Of a DNA stretch of 44,707 bases, positions 1 through 44,707 are shown in pieces. The notes beneath the pieces were generated by a model. It did not search any database. It had not been told where the DNA came from and worked only from the letters and a program-made list of their open reading frames with translations. Positions within the stretch are counted from its first letter, which is position 1; each line of letters starts with the position of its first letter. Origin of the DNA: Gemmataceae bacterium (GTDB lineage Bacteria; Planctomycetota; Planctomycetia; Gemmatales; Gemmataceae). A program made the position numbers and the translations under genes. The DNA is taken from the NCBI GenBank assembly GCA_009692005.1, contig SHZZ01000028.1, forward strand, positions 1 to 44,707. Direction: 5' to 3'.

Positions 1-428
1 TTGCGGATCCAGGCTGCGGGCATGAAGGCACCTCGTCAAGTAAATGTTAAAAGAAGTAGTTTGGGTAAAAAAATCCATCTACGACTCTATACTATCCGAA
101 ATTTGAATGCAAACGAAAGAAACAGATTTTCCCCTTAAATTATATTTTTTCAAAAAACAAAAACAAACCCGAAAATGCCGGCCTTTGCGGAATATTAAAC
201 AATTGGAAACCTTTCCCTACGAGTTCCGCGGACACGGTGCGTAGCGGCGGCGTTGAGGGGTTTGCTTCCTGGGTGCGCGGGCATCTTGCCCGCTTCTTCT
301 TCATCTTCTTTATCTTCTTCATGCGGGCCAGAGGCCCGCGTACCCAGGTGGAATAAGGGGACATTTCTACCTGGGGAAGGCCCCTACTTTGCAGTTGGAG
401 CCCCCCATCGGGAATTGGTTTTCGAGAT
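1..428. other. Left-edge intergenic region
   Basis: No convincing gene is visible in the first 428 bases. The first ~220 bases are AT-richer than the rest of the window. A minus-strand open frame at 140-442 has a low-complexity Lys/Arg-rich composition caused by a CTT-rich tract and is judged spurious. The stretch contains the nested inverted repeat at 268-348. It lies downstream of the DUF4956 gene, which is on the minus strand, so the repeat could act as a 3' end structure, but no T-tract follows it. Confidence 0.6.
268..348. repeat. Nested double-hairpin intergenic repeat (copy A)
   Basis: The outer arms at 268-282 and 334-348 are complementary with one mismatch. Inside them sit two separate perfect hairpins, GCGGGC-ATCTT-GCCCGC at 278-294 and GCGGGCC-AGA-GGCCCGC at 323-339, joined by a pyrimidine tract built of CTT/TTC units. 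The same architecture (hairpin, TTCTTC-type linker, hairpin) recurs at 21591-21654, and a single-hairpin version occurs at 9379-9413, so this is a dispersed element. No REP-associated transposase gene is present in the window. Confidence 0.75.
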
Positions 429-1103
429 TCAATCTTCGTCATTGCCGTTGGGGGCGGGGGAAGGGTTTTCGTTTTCCTGCGCCAGGTAATAAATCCTCAC
501 CCGGGCGGTGTCGCGGAGGAAGTCAATGCGGCCGATCTCCACGCGATGGACCGGCAGGCCGGTTCGTTGTTTCAAGTCCTCGATCAGCTTTTCGCGGTTC
601 TCCGGTTTGATTAATTCGATCCGTTCGTAATTGATCACCTGGACATTCTCATGAGGCAAGGTGACTTTCCGGTCGAGGAGATAGGTCAAAGCCAGGAGCA
701 AGGCGTTGGAAAAGACCAGTTCCAATAAGCCGGTCCGCAGGTTGGCCAGGGCATTCAATATCCCCAGGGTCACACAGACCATGAAATAGCCCATTTCGCG
801 GATCGGCACTGTTTCCGTGCGGTAGCGCATGACCGAGAAAATGGCGAACAGGCCGAAGGCGAAGCCGATTTGAATAGTGGCGCTGCTTAACAGATAACAG
901 AGCAGGAAGTTAATGATGTTGAAAAGGAAAAAGGAAAAGAGGAAATCCTTGTTGCGGTGGCGCGGGTAATAGATCAGCCGCACCAGGATGAAAATCACCA
1001 GGAAATCCAGGCAGAAACGAAAGGCGAAATCGGGCAGGCGATCCAGGCCCATTAAGGCTGGTTCGCTGGCTGGGGTGGATTGCTCAAGCAGATTGTTGTT
1101 CAT
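429..1103 (-). CDS. DUF4956 family membrane protein
   Basis: The 224-residue protein has four or so hydrophobic segments between about residues 28 and 140, including a FLFSFFLFNIINFLLCYLL stretch and a FGLFAIFSVMRYRTE loop, followed by a soluble C-terminal half ending in an acidic tail. The FAIFSVMRYRTE core is typical of DUF4956 proteins, which are repeatedly found next to VTC-type polyphosphate polymerase genes. Here the start codon lies 20 bases inside the upstream polymerase gene, indicating translational coupling. Its molecular role is not established. By context it may be a membrane partner of the polymerase, perhaps for export or localisation of the polymer; that is inference. Confidence 0.85.
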   Translation of the reverse strand: MNNNLLEQSTPASEPALMGLDRLPDFAFRFCLDFLVIFILVRLIYYPRHRNKDFLFSFFLFNIINFLLCYLLSSATIQIGFAFGLFAIFSVMRYRTETVPIREMGYFMVCVTLGILNALANLRTGLLELVFSNALLLALTYLLDRKVTLPHENVQVINYERIELIKPENREKLIEDLKQRTGLPVHRVEIGRIDFLRDTARVRIYYLAQENENPSPAPNGNDED

Positions 1104-1980
1104 GCAAAATCTTTTTCAAAAGAAGTGAGGTAGGCTTGATTCCGTTGTTTTTCACCGGCTCCATGCTGCCGATGCCAAAGGCGTACTTGCTGAAGGGCAC
1201 CGACCGGATGGCCAACCCGCGCAGGATTTCCAGCAGGCAAGTGGGAACCCGCGGCTGGGCGCATTTAATTTCCCCGATCACCAGGCCATGCAAAGAATGA
1301 GTGTCCCGGGTGTTATCGAAGGAAAGGTTTTGATCGAGAGTGATTTTGATCGACTCCTGTTTGGCAAACAGTGTCATGCGATCGTAGCGGATAGAGATCT
1401 TGGGAGAAAGCCGCGTTCCAGCAGGGGCATGCGACTGAAACAACGCCAGGTGGCGCGGTTCCAAAGTTTCCAGGATGGCCGGCTCTTCCATTCTCAGCTT
1501 TTCCGTCCTGTTATTATGGCATTTCCTTTTTACCTCGAAATAGACCCTGCCGGAATCGCGGTAAGTGCGCCAGCGGACCTTGATCCGGTTCGACCTGCGG
1601 GAATGGTGCTGGTGGAAGAACAGAAAATCATCCGTGTCCAGGTAGAGGCTGTCATAGGGAAAAAGGCGCAGGCCTTTGTTTTCCAAAACGCGGAATTCCC
1701 GGGCCAAGGATTGCAGCAAAGGAACTAGCTTCCCCTGGTGCATGATAAATTTGTTGTCAAAGCGGCTGAAGTAGCCGTTGGGTTCGATCTCCCCCAGGGT
1801 AATCGGTTGGAACCGATCCAAAACGCGGGCTACAGTTTCCGGTTCTGCAGGCTGGGCGGGATTGGCCAGACAATCTCCTGTTTTTTCCGCTTTGAGCGGC
1901 TCTGATTCCGAACAGCCTGGGTTCATAGGCATGAGGCTCATTGGCTTAACGCGGTAATTCACTTCTCTTACCCCGGACAT
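1084..1980 (-). CDS. VTC-domain polyphosphate polymerase family protein
   Basis: The 298-residue protein carries a VTC (polyphosphate polymerase) domain from about residue 70 to 270. Basic and acidic residues expected to line the catalytic tunnel are visible: RFDNKF (73-78), YLDTD (113-117), KVRWRTY (134-140), FEVKRK (148-153), ISIRYDR (195-201), GEIK (236-239) and FSKYAFG (263-269). In the eukaryotic VTC complex this domain makes polyphosphate from ATP; bacterial members are less characterised. There is no membrane segment, consistent with a cytosolic enzyme. The start is uncertain: several ATG codons lie within the first 20 codons and none has a strong ribosome site. It overlaps the downstream DUF4956 gene by 20 bases. 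Confidence 0.85.
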   Translation of the reverse strand: MSGVREVNYRVKPMSLMPMNPGCSESEPLKAEKTGDCLANPAQPAEPETVARVLDRFQPITLGEIEPNGYFSRFDNKFIMHQGKLVPLLQSLAREFRVLENKGLRLFPYDSLYLDTDDFLFFHQHHSRRSNRIKVRWRTYRDSGRVYFEVKRKCHNNRTEKLRMEEPAILETLEPRHLALFQSHAPAGTRLSPKISIRYDRMTLFAKQESIKITLDQNLSFDNTRDTHSLHGLVIGEIKCAQPRVPTCLLEILRGLAIRSVPFSKYAFGIGSMEPVKNNGIKPTSLLLKKILHEQQSA

Positions 1981-2065
1981 TATCGGGGCTTGCTATTTAC
2001 TCCAGCCATTATTCCATATTCCAAAGGATTTGTGAACGGCTGTCATGAATTTTTCATCACGGCAT

Positions 2066-3016
2066 TCATCGGCGCGGTTTGTTTTCCTCGTAAGCCGCCA
2101 GGATCTTCTGCACCAGCGGGCTGCGCACGATGTCTTTTTCCGTCAGGTGGACGACCGCCACGCGCTCGATGTTGCGCATGCGGTTGATGGCGTCGGTCAT
2201 GCCGCTGCGCGTGTGCGGCGGCAGATCCACCTGGGTGATGTCTCCCGTGACGATGATCTTCGAGCCAATTCCCATGCGGGTGAGAAACATTTTCATCTGG
2301 GAGATGGTGGTGTTTTGCGCCTCGTCCATGATGATGACGGCCTGGTTGAGAGTCCGTCCGCGCATGTAGGCCAGCGGGGCAATCTCAATGATGTCGCTTT
2401 CCAAATAGCGTTTCACCTGCTCATGATCCATCATGTCGTTGAGGGCGTCGAACAGGGGGCGCAGGTACGGATTAACCTTGGCGGCAATGTCGCCGGGGAG
2501 AAACCCCAGGCGTTCTCCCGCTTCCACCGCCGGGCGCACCAGCACGATTTTCTTGATCAATGCTTGGCGAAGGCAACTCACGGCCATGGCCACGGCCAGC
2601 CAGGTTTTTCCAGTCCCCGCCGGGCCCACACACAGCGTCAGGTCGTTCTCCTTCATGGCGCGGACATAAAGCGCCTGGCCGTCCGTGCGCGGGCGCAAAT
2701 TGCGGCTGCCAACCTTGCCGGCTTCTCCGCCACCAGGGTTGGCGATCGCCTGCGATCCCGCCTGCACAATTTCAATGACCGTGTGCACATCCTCGGTGGT
2801 CAGGGATCCTTGCCGGCGCAAGTCTTCCCTTAAGCGCGAGAAAATTCTGGCTGCCTGGTCGATCTGTTCCTCGCTGCCATTCAGCAGGATCTGATCACCC
2901 CGGCCGATCACTTGCATATCAAGGGCTGAACGGATTTCCTTGAGAAACTGGTCCCGGTTGCCGGATAGCAAGAGCGCTTCATCGCGGCTATCGAGGGCGA
3001 TTGTCATTTCCTTCAT
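2066..3016 (-). CDS. phoH: PhoH family ATPase
   Basis: The 316-residue protein matches the PhoH family. An N-terminal ~100-residue region with a KH-like IGRGDQILLNGSEEQ segment precedes the ATPase domain with Walker A GPAGTGKT (131-138), the RPAVEAGERLGFLPG segment and Walker B VIIMDEAQN (227-235). Length and order are normal for the family. PhoH proteins are cytoplasmic ATPases associated with RNA metabolism and, in several bacteria, phosphate starvation; exact biochemistry is unsettled. It lies 19 bases downstream of cdsA in a same-strand series purA-uppS-cdsA-phoH with gaps of 20 bases or less, so an operon is likely. The separate VTC gene, 85 bases further downstream, could belong to the same transcript and would fit a phosphate theme. 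Confidence 0.92.
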   Translation of the reverse strand: MKEMTIALDSRDEALLLSGNRDQFLKEIRSALDMQVIGRGDQILLNGSEEQIDQAARIFSRLREDLRRQGSLTTEDVHTVIEIVQAGSQAIANPGGGEAGKVGSRNLRPRTDGQALYVRAMKENDLTLCVGPAGTGKTWLAVAMAVSCLRQALIKKIVLVRPAVEAGERLGFLPGDIAAKVNPYLRPLFDALNDMMDHEQVKRYLESDIIEIAPLAYMRGRTLNQAVIIMDEAQNTTISQMKMFLTRMGIGSKIIVTGDITQVDLPPHTRSGMTDAINRMRNIERVAVVHLTEKDIVRSPLVQKILAAYEENKPRR

Positions 3017-3035
3017 GCGATGGGCCTTCTACCTG

Positions 3036-3926
3036 TTACCACAGGAAAAAGAGCCAGGCGATAGGCCCGGCAAAGAGCAAGGAATCGAGAATATCCAGGA
3101 TACCACCGAACTCCGGCACCGTGTTGGAGGCATCCTTGAGGTTGGCGTCCCGTTTCAACAGGCTTTCCCCCAGGTCGCCGAAAACCCCCGCCAGTCCGGT
3201 GCAAAAGCCAAAAGCCGCAGCCATGCCATCACAGCAAAAAGGGGTTTGCGGAAAGAGGCGGAACCAAGCCCAGCCAAGCAGGCTGGATAAGACCAGGCCG
3301 CCTGCCAGCCCCTCCCAAGTTTTTTTCGGACTGAGGGTGGGAGACATCCGGTGTTTGCCGAAGATTCTGCCGGTGAAATAGGCGCCAATGTCCGCCCCCT
3401 TGGTGACGGCAATGGTCACCCCCAGGGCCAAAAGGCCAGCCAAGTAACTGCCGTCCGCGCCCCGAAGCCAGCGCAGTTGAATCAGAAAGGAAGGCAATAT
3501 TCCCAGGTAAAAAAAGATCAGGATGGGCAGCGCGATGCGCAGGGTGCTTTGACCAGGAGATTGAAAGCGCGCCATTTCCAAAAGCCAGGCGCCCAGGCAG
3601 GCATAGACGAAGAGGGCCCCGGTCACTTTCCAGGAATCGAATTTTGCGAAGGGCGGCAGCCAGCCGGTATGCGGGAGCCAGTTGCCTGCCACCAAAAGAA
3701 AAATGAAAAATAAAGTTGGTCCGCGCGGGCAGGCGGTTTTTGCGTCCAGCAGGGTGAGCATTTCCCTTCCGGCCAGGAGGCAAACCGCCAGGGCCAGGCC
3801 AAGGAAGCGAGGGAAATAGGGGTCTGAAGCGCTGTCGAAGTAGAGGAGCGTCACGCAAAAAGCAATCATCATCGAGCCGAAAAGAATCCGAGTGGCAAGA
3901 GGGCTTAGGGAGTGGTGGAAGCGCAA
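3036..3926 (-). CDS. cdsA: Phosphatidate cytidylyltransferase
   Basis: CdsA makes CDP-diacylglycerol from phosphatidic acid and CTP in the membrane, the branch point of phospholipid synthesis. The 296-residue protein is strongly hydrophobic, with about eight predicted membrane segments, and carries the family signature near the C terminus: SPKKTWEG, then GVFGDLGESLLKRDANLKD and the FGGILDILDSLLF ending. The frame begins at a TTG, preceded by GAGG at seven bases, immediately after the uppS stop with a 9-base gap; a TTG start is therefore proposed. The uppS-cdsA pairing is common across bacteria. Confidence 0.93.
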   Translation of the reverse strand: MRFHHSLSPLATRILFGSMMIAFCVTLLYFDSASDPYFPRFLGLALAVCLLAGREMLTLLDAKTACPRGPTLFFIFLLVAGNWLPHTGWLPPFAKFDSWKVTGALFVYACLGAWLLEMARFQSPGQSTLRIALPILIFFYLGILPSFLIQLRWLRGADGSYLAGLLALGVTIAVTKGADIGAYFTGRIFGKHRMSPTLSPKKTWEGLAGGLVLSSLLGWAWFRLFPQTPFCCDGMAAAFGFCTGLAGVFGDLGESLLKRDANLKDASNTVPEFGGILDILDSLLFAGPIAWLFFLW

Positions 3927-3935
3927 GGGTTAGCC

Positions 3936-4700
3936 TCAGGAATTTAAGCCGCCGAATTTTCTTTCCCGCCTGGCGAAATCCTGGAAGGCCAGTTGCAAGT
4001 CGGCAATGCCGAATTCCGGCCAGGTCTTTTCCGTCACCCAGATTTCGGAGTAGGAAACCTGCCACAAAAGGAAGTTGCTTATGCGCATCTCTCCCGCTGT
4101 GCGGATCAATAGGTCGGGGTCGGGAATGCCCGCCGTGTAAAGCGACGACGAGATGACCTCTTCGCTGATTTCTTCCGGGGTTAGTTTTCCCAATTGGACC
4201 TGCTTGGCGATGTTGCGCACGGCGTCGGCGATTTCTCCACGGCCGCCATAATTGATGGCCAGGGACAAGCCCATGCCGGTGTTTTCCCGGCACAGCCGCT
4301 TGGTTTCCTCGATTTCACCCAGCACCTCGGCCGGTAATTGATCCTTGCGCCCCAGTGTGCCAAAGCGGATGTTCTTTTCCGCCAGCAATTTCCTTTCACT
4401 CACCAGGTAGCGCCCTAATAACTGCATCAGGAAATCCAGCTCCGGCTGCGGGCGTTTCCAGTTTTCCGAACTGAAACAGAAAAGCGTCAGGTGTTCGATT
4501 TTCAGCCGCGAGCATTCCTCGACAATGAGGCGAACCACATCCATGCCACGGGCATGACCCTCGACGCGGGGCAGGCCTTGCGTGCGGGCCCAGCGCCCGT
4601 TGCCATCCATGATGATGGCCACATGCGCAGGCAAACTTCCCGGCTTGAGGCTGTCTTGGCCTCGGGTCGTTTTCGGTTTTTCTGTCCGGGAAAGAGCCAA
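3936..4700 (-). CDS. uppS: Isoprenyl transferase (undecaprenyl diphosphate synthase)
   Basis: UppS extends farnesyl diphosphate with isopentenyl units to undecaprenyl diphosphate, the lipid carrier for cell-wall and surface polysaccharides. The 254-residue protein has all cis-prenyltransferase motifs: HVAIIMDGNGRWA with the catalytic Asp, GHARGM, FCFSSENWKRP, NYGGRGEI, and RTAGEMRISNFLLWQ followed by the SEIWVTEKTWPEF segment. The Ala in RTAGE where many have Ser or Gly is a mild variation. The most likely start is a TTG preceded by AAGGGG at a good distance. The gene lies 19 bases downstream of purA and just ahead of cdsA. Confidence 0.95.
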   Translation of the reverse strand: MALSRTEKPKTTRGQDSLKPGSLPAHVAIIMDGNGRWARTQGLPRVEGHARGMDVVRLIVEECSRLKIEHLTLFCFSSENWKRPQPELDFLMQLLGRYLVSERKLLAEKNIRFGTLGRKDQLPAEVLGEIEETKRLCRENTGMGLSLAINYGGRGEIADAVRNIAKQVQLGKLTPEEISEEVISSSLYTAGIPDPDLLIRTAGEMRISNFLLWQVSYSEIWVTEKTWPEFGIADLQLAFQDFARRERKFGGLNS

Positions 4701-4719
4701 GCCATTCCCCTTGAAAATA

Positions 4720-6015
4720 TTAACCCTGGACGGTGAAGATCGTTTGGACCCGATCCGGCCCCACAGAAATTAATTTTACAGGAAGTTGCAGGATTTCGCC
4801 GATCCGGTCGGCGTATTTTCTCGCTCCGAGTGGCAGATCCGCCAGTTTCCTGGCATCCTCGATCGGTTCGCTCCATCCTTCCACAGTTTCATAAACCGGC
4901 TGGCAGCGTTGCAGTTCACCAGCATCTGTGGGGAAATGCTTGATCCGTTCCCCATCCAGTTCATACGCCGTGGCGATTTTCAGTTTTCCAAGTCCGCTAA
5001 GCACATCCAACAACATGATGGTGATTTCATCCACGCCGTTGATTTGGGCGGAGTGCGCGGCAGCGACGGCATCGAACCAGCCGCAGCGGCGCGGGCGGCC
5101 GGTTACCGTGCCGTATTCCCTACCCACTTTCCTTATCCGTTCACCCAGCCCCTCGGGGCCATCGTTCAATTCCGTGGGAAAGGGGCCTTTGCCCACCCGG
5201 GTGGTGTAGGCCTTCAAAATTCCTATGACCCGGTTGATGTGCCTGGGGGGAATTCCCGTGCCAGAGGCGATCCCCGCCGTGGTGCTATTGGAACTGGTGA
5301 CGAAAGGGTAACTGCCATGATCGACATCGAGCAGGCTGCCCTGGGCCCCTTCGAAGAGAATATTTTTCCCAGCCGCCAGAGCTTCGTGTAGCAAGCGTGT
5401 GGTGTCGGCGAGGTGCGGCTTGAGGAATTCACCATGCTCGGCGTATTCCTTGGCCAGCTCCCTGGCATCAAATTGCACGGCGTTGGGATTAAACCCTCTT
5501 AGCAGCCGGTTCTTGAAATCCAATATTTGCCTCAGCCGCTCTTCCAGATGGATTGGCCGGACCAGTTCCCCCGTGCGAATGGCATGCACGCGGCCTACTT
5601 TATCTTGGTAGCAAGGGCCGATGCCCCGGCCTGTCGTGCCGATACCGGTGCCCTCATTCGATTCAGTTATTTTTTCCTGCTCCAAATGGTAGGGGAAAAT
5701 GACATGGGCGCGGTCGCTGATGACCAGGTTGTCGCCGGTTTCGATGCCGTTTTTTTGAAGCTGGGCGATTTCCTCGCGCAGGCGGGCCGGGAAGATTACC
5801 ACGCCGTTCCCAATAACCGACTTTACTTTTGGCTTGATGACCCCAGTGGGGAGGATCGATAGTTTAAAGGTTTTGTTTCCCGCCACCACGGTGTGGCCGG
5901 CGTTGGGGCCGCCATTGTAGCGGACCACCAGGTCATGAGTGTCGGTCAATATATCGACGACTTTACCCTTGGCTTCGTCTCCCCATTGCAAGCCAACGAC
6001 GCAGGTACAGGCCAT
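4720..6015 (-). CDS. purA: Adenylosuccinate synthetase
   Basis: PurA joins IMP and aspartate using GTP, the first committed step to AMP. The start is set at the ATG at 6015 because the protein then begins MACTCVVGLQWGDEAKGK as in other PurA proteins, is 431 residues long (the family norm) and has GGGGGAG upstream of the ATG; a longer frame to 6063 has no family support. Motifs seen: the N-terminal GTP loop, RYNGGPNAGHTVV, GTTGRGIGPCYQDK, and GRPRRCGWFDAVA. The P-loop reads GDEAKGK (residues 12-18) where the textbook sequence is GDEGKGK, a Gly-to-Ala change at residue 15. It heads the same-strand set purA-uppS-cdsA-phoH. Confidence 0.96.
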   Translation of the reverse strand: MACTCVVGLQWGDEAKGKVVDILTDTHDLVVRYNGGPNAGHTVVAGNKTFKLSILPTGVIKPKVKSVIGNGVVIFPARLREEIAQLQKNGIETGDNLVISDRAHVIFPYHLEQEKITESNEGTGIGTTGRGIGPCYQDKVGRVHAIRTGELVRPIHLEERLRQILDFKNRLLRGFNPNAVQFDARELAKEYAEHGEFLKPHLADTTRLLHEALAAGKNILFEGAQGSLLDVDHGSYPFVTSSNSTTAGIASGTGIPPRHINRVIGILKAYTTRVGKGPFPTELNDGPEGLGERIRKVGREYGTVTGRPRRCGWFDAVAAAHSAQINGVDEITIMLLDVLSGLGKLKIATAYELDGERIKHFPTDAGELQRCQPVYETVEGWSEPIEDARKLADLPLGARKYADRIGEILQLPVKLISVGPDRVQTIFTVQG

Positions 6016-6259
6016 GAATTTCACTCCCCCACGGGGGTTTCGCCAAACACGAAAAAAGCCCAAGACGAAAAGTCCCAGGCCAAATAACTGTATTCCCTTT
6101 TGGGTTTCTTATCCCTCGGAGAGGTTTAGGTCAAGGGGCTGGCGGCCTCGAAGGAGCCTTCGAACCCAGGCTTGTTGACCCTTGGCCGGGATTTCCCTTT
6201 CCCTTGATTCAGCGTTTATTGTAATCTCCAGCCATGCAGGCTTTCCTGAGGCAACCCTA

Positions 6260-7480
6260 ATGACCGCGAAATTCAGGACGATATCCGCTTGGCTTGGGCC
6301 CGCCTTATTTCTTCTTGGGTCTCTGGCCTTGACCGGACCCTGTTTCAGCCAGGCCGCCGACCCCTTCTTTCAAGGTAAAAAACTGAGCGAGTGGCTCGAT
6401 TCACTCAAAACTGAGGCCGACTATTCAAAACTCCCCGAAAAGGAAAAGTTGAATCAGAGCCGTTCCCGTCGGGCTGGATTAATTGCCGTGGAGTTGCTCT
6501 CCGGATCGCTCGACCAGCGCATCCTGCCGGCCCTGGAGAAGGTGGCCAAGGGCGACCCGGAAGAAAAATTGCGAGAGGCCTCGGCGCTGGCCCTGGCCCG
6601 CGTGGCGCTCAAGCACGCGGAGAAATCCAAAAGCGAAGCGCCTCGTGAGTTTGCCGCCAGGGCTCTGGAATCGATTCTGGAAAACGAAAAGTCGAACCGG
6701 GTTCGTGAGGCCTCGGCGCAGGCCTTGGGAAAATTGGGCCCGGTGGCGGCGCGAGCTGTGCCGGCGCTGGGGAAATGTTTGCAATTGGAAGATCCTGGGC
6801 TGCGGGCCGCCGCCGCAGACACCCTGCGCCGACTGGGAATGGATGCCCTTCCAGCCATTGGCCCTTTAAGAACTCTGGCGGCGGATGGCAAAGCCGACCT
6901 GATTAGCCGGGCCTACGCGATTTTAGCCTTGGGCAATTTGGCAGACGAGGAATCGGTGCCGCTACTCCTTGGGATCTTGGCGGATGGAAAACTGCCGGTC
7001 GATTTGCGAATGCCCGCCGGGAATGCCCTGGCTGCGATGGGGGATTCCGCCGCCGCCGCTGCCCCCAAACTGGGCGAGCTATTGGTTCAAGACGCTTTTC
7101 CACGCGACTTGAAAAGGGTTGCCGCCATTGCTTTGGACAATTTCGGCCTGGCGGCGGCGCCCGCTATTCCCTCTCTTGTCGCCGCTTTGAAAGATCGCGA
7201 TGCCACCGTGCGGGCCTTTTGCTTGCACGCCTTGGGCGGGCTTGGCGCCAAGTTGGGAAGCAACCTGGCAGCGGCCAGGCGCAGTGTATTTCATTGCCTG
7301 GATGACTCCGCCCTGGAAGTGCGCCTGGCGGCTTTGGAAACTTTTGGCCGTTGGGGACCCGGTTTGGCGGATAATTCCGTCCTGGGAAAAATCGATTCTC
7401 TCACCATGGACCCGGCCAAAGAAATAAGGGAAACCGCCCAGGTGGTGCGCAGAAGGCTCAATTCAACCAACGACAAGTAA
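6260..7480 (+). CDS. Secreted HEAT-repeat protein
   Basis: The protein is 406 residues if started at the ATG at 6260, which follows TGAGG and opens directly into a signal peptide (MTAKFRTISAWLGPALFLLGSLALTG, cleavage near CFSQA). The rest is an array of helical HEAT/PBS-lyase-like repeats with recurring units such as VREASAQALGKLGPVA, LRAAAADTLRRLG and AAPAIPSLVAALKDRDATVRAFCLHALGGLG. Such repeats form a superhelical binding surface; no catalytic motif is visible. The partner is unknown. It is divergent from purA and converges on selD with only two bases between stops. Exported HEAT-repeat proteins are plentiful in planctomycetes. Confidence 0.85.
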   Translation: MTAKFRTISAWLGPALFLLGSLALTGPCFSQAADPFFQGKKLSEWLDSLKTEADYSKLPEKEKLNQSRSRRAGLIAVELLSGSLDQRILPALEKVAKGDPEEKLREASALALARVALKHAEKSKSEAPREFAARALESILENEKSNRVREASAQALGKLGPVAARAVPALGKCLQLEDPGLRAAAADTLRRLGMDALPAIGPLRTLAADGKADLISRAYAILALGNLADEESVPLLLGILADGKLPVDLRMPAGNALAAMGDSAAAAAPKLGELLVQDAFPRDLKRVAAIALDNFGLAAAPAIPSLVAALKDRDATVRAFCLHALGGLGAKLGSNLAAARRSVFHCLDDSALEVRLAALETFGRWGPGLADNSVLGKIDSLTMDPAKEIRETAQVVRRRLNSTNDK

Positions 7481-7482
7481 AC

Positions 7483-8544
7483 TCAGGCTTTAAAAATCAG
7501 CGCCGTGCCTTCCCGGGGAAGCACCTCGCCAATTACCACGGCGCAAATCGTTCCCAGGGCCAGAGCCTTTTGAATATAGTCCGCTGCCTGATCCTTGGGC
7601 AAGCTAACCACCAGCCCGCCGGAAGTCTGCGCGTCTACTGCTAATTCCACATCCAACGGAGAAGGGGATCCGATGATTTGCCAATGTGGCTGCGCATATT
7701 CCCGGTTGGTTTTGCTGGCCCTGGTAAAGAACTTCTTCTCAATCAGCGCTTCCACATTCTTAAACCGCGGCAGCTTGGATAAAGAAATGCATAAGGTGTG
7801 GCCGCAGCCGAGCGCCATTTCCAGCAGGTGGCCGGCCAGGCCGAAGCCGGTGATGTCGGTCATGCCATGAGGAGTGAATTCGGCCAGGGCCCGGGCCCCC
7901 GCCTGGTTCAATTGCATCATGCTAGCACAGGCCGCCTGGAAAATTTCTTCCGGGCATTTCCTCAGCTTGCTGGCCGTGGTGATGAACCCCGTGCCCAGGG
8001 GTTTGGTCAACACCAGGCAATCGCCCGGCCTGGCCCCGGCATTGGTCAATACTTTTTTAGGATGCACGATGCCCGTGACCGACAGGCCGAACTTGATCTC
8101 CTTATCGCGGACCGTGTGCCCGCCGACGATGGCTGCACCGGCCACCTGACATCTTTCCGCCCCGCCTTCTAATATTTTTCCCAGCCAGGTGAGCTTGGGG
8201 TCCTGGTCATCGGGGTAACCCACGAGGTTCATCGCCGTGACCGGCTCACCTCCCATGGCATAAACATCGCTGAGGGCGTTGGCCGCGGCGATCTGCCCAT
8301 AAAGAAAGGGATCATCCACCAGGGGGGGGAAGAAATCCACCGTCTGCACCAGGGCGATTTCCTCGCTGAGCTGGAAAACACCAGCGTCGTCGTGGGTTTC
8401 TGTTCCCACGAGCAAGCGCGGATCTGTGGAACGGGGAACGCTTCGCAGAACCTGCGAGATTCCTCCGGGGGGGAGTTTCCCCGCTCAGCCGGCGCAAGAA
8501 GCGTAATCGGTCAAACGCTTGGCCCGGCCAAAGAAATTGAACAC
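7483..8544 (-). CDS. selD: Selenide, water dikinase; selenocysteine-containing SelD
   Basis: SelD makes selenophosphate from selenide and ATP, the selenium donor for selenocysteine and selenouridine. Downstream of residue 40 the match is unambiguous: GTETHDDAGVF, LVQTVDFFPPLVDDP, ANALSDVYAMGG, GGHTVRDKEIKFGLSVTG, MTDITGFGLAGHLLEM and DAQTSGGL. The catalytic N terminus is found only by reading the in-frame TGA at 8485-8487 as selenocysteine, giving RLTDYASCAGUAGKLPPG. U aligns with Cys17 of E. coli SelD and K three residues later with catalytic Lys20. The frame runs back to a TAG at 8548, allowing a GTG start at 8544 (353 residues) preceded by AAAGGG; TTG at 8514 is an alternative. A SECIS-like hairpin lies at 8443-8457. 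The start is four bases after the SelW stop. Gene calling without recoding starts near 8415 and loses the active site. Confidence 0.93.
8443..8457 (-). promoter_or_regulatory. Candidate bacterial SECIS hairpin in selD
   Basis: The mRNA reads UCGCAG-GUU-CUGCGA: a perfect six-base-pair stem closing a three-base loop that begins with G. The loop starts 33 bases after the UGA codon at 8485-8487. Bacterial SECIS elements bind SelB through a short apical loop with a G near its start, roughly 16-37 bases downstream of UGA, so both shape and spacing fit. A GC-rich GGGG/CCCC pairing also lies nearer the UGA, at about 8470-8482, but its loop is too close to fit that pattern. Confidence 0.7.
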
Positions 8545-8547
8545 TTG

Positions 8548-8802
8548 CTACCCTTTCACGGGCGCCTTGCCCGCCTTCGCTTCCACGGCTTTCAGCATTT
8601 TTCCCTCGTCAGGAAAGCAGCCTTCAGCCAATTTGGAAAACAACAGTTTGCCATTTACCGTCAGTTCAAAACAGCCGCCATCGGAAGGGATCAGTTTGAA
8701 TTCTCCAATAGCCTGTTTGAAATGAGCCAGCAATTTCGCCGTCAGACTGACGGCCTGCGGCTCGTAATTTCACTTGGAACAGTAGCGCAATTCCACTTTC
8801 AT
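8548..8802 (-). CDS. SelW-like Rdx-family selenoprotein (CxxU)
   Basis: Reading the in-frame TGA at 8770-8772 as selenocysteine gives an 84-residue protein beginning MKVELRYCSKUNYEPQA, with a C8-x-x-U11 redox motif on the first beta strand as in SelW/SelT/Rdx thioredoxin-like proteins. The rest fits the family: a helix (AVSLTAKLLAHFKQAIGEF), a Gly-Cys turn (PSDGGCFELTVNGKLLFSK) and the GCFPDEGKMLKAVEAKAGK end. The ATG at 8802 has AGGAG eight bases upstream, so translation clearly begins before the TGA. A strong SECIS-like hairpin follows at 8738-8754. The family is believed to act in thiol/selenol redox reactions; the substrate is unknown. The gene is first in a two-gene operon with selD, four bases apart. 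Confidence 0.92.
8738..8754 (-). promoter_or_regulatory. Candidate bacterial SECIS hairpin in the selW-like gene
   Basis: The mRNA forms GCCGUCA-GUC-UGACGGC, a perfect seven-base-pair stem with the three-base loop GUC. The loop begins 22 bases after the UGA at 8770-8772, inside the usual 16-37 base window, and starts with G as expected for SelB recognition. Its loop closely matches the GUU loop of the selD hairpin, as would be expected if one SelB reads both. Confidence 0.8.
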
Positions 8803-8840
8803 TTTCGCTCTCCTGCTCAAAAAGACTTGGGCTGGTTAGT

Positions 8841-8869
8841 ATGCTAGGCTTGAGCCTGCGGTTGAGCAA
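8841..8869 (-). promoter_or_regulatory. Possible promoter of the selW-selD operon
   Basis: On the minus strand TTGCTC (8864-8869) and TAGCAT (8841-8846) are separated by 17 bases and lie about 40 bases ahead of the SelW start codon, in the 90-base gap shared with the divergent Tsr3-like gene. Both hexamers are only partial matches to the sigma-70 consensus. Confidence 0.35.
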
Positions 8870-8892
8870 CAAAGATCCCTGGAAGCAGGAAC

Positions 8893-9342
8893 ATGGAGCC
8901 GAGTTTTCCCCCAGCCATTATTGTGCGCCATCGCAAGGAGAACCCGAAGAAATGCTCGGTGATCCCCTTGAAGGGCCGCCCCGGGATTGAGTTTTTGAAT
9001 TACCCCTTGCAGGATAAATTCTCTCGGGAGGGCTATATCCGCCTGGCCGCCGACGGCCCGCATTTATCCACGGCGGATGTTCACCTCGGTATTTTGCTGC
9101 TTGATGGAAGCTGGCGCTGGGCAGGGGCGATGGAGAAGGATTTTTCCCATGTGCCGCCGCGCTCGCTCTCGGGTTTCCAGACTGCTTACCCGCGGGTGAG
9201 CAAACTGGGAACCGACCCGGATAACGGCCTGGCCTCCATCGAGGCGCTGTATATCGCCTTGAGGACTTTGTCCCGACCGCTGGAAGGCATCCTCGACAAT
9301 TACCGCTGGAAAGCGGAGTTCCTGTATAAAAACGGCTGGTAA
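8893..9342 (+). CDS. Tsr3-like (DUF367) putative aminocarboxypropyl transferase
   Basis: The 149-residue protein resembles Tsr3, which adds an aminocarboxypropyl group from SAM to small-subunit rRNA in eukaryotes and archaea, and more distantly the bacterial DTW-domain tRNA acp3U enzymes. Visible: an N-terminal NPKKCS box (17-22) like the DPKKCS of Tsr3, LLLDGSWRWA (68-77) matching the D-x-S/T-W motif, and YPRVSKLGTDPDNGLASIEALYIAL (99-123) matching the SAM-binding segment, then YRWKAEFL near the end. The start ATG has GGAAGCAGGA upstream. It is divergent from the selenium operon. Assignment to Tsr3 rather than DTW rests on the NPKKCS box and the SIEAL segment; its RNA target here is unknown. 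Confidence 0.72.
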   Translation: MEPSFPPAIIVRHRKENPKKCSVIPLKGRPGIEFLNYPLQDKFSREGYIRLAADGPHLSTADVHLGILLLDGSWRWAGAMEKDFSHVPPRSLSGFQTAYPRVSKLGTDPDNGLASIEALYIALRTLSRPLEGILDNYRWKAEFLYKNGW

Positions 9343-9378
9343 GGGGGCTCGGTTGATTCGGCGGCCCCGTCTTTTTTC

Positions 9379-9409
9379 CCCGGGAACGCCAGGCTCCAGC
9401 CTGGCATTC
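9379..9409. repeat. Single-hairpin dispersed repeat (copy B)
   Basis: CCGGGAAC is followed by a perfect hairpin GCCAGGC-TCCA-GCCTGGC at 9388-9405 and a pyrimidine tail ATTCTTTT. It matches one half of the double-hairpin element at 21591-21654, including the GGGAAC(GCC) flank, and lies directly against the CCCCTCTCC repeat at 9410-9464. Confidence 0.75.
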
Positions 9410-9464
9410 TTTTCCCCCTCTCCCCGCCGCAAAGCAGTGGGGGAGAGGTTTGGGGAGTGAGGGG
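9410..9464. repeat. CCCCTCTCC/GGGGAGAGG dispersed repeat, copy 1
   Basis: An imperfect inverted repeat of about 55 bases: TTTTCCCCCTCTCC on the left, an AAAGCAGTGG centre, then GGGGAGAGG and GGGGAGTGAGGGG. It is nearly identical to the copy cut by the right edge of the window at 44654-44707. It lies in the non-coding gap between the Tsr3-like gene and the DUF255 gene. Confidence 0.8.
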
Positions 9465-9477
9465 ACCAAAAAAAAAA

Positions 9478-9501
9478 CCGGTCGCTCACGCTTCCGGCTC
9501 G
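9478..9501 (-). repeat. GAGCCGGAAGCGTGAGCGAC-type short repeat
   Basis: On the minus strand the sequence reads CGAGCCGGAAGCGTGAGCGA followed by CCGG. Related AAGCG(C/T)CAGCG(A/G)C words occur at 21542-21556 and 21669-21693 on the plus strand, also in an intergenic gap and beside hairpin repeats. They look like fragments of a third dispersed repeat type. Confidence 0.5.
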
Positions 9502-9515
9502 TAAATTGCGACGGA

Positions 9516-11447
9516 TTACTTTCCCTTGGCCTCGAGGAAATGAGCCAGGGATTCGGCCAGCCCGGTGGAGCCGCCGGGTTGAACTTTCAGCCTGCCCGAC
9601 AGGCGTTTCAAAGTGCCCTCGGCAATCTGTATGTACTTTTTCCCTTCCAGGCCTTTTCCCAACCGGGTGAGATTGGCAATGGCCACGCTGTTTCCCGAAG
9701 GCTGGGCCCCATCGTACATTTCAATTGCCCGGGCAAAGAGTTTTTCATGCTCGTTGGAGGTTTGATAAAAAGGCCCAGCGCCCTCCTTGCCGTGATGCTT
9801 GATCATCAAGTCGGTGAGTTTAACTCCCTCGGCTCGCCACTTTTCATCACCGGTGATTTCATGCAGAACCAGCAACCCGTGAACCAGGAAGGCGTAGTCT
9901 TCGAGGTAAGCGAGAAATTTGCCCTGCGGTTTTTCCCCTGGCGCCGCGCCATAAACCCGCAGCAGCCGACCTTCAGAGTTGACCATCTTGTTCAAGAGGA
10001 AGCGGGCGTTCTTTTCCGCCACAGCCAGGTAGCTGGGCTCCTTCAAGGCTGCTGAAGCCCTGGCCAAACCGGCGATCATCTGCCCATTCCAACCAGTTAG
10101 TATTTTCGTGTCGAGGAAGGGTGGCGCTCGCAGGCTTCGGGTTTTCAACAAAGTGGCGCGGATTTTTTGCAAATCAGATTCGATCTCCTGGCTGGGCCGT
10201 TTCAACTGCGCCGCCAGTTTTTCAGGGTTTAGCGACCTGCGGGGAATCAGGTGCTTGCCTTCAAAATTCGGCTCCGAACCGTAAACCACCCGGAACAATC
10301 CTGCTATTTGCTTGTCCGGCAGCAGTTCCGTGATCTCCTTGTCGTCCCAAACATAGTATTTTCCCTCCACGCCTTCACTGTCGGCGTCGAGCGAGGAATA
10401 AAATCCTCCCTCGGGGGAAGTCATTCTGGCGAGGATGAAATCGCAAGTGGAGCGCAGCGTCTGGCGGTACAAAAGAACATCGGCATCCTTCAAGGCATCG
10501 GCGTAAACTTCGCAAAGCTGGGCGTTGTCGTAGAGCATTTTCTCAAAATGCGGCACGGTCCAGGTGCGTTCCACGGTGTAGCGGTGAAAGCCGCCGCCGA
10601 GGTGATCGAAGATGCCGCCGAGGGCCATTTTCTCCAGGGTGAGATCGAGCATCTTTGCAGACTTGCCGGACGGATCGTTTTTCTTTTCTTTCTGAAATAG
10701 CCGGAGTACTGAAGGTGTGGGGAATTTGGGCCCTTGAAAATTCCTCGCTGCGGAGCTGAACCCGCCATGCACCGGGTCGAATTCTTCTTGAAGGGCTTCC
10801 ATCGCCCCGTTGACCAGGGAACGGTCGAGGTCGACCAAGTTGAGCCCAACTGCCTCGCCCTGCAGCGACCGCCGGGTGGCCGAGGACAAAGATTCCGCTT
10901 GCTCAAGTATCTCCTTGGCTTTCTCTTTTTTGACCTTCAGAGCGGTTTCCAACACCGACTTGAACCCCTGCACTTCACCTCCCTCAACTTTTTTGTCAAA
11001 CGGCGGCCAGTAGGTTCCCCCGAACAGCGGCCGCCCGTCCGCCAGCAAAAACATCGACAACGGCCAGCCGCCCCGCTGACCCATCACATTCAACGCTGTC
11101 AGGTAAACATGGTCGATGTCCGGCTTTTCTTCCCGGTCCACTTTGATGCAGATAAAGTTGTCATTCATGATCTTGGCGATCTCTTCGTTGGCAAACGATT
11201 CCTTCTCCATGACATGGCACCAATGGCAGGAAGAATAGCCAATGGAAAGGAAAACCCATTTTCCTTCGGCTTTGGCTTTTTGAAAAGCTTCCACGCCCCA
11301 GGGGAACCAGTTCACCGGGTTGTGCGCGTGTTGGCGCAAGTAGGCGCTCGACTCGCCAGCCAGCTTGTTAGCCTTGTTTTCGGCAGCGGTCAGCAATGGG
11401 GAAAAAATTAGGGCGCAAAGAATCGCCGCGGGTTGAAGCTTTGGCAT
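9516..11447 (-). CDS. DUF255 thioredoxin-like protein (YyaL/SPATA20 type), exported
   Basis: The 643-residue protein starts with a signal peptide ([23 protein letters not shown]) and then a thioredoxin-like DUF255 domain with [27 protein letters not shown] (C74-H-W-C77), [10 protein letters not shown] and [12 protein letters not shown]. The remainder is an alpha/alpha-barrel region with [27 protein letters not shown] and [19 protein letters not shown] motifs. This is the normal full family length. The family's reaction is not established, though the CHWC motif implies redox or thiol chemistry. It is 18 bases downstream of a DsbD-alpha-like gene, so an extracytoplasmic thiol function is plausible. 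TGAGGA precedes the ATG. Confidence 0.88.
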
Positions 11448-11465
11448 GCATTCCTCAGGGGGAGG

Positions 11466-11924
11466 CTAGGGGAGTTTCAAGGAAGTCAGGGCCGGGGGCA
11501 GGCAGGTTTTATCATTGCAGGCCTGGAATTTCACCACTACCTCGGCGGCTTTGACATCGGGAGGCAGCGTGACCGTGCCTTTGATCGCCACTTTCCCTTC
11601 ATAGGTGATGTAGTCGCCGACGATTGGGTCTTTGACCAGGTGGCCCAGGGGGTAGGTCACCTTGCAGGGCAGGGTTTTTCCATCGGATTTCACGGTGACT
11701 GTGGTTTGCGCCGTGGCAAGATCGGGGTTGCCCGCTGGGTTGGCGTAGACATGCCAGCCTTTTTCAATCGTGAGCTGGACGGAAAAAGATTTTTGCCCGG
11801 CGATGGATCCGCCTTCAGCCTTGATTTCCACTTTGACCACCTTGGAGCTGTCGTTTTGCCCATTAGCCTGAAAGGCCATGGTAAGCAACAAGGCCACTGC
11901 GGCTGTCCAACGCGGAGTTTTCAT
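11466..11924 (-). CDS. Stand-alone DsbD N-terminal (alpha) domain protein
   Basis: The 152-residue protein has a signal peptide (MKTPRWTAAVALLLTMAFQANG) followed by a single immunoglobulin-like DsbD-alpha domain: KGWHVYANP (residues 55-63) and VVKFQACNDKTCLPP with C136 and C141 corresponding to the reactive pair of DsbD-alpha. In E. coli this domain passes electrons from the DsbD membrane core to periplasmic partners. Here the membrane and gamma domains are missing, and no membrane reductase is encoded nearby. The next gene in the same direction is the CHWC-bearing DUF255 protein, an obvious candidate partner (inference). Confidence 0.85.
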   Translation of the reverse strand: MKTPRWTAAVALLLTMAFQANGQNDSSKVVKVEIKAEGGSIAGQKSFSVQLTIEKGWHVYANPAGNPDLATAQTTVTVKSDGKTLPCKVTYPLGHLVKDPIVGDYITYEGKVAIKGTVTLPPDVKAAEVVVKFQACNDKTCLPPALTSLKLP

Positions 11925-12013
11925 GGTCTCTCTCGTTTGAATTCGGTTTCCCTTGATCTGATATTAATTTATCATCAACCCATGCGAAGAGCCAATTGGA
12001 AAGAGGAGCGAAG

Positions 12014-12892
12014 ATGATTTACCGGGGAATCGCGGCGCTTGTCCTGGCGGCGCTGATGCCTTTTTTCGCCCTTTTCTCATTTGGCCAGGAGAAAAAGCCG
12101 GTGGCCGCCAGCGAGGCGGCGAAAAAGGTTTGGCAGGAACTCAATGCCGGCCCTCACACTGTTCTCGAATCCAATCACCTGATCCTGGTGGTTCCCAAGC
12201 CCTTTGAATCCAAGGGGAAGGAATTTGCCAACGAGGTGGAAAAACATCTGAACCTGGCTTCCAAGATATTAGGGTTCACCAGCGACTCGCCCCCCTGGGA
12301 AGGGAAGCTTTTGCTGCTGGTTCTGCCCGACCGGGAAAAGTTCGGGTCGTTCGTTCGCCGATTGGAAAAGCGATCTCCCGACCGCGATGAGCTTGCTTCT
12401 TTTGTGGTTTTGGAAGGGATACCCCATCTGGCGGCAACTCAGGCCAAAGGAAAGGAGAAGAGTTTGCCTTACCTGGAGGCCAACTTGGAAATATCGGGCG
12501 CTTTATTACAATCCAAAGCTGGTTCCAAAACGGCATTGCCCGGTTGGGTGACGGAAGGCTTTGCCAAAGCCATTCATTTTCGGGTGCTGGGTCCAGCTAA
12601 TAAAACCGTGCAAATTGAACACAAAAAGGCCAAAACCCAGGTGGCTTCCATTCAGGACATCAGCGTTGTCTGGAACAACCCCGATCCGGAGAAGGCCCAA
12701 GTGCTCCAGGCCAGCGTAATGGAGTACTTGGCGTTTGGGCCGCATTCAGCCAAGCTGCCCAATTTCCTCAAGGGGTTCTCTCCTGATGAGAATGGCAACT
12801 CTCCCTCGGTCGATCAGGCGCTGACCGCAGCCGGGCTCTCCGCGAACAACCTCCTGGGCGGCTGGAAGGTCTGGGTGGTGAATCCGAAATGA
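12014..12892 (+). CDS. Secreted protein resembling a peptidase-MA-like domain without zinc motif
   Basis: The 292-residue protein starts at an ATG preceded by AGAGGAG and has a signal peptide ending near LFSFGQ. Function is not recognised. The LPGWVTEGFAKAI segment resembles the LPxWlxEGlA motif of peptidase-MA-like zinc proteases, but the helix upstream, where HExxH would sit, reads ANLEISGALLQ and lacks both His residues. The early part (NHLILVVPKPFESKGKEFANEVEKHL, LLVLPDREKFGSFVRRL) also resembles the usual lead-in of those proteins. It may be a catalytically dead relative with a binding role. It is divergent from the DsbD-alpha gene. Confidence 0.65.
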   Translation: MIYRGIAALVLAALMPFFALFSFGQEKKPVAASEAAKKVWQELNAGPHTVLESNHLILVVPKPFESKGKEFANEVEKHLNLASKILGFTSDSPPWEGKLLLLVLPDREKFGSFVRRLEKRSPDRDELASFVVLEGIPHLAATQAKGKEKSLPYLEANLEISGALLQSKAGSKTALPGWVTEGFAKAIHFRVLGPANKTVQIEHKKAKTQVASIQDISVVWNNPDPEKAQVLQASVMEYLAFGPHSAKLPNFLKGFSPDENGNSPSVDQALTAAGLSANNLLGGWKVWVVNPK

Positions 12893-13086
12893 GGAGTGCG
12901 CGGGAATGATGTGTCGTTGTGGCAGCGAGAAAAAGCCACAAACAGATACCCCAATTGTATCATTTAAGAAAAGGGGTTCCAGAAAAAAGTTCCCTGACGA
13001 ATGGTTGTTTATTTCATAATGAAAACAGTGTGGTATATTGGTTTGGCCGGTTCCCTCCTGAGTTTATTTACCCCCTGGTGAGCTTT

Positions 13087-14106
13087 ATGAAATCTGATCT
13101 TCCCGTTGATGCTGCCGCCCTGGAGAGCTTCGGTAAAAAATGTAACAGCCTCCGTAAGGAAATTGCCAAGATCGTTGTCGGCCAAGACGCCGTTATTGAG
13201 CAACTCCTTCTCGCCATCCTGGCCAAAGGGCACGCGCTCCTGGTTGGGGTGCCTGGGTTGGCCAAGACCCTCATGGTTTCAACACTGTCCCGGGTATTGC
13301 ACCTGGGTTTTAAGCGTATCCAGTTCACTCCCGACCTGATGCCCTCGGACATTACCGGTACGGAAGTCATTCAGGATGACCCGGTCACGCGCCTGCGGGC
13401 CTTTAAGTTCCTTCCCGGTCCCATTTTTTCCAACCTGGTGCTGGCCGATGAAATCAACCGCACTCCGCCCAAAACCCAGGCCGCGCTTCTGGAAGCCATG
13501 CAGGAAAGAAAAGTCACAATTGGCGGTGTGGATCACAAACTCCCTTCCCCCTTCTTCGTGCTGGCCACCCAGAACCCTATTGAACAGGAAGGCACCTACC
13601 CGCTGCCGGAAGCCCAGCTTGATCGCTTTCTCTTCCTGATTAAGGTCGGCTACCCGACCGACATGGAAGAAGATGAAATCATGCGGCGCAGTTCCCTCGA
13701 CATGCCCGAGTTGCAGACCGTTTTGGATGGGGGGGAAATTGAGGAATTGCAGAGGATGGTCCGGCAGATTCTGGTTTCCGACAGCGTCCTGGAGTATGCC
13801 CGCAAGATCACGCGGGCCTCGCGCCCGGGAACCGAGGAAGCGGCTTCCTTCGCGGGGAAATGGATCCAGTGGGGCGCCGGGCCCCGGGCCAGCACCAGCC
13901 TGATTCTTTCCGGAAAGGCGCGCGCCGCGCTGCATGGCCGGGCCCATGTCACGCCGCAAGATATTGAAACCGTGGCCTATCCCGTACTGCGCCACCGCAT
14001 CCTGCCATCCTTCACCGCGCAGGCCGATGGCATTGGACCGGATGACATCACCCGCAAGATCCTCGATGAAGTCAAAGCCAAACTGCCTCAGAATCAATCA
14101 GCCTAA
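13087..14106 (+). CDS. MoxR family AAA+ ATPase
   Basis: The 339-residue protein is a MoxR-class AAA+ ATPase: Walker A GVPGLAKT (54-61), Walker B VLADEINR (118-125), sensor-1 ATQNP (160-164), and LPEAQLDRFLF with the arginine finger region. MoxR ATPases act as chaperones that activate vWA-domain partners, which follow at once downstream. The start is the ATG at 13087, where family similarity begins, preceded by GGTGAG; an upstream extension in frame to 12919 has no family character. The leader contains a TATATT at 13034-13039 that could be a -10 box but no convincing -35. First gene of a same-strand series reaching 21529 with gaps of 3-39 bases. Confidence 0.95.
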   Translation: MKSDLPVDAAALESFGKKCNSLRKEIAKIVVGQDAVIEQLLLAILAKGHALLVGVPGLAKTLMVSTLSRVLHLGFKRIQFTPDLMPSDITGTEVIQDDPVTRLRAFKFLPGPIFSNLVLADEINRTPPKTQAALLEAMQERKVTIGGVDHKLPSPFFVLATQNPIEQEGTYPLPEAQLDRFLFLIKVGYPTDMEEDEIMRRSSLDMPELQTVLDGGEIEELQRMVRQILVSDSVLEYARKITRASRPGTEEAASFAGKWIQWGAGPRASTSLILSGKARAALHGRAHVTPQDIETVAYPVLRHRILPSFTAQADGIGPDDITRKILDEVKAKLPQNQSA

Positions 14107-14121
14107 GCGACTGAATAATCC

Positions 14122-15051
14122 ATGAAACCTTCCATCAACCTGCTGGAACAGGCTAAACAGTTGGGGTTGCGCGCCCTGACACTTGTGGAAGGCTTGCGTG
14201 TCGGGGACCAGGCCAGCCCCTTGCGCGGCTTTTCTGTCGAGTTCGCGCAACACCGCGAGTATGTTCCCGGCGACGACCTCAGGCACATCGATTGGCGCGG
14301 CTACGCGCGCACCGAACGCTACATCGTCAAGCAATACGAGCAAGAGACCAACTTCACAGCCCACCTGCTGCTCGATTTATCCGGGTCAATGGCCTATGGC
14401 AAAGCGGGGCAATCGAAGCACGAACAGGCGCGTGTGCTGGCGGCAGTGGTGGCCCACGTGGCGGTCAGCCAGGGGGACGCCGTCGGCTTGAAAACGCTGG
14501 ACGAGCCCGGTTACACGGCGCGACTGGCCCAGTTTCAACCCAGCACCAAGCCCGACCGTTTGCGCTTGCTTTTGGAACAAGTCACCTCGCTGCAACCGCA
14601 GGCTGAAAGAGAAAGTGAACAATCGGTTCCGGTGGTGGCGCCGGCCGTCAGGCAGTTGGCCGAACGCCTGACCCGCAAGGGTGTGGTGGCCATCTTCAGC
14701 GATTTTTTTGAACCGTGGCAGCCCTTGCTGGCGGAACTCCATCAATTGCGCGCCCGCGGGCAGGATGTGCTGCTGTTTCACATTTTACATGGCGATGAAA
14801 TCGACCTCCCCTGGGAGGGGCAGGTGCTGTTCGAGGATCTGGAATCCTCGGGGGCGCTGATTACCCGGCCGCACCTCTTGCGCGCCAGCTACAAGGCGGA
14901 AATCCAAAAGTGGCAGCAGAAGATGCAGGATTCCTGCACGCGCTTGCAAATTGAATACGCCCTGGTGCGGTCCGAAGCGCCTCCCGATGACACGGTGTTA
15001 ACCCTTCTGGCCCGGCGGCTGAGTAAACGCCGGATCGGCCGGGTGAGTTAA
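14122..15051 (+). CDS. DUF58 domain protein (MoxR partner)
   Basis: The 309-residue protein has the DUF58 signature REYVPGDDLRHIDWRGYART (45-64) and a vWA-like fold with an intact metal-site motif DLSGSM (D85-x-S87-x-S89). DUF58 proteins almost always follow moxR and are thought to be its clients or adaptors. No membrane segment is seen, so it is probably cytoplasmic. The gap to moxR is 15 bases and to the next gene 10 bases. Confidence 0.92.
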   Translation: MKPSINLLEQAKQLGLRALTLVEGLRVGDQASPLRGFSVEFAQHREYVPGDDLRHIDWRGYARTERYIVKQYEQETNFTAHLLLDLSGSMAYGKAGQSKHEQARVLAAVVAHVAVSQGDAVGLKTLDEPGYTARLAQFQPSTKPDRLRLLLEQVTSLQPQAERESEQSVPVVAPAVRQLAERLTRKGVVAIFSDFFEPWQPLLAELHQLRARGQDVLLFHILHGDEIDLPWEGQVLFEDLESSGALITRPHLLRASYKAEIQKWQQKMQDSCTRLQIEYALVRSEAPPDDTVLTLLARRLSKRRIGRVS

Positions 15052-15061
15052 GAGCGACCTG

Positions 15062-17215
15062 ATGCAATTTTTGGCACCCTGGATGATGTTGGGAATGACG
15101 GCGGCCGCCGTGCCGCTTGTCCTCCATCTTTTGCGGCGCAGCAAACCGATGGTGGTGCGCTTTGCCGCCATGGAATTTTTGCGCAAGAGCGTGCAAGAGA
15201 CCAGCAAGAGGATTCGCTTTCGCGACCTGATCTTGATGCTCATGCGCATGGGTGTGCTGATGCTTTTGGCCTTTGCCATGGCCCGTCCGACCCTTTCTTT
15301 GATATCGGGTTCCGGCCCGGTTGATGCCGCCATCTTGGTCGATGTTTCGCGCAGCATGGCCACGGTTGAAGGCCAGTCGTCGCGTTTGGAACAGGCGGTG
15401 AAAGCGGCTGGAGCTTTGCTGGATCATTTGCCAAAAGGTTCCACGGCCCGGCTCTTCGCAGTTTCCGACCGGGTCGCCGACCTTGGGATCGGCCAGGCCG
15501 GAGAGTTCGATTCTCTTCGCGAAGCCCTGGCAAACCTGGCCCCCACCGACCGCTCAGGGGATCTCTTTCCCGCCTTTGCCTCGGCCATTGACCTGCTCCG
15601 CTCTTCACCATTGTCGCAGCGCAAGGTCTTTCTTTTTTCCGATATGCAGCCAGCAGGCTGGCAAAAGCAAGGCGATGCCTTAAGGGCTTTGGCGAAAAAC
15701 CTGCCCCCCGCCACGGCGCTGCACATGGTGCAAACAGGAACGCCGGTTCCTTCCAACTTGCAAGTGATGTCGATGTCACCGGTCGCGGGTATTTGCTTTG
15801 CTGGGCAGAGGCAGGCCTGGCAAGTGCGCATTCAAAACCAGGGAGACCAACCGGCCACGGACATCGTGGTTCACCTGGGCATTGCCGATGACCCCACGGG
15901 TGGAGAAACTGTCCGCCTTGATCGCCTGGACGGGGGCGAAGAGCGGGCGGTGGCCATGGACCTTTTGCTTCCCTCCGCCGGGTATCACCCGGTGCTGGCC
16001 AAGGCCGGAACTGACCGGCTAGACCGGGATAATCAACTGCACAAAGTGATTCAGGCCCGCGATCGGGTGCGGGTCTTGGTGGTCAGCGGCAAGTCTTCAA
16101 TGGATGGCAATCGCCCGGCGGGTTTTTTCCTCACCCATGCCCTGCGGGCCCTGGTTGGGGACAACAGCGTCGGCAGGCTGGAAGTGAAAGAAGCCCGGCC
16201 AGACCGCGCCTTGCCCGATTTCCTTGACGAGGCGGACTTGCTGGTTTTGGCCGACCCGGCGCTAGCTGGCCCCGAAGGAATGCGGCCTGATTTCTTGGAA
16301 AGAATCACGCCCTGGGTCAAATCAGGAAAACCGCTGTGGTATTTTGTCGGTAGCAACGCGGCCAACCGAGCTGATGAAAAAAGCCACCCGTTGGAAAACC
16401 TCCTTTACGGCTTGCCACAGCCGGTTCGCCCCCTGGCCGCGAACCAGACGCAACGGTTGAATCACGCGGCCATTCCCACCGGCGATTGGCTGGGAGAATT
16501 CCGCACCGCGCCGTTGGACCAAGTGTCTCAGGCGGAATTCAAAAAGATTACCCCGATCACTTCCTCTGGTAATAATGCCGTGGCTCGCTCCCTGGTTCGC
16601 TTCAATGATGGCGCTCCGGCCCTTTTACTGGCGCCGTTGGGAAATGGCCTGGTGGTTAGCGCTCCCTGGGTCCCCGATCTCGATTTTACCGACTTGCCGC
16701 TCCGGCCCAGCTTCGTTCCGTTGGTTCAAACTCTGCTGGCGAAAACCCTGGAAGGCGCCGAGGACCCCCGCACCCTGCCGGTGACCGGCAGCCTGGGAAT
16801 TCACCTGCCCTCGCAGGAGAGCGCCAAGGCGGGCGATTTTTTCTGGCTGGCTCCGGGCGGTGTGAAGTTGCCCGTGGTTACCCGCAAAGAGAACGACCGC
16901 CTGTTCTGTTTTAATGAGGCTCCGATGGACAAGGCGGGGTTGTGGAAACTGCAATCGACGGGAAAATCGTTTCAGGAAAGTGACGGGCTGGTCGCGGTTC
17001 AGGGCGCGATTGACGAAGGGCGTGAGCTCACGCCGATGCAACCCGCCGAGATCGACGACCTTTTCGGATTAAAGGTGCAACATGAGCAGGTGACTGGTGA
17101 CAACCTGGCGACCTGGACCACCCTGGGCGAAATTTCCTCCAGGATCTTGCCCCTGGTCATGCTTTTGTTTGTTTTGGAAGCTCTGTTCGCCTGGTGGTGC
17201 GGCAGGCCCTTGTAA
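15062..17215 (+). CDS. BatA-like vWA membrane protein
   Basis: The 717-residue protein begins with the BatA N-terminal domain (MQFLAPWMMLGMTAAAVPLVLH, RRSKPMVVRFAAMEFLRKS) and membrane segments around residues 5-24 and 55-73. A vWA domain follows with an intact metal-site motif DVSRSM (D94, S96, S98). A beta-rich middle (QVRIQNQGDQPATDIVVHLG) and a GATase-like segment (VLVVSGKSSMDGN, DEADLLVLADPAL) come next, and a last membrane helix lies at ILPLVMLLFVLEALFAWWC. The vWA domain probably faces the cytoplasm or periplasm as a MoxR-dependent metal-binding adaptor. The next gene starts after a threefold 15-base repeat. Confidence 0.88.
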   Translation: MQFLAPWMMLGMTAAAVPLVLHLLRRSKPMVVRFAAMEFLRKSVQETSKRIRFRDLILMLMRMGVLMLLAFAMARPTLSLISGSGPVDAAILVDVSRSMATVEGQSSRLEQAVKAAGALLDHLPKGSTARLFAVSDRVADLGIGQAGEFDSLREALANLAPTDRSGDLFPAFASAIDLLRSSPLSQRKVFLFSDMQPAGWQKQGDALRALAKNLPPATALHMVQTGTPVPSNLQVMSMSPVAGICFAGQRQAWQVRIQNQGDQPATDIVVHLGIADDPTGGETVRLDRLDGGEERAVAMDLLLPSAGYHPVLAKAGTDRLDRDNQLHKVIQARDRVRVLVVSGKSSMDGNRPAGFFLTHALRALVGDNSVGRLEVKEARPDRALPDFLDEADLLVLADPALAGPEGMRPDFLERITPWVKSGKPLWYFVGSNAANRADEKSHPLENLLYGLPQPVRPLAANQTQRLNHAAIPTGDWLGEFRTAPLDQVSQAEFKKITPITSSGNNAVARSLVRFNDGAPALLLAPLGNGLVVSAPWVPDLDFTDLPLRPSFVPLVQTLLAKTLEGAEDPRTLPVTGSLGIHLPSQESAKAGDFFWLAPGGVKLPVVTRKENDRLFCFNEAPMDKAGLWKLQSTGKSFQESDGLVAVQGAIDEGRELTPMQPAEIDDLFGLKVQHEQVTGDNLATWTTLGEISSRILPLVMLLFVLEALFAWWCGRPL

Positions 17216-17256
17216 GAATTGTCCATGTAAGAATTGTTCATTTAAGAATCGTTCAT
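17212..17256 (+). repeat. Three tandem 15-base repeats across a stop/start junction
   Basis: Units GTAAGAATTGTCCAT (17212-17226), GTAAGAATTGTTCAT (17227-17241) and TTAAGAATCGTTCAT (17242-17256) run end to end. The first contains the stop codon of the BatA-like gene, and the last supplies the first two bases of the ATG of the next gene. Each unit carries a TAA in the same frame, because 15 is a multiple of three, so the upstream protein would end at any unit. No clear Shine-Dalgarno lies before the ATG at 17255. Confidence 0.9.
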
Positions 17257-19681
17257 GAGCCGTTGGTTGAATTATCTCCTGGGGGTGGAAGGGCCGGAAA
17301 ACAGCCAAATTTCCGGCTGGCACTTCGTTCCCTCCTGGGGCGGCCTGGCGCTTATTTTGCTGGTGGTAATTGCTGCCGCTTTTCTTGCCGGTCGGCTCTA
17401 CCGCGGCGAAGCGGTGCGCCTTTCCAGGCGCCTGTACTTTACCCTGATTGCCTGCAGGCTTGCAGCACTGTTCGCACTTTTGACCCTGATCATGCAGCCG
17501 GTTTCCTGCGGCGTCGATCTGAAGGGAACCCGCAATCGGCCCCTGGCGCTGATTCTCGATGACTCTTCCAGCATGGCGCAGAAAGATTTGCGCGGCACGG
17601 TGGAAGAACAAAAACGCGCCGAGGCGGTCCTCGGGAAGGAATTGGCCAGCGAACCCGAGGCCATGCCCGCTCGATTGGAAATCGCCAAGGCCATTCTGCA
17701 GAAAGAAGATTCTCCCCTACTTGAAAAAATGAAAGCGGCGGGCCCGTTGCGCAGGTACCTGCTCGGCGTCGATCTGCGCAGGGTGCATGATCAAACGCCT
17801 TGGAGCGAATGGCTGAATCAATGGACGGCCGGACAGCCGCGCACCAGCCTCAACGCCGGCATTGATAGGCTTCTGAGCCTGAAGGAAGACCTCCCCACGG
17901 CGCTGGTGGTATTCACCGACGGGCGCGACACTGGCTCGGGGAAATCCCTGGCCGCCCTGGGGGCGGAGGCCGGGCGCAAAGGTGTTCCATTTTATTTCGT
18001 TGGCATCGGGGTGGAGCAACCTGCCCGCTTGGAATTGCGCGACATGCAGGCGCCTGACATCCTTCAAGCGGGTGAACTGGTCGCTGTCCCTGTTCGCTGG
18101 AAGGTTGGAGATTTCGACAAAGAAAAAATCACCTCCGCCAAGGTGGAAATACGCCTGGAGTTGGATGGCGTGGAAGTTGCCAAGGAAACCTTGCCAGCCA
18201 AACCTGGGGAAGACATTCGTCATGCTCTGCTATTCCGCCCGCCTTTCGCCGCCACCCGCAAAAATGGCTCCAAACTCGAGGTCTTTGCCCGCGTGACCGG
18301 CTTGGGGTTGGAAAGACCCGAAGACAAACTGGCCAAGGAGATCCGCGTCATCGACAGGAAACTTCGCGTGCTGGTGGTCGATAAATCCCCGCGCTGGGAC
18401 CTGCGCTTTTTGTTGATGAACCTGACTCGCGAGCAGGTGGCGTCCACCGAGGAAGGCGCTTCGCCCCGTTTCGCCTTGCAACCCAAGTTTGTCATTCTCG
18501 AAGGCGACACCGCTCTCACGGCCAATGAACCCTTCCTGCCGGAATTTCCCCCAACTCGCAAAGACCTGTTCAGCTTTGATGTGGTGATTCTGGGCGATGT
18601 CCCTGCGGACAAACTGGGGCCGGATGGCCCCGAGCGCTTGCGCCAATTCGTGGAGGAAGGGGGCGGCTTGCTGATCCTGGGGGGAAAACGCTTCAATGGA
18701 ACCGGGTGGAACGAAACCCCGCTGGCCGACCTTCTGCCGCTTGAACCGGGCAGCCCTGACCCGGCCTTGGGGCCCGACAAACGCACCAGCCACTACCAGC
18801 CCCAATTAACACCCGAGGGAAGCCGCCACGACGCCATGCGCCTGGGCGAAACCCAAGAGGCAAGTGAACGGATTTGGAAGGAACTGCCCGGCATGTTCTG
18901 GCACGCGCCAGTGAAAAAGCTTAAACCCGGGGCGGTGGCTTTGCTCAATCATCCCACTGTAAAAGCGGAAACCTTGCAACTCCCACTGGTGGCCACGCAA
19001 TCCTATGGACGCGGCCAGACCGCCTACTTCGGCTTCGATGAATCTTGGCGCTGGCGCTTCAATGAGGGGGAAACTTATTATGGCCGGTTCTGGAGCCAAT
19101 GGGTTTACTGGGCGGCAGGACCCCGATCGGGAGCAGTCCGCCAAGTGCGCTTGACCACCGACCGGCCCGACCCCAGTGTCGGCTCCATGGGGCTGATCTC
19201 CGCCAGGGTCTTGGATGCCAACTTCCTCCCGGACAAGCGCGAGAAGGTCGCTGCCAAACTGGAATGGCTCGATGCCCCTGCCGGTTTTTCACTCGAGATG
19301 AAACGGAAGGAAGTGTTCCTGCGTCCGCTGCCAGATCACCCGGGCGAGTTCCAGCTCCCTTTGGTTCACGACAAGCTTGGCCGCTTTGCCCTGATTGTCC
19401 CGGGTGATCCGGAAACCCGGGTGGAATGGCGTGTCTTCCCACCGGCCGATTTTGAAAAAGGCGGACTCGCCTGGGAGACTTTGGTAGATGCCGCCCGGCA
19501 AAGCGGCGGCGCCTGCCTCAGGGAAAATGATGCCTCGCAGCTCATCGATTTGCTTAAGTCCAAAGAGGCCCCCGTGGTCTTTCGCGCTGAACTCCCACGC
19601 CTTCATCCGTTTTTGTTTCTTCTACTGACCATTGCCCTTTCGGTGGAATGGACATTGCGTCGCTGGAACAACCTGAGTTAA
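17255..19681 (+). CDS. Large vWA / GATase1-like membrane protein
   Basis: The 808-residue protein has two N-terminal membrane helices (about 30-46 and 60-80), then a vWA-like domain with DDSSSM (102-107), a middle region of Ig-like beta structure, a class I glutamine-amidotransferase-like domain (VVILGDVPADKLGPDGPERL, RQFVEEGGGLLILGGKRFNG) and a final membrane helix near 787-803. The GATase-like part lacks an obvious catalytic Cys, so it is likely structural. Paralogous in layout to the preceding BatA-like protein. The start is judged by the ATG closing the triple repeat; the next gene begins 3 bases after the stop. Confidence 0.85.
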   Translation: MSRWLNYLLGVEGPENSQISGWHFVPSWGGLALILLVVIAAAFLAGRLYRGEAVRLSRRLYFTLIACRLAALFALLTLIMQPVSCGVDLKGTRNRPLALILDDSSSMAQKDLRGTVEEQKRAEAVLGKELASEPEAMPARLEIAKAILQKEDSPLLEKMKAAGPLRRYLLGVDLRRVHDQTPWSEWLNQWTAGQPRTSLNAGIDRLLSLKEDLPTALVVFTDGRDTGSGKSLAALGAEAGRKGVPFYFVGIGVEQPARLELRDMQAPDILQAGELVAVPVRWKVGDFDKEKITSAKVEIRLELDGVEVAKETLPAKPGEDIRHALLFRPPFAATRKNGSKLEVFARVTGLGLERPEDKLAKEIRVIDRKLRVLVVDKSPRWDLRFLLMNLTREQVASTEEGASPRFALQPKFVILEGDTALTANEPFLPEFPPTRKDLFSFDVVILGDVPADKLGPDGPERLRQFVEEGGGLLILGGKRFNGTGWNETPLADLLPLEPGSPDPALGPDKRTSHYQPQLTPEGSRHDAMRLGETQEASERIWKELPGMFWHAPVKKLKPGAVALLNHPTVKAETLQLPLVATQSYGRGQTAYFGFDESWRWRFNEGETYYGRFWSQWVYWAAGPRSGAVRQVRLTTDRPDPSVGSMGLISARVLDANFLPDKREKVAAKLEWLDAPAGFSLEMKRKEVFLRPLPDHPGEFQLPLVHDKLGRFALIVPGDPETRVEWRVFPPADFEKGGLAWETLVDAARQSGGACLRENDASQLIDLLKSKEAPVVFRAELPRLHPFLFLLLTIALSVEWTLRRWNNLS

Positions 19682-19684
19682 CCC

Positions 19685-21529
19685 ATGATTGAAGCGGAAC
19701 TTCTACAAGCGGTTTCTTCTTTACGCCAAAGGCTGACACAAGCCCGTAGGCGGGAGTTGCTCCTCCGTTTCATAGTGGGCCTTTCAACCGCTTTGCTGAT
19801 ATTCCTCCCTTGCCTCGTTCTCTCCTGCCTGGGGGATTGGTTTTGGGATTTGACCGAGGATACTCCCCGGGCCCTTCGCACCGCAGCATCGATCAGCCTG
19901 GGAATTCTTCTCGCCTGGCTTTTTCGTTACTGGCTGGCGCTTCCCTTCCTGCGAACGCCCCCAGAGGACGCTCTCACCCACTGGGTGGAAAACACCTTCC
20001 CCGATTACAACCATCAGCTTGTCACGGTCATGCAATTGGCCCGCCCCGAAGCTCGCATGGAAGGGCAGTCGCCGGTGTTGTTATCCGAAGTTACTCGCAA
20101 AGTAGTGGAAGTATCGCAATCGCGGAATTTCTTGCAAGCGATCGACCATGGCCGCTTGAAAACCGCCGCCTGGCGTTTCTTGCCTTCTCTGGCCGTGGTC
20201 CTGGTCCCATTTATCCTGTTTCCGGAAATGGCCATGGCGCTGGTGGCCCGGCAGTTGGGCCTTCCTCATCCCATTCCACGAAACACCCAGATCGTGTTGC
20301 CTGGGCAATTTGTTTTGCCGGAAGGCGAAGAGGGCGTCCTCGAGGTGGGGATTACCTCTCGCAATGGGCAGGAGGTTGCACCGGGGAAAATGATTTGGCA
20401 TGGGCTGAAGGGGGATCGACTGGAACTGGCCCTGTCCCCGGGGGCGGAAGGAAAGTGGGAGGCCAGGGTTTCCTCCATGGTGGGGCCGGGAAGTATTTTA
20501 GTCCGGGCGGGCGACGGCAGAGCTGGCCCAATCCCCATGAAAAGGATGGCCCGGCCGGTTCTTGAATTAATTGAAGCTTCGGTCAAAAAGCCCGCCTGGT
20601 ATGGCCTCAGACCGGATGGATCGGCTTATGAAGACCCGGCCCCCAAGGGCGACATCGTCGGCATGGTCGGCTCCCTGGCTTTGCTCAAGCTGAAAGCATC
20701 GCAACCCCTGGCGACTGCCACCTTGACTGTATTGCCAATCGAGCTGGGGATTCCCCCCCGATCTTTCCCTTGCAAGCTTGCGCCAGACAAAATGGGGATC
20801 GAGGTGGAATTTTCCCTATTGGAGAGCGACTACAGATACCATGTCCGGGCGGTCAACCAGGAAGGGTTGTCGGCGATACCTTTTTTTCAAAGGCGTATTT
20901 CGGTCGCCCCGGAGGAACCACCCGTGGTCCAGCTCCTCCCCGAGCAATTGCCCGGGACCTTTCGAAAAGACTCCACTGCCGAGGATTCCGACATTGATGG
21001 CTTGCCCGTTTTGGTGGGGCAAAGGTTTCGTGTCGGCTACCGAGGCGACAGCCCCGGGGGGATCCGCAATGCCCGCTTCCGCTACCGCATCAATGAGAAG
21101 GGCCTTTGGCGCTCTCTCCCCTTGCAGGAATTCCAAGGAAACGCTGCCCTGGGAGAATTTCATTTGGAATTCGGGGCCTTTGAGAAAAGCTCGCCGGAAG
21201 CCAGCATCGATTTTTATGCCCTCCCTTCCACGGATAAATGGAAGGTCCCAGACCGCAGGCAGGCGGGCGGCAGGTTCGATTTTCAAATCGGCTCAATCAA
21301 AGAATTGAAGATTGGCGACAGGATTGAGTTTTTTGTGGAAGCCACCGACCTGCGTCCGGGTGAGGGCTTGACTGGGCAATCGGAAACCCGGGTGAAGGAA
21401 GTGGTGGGGGTGGAGGAACTGCTGGCCTGGTGGCGGCGCAAGGAAAAAGAAACGGAAAAGCTCACGGAGTTAAAGAACCGGCAAGGCCGCGTCTTCGAGG
21501 GTTTTTTGCCGGAATCAAAAGGCCCCTAA
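19685..21529 (+). CDS. DUF4175-like membrane protein
   Basis: The 614-residue protein has a short N-terminal coiled segment (LLQAVSSLRQRLTQARRRELLLRF), three hydrophobic helices (about 30-50, 68-88 and 155-180), and a long extracytoplasmic beta-rich region with repeated strand patterns (NARFRYRINEKGLWRSLPLQEF, KIGDRIEFFVEATD). The overall layout resembles DUF4175-type proteins, which in planctomycetes lie in MoxR/vWA gene trains and precede long coiled-coil proteins. The C-terminal EELLAWWRRKEKETEKLTELK is helical. No catalytic motif is visible. It is separated by 3 bases from the vWA gene, so co-translation is likely. Confidence 0.7.
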   Translation: MIEAELLQAVSSLRQRLTQARRRELLLRFIVGLSTALLIFLPCLVLSCLGDWFWDLTEDTPRALRTAASISLGILLAWLFRYWLALPFLRTPPEDALTHWVENTFPDYNHQLVTVMQLARPEARMEGQSPVLLSEVTRKVVEVSQSRNFLQAIDHGRLKTAAWRFLPSLAVVLVPFILFPEMAMALVARQLGLPHPIPRNTQIVLPGQFVLPEGEEGVLEVGITSRNGQEVAPGKMIWHGLKGDRLELALSPGAEGKWEARVSSMVGPGSILVRAGDGRAGPIPMKRMARPVLELIEASVKKPAWYGLRPDGSAYEDPAPKGDIVGMVGSLALLKLKASQPLATATLTVLPIELGIPPRSFPCKLAPDKMGIEVEFSLLESDYRYHVRAVNQEGLSAIPFFQRRISVAPEEPPVVQLLPEQLPGTFRKDSTAEDSDIDGLPVLVGQRFRVGYRGDSPGGIRNARFRYRINEKGLWRSLPLQEFQGNAALGEFHLEFGAFEKSSPEASIDFYALPSTDKWKVPDRRQAGGRFDFQIGSIKELKIGDRIEFFVEATDLRPGEGLTGQSETRVKEVVGVEELLAWWRRKEKETEKLTELKNRQGRVFEGFLPESKGP

Positions 21530-21844
21530 GCCCTTTAGGGCAAGCGCCAGCGACGGGTTTTCTTGCCCTTGCATGGTAGAGGTTGATTTCCCAGGGATCG
21601 CCGGGCTCCAGCCCGGCTTCTTCTTTTGCCAGGCTGGGGCCTGGCGTTCCCGGGAAAAGGAAAAAAACGGGCCCTGAGCAAGCGTCAGCGGCAGTTAATT
21701 TTTTAACATACTGGGCTCGGTTGCTTCAAAAAAACCGGCCAGTCCGATTTTTCTTCACTTTGCAAGAAAATCAATGGCTTTTTCATTCCCCACGGGGTAA
21801 GATTTACTTCCCCGGTTGGTCCCTCCTTTTTTAAGGATTGAATC
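21530..21844. other. Intergenic gap with dispersed repeats
   Basis: This 315-base gap interrupts the MoxR train. It contains GGGCAAGCGCCAGCGACGGG at about 21539-21558 and GAGCAAGCGTCAGCGGC at about 21677-21693, which flank the double-hairpin repeat at 21591-21654. AT-richer sequence at 21695-21800 could hold a promoter for the coiled-coil gene, but I cannot point to convincing -35/-10 boxes. The leader ends TTTTTTAAGGATTGAATCATG, with AAGGA as ribosome site. Confidence 0.6.
21591..21654. repeat. Double-hairpin dispersed repeat (copy C)
   Basis: Two hairpins, GCCGGGC-TCCA-GCCCGGC (21600-21617) and GCCAGGC-TGGG-GCCTGGC (21628-21645), are joined by TTCTTCTTTT. The flanks CCAGGGAT and GTTCCCGGG are roughly complementary to each other, giving the same nested layout as copy A at 268-348. 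One hairpin plus flank is nearly identical to copy B at 9379-9409. Confidence 0.8.
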
Positions 21845-24781
21845 ATGTTGAGAACCGTCCGTTTCCTCCTGGTGGCCCTCGTCTTTTCTCTGCCCATTTG
21901 GGCTCAGGAACCCGTGGCCCCCAAAGCCCGCATCGACAAGCAACAAGCGGTTGCAGAACAGACTGACCGTACCGTTCGCCGGTTGGAAACCCTTCTCAGC
22001 GTTTTGAATTACTACAAGCTCAATGAGTCCGAGGAAAACCAGTTGGTGGAGGAAGCCCGCGGGGTGCTCAAGGGCCTAAGACAACAAGACATGGTGGCGG
22101 TGATCAAGCATTTGGAAAACGCGGCGAAAGCCAAGGCCAAAAAGACCGGGGAAGGGGAAACGACGGAAGCCTACAAGCGGCATCAGATCATTCTTGAAAA
22201 ACTCCGTGAATTGGCGGCCAGGCAAAACGCCGTGCGCTCGCTGGAAATCGCCGCGGAGCGGATGGAAAAAGCCGCCAAGGAAGAACGGGGCATTCAATCC
22301 AATTTAATGGTTCTACTTGCCGCCATGGAAAGCGCCTCCCCCACGGTGAAAAAGAACCTGCCCACCTGGGTGACCCGCTTGCTCGACCGGCAACGCGACC
22401 TCAATGTCGATGTTTCTGTGCTTCTGGCCCAGGCGTCTGACCTGGAAAAAAAGCTTGATCAGGCTCGCAAGGACCGCTTGCAAGAAGGCTTGAACATTGC
22501 CAAGAACGATCACACGCGGGGAATCCTGGCTTCCATACCTGAACACCTGGGCAAGGCGGGCGCAGCGGGCAATCAGGCGGGCGCCGTCCGCCCGGCTACG
22601 GATTCCGTCAAAAGCTCCATCGATTCCATGCACCGGATCGCCAAGGCCTGGCGGGGGCAATCGCCGAACATACTGGCCTTGCGCGAACTGCAAGACAAAG
22701 TCGCCAAGCTGGCCCGCGATCAGCGGGAGATGACCAACGATATGAAGGAGAACAGCGCCAAGAAAGACGAAGCACAGAAGATGGAAATGGCGCAGAAGGA
22801 AGCGGAGATGGCGACCGAGACCAAGGAGATCATGCGCAATCCGGAACCTGCGCTGCAACCTGCCAAGGCGGACTTGGCCAAGGCGGAAAAAGCGCTCGAA
22901 GACGCCACCAAGGCCTTGCTAACCCCAGACACGAAAAAAGCCATGGAGGCCCAGGAGAAGGCCGCCGTCGCTTTGGAAGCGGCCAAGGAAAAGCTCGATA
23001 AAGAAATCGCCAAGCAGATGGAGAAGGCCACTGATCCCGTGGCCAAGGCGCAGAATCTTTTGGCCAAGATCGAGCAGATGGAAAACCAGCAGAAGCAGGT
23101 GAAGGAAATTGCCAAAAAGATGGAGGCGCCGGATTCCAAGGCCGACAAGAAAACGGCTGAAAACCTGGCCAAGGAAGAGATGAAATTGGCGGAGAAAGCC
23201 GCCGACCTGGCCAAGGCGCCGGACAGTGACACCCCCAAGGGCGTGAAAGAACCGCTGAAGGATGCTGCCAAGGCGCAGAAAGAAGCGGCAAATAAACTTG
23301 AGAAAGCCCCAGATGCCAAGCAAGCAGCGCAGAATTCCGCGCCCAAGATGGAGGCGGCGCTCAACGCTTTGAAAAAGGCCAAGGAGGCGGCGCAGAACAA
23401 TTTGGCCGAAGCCATGAAGAAAAAAGATGCTGTGGCCCAGAGGGAAAAAGCAGCCGAGGCGCTGGCCAAGGCGGCGGAGATGCAGGCCAACTTGGTGGAA
23501 AAGTTGAAGGACCGCGCCGAGGCCGGTATGGATGCCTTGAAAGCCAAGGACATTGCCAAGGAGCTGATGCGCGAAGAAGCCAAGGCAAACATGGAAGCGG
23601 TGTCAGCGGCGAAAATGGCCGAAGGTGAAGCCAAGGCCAAGGCCGAAGAAGGCATTATGGACCAGATGGAATCCAAGAATGCCTTGAAAAAAGGAGACAT
23701 TGCCAAGGCGACCGAAGAGGCGATGAAGGCGGCGGAAAAGTTGGAACAGGCAGCCAAACTGGCCCAGAAAATGGTCAACAAGGACAAGCAAGACAAGGCT
23801 TTGGAACTGGCGAAAATGGAAAACAAGGCGGCCCAAATAGCGGAGGCCGCTCGCAGGGTAGCTCAAGCTTTGGAAAAAAGCCGCCAGGCCGAGGGCGAGG
23901 CCATGGAGGCGGGCAAAGAACTGGCCAAGAATACAGAAAACCCCGCCAAGGAACTGGGCAAGCGCCAGGAAGACCTGGCCAAGGATTTGGCCAAGATGGA
24001 AGGGGAGGGGAAAAATGCTGCTGAACCTGCCATGGAAGCGGCTGAGGCGCTCATGAAAGCTGATTTGGGCAAAGCCATTGGCGCGCAAAAAGAAGCTGCT
24101 GAAATGCTGGAAGGCAAGGGTGAAACTCCCAAGGGGCTGGCGAAAGCCGCGGAAGAGCAGAAATCGCTGCTCAAGGCAACGCAGAATTTGGCCAAGGCCG
24201 CCGAGGCTGCCAGCATGGCCAAGGACGCAGCCAATCAGGCGGAAGCCTTGGTGCCCGAGAACTTGAAGGGGGATTTGAAAGAGGCGGCAGCGATGCTGGA
24301 AAAAGGTGCCGAAGCCGCGGCCAAGGGCAAAGCGGAAGAAGCCGCGATGAAGCAGGGGGAAGCCTCGGCGAAGTTGGAACAGACTTTGGATATGCTAAAT
24401 CAACTGGCCAAGGCGCTGGATGTTCCCCCGGCACAGCCCGGGGAAACTGCGTTGGCCAAGGCGGAACCCAACCCCATGGGCGAACCGATGCCCGCCACTC
24501 AGCCGGGGGAAAAGCCTTCACCAATGCCCACCCCGCCGATGGAAAAAACCAAGGGTGATGGCAATCGGCAACCCGATCCGTCAGGCGAGGCGGCTCTGGC
24601 CAAGTTGCTGGAAATGCAAGCCAATGGCTCGTTTCTCAAGTTGCCCGAAAAGCAAAGGGATGCTCTGCTGCAATCTTTGACAGCCAACTTGCCTCCGGAA
24701 TACGCTGTCATGATCAAAAAGTACTACCGCGACCTGGCGGCCAACCGCTCAGGGGTTAAACCTGCGCCTGCAAAACAGTAA
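21845..24781 (+). CDS. Giant secreted Ala/Lys/Glu-rich coiled-coil protein
   Basis: The 978-residue protein has a signal peptide (MLRTVRFLLVALVFSLPIWAQ). From about residue 40 to 880 it is extremely rich in Ala, Lys and Glu with heptad-like spacing, such as repeated [14 protein letters not shown] and LAKAEKALEDATKAL units, predicting very long coiled coil or single alpha-helix. A Pro-rich stretch (about 870-915) leads to a compact tail (EAALAKLLEMQANGSFLKLPEKQRDALLQSL, then LPPEYAVMIKKYYRDLA) that looks like a conserved docking end. Function is unknown; the position after MoxR/vWA/DUF4175 genes suggests an envelope structural or tethering role. A 368-residue antisense frame inside it is a composition artefact. 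Confidence 0.85.
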   Translation: MLRTVRFLLVALVFSLPIWAQEPVAPKARIDKQQAVAEQTDRTVRRLETLLSVLNYYKLNESEENQLVEEARGVLKGLRQQDMVAVIKHLENAAKAKAKKTGEGETTEAYKRHQIILEKLRELAARQNAVRSLEIAAERMEKAAKEERGIQSNLMVLLAAMESASPTVKKNLPTWVTRLLDRQRDLNVDVSVLLAQASDLEKKLDQARKDRLQEGLNIAKNDHTRGILASIPEHLGKAGAAGNQAGAVRPATDSVKSSIDSMHRIAKAWRGQSPNILALRELQDKVAKLARDQREMTNDMKENSAKKDEAQKMEMAQKEAEMATETKEIMRNPEPALQPAKADLAKAEKALEDATKALLTPDTKKAMEAQEKAAVALEAAKEKLDKEIAKQMEKATDPVAKAQNLLAKIEQMENQQKQVKEIAKKMEAPDSKADKKTAENLAKEEMKLAEKAADLAKAPDSDTPKGVKEPLKDAAKAQKEAANKLEKAPDAKQAAQNSAPKMEAALNALKKAKEAAQNNLAEAMKKKDAVAQREKAAEALAKAAEMQANLVEKLKDRAEAGMDALKAKDIAKELMREEAKANMEAVSAAKMAEGEAKAKAEEGIMDQMESKNALKKGDIAKATEEAMKAAEKLEQAAKLAQKMVNKDKQDKALELAKMENKAAQIAEAARRVAQALEKSRQAEGEAMEAGKELAKNTENPAKELGKRQEDLAKDLAKMEGEGKNAAEPAMEAAEALMKADLGKAIGAQKEAAEMLEGKGETPKGLAKAAEEQKSLLKATQNLAKAAEAASMAKDAANQAEALVPENLKGDLKEAAAMLEKGAEAAAKGKAEEAAMKQGEASAKLEQTLDMLNQLAKALDVPPAQPGETALAKAEPNPMGEPMPATQPGEKPSPMPTPPMEKTKGDGNRQPDPSGEAALAKLLEMQANGSFLKLPEKQRDALLQSLTANLPPEYAVMIKKYYRDLAANRSGVKPAPAKQ

Positions 24782-24787
24782 GTTGGA

Positions 24788-25834
24788 ATGATGAACTTGA
24801 TCACTCGACGAAATTGGCTGGCGCTGGCAGCGATTCTGGCGGTCAGCTTTCCTGTAGCGGCATGGCAGCCCGCCGATGGAAAGCTTTCCCCACCAGCTAA
24901 GTTGGACGAACCCACCCGCAAGGCCATTGACAAAGCCCTGGCTTTTTTGGCTTCCAAGCAAAACCATGACGGTTCCTGGACGGATGGGGGTTTTCAGCAC
25001 AACACTGCCATCACTTCCTTTGCCTTGCTGGCTTTCATGAGCCAGGGCCATTTGCCCGGCCAGGGGAAGTATGGACCAGAAGTGAACAAAGGGGGGCAGT
25101 TCCTGATTGCCTCGGCACGGGATCAAGACGGGTTGCTTGTGGGCGCCCGGGGCAGTGGACAGGTCATGTATTGCCATGGAATGGCCACCCTGACACTTTC
25201 ACAACTTTGGGGAGTCACCCAGGACGATTCAATTCGGCCAGTTTTGAAACGGGCTGTAGATTTGATTATCCGCTGTCAAAATTCGGAAGGCGGTTGGCGA
25301 TACCAACCCAAGCCGGAGGATGCCGACATCTCCGTTACGGTCATGCAGGTGATGGCATTGCGGGCGGCAAAAAACGCTGGCTTGCATGTTCCAGACCAGA
25401 CTTTGCAAAAAGCCATTGCTTACATCGAGAGTTGCCGGGATGACAAGACAGGCGGCTATTCCTATATGCCGAAGCAGCGTGGGCCGGAGTTTGCCCGCAC
25501 CGCCGCGGGGGTATGCGTGCTGCAACTGGCCGGCCTTTACGATTCCAAGGACATTCCCAAGGCGGTGGAGTTCCTGGAGAAAAGGTTCAGCAACAAATCT
25601 CACTTCTGGTACGGGCATTATTACGCTGGCCACGCCATGCACACGGTCGGCGGGAAGTCATGGGATTCCTGGTATGCCCGCTTCAAAGCCACGGTGCTGC
25701 CCGAGCAAACTCCCATGGGCTCGTGGGACGGAAAAAAACTGGACGACAACCCCGTCGGCCCGGTTTATCAAACCAGCATCGCCGTGATTACTCTCTCCAT
25801 CCCGACGCAGTTCATCCCGATTTTTCAAAAGTAA
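24788..25834 (+). CDS. Exported prenyltransferase/squalene-cyclase-like toroid protein
   Basis: The 348-residue protein starts with a signal that includes a twin-arginine-like ITRRNWLALAA. It then shows the repeats of an alpha/alpha toroid: AIDKALAFLASKQNHDGSW, AVDLIIRCQNSEGGWRYQP, AIAYIESCRDDKTGGYSYMP, and a YQTSIAVITL segment near the end. These QNxxGGW units are shared by prenyltransferases and terpene cyclases, but the DxDD motif of cyclases is absent, so catalysis is doubtful; the fold often serves as a binding scaffold. It follows the coiled-coil gene by 6 bases. Homologous toroid proteins are frequent in planctomycete MoxR neighbourhoods. Confidence 0.82.
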   Translation: MMNLITRRNWLALAAILAVSFPVAAWQPADGKLSPPAKLDEPTRKAIDKALAFLASKQNHDGSWTDGGFQHNTAITSFALLAFMSQGHLPGQGKYGPEVNKGGQFLIASARDQDGLLVGARGSGQVMYCHGMATLTLSQLWGVTQDDSIRPVLKRAVDLIIRCQNSEGGWRYQPKPEDADISVTVMQVMALRAAKNAGLHVPDQTLQKAIAYIESCRDDKTGGYSYMPKQRGPEFARTAAGVCVLQLAGLYDSKDIPKAVEFLEKRFSNKSHFWYGHYYAGHAMHTVGGKSWDSWYARFKATVLPEQTPMGSWDGKKLDDNPVGPVYQTSIAVITLSIPTQFIPIFQK

Positions 25835-25850
25835 AAAGCGAACGGCAGTC

Positions 25851-25869
25851 TCTTTTCTACAAGAAAAGA
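25851..25869. terminator. Hairpin between convergent genes
   Basis: TCTTTTCT-ACA-AGAAAAGA is a perfect eight-base-pair stem, with further CAG/CTG pairing outside. It lies 17 bases after the toroid gene stop and between convergent transcripts. It is AT-rich and has no long T-tract, so its terminator activity is uncertain. Confidence 0.4.
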
Positions 25870-25941
25870 AGCTGCGCCATTGTTCAGCGGCCCCAGGGGT
25901 TCCCCAGTCATCCCACCTAGATCATCCACGGATGACTCGCT

Positions 25942-27084
25942 TTAAATGCTGAGGATTTCTTTCAAGGCAGCGAGGAGTTTATCCATTTCGGCGGGAGTGT
26001 TGAAGGCGCCGGGGCTGACGCGCACCGCGCCATCCGGATAAGTCCCCGCCACTTTGTGAATATAAGGGGCGCAATGCAACCCTGGCCGCACGGCGATCTC
26101 AAATGCCTGGTCAAGGATGCTGCCGATCTCCGGCGCGGGAAGGGTCTCCGAAACAAAAGAGACCGTGGCAACACTTTTTTCCAACTGATCCGTACCTAGC
26201 ACTTTTATCCCGGGAATTTCTTTCAATCCCGCGCGGAGCTGCTTCACCAAGGTCATCTCCCGCAGGTGAATGTTTTCCAACCCTTGCTCGACAACCCAGG
26301 CCAGGCCGGCAGCCAACCCCGCAACCCCCAGGACATTCGGAGTGCCCCCTTCCAGGAAATAAGGAAGCTCCTTCGGCTGGGTTTCGCTGGAGGAATCGCC
26401 ACCTGTGCCCCCCTCGCGCCAGGGGCGCACGGTCGTCCGCTCACCCGCGTAAAGAAAACCAGTGCCGGTCGGGCCAAATAAGCTTTTGTGTCCCGGGCAG
26501 GCCAGCAGGTCGATGCCATCCTTTTGAATATCAATGGGAAGCACACCCGCCGTCTGCGCCCCATCCAGGAGAAATAAGATTCCCTTTTGTCGGCACCAGG
26601 CGCCAATTTCACGAACTGGTTGCACGGTGCCCAGAACATTGCTTGCATGGGTCATGGCCACCATGCGCGTGTTGGGTTTCAGCCATTGAAAAACTTGTTG
26701 CGGATCGATGAACCCCTCGGGGCATGGCGTCACGCGGGTGAGGGCGATTTTTCCATTGAGTTCCATGGCCCGAAGCGGTCGGCTGACGCTGTTATGCTCT
26801 AAATTGGTGGTGATTACATGGTCGCCTTCGTTCAACACCCCTTTGAAAGCCATGTTCAAGGCGTCTGTGCCGTTGAGGGTGAAGACGAAGCGATCAGGGG
26901 AAAGGCCATGGAAGAACTGGTTGAGTCGGTGCCTGCAATCGTCGAGCGCACGCTCGGCGGCGAGGGCCATTTTGTGTCCGGCGCGGCCGGGGTTGGCCAG
27001 CTCCTCCCTGGCGAAGCGGTCGAGGGCGCGGTAGACCGGCTCGGGTTTGGGAAAACTGGTGGCGGCGTTGTCGAGGTATATCAT
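25942..27084 (-). CDS. Cysteine desulfurase family protein (class V aminotransferase)
   Basis: The 380-residue PLP enzyme has the SufS/NifS-type residues: LDNAATSFPKP at the start, NLEHNS with H97, FLLDGAQTAG with D174, and PGHKSLFGPTGTG with the PLP lysine K200. The active-site Cys is C338 in RPGLHCAP, followed by GAVRVSPGAFNT. The short GLHCAP loop and N terminus fit the EF2568-like subfamily (TIGR01977 type). Such enzymes take sulfur (or selenium) from cysteine onto the active Cys as a persulfide. As last gene of the thrC-moaD-118aa-thiF operon, 14 bases after thiF, it probably supplies sulfur to the carrier. Selenium delivery to the nearby SelD is an alternative, since some relatives are linked to selD. 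Confidence 0.88.
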   Translation of the reverse strand: MIYLDNAATSFPKPEPVYRALDRFAREELANPGRAGHKMALAAERALDDCRHRLNQFFHGLSPDRFVFTLNGTDALNMAFKGVLNEGDHVITTNLEHNSVSRPLRAMELNGKIALTRVTPCPEGFIDPQQVFQWLKPNTRMVAMTHASNVLGTVQPVREIGAWCRQKGILFLLDGAQTAGVLPIDIQKDGIDLLACPGHKSLFGPTGTGFLYAGERTTVRPWREGGTGGDSSSETQPKELPYFLEGGTPNVLGVAGLAAGLAWVVEQGLENIHLREMTLVKQLRAGLKEIPGIKVLGTDQLEKSVATVSFVSETLPAPEIGSILDQAFEIAVRPGLHCAPYIHKVAGTYPDGAVRVSPGAFNTPAEMDKLLAALKEILSI

Positions 27085-27098
27085 GCCATGTGCCAGAG

Positions 27099-28139
27099 CT
27101 AATGTCCGATGTATCGAGCGTAAAGCGTGCGGGCCCTATCGACATCGGCGGTTCCCTTGATAATGGCCCGGCCGTCGGGGAAAACAGTGAACTCGCAGCC
27201 TTCCGCCTGGAATTTGAGCATGAACTTGTTGTAGCTGACTTCGCCCAGAGTTTTCAACTGTCTGGCCATTTCTTCGAAGACCAGCTTTTCCGCACTGCGG
27301 TGGGAGACTTGCACGGCGTTGCGCCCGCACAGGCTGGTGGTTTGCGAGCCGAATTCCCCGTCCAGCCACTCGAACTTGCGGCGCTGGCAGCATGGGCAAT
27401 CGACTTTCCCTAAGAGCGGCGCCACCTTGACCCGGCGGAAGGTGTTTTCCCAGACATCCAGGTGCAGCAGTTCCTTGTTCACTGTTTCGGCCTTGCCCGA
27501 TAGGATTTTCATGGCCTCGGCGGCTTGCATGCTGGCGATGATATTGACCACCGGTCCGAGGACGCCGGCGGTTTCACAGGTGTCAGCGGCGCCTGGCGCA
27601 GGCGCCGCTTCAAACACGCAGCGCAGGCACGGGGTTTTTCCCGGAATAATGGTCATGGTCATGCCGTTGCTGCCGATCACCCCGCCGTAAACCCACGGCT
27701 TGTTCGTCTTCACCGCCACATCGTTGATCAAATAGCGGATTTCAAAGTTGTCGGTGCCGTCGAGAATCATGTCCGCGTCCTGGCAGAGAGATTCAATGTT
27801 GGTGCGGTCGATGTCGGTGACCACGGCTTCGATTTCAATGGCGGAGTTGATGAGCCGGAGTTTGCGAACCGCGGCTTCGGCCTTGGGCAGGTTCTCTTTT
27901 ACATCCTGTTCATCAAAGAGGACCTGGCGCTGCAGGTTGCTCGGCTCGATGAAGTCGCGGTCGACAATGCGGATTTTTCCCACGCCAGCGCGGGCCAGGT
28001 TGTTGGCCAGCACGGTGCCGAGCGCCCCGCAACCGCACAAGGTGACCCTGGAAGCGAGGAGTTTTTTCTGCCCTTCTTCCCCGATGCCGTGAAAACGCAT
28101 TTGCCTGCTGTAGCGGTCGGTGGATTGAAAGTCGATCAT
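27099..28139 (-). CDS. ThiF/MoeB-type E1-like sulfur-carrier adenylyltransferase
   Basis: The 346-residue protein carries the E1-like fold: RYSRQMRFHGIGEEGQKKL, the nucleotide loop GCGALG (36-41), DRDFIEPSNLQRQ (61-72), two zinc-binding pairs C171xxC174 and C248xxC251, and a candidate catalytic C188 in ADTCETAGVLGP. It would adenylate the Gly-Gly tail of the MoaD/ThiS-like carrier encoded two genes upstream so that sulfur can be added. Beyond residue 260 a C-terminal domain of ~85 residues (SLCGRNAVQVSHRS, EGCEFTVFPDGRAIIKG) goes past the MoeB core; a rhodanese domain is absent. The start codon overlaps the stop of the 118-residue gene in a TAATG, so translation is coupled. Confidence 0.92.
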   Translation of the reverse strand: MIDFQSTDRYSRQMRFHGIGEEGQKKLLASRVTLCGCGALGTVLANNLARAGVGKIRIVDRDFIEPSNLQRQVLFDEQDVKENLPKAEAAVRKLRLINSAIEIEAVVTDIDRTNIESLCQDADMILDGTDNFEIRYLINDVAVKTNKPWVYGGVIGSNGMTMTIIPGKTPCLRCVFEAAPAPGAADTCETAGVLGPVVNIIASMQAAEAMKILSGKAETVNKELLHLDVWENTFRRVKVAPLLGKVDCPCCQRRKFEWLDGEFGSQTTSLCGRNAVQVSHRSAEKLVFEEMARQLKTLGEVSYNKFMLKFQAEGCEFTVFPDGRAIIKGTADVDRARTLYARYIGH

Positions 28140-28495
28140 TACCCCGCTCCCGCGCCGATGTCATCCAGGAAGGAGTGGAGTATTTCCAAGTGGCCTTTCT
28201 CCCAGCCATCCTTGCGGCATTGTTCAATGAGGGCATTCATTTCTGACTTGAGTTTATTCACTTCCAAATCGCCAAGGCGGCCCATGTAATCGGAAACCAT
28301 GTCGAGGATTGGCCCGGCGGCTTCCTGGTTGACAATGGCTTTGTCAGACCCGGCGACAAAAACCACAAGTTGCACCAGGGAAAGGAGCAGGGGGTTGATG
28401 CCGGTTTCATCCTCAATGTAAGGAAAGCAGCAAGTGCCATCGGGAAGATCTACATCCTCGCCGGACAGTTCATGGTCTTCGGGTTTTTCCGACAT
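28139..28495 (-). CDS. Unknown 118-residue protein in sulfur-relay operon
   Basis: I do not recognise this family. The start is set at the ATG at 28495, two bases past the moaD-like stop (one-base gap), and its stop overlaps the thiF start, so it is tightly embedded. The longer frame to 28705 only overlaps the moaD-like gene in another frame. The protein is acidic, begins SEKPEDHELSGEDVDLPDGTCC, has a Cys-Cys pair near residue 23, a hydrophobic helix (PLLLSLVQLVVFVAG) and an amphipathic C-terminal half (LGDLEVNKLKSEMNALIEQC, HLEILHSFLDDIGAGAG). It could be a chaperone or adaptor of the sulfur carrier; this is inference from position. Confidence 0.75.
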   Translation of the reverse strand: MSEKPEDHELSGEDVDLPDGTCCFPYIEDETGINPLLLSLVQLVVFVAGSDKAIVNQEAAGPILDMVSDYMGRLGDLEVNKLKSEMNALIEQCRKDGWEKGHLEILHSFLDDIGAGAG

Positions 28496-28496
28496 T

Positions 28497-28769
28497 TCAG
28501 CCTCCGGCCACGGCAGGGATGATGGCCAGGTCGTCGCTATCCTTGATCTTGGTATCCAGGTTTTCCAAATAGCGAATGTCTTCATCGTTGATGAAGATGT
28601 TGACGAAACGGCGCAACTGGCCGTTGTCGAAAAGGCGCTGCTCCATGGCGGGGTGCAGCTTGCACAATTCGCGCAGAGCTTCTCCCGCGGTGGCGGCGCT
28701 GACATCGACGGTGGGGAGATTTCCCGTGTGCGGGCGCATGGGAGTGGGGATTTGCACTTTAACAGCCAT
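28497..28769 (-). CDS. MoaD/ThiS-family sulfur carrier protein
   Basis: The 90-residue protein has a ubiquitin-like sulfur carrier layout: MAVKVQIPTPMRPHTG as first strand, AGEALRELCKLHPAMEQRLFD helix, FVNIFINDEDIRYLENLDTKI, and DSDDLAIIPAVAGG ending exactly in the Gly-Gly needed for adenylation and thiocarboxylation. The start is the ATG at 28769 because AAGGAG lies eight bases upstream; a TTG two codons earlier is too close to that site. Its neighbours are thrC upstream and an E1-like gene downstream, which is the context of CysO-like and HcyS-like carriers used in amino acid synthesis rather than of molybdopterin or thiamine genes, none of which are nearby. Confidence 0.9.
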   Translation of the reverse strand: MAVKVQIPTPMRPHTGNLPTVDVSAATAGEALRELCKLHPAMEQRLFDNGQLRRFVNIFINDEDIRYLENLDTKIKDSDDLAIIPAVAGG

Positions 28770-28811
28770 GATCAATTCTCCTTGGCCGAGGTTGGCCTGC
28801 TGTGAAATAAC

Positions 28812-30080
28812 TTATGCCAAGGCCGGCTCGCGGTGTCCCTGGTGAATTGCCTCAAATTCTTGCAGGGAAGTGCCGATGACCACCGGTTCCGGAACTTTGT
28901 TGGCCATGGCCTCGCTGGTTTTTAGTCCGTTGCCGGTTATGCACAAGACGGTTTCGGCGTCGGCATCCATTTTGCCTTGCTGGAGAAGTTTCATGGCCGC
29001 CGCCACCGTCACGCCGCCCGCGGTTTCAGCGAAGATGCCTTCCGTTTGGGCCAAAAGAATCATGGCATCGCGGATTTCGTCATCGCTGACATCCTCGGCC
29101 CAGCCGCCGGATTCCCGAATCAACTTGCCGGCGAAATAGCCGTCGGCCGGGTCGCCGATGGCCAGCGATTTGCAAATGGTGTTGGGTTTGCGCACGGGGC
29201 GGTGGGAGTCCCAGCCGTTTTTCACCGCGGTTGAAATAGGGCTGCAACCACTGGCCTGGGCGCCAAAGAACTTGGTTGTCGGCGCGTCGTGCAGCAGCCC
29301 GATGCGGTGAAGTTCGTGAAATCCCTTGCTGATTTTGCCGATGAGCGCGCCTCCGGCCATGGGGACGACAACCTGTGCCGGGGTGCGCCAGCCGAGTTGC
29401 TCGGCGATTTCAAAGCCCATTGACTTGGAGCCTTCCGCGTAAAAAGGTCGCAGGTTGATGTTGACGAAGCCCCAGCCGTATTTGAACGCCACCTGGGTGC
29501 ACAGGCGGTTGACCTCGTCGTAAGTGCCTTTAACGCCTATCACCTGGGCGCCATAAACGCTGGTGCCCAGAACCTTGGCCTTTTCCAGGTCGGCGGGGAT
29601 GAAAATGAAACTTTTTAACCCGGCGCTGGCGGCAATGGAGGCCACGCTATTGGCCAAGTTTCCCGTGGAGGCGCAACCGACGGTGGTCAGGCCGAATTCC
29701 TTGGCCTTGCTCAGAGCCACGGCCACGACTCGGTCCTTGAAGGAAAGAGTGGGGAAATTGACGGCGTCGTTCTTCACCCAAAGGTTGTTGAAGCCAAGGG
29801 CCTGGCCCAGGCGGCAGGCTTTTACCAGTGGCGTGCCACCCACATGCAGGCCCACTGTCGGCTCACCATCGGTGGGGAGCAATTCCTGGTAGCGCCACAT
29901 GTTGAACGAACGGGCTTCGAGTTTTTCTTTGGATAGTACGGCGCGAATGGCGTCGTAGTCGTAATCGATTTCAAGCGGGCCAAAGTCGTCCTGGCAGAAA
30001 TTGACCGGGGTCACCGGGTAAATTTTCGCGCAAAGTCTGCACTTCATTCCACGAACAAAACTGGTCGACACCTTTTCCAT
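28812..30080 (-). CDS. thrC: Threonine synthase family PLP enzyme
   Basis: The 422-residue protein has the threonine synthase arrangement: an N-terminal Cys segment (CRLCAKIYPVTPVNFCQDDFGPLE), GTPLVKACRLGQALG, the PLP lysine K115 in NFPTLSFKDR, ASTGNLANSVASIAA and VVPMAGGALIGKISKG. The usual fourth Cys of the small zinc segment is Asp here (CQDD). Threonine synthase acts on O-phosphohomoserine. The SAM-I riboswitch ahead of it and the sulfur carrier behind it suggest that this copy may instead, or additionally, serve sulfur amino acid synthesis. The ATG at 30080 touches the GGAGG directly; GTG at 30071, nine bases from GGAGG, may be the true start. Confidence 0.88.
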   Translation of the reverse strand: MEKVSTSFVRGMKCRLCAKIYPVTPVNFCQDDFGPLEIDYDYDAIRAVLSKEKLEARSFNMWRYQELLPTDGEPTVGLHVGGTPLVKACRLGQALGFNNLWVKNDAVNFPTLSFKDRVVAVALSKAKEFGLTTVGCASTGNLANSVASIAASAGLKSFIFIPADLEKAKVLGTSVYGAQVIGVKGTYDEVNRLCTQVAFKYGWGFVNINLRPFYAEGSKSMGFEIAEQLGWRTPAQVVVPMAGGALIGKISKGFHELHRIGLLHDAPTTKFFGAQASGCSPISTAVKNGWDSHRPVRKPNTICKSLAIGDPADGYFAGKLIRESGGWAEDVSDDEIRDAMILLAQTEGIFAETAGGVTVAAAMKLLQQGKMDADAETVLCITGNGLKTSEAMANKVPEPVVIGTSLQEFEAIHQGHREPALA

Positions 30081-30142
30081 CCTCCAAACGGGAATGGCTA
30101 TCCCGCGGTTGGGTGGCGGCTTTTCCAGTGGAGTTTAGGAGG
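30081..30142 (-). promoter_or_regulatory. Shine-Dalgarno sequestering helix upstream of thrC
   Basis: In the mRNA CCUCCUAAAC (30142-30133) can pair with GUUUGGAGG (30089-30081), bulging one U, which would bury the ribosome site of thrC. The same anti-Shine-Dalgarno bases CCCUCC (30143-30138) are also perfectly complementary to GGAGGG (30238-30233) in stem P3 of the SAM aptamer. SAM binding, which stabilises P3, would free them to hide the ribosome site. A hairpin CGGGA-UAGCCAU-UCCCG lies between the arms. Confidence 0.6.
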
Positions 30143-30178
30143 GGGGAGAAAATTTCAAGAGGCGGGTTTGCACTCTAT

Positions 30179-30290
30179 CTTATCTCGCCCGGTTCCCCGG
30201 GTAGGAGGTAGCACCTGCATCGGGGGGAAAATCCCTCCGACCGGTTGCTGTGGCTTCAACGGGCCTAATCCCTCAGCCACTCTGGATAAG
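30179..30290 (-). promoter_or_regulatory. SAM-I (S-box) riboswitch aptamer
   Basis: The minus strand carries the S-box consensus. P1 is CTTATC (30290-30285) with GATAAG (30184-30179). The kink-turn region reads CCAGAGTGGCTGAGGGA, and P2 is GTGGC/GCCAC around GGCCC and GTTGAA. AGCAACC follows, then P3 TCGG-GGGA with TCCC-CCGA, then GGTGCTACCTCC, and P4 CCCGG-GGAA-CCGGG. All core conserved blocks are in the correct order and spacing. SAM-I riboswitches turn off methionine and cysteine genes when S-adenosylmethionine is plentiful. It lies 99 bases upstream of the thrC start. Confidence 0.93.
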
Positions 30291-30311
30291 CAACTCACCA
30301 AGTTATCCCCC

Positions 30312-30340
30312 ATGATAGGAGTGGGGCGTGGAAGTAGCAA
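30312..30340 (-). promoter_or_regulatory. Promoter of the thrC sulfur operon
   Basis: TTGCTA (30340-30335) and TATCAT (30317-30312) on the minus strand are spaced by exactly 17 bases, a good sigma-70-type match. Transcription would begin near 30305, about 15 bases before the riboswitch P1 stem. The rest of the 30291-30433 gap holds only overlapping weak hairpins (CCAATTT/AAATTGG and TTTCCCC/GGGGAAA) after the kinase stop. Confidence 0.6.
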
Positions 30341-30433
30341 TCCAATTTCCCCGGAAACCTGCAAATTGGGGAAACCGGTGGAGGAAAATCGCTACAAACT
30401 TTGTTGGCTACCCAGGACAGGCCGCTTTCCCCC

Positions 30434-31498
30434 TTATGACGGCAGGGGGGGCGGGTTCATCAAGTCGATTTCGAACATGGCCGTCAGGGCGGAATCGGGT
30501 CTTTTATCCCGGGTTTTGCTCATCATCCGTTCAACCAAATCCACCAACCAATGGGAAAGGCTCGTTCTCACGGAAAGTAGCGGCGGGGGCTGTTCCTTCC
30601 TTTGCGCCATGACTTTGGCTTTTTTGTCCCGCACTTCAAAGGGAAGATTCCCACTGAGAGCCTGGTAGAAAGCGGCGCCGAGGCTGTAAAGGTCGGCGCG
30701 CGGGTCGATATCGACGGAGTTGTAAGACTGCTCCGGGGCGATAAAGTCCATGGTGCCGACAATATATCCCGGCCCGCCGATAACTCGCCGGTCTTCCTCT
30801 TTTTCTCCGGTCACCAGAGCCAGGCCAAAGTCGAATAATTTCGCCCGGTTGTCGGGCGAGACCATGATATTTCCGGGCTTGATGTCGCGGTGAATAACGC
30901 CGCGGGAATGGGCGTGACCCATGGCCTGCAAAGCGTCGCGCATCAGGCGAATGGCCAGGTTTTCCTCCAAGGCCCCAGTTCGATGAATCAGTTTGGCCAG
31001 GGAAATTCCCGGGACAAATTCCATGGAGATGAAGTGCAGGCCCTGGTTGAACTCCAGGGCGTGCACTTTGACAATGTTGATATGGTCCATCCGGTTGGCG
31101 ATGTAAAACTCGCGCTGAAATCGGGCCACCAGCCGTTCCATTCTTTCGGTGTTTAGCTTTCGCAGCACCTTCAAGGCCACGAGTTTGTTGGATTCCATGT
31201 GCCTGGCCAGGTAAACCTGGCTCATGCCGCCCTTGCCAAGCAGAGAAAGAACCTGGAACTGCCCCAAGGCCAGGCCCCGGGACTTGCCCGCCAAAACTTT
31301 GTCCGCTTGAAACCGGGTTAGTACCCCCTGGCGCACAAGGTGGTTGGCGATTTTTTCCGGGTCTTCCGCGATGGATTTGTCCAGACCATTGAAAAGGGAG
31401 ACGATTTCCGCTTTTTCCAGCAGGTGGCTTCTCACCAGGGAGAGGATGAACTCCCCGACGAGATTACCCTTTTCTGAAGCACCCGAGGATTGGTTCAT
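30434..31498 (-). CDS. Serine/threonine protein kinase, cytosolic
   Basis: The 354-residue protein has a planctomycete-type N-terminal region (about 15-80, ending LTRFQADKVLAGKSRGLALGQF) and a full Hanks-type kinase domain. Visible are LGKGGMSQVYLA, K110 in VALKVL, VIHRDIKPGN with D205, DFG (223-225), GTMDFIAPEQ, and a DPRADLYSLGAAFYQAL segment. All catalytic residues are present. Unlike most bacterial PknB-type kinases it has no membrane helix or extracellular domain, ending in PPPLPS soon after the kinase fold. It starts 19 bases after pheT on the same strand, so it may be expressed with the phenylalanyl-tRNA synthetase operon. Substrate unknown. Confidence 0.93.
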   Translation of the reverse strand: MNQSSGASEKGNLVGEFILSLVRSHLLEKAEIVSLFNGLDKSIAEDPEKIANHLVRQGVLTRFQADKVLAGKSRGLALGQFQVLSLLGKGGMSQVYLARHMESNKLVALKVLRKLNTERMERLVARFQREFYIANRMDHINIVKVHALEFNQGLHFISMEFVPGISLAKLIHRTGALEENLAIRLMRDALQAMGHAHSRGVIHRDIKPGNIMVSPDNRAKLFDFGLALVTGEKEEDRRVIGGPGYIVGTMDFIAPEQSYNSVDIDPRADLYSLGAAFYQALSGNLPFEVRDKKAKVMAQRKEQPPPLLSVRTSLSHWLVDLVERMMSKTRDKRPDSALTAMFEIDLMNPPPLPS

Positions 31499-31517
31499 GG
31501 CTCTACCCGCGCCCTGA

Positions 31518-34034
31518 TCAGGCGTCTTTTCCCCTGATTTGCGCTTTCAAAACATGCTTGACCCGATCTTCAATTTTCTTGTGGAGCTTGTCCACTTCCT
31601 TGTCATTCAGAGTGTGGTCTTCCGCCTGGTAGGTCAAGGCAAATGCCATGCTTTTTGCCCCGGGGGGAATCCCTTCCCCCTGGTAAATGTCGAATAAGCG
31701 GAACTCTTTCAGGGTCTTGCCCCCGGCGGCGCGGATTTCATTCTCCACTTCCATGCCACTCACCGCCTCGGGAACCACCAGGGCGATATCGCGCAGCGCC
31801 ACGGGAAAACGGGAAACCGGCTGGGAAATGTGCCGCGTGGGCTTTCCTAGCTGCAGCACGGCCAAGTCGAACTCGGCGGCGAGAACTTCCCCGGCGCCAT
31901 CGGGAAATTGCCCGATCAAACTCGGGTGCAGCGAGCCAAGGGTCCCCGCCTGTACTCCCCGGACCGTCATCACCGCGGTTTTTCCCGGGTGGAATGCCGG
32001 GTGCTGACCGGGGTGAAATTCCACCTTTTCCAAATGGAGCCCCTCGGCAAGCGCCTCAAGGATGCCTTTCAAGTCAAAGAAATTTCGGCAGGCGGCCGAT
32101 TGGTTTTTGCCTTCCCAGAAAGGAGTTTCACCTGGGCCGGCCAGGGCCACGGCCAGTTTCCATGGCTCCTGTGGCAGCTTTTCCCCTTCCACTTGGTGGT
32201 AGGTTTTTCCCACCTCGAACAAGGATGCCGACCTCTGATGCTTCAGGTTGTTTCCCAATAGTCCAAGGACGCTGGCCAGCAAACTCTGGCGCATGACAGT
32301 TCTTTCACTGCTGACCGGATTGAGAATGCGGACATAAGTGGAATCTAACTCTTGTCCCAGGCAAGGGGCCTCGGCTTCCGGGCTGGTCAGGGAATAGGAG
32401 ATCACTTCCTGCAACCCCAGGCGGGCAAGTAAATCCTTGGTTTGCTTTTCAAATTCAAATTCCGGATCTTGCAGTTGCCTGGGCAACTGTTCAGCCAGAA
32501 GGGTGGACGGGAGTTTGTCGTAACCGCGAAGGCGGGCCAATTCTTCTAAAAGATCGGCGACGCCTTCCTGAATGTCCAACCGATGGAAGGGCACGGTGAC
32601 TTTCAGCATGTCGGCGCCCGCTTTTTCCACTTTGAAATCGAGAGCGGAGAAGATGCGGGCGCATTCCTCCAGAGGAATGTCCACGCCCAAAACGCGCTTT
32701 ATCTCGGCTCGAGGCAAGTCGATGACTTGAGCCGGCCGGGCAGATGGAAAGCAATCTTCCAGGCCTTTGGCCACCGTTCCGCTCGCGTGCAGGCGCAGGA
32801 GTTCGGCCGCGCGGTTTGCCGCCAGGGGAACCATTTCCGGCGGCACACCCTTGCTGAAACGCATGGCCGCTTCGCTCGGTAAATTCAGCGATTTCATCCC
32901 CTTGCGAATGGTCAGGAAGTGGAAGTTGGCTGACTCTAGAAGCACCCGGGTTGTGGATTCGGAAACCTCGGTTTCTTTTCCTCCCATGAGGCCGGCCAGG
33001 GCTATCGGGCCGGCAGCATCCGCGATCACCAGGATTTCAGGGCCTAACTCGCGGACTTGACCATCCAGCGTTGTCAGCCTTTCCCCCGGCCGTGCCGGGC
33101 GCACCGTGATTTCAGGCGCGGCGCCTCCTGACCGTTTCAACAACGCGTCGTAATCGAATGCGTGCAGCGGTTGGCCCAGTTCCAGCATGACATAATTGGT
33201 AATGTCCACGATGTTGTTGATCGGCCGCATTCCCGATTGTTGCAGTCTGCGCTTCATCCACTCTGGCGCCGCCCCGCATCGAACGCCTTCGATCAAGCGT
33301 GCTGCGTAGCGGCCCGAGAGTTTGGGTTTTTCAATTTGCACGCGCACTTTGCCGGAAATGGTCGGCCCCGCTTCCTCAACCCCTGTTGACGGATGCCTGA
33401 ACTCAGCACCTGTGATTGCTGACACTTCCCGCGCCATCCCCAGGATGGATAGGCAGCGCCCCTTGTTTGGAAGAACATCGATTTCCAAAATGGTGTCGCC
33501 CATGAAGTCGACCAGGGGCATGCCCACAGTTGCGGAGTCTTCTAGGAAGATAATCCCATCATGGTCGTCAGAAATTCCCAGTTCGAATCCGGAGCAGACC
33601 ATGCCTTCGCTAAGGATGCCGCGGATTTTCCCCGGTTTGAGTTCCTTGAGAACTTTGGGTTCAGCGTGGCCGTCGAAAAGGACGGCGCCAGAAAGCGCCA
33701 GGACTACTTTTTGCCCGCAATCACCCACATGAAGATTGGGCGCGCCGGTAACCATGGTGATGGTTTTTCCTTCGCCGTATTCCACGGTGGGGAGTTTCAA
33801 CCGGTCGGCATCGGGATGTTTGTCAACGCGCAGGACTTTGCCAACCAGAAGGCTGTCTTTGTTCCAAAGGGGGTAGGGGGCCTCGGCGCCATGGGTGATT
33901 CCAGGGGGAATGGGCATCCCCCATGATTGCAGGCCGGAAACTTCCAGCCCGGCCAAGGCCAGGCGGTCCACCAACTCGGCCAGGCCGAGACCGGGTTGAA
34001 CCATGTCGTTAAGCCAGCGTAACGGTACCTTCAT
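31518..34034 (-). CDS. pheT: Phenylalanyl-tRNA synthetase beta subunit
   Basis: The 838-residue protein is a full-length PheT. It has an N-terminal tRNA-binding OB domain (LVGKVLRVDKHPDADRLKL, GKIRGILSEGMVCSGFELG) and a B3/B4 editing region (ARLIEGVRCGAAPEWMKRRL, INNIVDITNYVMLELGQPLHAFD). The B5 domain and the degenerate synthetase core (YSLTSPEAEAP, LNPVSSERTVMRQSLLASVL) follow, and the C terminus is a ferredoxin-fold anticodon-binding domain (RFPVALRDIALVVPE, GAKSMAFALTYQAEDHTLND). It forms an alpha2-beta2 enzyme with PheS, charging tRNA-Phe and editing mischarged tyrosine. It lies 39 bases downstream of pheS. Confidence 0.96.
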   Translation of the reverse strand: MKVPLRWLNDMVQPGLGLAELVDRLALAGLEVSGLQSWGMPIPPGITHGAEAPYPLWNKDSLLVGKVLRVDKHPDADRLKLPTVEYGEGKTITMVTGAPNLHVGDCGQKVVLALSGAVLFDGHAEPKVLKELKPGKIRGILSEGMVCSGFELGISDDHDGIIFLEDSATVGMPLVDFMGDTILEIDVLPNKGRCLSILGMAREVSAITGAEFRHPSTGVEEAGPTISGKVRVQIEKPKLSGRYAARLIEGVRCGAAPEWMKRRLQQSGMRPINNIVDITNYVMLELGQPLHAFDYDALLKRSGGAAPEITVRPARPGERLTTLDGQVRELGPEILVIADAAGPIALAGLMGGKETEVSESTTRVLLESANFHFLTIRKGMKSLNLPSEAAMRFSKGVPPEMVPLAANRAAELLRLHASGTVAKGLEDCFPSARPAQVIDLPRAEIKRVLGVDIPLEECARIFSALDFKVEKAGADMLKVTVPFHRLDIQEGVADLLEELARLRGYDKLPSTLLAEQLPRQLQDPEFEFEKQTKDLLARLGLQEVISYSLTSPEAEAPCLGQELDSTYVRILNPVSSERTVMRQSLLASVLGLLGNNLKHQRSASLFEVGKTYHQVEGEKLPQEPWKLAVALAGPGETPFWEGKNQSAACRNFFDLKGILEALAEGLHLEKVEFHPGQHPAFHPGKTAVMTVRGVQAGTLGSLHPSLIGQFPDGAGEVLAAEFDLAVLQLGKPTRHISQPVSRFPVALRDIALVVPEAVSGMEVENEIRAAGGKTLKEFRLFDIYQGEGIPPGAKSMAFALTYQAEDHTLNDKEVDKLHKKIEDRVKHVLKAQIRGKDA

Positions 34035-34073
34035 TTTTCCGGTTCCAAAGGTCGAAGAAAACCTGTCGCCGGG

Positions 34074-35096
34074 CTAAAACTGCGACAAAAACCGCAAGTC
34101 ATTGGCCCAAAATTCGCGAATGTCAACGATGGCGTGGCGCAGCATGGCAATTCGTTCCGGCCCCATGCCAAAGGCGAAGCCAGTGAATTTTGCCGGGTCG
34201 TAGCCGCCGTTCCGCAGCACTTCAGGATGCACCATGCCCGCGCCCATGATTTCTAGCCAGCCGCTTTTTTTGCATAACGAGCAGCCTTTTCCCGCGCAAA
34301 CTATGCAATCCATGTCGACTTCAATGCTCGGTTCGGTGAAGGGGAAATAGCTGGAGCGGATGCGCACCTTGCGATTGTCGCCAAACATCTTTTGGGCAAA
34401 GGCGGTGATCGTTCCTTTCAAATCTGTCATCGAAACGCTGGTGCCAATCACCAACCCTTCCACCTGATGAAACATGATCTCGCTGCGGGTGGTGATAGCC
34501 TCATAGCGGTAGCACATTCCTGGGAGGATGACCCGGATAGGCTCGGGGTGGAATTTGCGCATGACATGGATTTGACCCGGGGAAGTGTGGGTGCGCAAAA
34601 TAACACCGGGGGTGGTGGTGTGGAAGGTGTCCCACATGTCTCGGGCGGGGTGGTGTTCGGGCATATTGAGCAAGGCGAAATTGAATTCGTCACTTTCGAT
34701 TTCGCGGGAGCGGAAAACCTGAAAGCCCATCTCGGCAAAGATGGCCTGGATGTCGCGCAGGGTTTGGGTGGCCAGGTGCAGGCGACCTGGCCGGGGTGGC
34801 CGGCCGGGCAGGGTGATGTCGAGTTTTTCGGCGCTCAGACTGTTTTCCAGGGATTTTTGTTTTTGCTCGGCCAGGGCGGTTTCATAGGCTTGGGTCAGTT
34901 CGACCTTAACCTGATTTGCCTGCTGGCCGTATTCTTTTCTGGCTTCGGGAGGAAGGGAACCGACTATTTTTAAGGCCGCCAGGATTTCCCCCGCTTTGCC
35001 AAAGTAGCGGGAGTTCCACTCGCGTAAACCGACCTCATCCAAGGCGGTTTTTAAATCGTCCAGCGCCCGTCTTTTGAGGGATTCAAGTTCGGACAT
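34074..35096 (-). CDS. pheS: Phenylalanyl-tRNA synthetase alpha subunit
   Basis: The 340-residue catalytic subunit shows an N-terminal coiled-coil arm (SELESLKRRALDDLKTALDE), then class II synthetase motifs: HPARDMWDTFH, RTHTSPGQIHVM, YRYEAITTRSEIMFHQVEGL (motif 2) and GFAFGMGPERIAML (motif 3). A Cys-rich insert CIVCAGKGCSLCKKSGW before motif 3 is a common variant of the loop. The order infC-rpmI-rplT-pheS-pheT is the classic arrangement of this operon. Confidence 0.96.
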   Translation of the reverse strand: MSELESLKRRALDDLKTALDEVGLREWNSRYFGKAGEILAALKIVGSLPPEARKEYGQQANQVKVELTQAYETALAEQKQKSLENSLSAEKLDITLPGRPPRPGRLHLATQTLRDIQAIFAEMGFQVFRSREIESDEFNFALLNMPEHHPARDMWDTFHTTTPGVILRTHTSPGQIHVMRKFHPEPIRVILPGMCYRYEAITTRSEIMFHQVEGLVIGTSVSMTDLKGTITAFAQKMFGDNRKVRIRSSYFPFTEPSIEVDMDCIVCAGKGCSLCKKSGWLEIMGAGMVHPEVLRNGGYDPAKFTGFAFGMGPERIAMLRHAIVDIREFWANDLRFLSQF

Positions 35097-35137
35097 GGCA
35101 ATAGCTTCAGACCGGAGTAAGCCAAATTACCCGCAGG

Positions 35138-35506
35138 TTAATTCAATCCCGCCGGCTGATTTGCCTTGGCAATTTCCACGATCTTGGTGAAGGTTTCCGC
35201 GTCGTGAATGGCAATTTCCGACAGAGACCGCCGGTCGAGGATAACCTCGGCCGCTTGCAGTCCGGCGATCAATTGGCTGTAACGGAGTCCATTGGCCCTG
35301 CAGGCGGCGTTGATGCGAATAATCCACAACCTGCGGAAGGCCCGCTTTTTCACCCTGCGGTCGCGGTAGGCATACACCCCAGCGCGAATCAGGGTGACTT
35401 TCGATTGACGGTACAAGTTGTGCCGTCCCTGCCGGTAACCCTTGGTCAGCTTGCGCAACCTTTTGCGTTTGCGAAGGACCGTCTTTCCGCTTCTGGCTCT
35501 AGTCAT
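35138..35506 (-). CDS. rplT: 50S ribosomal protein L20
   Basis: The 122-residue basic protein matches L20 along its length: RKRKRLRKLTKGYRQGRHNL, DRRVKKRAFRRLWIIRINAA, GLRYSQLIAGLQAAEVILDR and RSLSEIAIHDAETF. L20 nucleates early 50S assembly and, in several bacteria, represses its own operon by binding the leader. Located 46 bases downstream of rpmI. Confidence 0.97.
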   Translation of the reverse strand: MTRARSGKTVLRKRKRLRKLTKGYRQGRHNLYRQSKVTLIRAGVYAYRDRRVKKRAFRRLWIIRINAACRANGLRYSQLIAGLQAAEVILDRRSLSEIAIHDAETFTKIVEIAKANQPAGLN

Positions 35507-35552
35507 GGCACATCATCCTCGCCCCGAATTGCGGGGCAACAAATCCTGATTC

Positions 35553-35753
35553 TTATGCTTTTCCGCCCATCATGCGAATGTATTTTTTCGCCAGCTTCCC
35601 GGTCTCAAAACTCGGGGCGCGCAATTGACGCTTCCTTTTCCCGGTTTTATGGCTGAGAAGGTGCTTTTTCCCGGCCTTGCGCCGTTTCAGTTTACCATTG
35701 GCCGAAATGCGAAAGCGCTTTTTCGAAGCCTTATGTGTTTTCATCTTGGGCAT
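35553..35753 (-). CDS. rpmI: 50S ribosomal protein L35
   Basis: The 66-residue very basic protein begins [20 protein letters not shown] and contains [20 protein letters not shown], the L35 hallmark. Length and composition are typical. The gene follows infC after a 160-base gap that contains a hairpin plus T-tract at 35881-35913, a likely attenuation point. Confidence 0.97.
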
Positions 35754-35880
35754 AACAACACCCTCTCCGTCTCAACAAAACCCAAAAAGCAAACCAACCG
35801 CCAAACTAGCAGGTGCCGGCTACTTTCCGGCGCGTATTCCCCTGCGTGAAGGTGGGTGGCGCGCGAAGGGATAGCATAGG

Positions 35881-35913
35881 AAAAAAAAGACCGCCTGGCA
35901 GGGGTTGCCCGGC
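35881..35913 (-). terminator. Intrinsic terminator or attenuator after infC
   Basis: Directly after the infC stop the mRNA can fold GCC-G-GGCA-ACCCC-UGCC-A-GGC with one internal G/A mismatch, followed by GGUC and eight U residues (35888-35881). This has the shape of an intrinsic terminator, yet it lies inside the infC-rpmI-rplT operon, so it probably lowers or regulates readthrough into rpmI-rplT. The following 35754-35880 stretch holds no gene that I can see. Confidence 0.6.
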
Positions 35914-36453
35914 CTATTCTTTTTTTGGCCCCAGCATGGCTGTCAGCTTTTTTCCTTCCATCGAAGGCGGTTTTTCCACTTTCGCCACATCTTGAAGCTT
36001 TTCCAGAATCATGTCGATGATGCGCTTCCCCTCTTCGATATGCTGCAATTCCCTGCCCTTGAATAACACATTCACCTGAACTTTGTCCTTGTGTTCCAGA
36101 AACTTCCTGGCCTGGTTAATCTTGGTTTCGATGTCGTGGTCGCCTGTTTTAGGCCGGACCCGCAATTCCTTCATTTTTTGATGGTGGACCTTACTCTTGT
36201 TGTTTTTTCTCGACTGCTGGTAGCGGAATTTACCATAATCAAGGATTTTGCAAACCGGCGGCCGGTCGTTGGGGTTCACTTCCACAAGGTCCAAGTTGGC
36301 TTCGCGAGCCATTTCCAAAGCTTGAAAGGTTGGCAGAACACCTGCAAATTCTCCTGTGGCTCCAATCAAGCGGACGGGGGAAATCCGAATTTGTTCGTTG
36401 ATGCGCAAGCCCTTGTCTTGGGGGCCGGAAAGGCGATCATTTCTGTCGTTGAT
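35914..36453 (-). CDS. infC: Translation initiation factor IF-3 with probable AUC start
   Basis: The C-terminal 164 residues are IF-3: RINEQIRISPVRLIG, DLVEVNPNDRPPVCKILDYGK, KELRVRPKTGDHDIETK, ARKFLEHKDKVQVNVLFKGRE and the ending LGPKKE. Starting at TTG 36408 leaves almost no residues before RINEQ and has no ribosome site. The frame is open upstream to a TGA, and no ATG, GTG or TTG occurs in it. AGGAG at 36466-36462 is followed after eight bases by ATC at 36453-36451. An AUC start gives 179 residues, matching the ~180 of E. coli IF-3, whose gene starts at AUU. Such rare starts let IF-3 repress its own translation. I therefore propose ATC. Confidence 0.9.
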   Translation of the reverse strand: MNDRNDRLSGPQDKGLRINEQIRISPVRLIGATGEFAGVLPTFQALEMAREANLDLVEVNPNDRPPVCKILDYGKFRYQQSRKNNKSKVHHQKMKELRVRPKTGDHDIETKINQARKFLEHKDKVQVNVLFKGRELQHIEEGKRIIDMILEKLQDVAKVEKPPSMEGKKLTAMLGPKKE

Positions 36454-36574
36454 ACCAAGCTCTCCTAAAAAAAACTTCTCCCGGCTTGGCCCGGATCATT
36501 TTGGCAGGGTCCGTGCTCGCCACGCCTTTCCAACCAAGGAAAGACAAGCGGGATAAGTAAAATTTAACACGACA

Positions 36575-36594
36575 ACCCCCTGTAGGAAAGGGGT
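36575..36594. terminator. Weak hairpin between the nifU-like gene and infC
   Basis: ACCCC and GGGGT pair around a ten-base loop, with only a short T-rich tail on either strand. It lies 16 bases past the stop of the NifU-like gene and could end the ribF-nifU transcript, but it is short. Confidence 0.3.
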
Positions 36595-36609
36595 ATTATT
36601 CCGAAATTT

Positions 36610-36849
36610 TCAAGGCAAGGCCTCAACAAAGTCAATTTCGGGCAGGCGGACCCGCAATTCTTCTTCGATGCCAAAGAGCACCGCACGGATGGTGGAGGGG
36701 CAAGACCCGCAGGATTGGACCATGCGCACCTGCAAAATGCGGCCATCCAAACCCACGACTTCAATCGATCCCCCTTGCATGAAAAGGGCCGGTTCCACGA
36801 ACTCCCGCACGATTTTCCGGGCTTTTTCCAGCAATTCCGCCTCACTCAT
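36610..36849 (-). CDS. NifU-like C-terminal domain iron-sulfur scaffold
   Basis: The 79-residue protein consists of a single NifU C-terminal (Nfu) domain with PALFMQGGSIEVVGLDGRIL and the cluster-binding VQSCGSCPSTI motif (Cys-x-x-Cys). Nfu proteins carry and deliver iron-sulfur clusters. The ATG at 36849 lies inside the end of ribF (8-base overlap through ATGAGTGA) and has GGGGG upstream; ATG 36864 is an alternative. Translation is probably coupled to ribF, giving a cofactor-themed pair. Confidence 0.9.
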   Translation of the reverse strand: MSEAELLEKARKIVREFVEPALFMQGGSIEVVGLDGRILQVRMVQSCGSCPSTIRAVLFGIEEELRVRLPEIDFVEALP

Positions 36850-37813
36850 GGCTTTGGCCCCCATCCCTTATCCCGGTCTTCTTTCCACAGTTTTTTACCG
36901 ATTCCACATCCGATAGAATCTGTTGAATTAGCGCCTCCCGGGAGGAAAACTGAACCACCCCTCGAATTTTTTCCAGAAAACTGACCTCCAACTCTTTGCC
37001 GTAAAGATCTCCCGTGAATCCTAAAATATGAACTTCCACTTTCTGGCTCTTTTCCCCAAAAGTGGGGTTGGGACCCAAATTCACTGCCGCCAGGGCGGCC
37101 TTTCCTTCCATTGAGGCGACCGCGGCGTAGACCCCATTACCTGGGATCAGGGTGGGGACTTTTTCGAGATTTGCAGTGGGAAATCCAAGGGTTTGGCCAC
37201 GCTTGGCCCCAACGGCGACCACTCCTTCGATGGAGTAGCTTCTGCCCAAAAGTTCCCTGGCAAGGCCGACTTCTCCTTGCAGAAGCAATTGGCGAATCCT
37301 GCTGGAGGAAATCGGCGCGCCACACGCCTGTAAAGGCTGGGCAACTTGAAAATTCATGCCAAACTGTTGGCAAAGTTTTTGCAGTTGTTGGATTCCCCCC
37401 GCGCGGTTTTTGCCAAAATGAAAATCCGGCCCCTCGACAATTCCCCGAGTCTCAAGCCCCTGACATAAAACCCGTTCAAAGAAATCGCCTGGTTCCAGCG
37501 ACAACAAATCCTGATTCGTACCCAGGGCGCAAACATGGTCGATCCCGGCATTTTTCAGCAGGACGGTTTTTTGCGATGAGGTGGTCAGAAAATGCAAAGG
37601 CAACCCAGGCTTTAGCAGTTTCAAAGGGGGTGGTGAAAAAGTAAGGGCTATCGATCGAATACCGATTTGCCTGGCCAGGGCCACGGTGCTTTTTACCAGG
37701 GCGGCGTGACCAAGGTGAACCCCGTCAAAGTTGCCCATGGTGACTACGGCCCCGCGCAAAATGGCGGGGTAGGGGGGAGCGGACCAGTCGATCGGTTGGG
37801 GTTCGATTGTCAT
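36842..37813 (-). CDS. ribF: Bifunctional riboflavin kinase / FMN adenylyltransferase
   Basis: RibF converts riboflavin to FMN and then FAD. The N-terminal nucleotidyltransferase domain shows VVTMGNFDGVHLGHAALV, and ISSSRIRQLLLQGEVGLARELLGR; the C-terminal kinase domain shows VGAKRGQTLGFPTANLE, NGVYAAVASMEGK, AALAAVNLGPNPTFGE and the VEVHILGFTGDLYGKELEV segment. The Thr in FPTAN binds the riboflavin kinase substrate. The start is uncertain: ATG at 37813 gives 323 residues; an ATG at 37849 adds 12. Neither has a strong ribosome site. Divergent from rnpB. Confidence 0.93.
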   Translation of the reverse strand: MTIEPQPIDWSAPPYPAILRGAVVTMGNFDGVHLGHAALVKSTVALARQIGIRSIALTFSPPPLKLLKPGLPLHFLTTSSQKTVLLKNAGIDHVCALGTNQDLLSLEPGDFFERVLCQGLETRGIVEGPDFHFGKNRAGGIQQLQKLCQQFGMNFQVAQPLQACGAPISSSRIRQLLLQGEVGLARELLGRSYSIEGVVAVGAKRGQTLGFPTANLEKVPTLIPGNGVYAAVASMEGKAALAAVNLGPNPTFGEKSQKVEVHILGFTGDLYGKELEVSFLEKIRGVVQFSSREALIQQILSDVESVKNCGKKTGIRDGGQSHE

Positions 37814-37864
37814 GCGCCAAAGCGAAAAAAGGGTTTTCCAAAGAGTCATTTATCTCAAGGGAAG

Positions 37865-37870
37865 TATACT
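37865..37870 (+). promoter_or_regulatory. -10 box of rnpB promoter
   Basis: TATACT lies ten bases ahead of the predicted 5' end of RNase P RNA at 37880. The region 16-18 bases upstream of it shows no good -35 hexamer. Confidence 0.5.
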
Positions 37871-37879
37871 GGAAGTGTT

Positions 37880-38298
37880 CATGGGCTGGCCGGGCAGCCG
37901 CTGCCCGGGGATTGCAAAATCTCTCGGGGAGAGGAAAGTCCGGGCTCCACAGGGCAAGGTGGTGGGTAACACCCACCGTTCGAGGCGGGTGTTTTTACAC
38001 CCGTTGAAGGACCGGGAAAGTGCAACAGAAAGATACCGCCCCTTCGGGGGTAAGGGTGAAATGGTGGGGGGGCCTGGCCCCTTAATGTAAGAGCCCACCA
38101 GCAGCTTGGCGACAGGCTGGCTCGGCAAACCCCGCCTGGAGCAAGACCAAATAAGAGGGAAGGACCGGTCCGGTCCGTTTGACCCTCGGGTAGGTTGCTG
38201 GAGCGGCCAGGTAACTGGCCGCCTAGAGAAATGGCTGCCTCGTGCTATGCGCCTAGCGCAAAGCGCAAGACAGAACCCGGCTTACAGGCCGGCCCGTG
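37880..38298 (+). ncRNA. rnpB: RNase P RNA, bacterial type A
   Basis: RNase P RNA is the catalytic subunit that trims the 5' leaders of tRNA precursors. The universally conserved blocks are present in order: GAGGAAAGTCCGGGCTCCAC, then ACAGAAAGATACCGCC, GGTAAGGGTGAAATGGTG, GTAAGAGCCCACCAGC, and near the 3' end AGAGAAATGGCTGCC and ACAGAACCCGGCTTACAGGC. The ends are set by a perfect 12-base P1 helix, CATGGGCTGGCC (37880-37891) with GGCCGGCCCGTG (38287-38298), allowing one G-T and one T-G pair. About 419 bases long, a little larger than the E. coli RNA. It ends 4 bases from the stop of the opposing DUF1501 gene. Confidence 0.97.
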
Positions 38299-38302
38299 AA
38301 TA

Positions 38303-39685
38303 TTATTCCAACCCGGCAATAACCTGGCCGCGAGAGATCGGCATCGGCTTCCCCTGGGGGTCGTGCATTTCTTTTTCCGGGGAAATCCCCAACCGGTGGA
38401 AAACCGTGGCGAGAAAATCCTGCGGCCGCACCGGGTGGTCCTGGACATAGGCGCCGATTTTGTCCGAAGCCCCGATCACCCGCCCGCCAGGAATACCACC
38501 ACCGGCCAGCGCCCCGGAAAATACATTTCCCCAATGATCCCGGCCGCCCCGACTGTTTTGCCTTGGCGTTCGCCCGAATTCACCGGCCCACACCACCAGC
38601 GTTTCCTCTAATAACCCCCGGTTTTGCAGGTCTTCCAGCAAGGCAGTGTACGACTGATCCATGACCGGCATCAAATCGTTTTTCATTCGCTTCGAGTTTT
38701 GCGCATGGCTGTCCCAAGCGGGCGCGCCAGCGGGGTCGTTGGGAAAACGGGTCCAGTTGACTTGGATTAACTTGACCCCGGCTTCCACCAGCCGTCGCGC
38801 CAAAAGCAAACTTTGTCCCCAGCGGTTGAGACCATAGCGCTCGCGCAGCTTTTGCGCTTCGGTTTCAATGCGGAAAGCGTGGCGCAACTTTCCCCCTGTG
38901 AGCAGGTTTAACGCTTGCCGGGATTGCGAGTCAAAACCGGCGAAGGACCCTAGCCGGTTTTCCAGGTCTTCATTAAGGCGGCCAAGCAGGTCGAGCCGGC
39001 CCCTAAACCTTTCAGGCGTGACTTCGCCGGGCAGCGACAGCCCGCCAATTGAGAAAGTGGTTTTTTCCGGGTGGCAGGGAACCAGCCAGGGGTTGCTCCC
39101 CTTGCCGAGAAAACCGGCGTCTTGCCCCGGCCAGGTTAAACCACCGTCATTCCAAATGTGTTCAGGAAGAATAATGGCTTCCGGCCGCCGGGTTTTTCCT
39201 CCGACCGTGTTTTGAATGATGCTGGCGAAACAAGGCCAGTCATTTGGCGCGCCCGGTTTTGAGTTTTCGGAATTGGTGGGCTGGTGAGGCATGCCCGTGA
39301 GCATCCAGTAGCCGCTGGAAGAATGGGCGTTATCTTGTGTCACAAGTGAGCGGATGGGGCAAATCTGGTTCATCCAGCGCGAGGTTTGGGGCATTAATTC
39401 ACAAACTTGAATGCCGGGTACGGAAGTGGCAATGGGCCGGAAGTCGCCACGGATTTCTGCCGGAGCATCGGGCTTGGGGTCCCAGGTTTCAAATTGTGAT
39501 GGCCCGCCAAGAAGAAACATGAAAATACAGGCTTTGGCTGGCTTTGCAGGGGATAGGCCGCTGGCTTGAATTGCCGTCTTCAGGCCCCCCATCCCCAGGG
39601 CGGATAATCCACCCAAGCGCAGCCACTCCCGGCGGGAGTAACCGTCGCACAACCGGGTGGATTGAGAATGATGGAAGGAAAGCAT
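38303..39685 (-). CDS. Tat-exported DUF1501 protein
   Basis: The 460-residue protein begins with a twin-arginine signal (YSRREWLRLGGLSALGMGG) and belongs to DUF1501, an alkaline-phosphatase-superfamily (sulfatase-like) group hugely expanded in planctomycetes. Seen: CIFMFLLGGPSQFETWDPKP, SVPGIQVCELMPQTSRWM, SLVTQDNAHSSSGYWMLTG, and WAGEFGRTPRQNSRGGRDHWG near the C terminus, residues typical of the metal site. The start at ATG 39685 is preferred since it leads into the signal; a longer frame to 39769 adds 28 unlikely residues. Its substrate is unknown; DUF1501 genes usually pair with a DUF1549/DUF1553 gene, which is absent here. Confidence 0.92.
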   Translation of the reverse strand: MLSFHHSQSTRLCDGYSRREWLRLGGLSALGMGGLKTAIQASGLSPAKPAKACIFMFLLGGPSQFETWDPKPDAPAEIRGDFRPIATSVPGIQVCELMPQTSRWMNQICPIRSLVTQDNAHSSSGYWMLTGMPHQPTNSENSKPGAPNDWPCFASIIQNTVGGKTRRPEAIILPEHIWNDGGLTWPGQDAGFLGKGSNPWLVPCHPEKTTFSIGGLSLPGEVTPERFRGRLDLLGRLNEDLENRLGSFAGFDSQSRQALNLLTGGKLRHAFRIETEAQKLRERYGLNRWGQSLLLARRLVEAGVKLIQVNWTRFPNDPAGAPAWDSHAQNSKRMKNDLMPVMDQSYTALLEDLQNRGLLEETLVVWAGEFGRTPRQNSRGGRDHWGNVFSGALAGGGIPGGRVIGASDKIGAYVQDHPVRPQDFLATVFHRLGISPEKEMHDPQGKPMPISRGQVIAGLE

Positions 39686-39859
39686 TTCAGGTCTCGAGGT
39701 TGGTCTTTTAAGGTAACCCGGGCCAGAAAACAGTTGCAAGGGGTTTTCCCTGAGATCCTCCTTTATCATCCGGGCGATGCGTAGAATTTTTGTAACTTGT
39801 GAATTGTTAAGTGTTTTGTTCGCGATTTTTTTGGGTCTACCGCCTGGAGTGAACCCCTC

Positions 39860-40465
39860 ATGCGCGCCGTGGTGATTGGCAGCAAGAATAAGTCAAAACT
39901 GCAAGAGATCCGCGAGATATTTGCCGGGTTGGAAAGGCAATTTCTCGACCTGGGGAGTTTTCCTGCCACGGTGGAAGTGGTGGAGGATGGGCAATCTTTC
40001 GAGGAAAACGCCCGGAAGAAAGCTGCAGGTTATGCGGCGCAAACGGGCCATTGGGTGCTGGCAGAGGACAGCGGGTTGGTGGTCCCGGCCTTGGGGGGCA
40101 GGCCTGGAATTCACTCGGCGCGTTATGCCGGCCGTCAGGGTGAAGACGATGCCAACAACCAGAAACTGCTGCAAGAGATGTCGGGATTCCAGGGTGAACA
40201 GCGGTCGGCTTTTTATGTTTGCTCGGCGGCGCTTTCGGATGATAAGGGAAATATCCAGGTGGAAGCCCGTGGTGAATGCCATGGATTGATTTTGGGTGAA
40301 TTCCGTGGCCAGGGCGGTTTTGGTTACGATCCGTTATTTTTGATTCGGGAATACCATGCGACTTTCGGGGAGCTTTCCAGCGCGGTAAAACATGCCATTT
40401 CGCACCGCAGCCGTGCCTTGGAGGGAATGCGGCGAAGCTGGCGTCGGAGCCTGGCCAATGATTAA
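39860..40465 (+). CDS. rdgB: XTP/dITP diphosphatase (RdgB/HAM1)
   Basis: The 201-residue protein hydrolyses non-canonical purine triphosphates such as dITP and XTP to keep them out of DNA and RNA. Family motifs: IGSKNKSKLQEI (6-17), SFEENARKKA, VLAEDSGLVVPALGGRPGIHSARYAG (67-91) with the catalytic Asp70, GFGYDPLF, and KHAISHRSRAL. Length is normal. Start ATG follows CTGGAG. The upstream 174-base gap to the divergent DUF1501 gene is AT-rich and probably holds both promoters, but no pair of boxes stands out. Confidence 0.95.
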   Translation: MRAVVIGSKNKSKLQEIREIFAGLERQFLDLGSFPATVEVVEDGQSFEENARKKAAGYAAQTGHWVLAEDSGLVVPALGGRPGIHSARYAGRQGEDDANNQKLLQEMSGFQGEQRSAFYVCSAALSDDKGNIQVEARGECHGLILGEFRGQGGFGYDPLFLIREYHATFGELSSAVKHAISHRSRALEGMRRSWRRSLAND

Positions 40466-40472
40466 ATAAATA

Positions 40473-40490
40473 GTGAAATAATTGTTTCAC
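40473..40490 (+). terminator. Hairpin after rdgB
   Basis: GTGAAA-TAATTG-TTTCAC is a perfect six-base-pair hairpin seven bases after the rdgB stop, followed by CCCTTTATT. AT-rich and without a strong T-tract, so a weak terminator at best. Confidence 0.4.
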
Positions 40491-40656
40491 CCCTTTATTC
40501 TGTCCTTGCCCTTTGAACTCTCCATCCTTTTTCCTTAAACTTACTCTTTCCCCTTGTATCAGCTTGGTGGACCATTTGACCTCTGCCAATATAATTTCAA
40601 GGGTTGCGTGGGATTGACTTCCTGTTGGCTTTCCGGTGATTGCAGGAGAGTGTTGC

Positions 40657-41526
40657 GTGGCGATTGTTCAAGTGAAGGATTTGATGGATGCCGGTGTGCA
40701 TTTTGGCCATCGGACCAGCCGCTGGAACCCGAAAATGCGGCCGTACATATACGGTAAACGCAATCTCATTCACATCATCGACCTGCGCGAAACTGTGCGC
40801 GGCCTTTTAAGGGCCAGCAGGTTTCTTTCCAAATTGGCCTCCAACGGCAGCCAAATTCTTTTCGTTGGCACCAAGCGCCAGGCCAAGGACACCGTCGAAA
40901 CCGAGTCTCGGCGCGCTGGCATGCACTATGTCTCCGAGCGCTGGCTGGGAGGCACCCTGACCAACTACCGGACCATTCGCGACCGCCTGAAAAGGCTTCA
41001 GGAGCTTGAGGCCATGTGGCTGCCCTCGTATGAAAATCCTGCCAAGGTAGATTTGCCTGCTTACATCAAAACCATGCTGGGTGAAAACGGCCGCCTCGAC
41101 ATTCACAAGGCCCCGGAATCAGCCCACATTCGCAGCTACTCCAAGAAAATGGTTTCCAACCTCAGCCGCGAACTTTACAAAATTCAGCGCAATCTGTCGG
41201 GTATCCGCGATATGAACCGCCTCCCCGATGTTCTGGTGGTTGTGGATCCCAACCGGGAAAAAATTGCCATTCAAGAAGCCAAACGGATGGGAATTGCCAC
41301 GGTGGCGCTGATCGACACCGACAGCGATCCCGATGATGTGGATCTGCCCATTCCGGCTAACGACGATTCGATTCGCTCGGTGGAACTGATCCTGGCCAAG
41401 CTGGCGGACGCGGTGCTGGAAGGCCGCGCGGCGCTGGCCACGGTACAGGCCACCTCTCCCCGGCCTCGGCCGGCGCCATCGGGCACCACCGGTTCCACGG
41501 TGCGAGCGCCCGCCGTGGTGGAATAA
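40657..41526 (+). CDS. rpsB: 30S ribosomal protein S2
   Basis: The 289-residue protein is S2: [99 protein letters not shown] and [23 protein letters not shown]. The start is GTG at 40657, eight bases from AGGAG. It is longer than E. coli S2 (241) because of a linker with [20 protein letters not shown] in the middle and a Pro/Ala/Thr-rich C-terminal tail. A TATAAT at 40590-40595 in the leader, with a poor GTGGAC 17 bases before it, may be its promoter. Confidence 0.96.
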
Positions 41527-41563
41527 TCCCTTATTGGTTTGCTAGAAAGCAGGAAGTTCCCGA

Positions 41564-42403
41564 ATGAGCGCGATTTCAGCCGCCGAAGTCAAGTCTTTGC
41601 GCGACCGCACCAATGCCCCCATGATGGATTGCAAGGCCGCCTTGGTGGAAGCGCAAGGCGACATGGAAAAAGCGGTGGAGGTTTTGCGCAAGAAAAACGC
41701 CACCATTCAGGCCAAGAAAGGCGCCCGCGAAACCGCCGAAGGCCGAATCGCCTTCCATATTAATTCCGACAACGGTTTGGCCTCGCTGATTGAGGTGCGC
41801 TGCGAAAGCGCCCCGGTGGCGTCAAACGAATCTTTCATGACGCTGTGCGCGGACTTGGCGGCGCAAGTTTCCATTGCCAATCCAGCTTCCGTCCAGGAAT
41901 TGCTGGAGCAGCCCTTCCACAAGGAACCAGGGAGAAAGGTCAACGACCGCATCGGCGATGTGGTTGGTTTGATCCGTGAGAACATGAAGCCGGCCCGTTT
42001 TGTCCGCTTGCAGGGCGGGGCTTTCGGGTCCTACATCCACCATGACGGAGCTGTGGGGGTCCTATTGCAAGTCGAAGGCAATCCCGCCGATACTTCCCTT
42101 TTGCGCGATATCTGCATGCACATTGCAGCCAAGAGCCCCTCGGCCGGAACCCGCGAGGAAGTGGCCAAAGACACCATCGAACGGGAAATGGAAATTGCCC
42201 GCAGCCAGGCGGCCGCCACTGGCAAGCCTGCCAACATTGTTGAGAAGATCGCCGAGGGCAAGGTGAAAACCTGGTTCGCGGAAAATGTCCTCCTTGAGCA
42301 GCCCTTTGTCAAAGACGACAAAAAAATGGTCGGAGATATTTTGAAGGGCGCTGGCCTTAAATTTGTCCGCTTCGTCAGGTACCGGGTTGGCGAATTGAGC
42401 TAA
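41564..42403 (+). CDS. tsf: Elongation factor Ts
   Basis: EF-Ts exchanges GDP for GTP on EF-Tu. The 279-residue protein has the N-terminal UBA-like domain (AAEVKSLRDRTNAPMMDCKAAL), EGRIAFHINSDNGLASLIEVRCE with the core residues that contact EF-Tu, CMHIAAKSPSA and the C-terminal IAEGKVKTWFAENVLLEQPFVKDDKK module. It follows rpsB by 37 bases in the universal rpsB-tsf order and is followed by a terminator. Confidence 0.97.
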   Translation: MSAISAAEVKSLRDRTNAPMMDCKAALVEAQGDMEKAVEVLRKKNATIQAKKGARETAEGRIAFHINSDNGLASLIEVRCESAPVASNESFMTLCADLAAQVSIANPASVQELLEQPFHKEPGRKVNDRIGDVVGLIRENMKPARFVRLQGGAFGSYIHHDGAVGVLLQVEGNPADTSLLRDICMHIAAKSPSAGTREEVAKDTIEREMEIARSQAAATGKPANIVEKIAEGKVKTWFAENVLLEQPFVKDDKKMVGDILKGAGLKFVRFVRYRVGELS

Positions 42404-42410
42404 CCTATCC

Positions 42411-42433
42411 CGGCCCCGGCCGGGCCGCGTTTT
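42411..42433 (+). terminator. Intrinsic terminator after tsf
   Basis: CGGCCC-CGGCC-GGGCCG forms a GC-rich six-base-pair hairpin seven bases after the tsf stop and is followed by CG and a TTTT run. It would end the rpsB-tsf transcript. Confidence 0.65.
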
Positions 42434-42478
42434 CCCCCAGGGCTACTCGGTCTGCACCCTTCCCTTTTTGGATTTCCA

Positions 42479-43837
42479 ATGGGCTTTCAACCCCGTTTTC
42501 ATGACAAACCCAAGGTAACTTTTCTCGGCGCCGCTGGCACCGTTACCGGGTCGATGCACCTTTTAGAATGGCGCAATTTCCGCTTCCTTTTTGATTGCGG
42601 CATGGAAAAAGACCGCAAACCAGGGCCCCGCGAAGCCGAATTCCCTTTTGATCCCGCCCTGATTGACGCTGTCTTCCTCTCCCACGACCATTCCGATCAC
42701 TGCGGAAAATTGCCCTTGCTTGAGCATCTTGGTTTCCGCGGCCAGATTTATTGCACTGCACCCAGCAAGGATTTTCTCAGCCTCGTCCTGCGCGACACTG
42801 TGCGGATTCAACAGCAGGAAGCTCGCACACGCCATGCCTCGTCTCCCGCAAACCAGCATGATGCCTTCACGCTTTTAGACCGCTGCGTCACACTCGACTA
42901 TGGCAAAACCCATGAAGTCAGGCATGATGTCAAACTGCGGTTTCACGATGCCTGCCACTTGCTCGGCTCGGCCGTGACGGAATTGGAATTGGGCAGTGAG
43001 GGAGAGTCGTTCCGCATAGTCTACTCGGGTGACCTCGGTCGCAGGAGTTTGCCTTTTTTGCCCGTGCCTCAGCCCCTTCCCCCCGCCGATTTGCTGATTT
43101 GCGAAAGCACCTATGGGGGTAAAATTCACGATTCCCCGGCAACCATGGCGGCAAAACTCCATGAAGTCCTGAGCGACACCATTCGCCGCGGGGGCAAAGC
43201 CTTGATCCCGGCCTTTAGCCTTGGCAGGACACAGCTTCTTCTCCACTATCTGGACACCTGGATGGAGGAAGGGAAGATCCCCGATCTGCCCATTTACCTG
43301 GACAGCCCCCTGGCCGTGGAAATTGGCCGAGTGCATCATCGGCATCGAGGCAGGCTGGCCGTGAATTGGAACACTTTTCCCGACCGCCTGACCGTGTTGG
43401 AATCTTGGGATGAGGCGCAGGCGGCCAGTTTTTCACCCGACCCTTGCATCCTGGTGGCCTCCGGCGGTATGTGCGAGGGCGGCCGAATCATCAGCCATTT
43501 GAAAAACCATCTGGATGACCCGCGCACCTCGATCATCCTTGTCAGTTTCCAGGCGCCTGGCACACTGGGGGCAAAACTCCTGGAGAAAAAGCCTTCCGTG
43601 TTTTTCCAGGGCCGCTCGTGGAATAAGTGGGCTGAGGTCCATGAAATCAAGGGCTTTTCTGGCCATGCCGATCATGACGATTTTCTCGCTCTCCTGGGGC
43701 CGACCAAGAATTCCACCAGGGCCATTCGCCTGGTGCATGGCGAACCGGAAAGCGCTCGAGCCCTGGCCAAGGGGCTGACCGAACATGGTTTTCACAATGT
43801 CAAACCGGTCAAAAAAGGCGAATCTTTCACCTTGTGA
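42479..43837 (+). CDS. MBL-fold beta-CASP exonuclease/RNase family protein
   Basis: The 452-residue protein has an N-terminal metallo-beta-lactamase domain (TFLGAAGTVTGSMHLLE, LSHDHSDHCGKLP giving H69-x-H71-x-D73-H74, HDACHLLGSA, VYSGDLGRR) with a beta-CASP domain (ESTYGGKIHD, LIPAFSLGRTQLLLHYL, IYLDSPLAVEI, SGGMCEGGRIISHL) and an RNA-specificity end (HEIKGFSGHADHDDFL). These are all metal ligands and CASP motifs of CPSF73-like and RNase J-related enzymes, so it is probably an RNA-cleaving or -trimming nuclease. Substrate unknown. The next gene begins just after it. Confidence 0.9.
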   Translation: MGFQPRFHDKPKVTFLGAAGTVTGSMHLLEWRNFRFLFDCGMEKDRKPGPREAEFPFDPALIDAVFLSHDHSDHCGKLPLLEHLGFRGQIYCTAPSKDFLSLVLRDTVRIQQQEARTRHASSPANQHDAFTLLDRCVTLDYGKTHEVRHDVKLRFHDACHLLGSAVTELELGSEGESFRIVYSGDLGRRSLPFLPVPQPLPPADLLICESTYGGKIHDSPATMAAKLHEVLSDTIRRGGKALIPAFSLGRTQLLLHYLDTWMEEGKIPDLPIYLDSPLAVEIGRVHHRHRGRLAVNWNTFPDRLTVLESWDEAQAASFSPDPCILVASGGMCEGGRIISHLKNHLDDPRTSIILVSFQAPGTLGAKLLEKKPSVFFQGRSWNKWAEVHEIKGFSGHADHDDFLALLGPTKNSTRAIRLVHGEPESARALAKGLTEHGFHNVKPVKKGESFTL

Positions 43838-43857
43838 ACTGGTTCCCGGGGCAGTTC

Positions 43858-44544
43858 ATGGCCAGTCGAAGAATATTTCTTGTCCGCCACGGGGATGTGG
43901 ATTACTTCACTCCCGAAGGTAAACCTTTGTCTTTTCGCGACGCCCGCTTAAACCTCCAGGGGGAAAAAGAAGCGGCGGCCCTTGGGGAATTTCTTGCTTC
44001 TGCGGAATTGCAAAGGGTGGTGGTTAGCCCCTTGGCCCGGGCCGGGGACACCGCGGGCATTATTCTTCGCGGTAGAAACCTGGAAATACAGGTGGAACCC
44101 AGGTTCATGGAAATCGAACCTGCTTCCTTGCAAGCCCCGGGACCAATCCCTCCTGCCCAGATCCGCGAAATTTTGCTCAGCTCATTGGGGCCGGGTTTGA
44201 CGGAACAGTCGCGCTTTTTCGGCGGCGAGGCTTTCGGACCCTTTTTGAAAAGAGTGGCCGATGCCTGGAAACAACTCCTGGCAGATTCTTCTTATGATCA
44301 GGCCTTGATCGTGGCACATAGCGTGGTCAATCGCGCCATCCTGGCCAAGGTATTCGGTTTGGGACTCGATGGTTTATCGCAATTGGAGCAAGACTCGGGT
44401 TGTGTGAATGTGATTGACCTCGATTCAAAGGGGAGGGGAATGGCTCGCCTGATCAATCACACACCGGTCAATCCCATGAAAGCCGGGTTGCGAAAAAACT
44501 CGCTGGAACAACTGGTGGATAAAGCCTTGGCCAACAGGGGATAA
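43858..44544 (+). CDS. Histidine phosphatase family protein
   Basis: The 228-residue protein belongs to the phosphoglycerate mutase-like branch: IFLVRHGDVDY with the catalytic His in RHG near residue 11, LNLQGEKEAAALGEFL, VVSPLARAGDTAGII, a MEIEPASL segment and LIVAHSVVNRAIL carrying the second His. The start ATG at 43858 has GGGGC six bases upstream; a GTG at 43834 overlapping the previous stop by four bases would add 8 residues and also be possible. The substrate (sugar phosphate, cobalamin precursor or phosphoprotein) cannot be read from sequence. Confidence 0.88.
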   Translation: MASRRIFLVRHGDVDYFTPEGKPLSFRDARLNLQGEKEAAALGEFLASAELQRVVVSPLARAGDTAGIILRGRNLEIQVEPRFMEIEPASLQAPGPIPPAQIREILLSSLGPGLTEQSRFFGGEAFGPFLKRVADAWKQLLADSSYDQALIVAHSVVNRAILAKVFGLGLDGLSQLEQDSGCVNVIDLDSKGRGMARLINHTPVNPMKAGLRKNSLEQLVDKALANRG

Positions 44545-44653
44545 TCCAATCCCCTCGAGTGAGCAGGCTTTCGGGCCGGCAGCTCCGGAAGGAAGCTTGC
44601 AACTCTGCAGCGCGGCGATCCCAGCGAAGGACAAATCACGCCGCCCCCATGCC

Positions 44654-44707
44654 TTTTCCCCCTCTCCACGCTGCGAAGCAGTGGGGGAGAGGTGCTGGGG
44701 AGAGGGG
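44654..44707. repeat. CCCCTCTCC/GGGGAGAGG dispersed repeat, copy 2 (at window edge)
   Basis: TTTTCCCCCTCTCC, centre GAAGCAGTGG, then GGGGAGAGG and GGGGAGAGGGG. It is a near match over its whole length to the copy at 9410-9464, with differences mainly in the centre and the last spacer. The window ends here so the right end is not defined. The 44545-44653 stretch before it has no visible gene. Confidence 0.8.

Follow-up and report, generated by a model that had tools for sequence, protein, structure and literature searches.

The question raised by this locus is whether a short reading frame on the minus strand of a Gemmataceae contig, crossed by an in-frame UGA, is closed by that codon or read through it with Sec. 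It was examined in the window, i.e. the whole 44,707-nucleotide stretch of DNA that was analysed, and in related and public genomes. From comparative sequence evidence we regard it as close to certain that the locus is a planctomycete two-gene operon for two selenoproteins, a SelW-like Rdx protein with a CxxU motif and a Sec-containing SelD, expressed by SECIS- and SelB-dependent read-through, in which both UGAs would direct Sec incorporation and the two genes would be co-transcribed. The features of the locus, and two RNAs elsewhere in the window, are listed in Table 1.

Table 1. Coordinates of the selW-selD features and of the RNAs found in the window.
Feature	Coordinates	Strand	Remarks
selW-like CDS	8548..8802	-	84 aa, predicted Sec at residue 11, stop TAG 8550-8548
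Shine-Dalgarno-like AGGAG	8810..8814	-	7 nt 5' of ATG; from sequence
Predicted Sec UGA codon of selW (CSKU)	8770..8772	-	translation and homologs
Predicted selW SECIS apical hairpin GCCGUCA-GUC-UGACGGC	8738..8754	-	folding, covariation, resampling; wider hairpin 8763-8724
selD (selenide, water dikinase)	7483..8544	-	GTG start 8544, 3 nt past selW stop; 353 aa, predicted Sec at residue 20
Predicted Sec UGA codon of selD (SCAGUAGK)	8485..8487	-	translation; homologs
Predicted selD SECIS hairpin UCGCAG-GUU-CUGCGA	8443..8457	-	loop 33 nt after UGA
SAM riboswitch	30177-30292	-	
RNase P RNA	37882-38300	+	

The preliminary description had placed the frame at exactly these coordinates, though it gave no strand, and had noted an ATG with a good ribosome site and a CSKU motif at codons 8-11 that includes the in-frame UGA; translation of the minus strand bears this out, with the ATG at 8802-8800 and the AGGAG ahead of it. 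With TGA read as Sec, the product is MKVELRYCSKUNYEPQAVSLTAKLLAHFKQAIGEFKLIPSDGGCFELTVNGKLLFSKLAEGCFPDEGKMLKAVEAKAGKAPVKG, where the CxxU redox motif lies near the N terminus and U is codon 11. A scan of positions 7300-9000 found no promoter-like site 5' of selW, and the three terminator-like matches there (3.6 expected by chance) support no claim. A 151-aa ORF on the plus strand that overlaps the region (8392-8847) was set aside as mechanical.

By profile, the predicted product is a member of the known SelW family (SelT/SelW/SelH, Rdx), in agreement with the Rdx-family body recognised earlier from the letters alone: it scores 71.7 bits against Pfam PF10262 (Rdx; cut-off 22.6, E 5.9e-20) and 60.2 bits against NCBIfam TIGR02174 (CXXU_selWTH; cut-off 34.2), and falls below the cut-off of the narrower Campylobacter equivalog NF041051 (74.5 against 88). 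Solved structures of SelT/W/H-domain proteins, the family that includes 2FA8 (Atu0228), 2OBK, 2P0G and 2NPB (selenoprotein W), are matched along almost the entire length (best E 2.4e-12). The most likely role of the SelW-like protein is in thiol/selenol redox chemistry, as a small protein of thioredoxin fold.

Under the standard code the region yields a single 61-aa ORF with a TTG start (8548-8733), exactly the shortened frame that had been foreseen for gene calling without recoding. This ORF is what speaks for a UGA that is a genuine stop, the gene being either a pseudogene or a shortened protein translated from the TTG at 8733; the ORF lacks the entire active-site motif, and the homologs are unlike those of a decayed gene. 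Among 88 distinct homologous sequences, collected from relatives and from a scan of public genomes, the equivalent of codon 11 is UGA in 86, with the upstream Cys kept and a hairpin paired at synonymous sites, and is GGT and TGC in the remaining two (L046 and L124, respectively). It had been considered that homologs might start only after this position, which would speak against Sec; their starts correspond to that of selW, and the CxxU stretch is included. A genuine stop is thus exceedingly improbable. The genome scan, carried out with the family alignment, points to a planctomycete as the source of the window: it retained 80 loci, almost all of which are labelled Planctomycetota or subgroups thereof, the other labels being one Candidatus Kuenenia record and two plain “bacterium”. 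In L046, whose genome (G005) still carries selB, Sec is replaced by Gly and the Cys of GGCFE, conserved elsewhere, by Ser, and one hairpin pair is broken.

The seven-base-pair hairpin with a GUC loop, 22 bases past the UGA, was described previously, and all of these particulars hold on the minus strand, where the three-nucleotide loop starts 22 nt past the UGA. The apical hairpin by itself has a folding energy of -11.5 kcal/mol (z -3.95); for the wider 53-nt stretch the value is -23.2 kcal/mol (z -4.5), and none of 200 shuffles was as good. In the passages of PMC13188914 that set it out, the bSECIS model has a loop of 3-9 nt, an upper stem of 4-16 bp, a G within the first two loop positions, a distance of 16-37 nt from the UGA and an MFE of at most -7.5; the selW hairpin lies within all of these limits (loop GUC, 7 bp, 22 nt, -11.5).

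The stem covers the codons A-V-S-L-T/A, and as these amino acids are strongly conserved, the protein largely dictating codon positions one and two, the hairpin could be a by-product of the peptide AVSLTA and no SECIS. Two of its pairs link third positions on both sides, and it is at these synonymous sites that the 86 UGA sequences covary. The third positions of Ala and Thr/Ala form C-G in 71 sequences, U-A in 9, U-G in 3, G-C in 2 and C-C in 1, and those of Val and Leu form C-G in 82 and U-A, U-G, C-A and G-G in one each. The first site is a Watson-Crick pair in 82 of 86 sequences, whereas 20,000 permutations gave 63.3 on average and never more than 73; these values are not strict probabilities given the shared ancestry of the sequences, although all tests agree in direction. 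A five-pair core stem is present in 80 of the 86 (93%), compared with 8.7% on average and 19.8% at most after synonymous resampling with the pooled selD codon usage of the same loci. Furthermore, in the Gly and Cys homologs L046 and L124, whose peptide is almost unchanged here, the pair at the first of these sites is broken. A hairpin that merely follows from the peptide is therefore very unlikely; the comparisons indicate that it is selected beyond the protein constraint, since synonymous third positions that pair with each other change together and the core is commoner than after resampling. Such synonymous covariation is strong evidence for SECIS function independently of experiment. The U of the loop GU is also kept, because the loop Ser codon is AGT in 80 sequences and AGC in only one (Gly GGT in five), although selD genes from the same loci use AGC more often than AGT (125:32). 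In one UGA homolog, L141, no hairpin exists in this register; a displaced one, CAGGC-CGUGA-GCCUG, with GU near the loop start, may take its place.

Immediately 3' of selW lies selD, the second predicted Sec gene, which had not been part of the preliminary description. Its product scores 357.6 bits against the equivalog TIGR00476 (cut-off 125), and the predicted catalytic Sec is U20 in CAGUAGK. As with selW, the mechanical ORF listing shortens the gene, starting only at 8415, so that standard-code calling hides or shortens two adjacent genes, an issue shared by many planctomycete genomes. By itself the selD hairpin of the window has only moderate folding stability (-7.5 kcal/mol, z -1.7) and is just at the energy limit of the bSECIS model (loop GUU, 6 bp, 33 nt). 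Its stem pairs are retained in 33-38 of 38 Sec-SelD sequences, compared with 0-5 of 6 Cys-SelD sequences (one pair in 0 of 6), a contrast in which the gene supplies its own natural control. In other genomes, SelD matches lie in long open frames of about 630-1440 aa (G003, G007, G011, G013, G018, G022, G023, G027, G028 and G036), which are possibly the Ndh-SelD fusion form.

Read-through of in-frame UGA in two adjoining genes would also be expected if an altered genetic code assigned UGA to Trp or another residue. This carries next to no probability, given that the UGA residues fall at Cys-aligned catalytic sites (CxxU and CAGU), that selD itself terminates in UGA, and that selB, selA and tRNA-Sec, whose absence had been named beforehand as grounds for rejecting a selenoprotein, are all encoded in the source genome (4.19 Mb in 99 contigs, completeness 100). 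The tRNA-Sec has anticodon UCA and scores 65.3 bits (cut-off 47), and selA (554 bits, cut-off 268) adjoins selB (360 bits, cut-off 242) on contig 84; with SelD the set is full. SelW was found in 37 of 59 relatives, and selB accompanies it in 33 of these 37, compared with 7 of the 22 relatives in which SelW was not found (Fisher p 8e-6). At E<=1e-60, selB was not found in four SelW-positive relatives, two of which are 75-84% complete and two, G030 and G042, more than 90%.

SelB, bound to a hairpin that closely follows a UGA, brings Sec-tRNA(Sec) to that codon, and SelD makes selenophosphate for SelA. Under Sec read-through, the short stem-loop just 3' of the UGA in each coding region, with its GU-starting loop, would be bound by SelB carrying Sec-tRNA(Sec), and the ribosome would insert Sec at the UGA in place of stopping. 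SelD would supply the selenophosphate with which SelA makes Sec-tRNA(Sec), and the SelW-like protein would be a small CxxU redox protein co-expressed with it. SelD would then depend on its own product, as a Sec-containing SelD makes the selenophosphate for Sec-tRNA(Sec). Of the known routes, it would serve Sec synthesis only, because no recognisable selenouridine synthase was found in the source genome.

The pairing of the two genes recurs. Of the 77 genome-scan loci whose downstream sequence exceeds 700 nt, 29 have a co-oriented selD no more than 700 nt away, 27 of them encoding the Sec form, and further selW-selD pairs exist besides these. A Sec codon in one gene does not strictly require one in the other, since a Cys-form SelD adjoins a Sec SelW at some loci; the cultured planctomycete Aquisphaera insulae, for example, pairs a UGA-containing selW with a Cys-form SelD. 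SelW-like proteins and SelD are long-known selenoprotein families, and the gene described here is a further member of a known one. Bacterial SelW-like selenoproteins with the same CxxU, Rdx body and bacterial SECIS just past the UGA ranked first in abundance among selenoprotein families in the surveys of the Sargasso Sea (Zhang, Fomenko and Gladyshev 2005, PMC1088965) and GOS (2008, PMC2398784); in contrast to those of the ocean surveys, the present gene is from Planctomycetota and is paired with selD. The Sec-SelD likewise resembles known ones (TIGR00476) in its N-terminal catalytic-loop Sec, its own SECIS and its single-domain form, and differs in its motif, SCAGU, and in its place directly behind selW. 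The GOS survey reported Prx/SelW pairs, not SelW/SelD, and SelW-SelD is absent from the operons listed in passages of a 2026 review (PMC13188914), which name Prx/SELENOW and others. A paper on planctomycetes (PMC4807772) reports that Gemmata obscuriglobus and Isosphaera pallida possess the complete Sec machinery and that two isolates carry selenoprotein genes; its main text does not use the term SelW. The two-gene arrangement may thus be newly recognised, a modest novelty. It offers a handle on bacterial SelW function; a tentative and rather doubtful suggestion is that the recurrent pair is a functional partnership, in which the SelW-like protein either passes reduced selenium on to SelD or returns the catalytic Sec of SelD to its reduced state, and both UGAs tie expression of the pair to selenium status.

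The source genome contains other candidates. A second Rdx paralogue (L049, contig 29:44755-44994) with the motif CTSU and a strong GUU-loop hairpin after the UGA is probably another Sec protein. Two AhpC-TSA family frames with in-frame UGA, at C22:32946-33320 (L161) and C34:8660-9019 (L163), carry the motifs TGGU and UPPC, matching known Sec proteins of the peroxiredoxin-like and thioredoxin-like kinds, and three more AhpC-TSA matches each cross one TGA.
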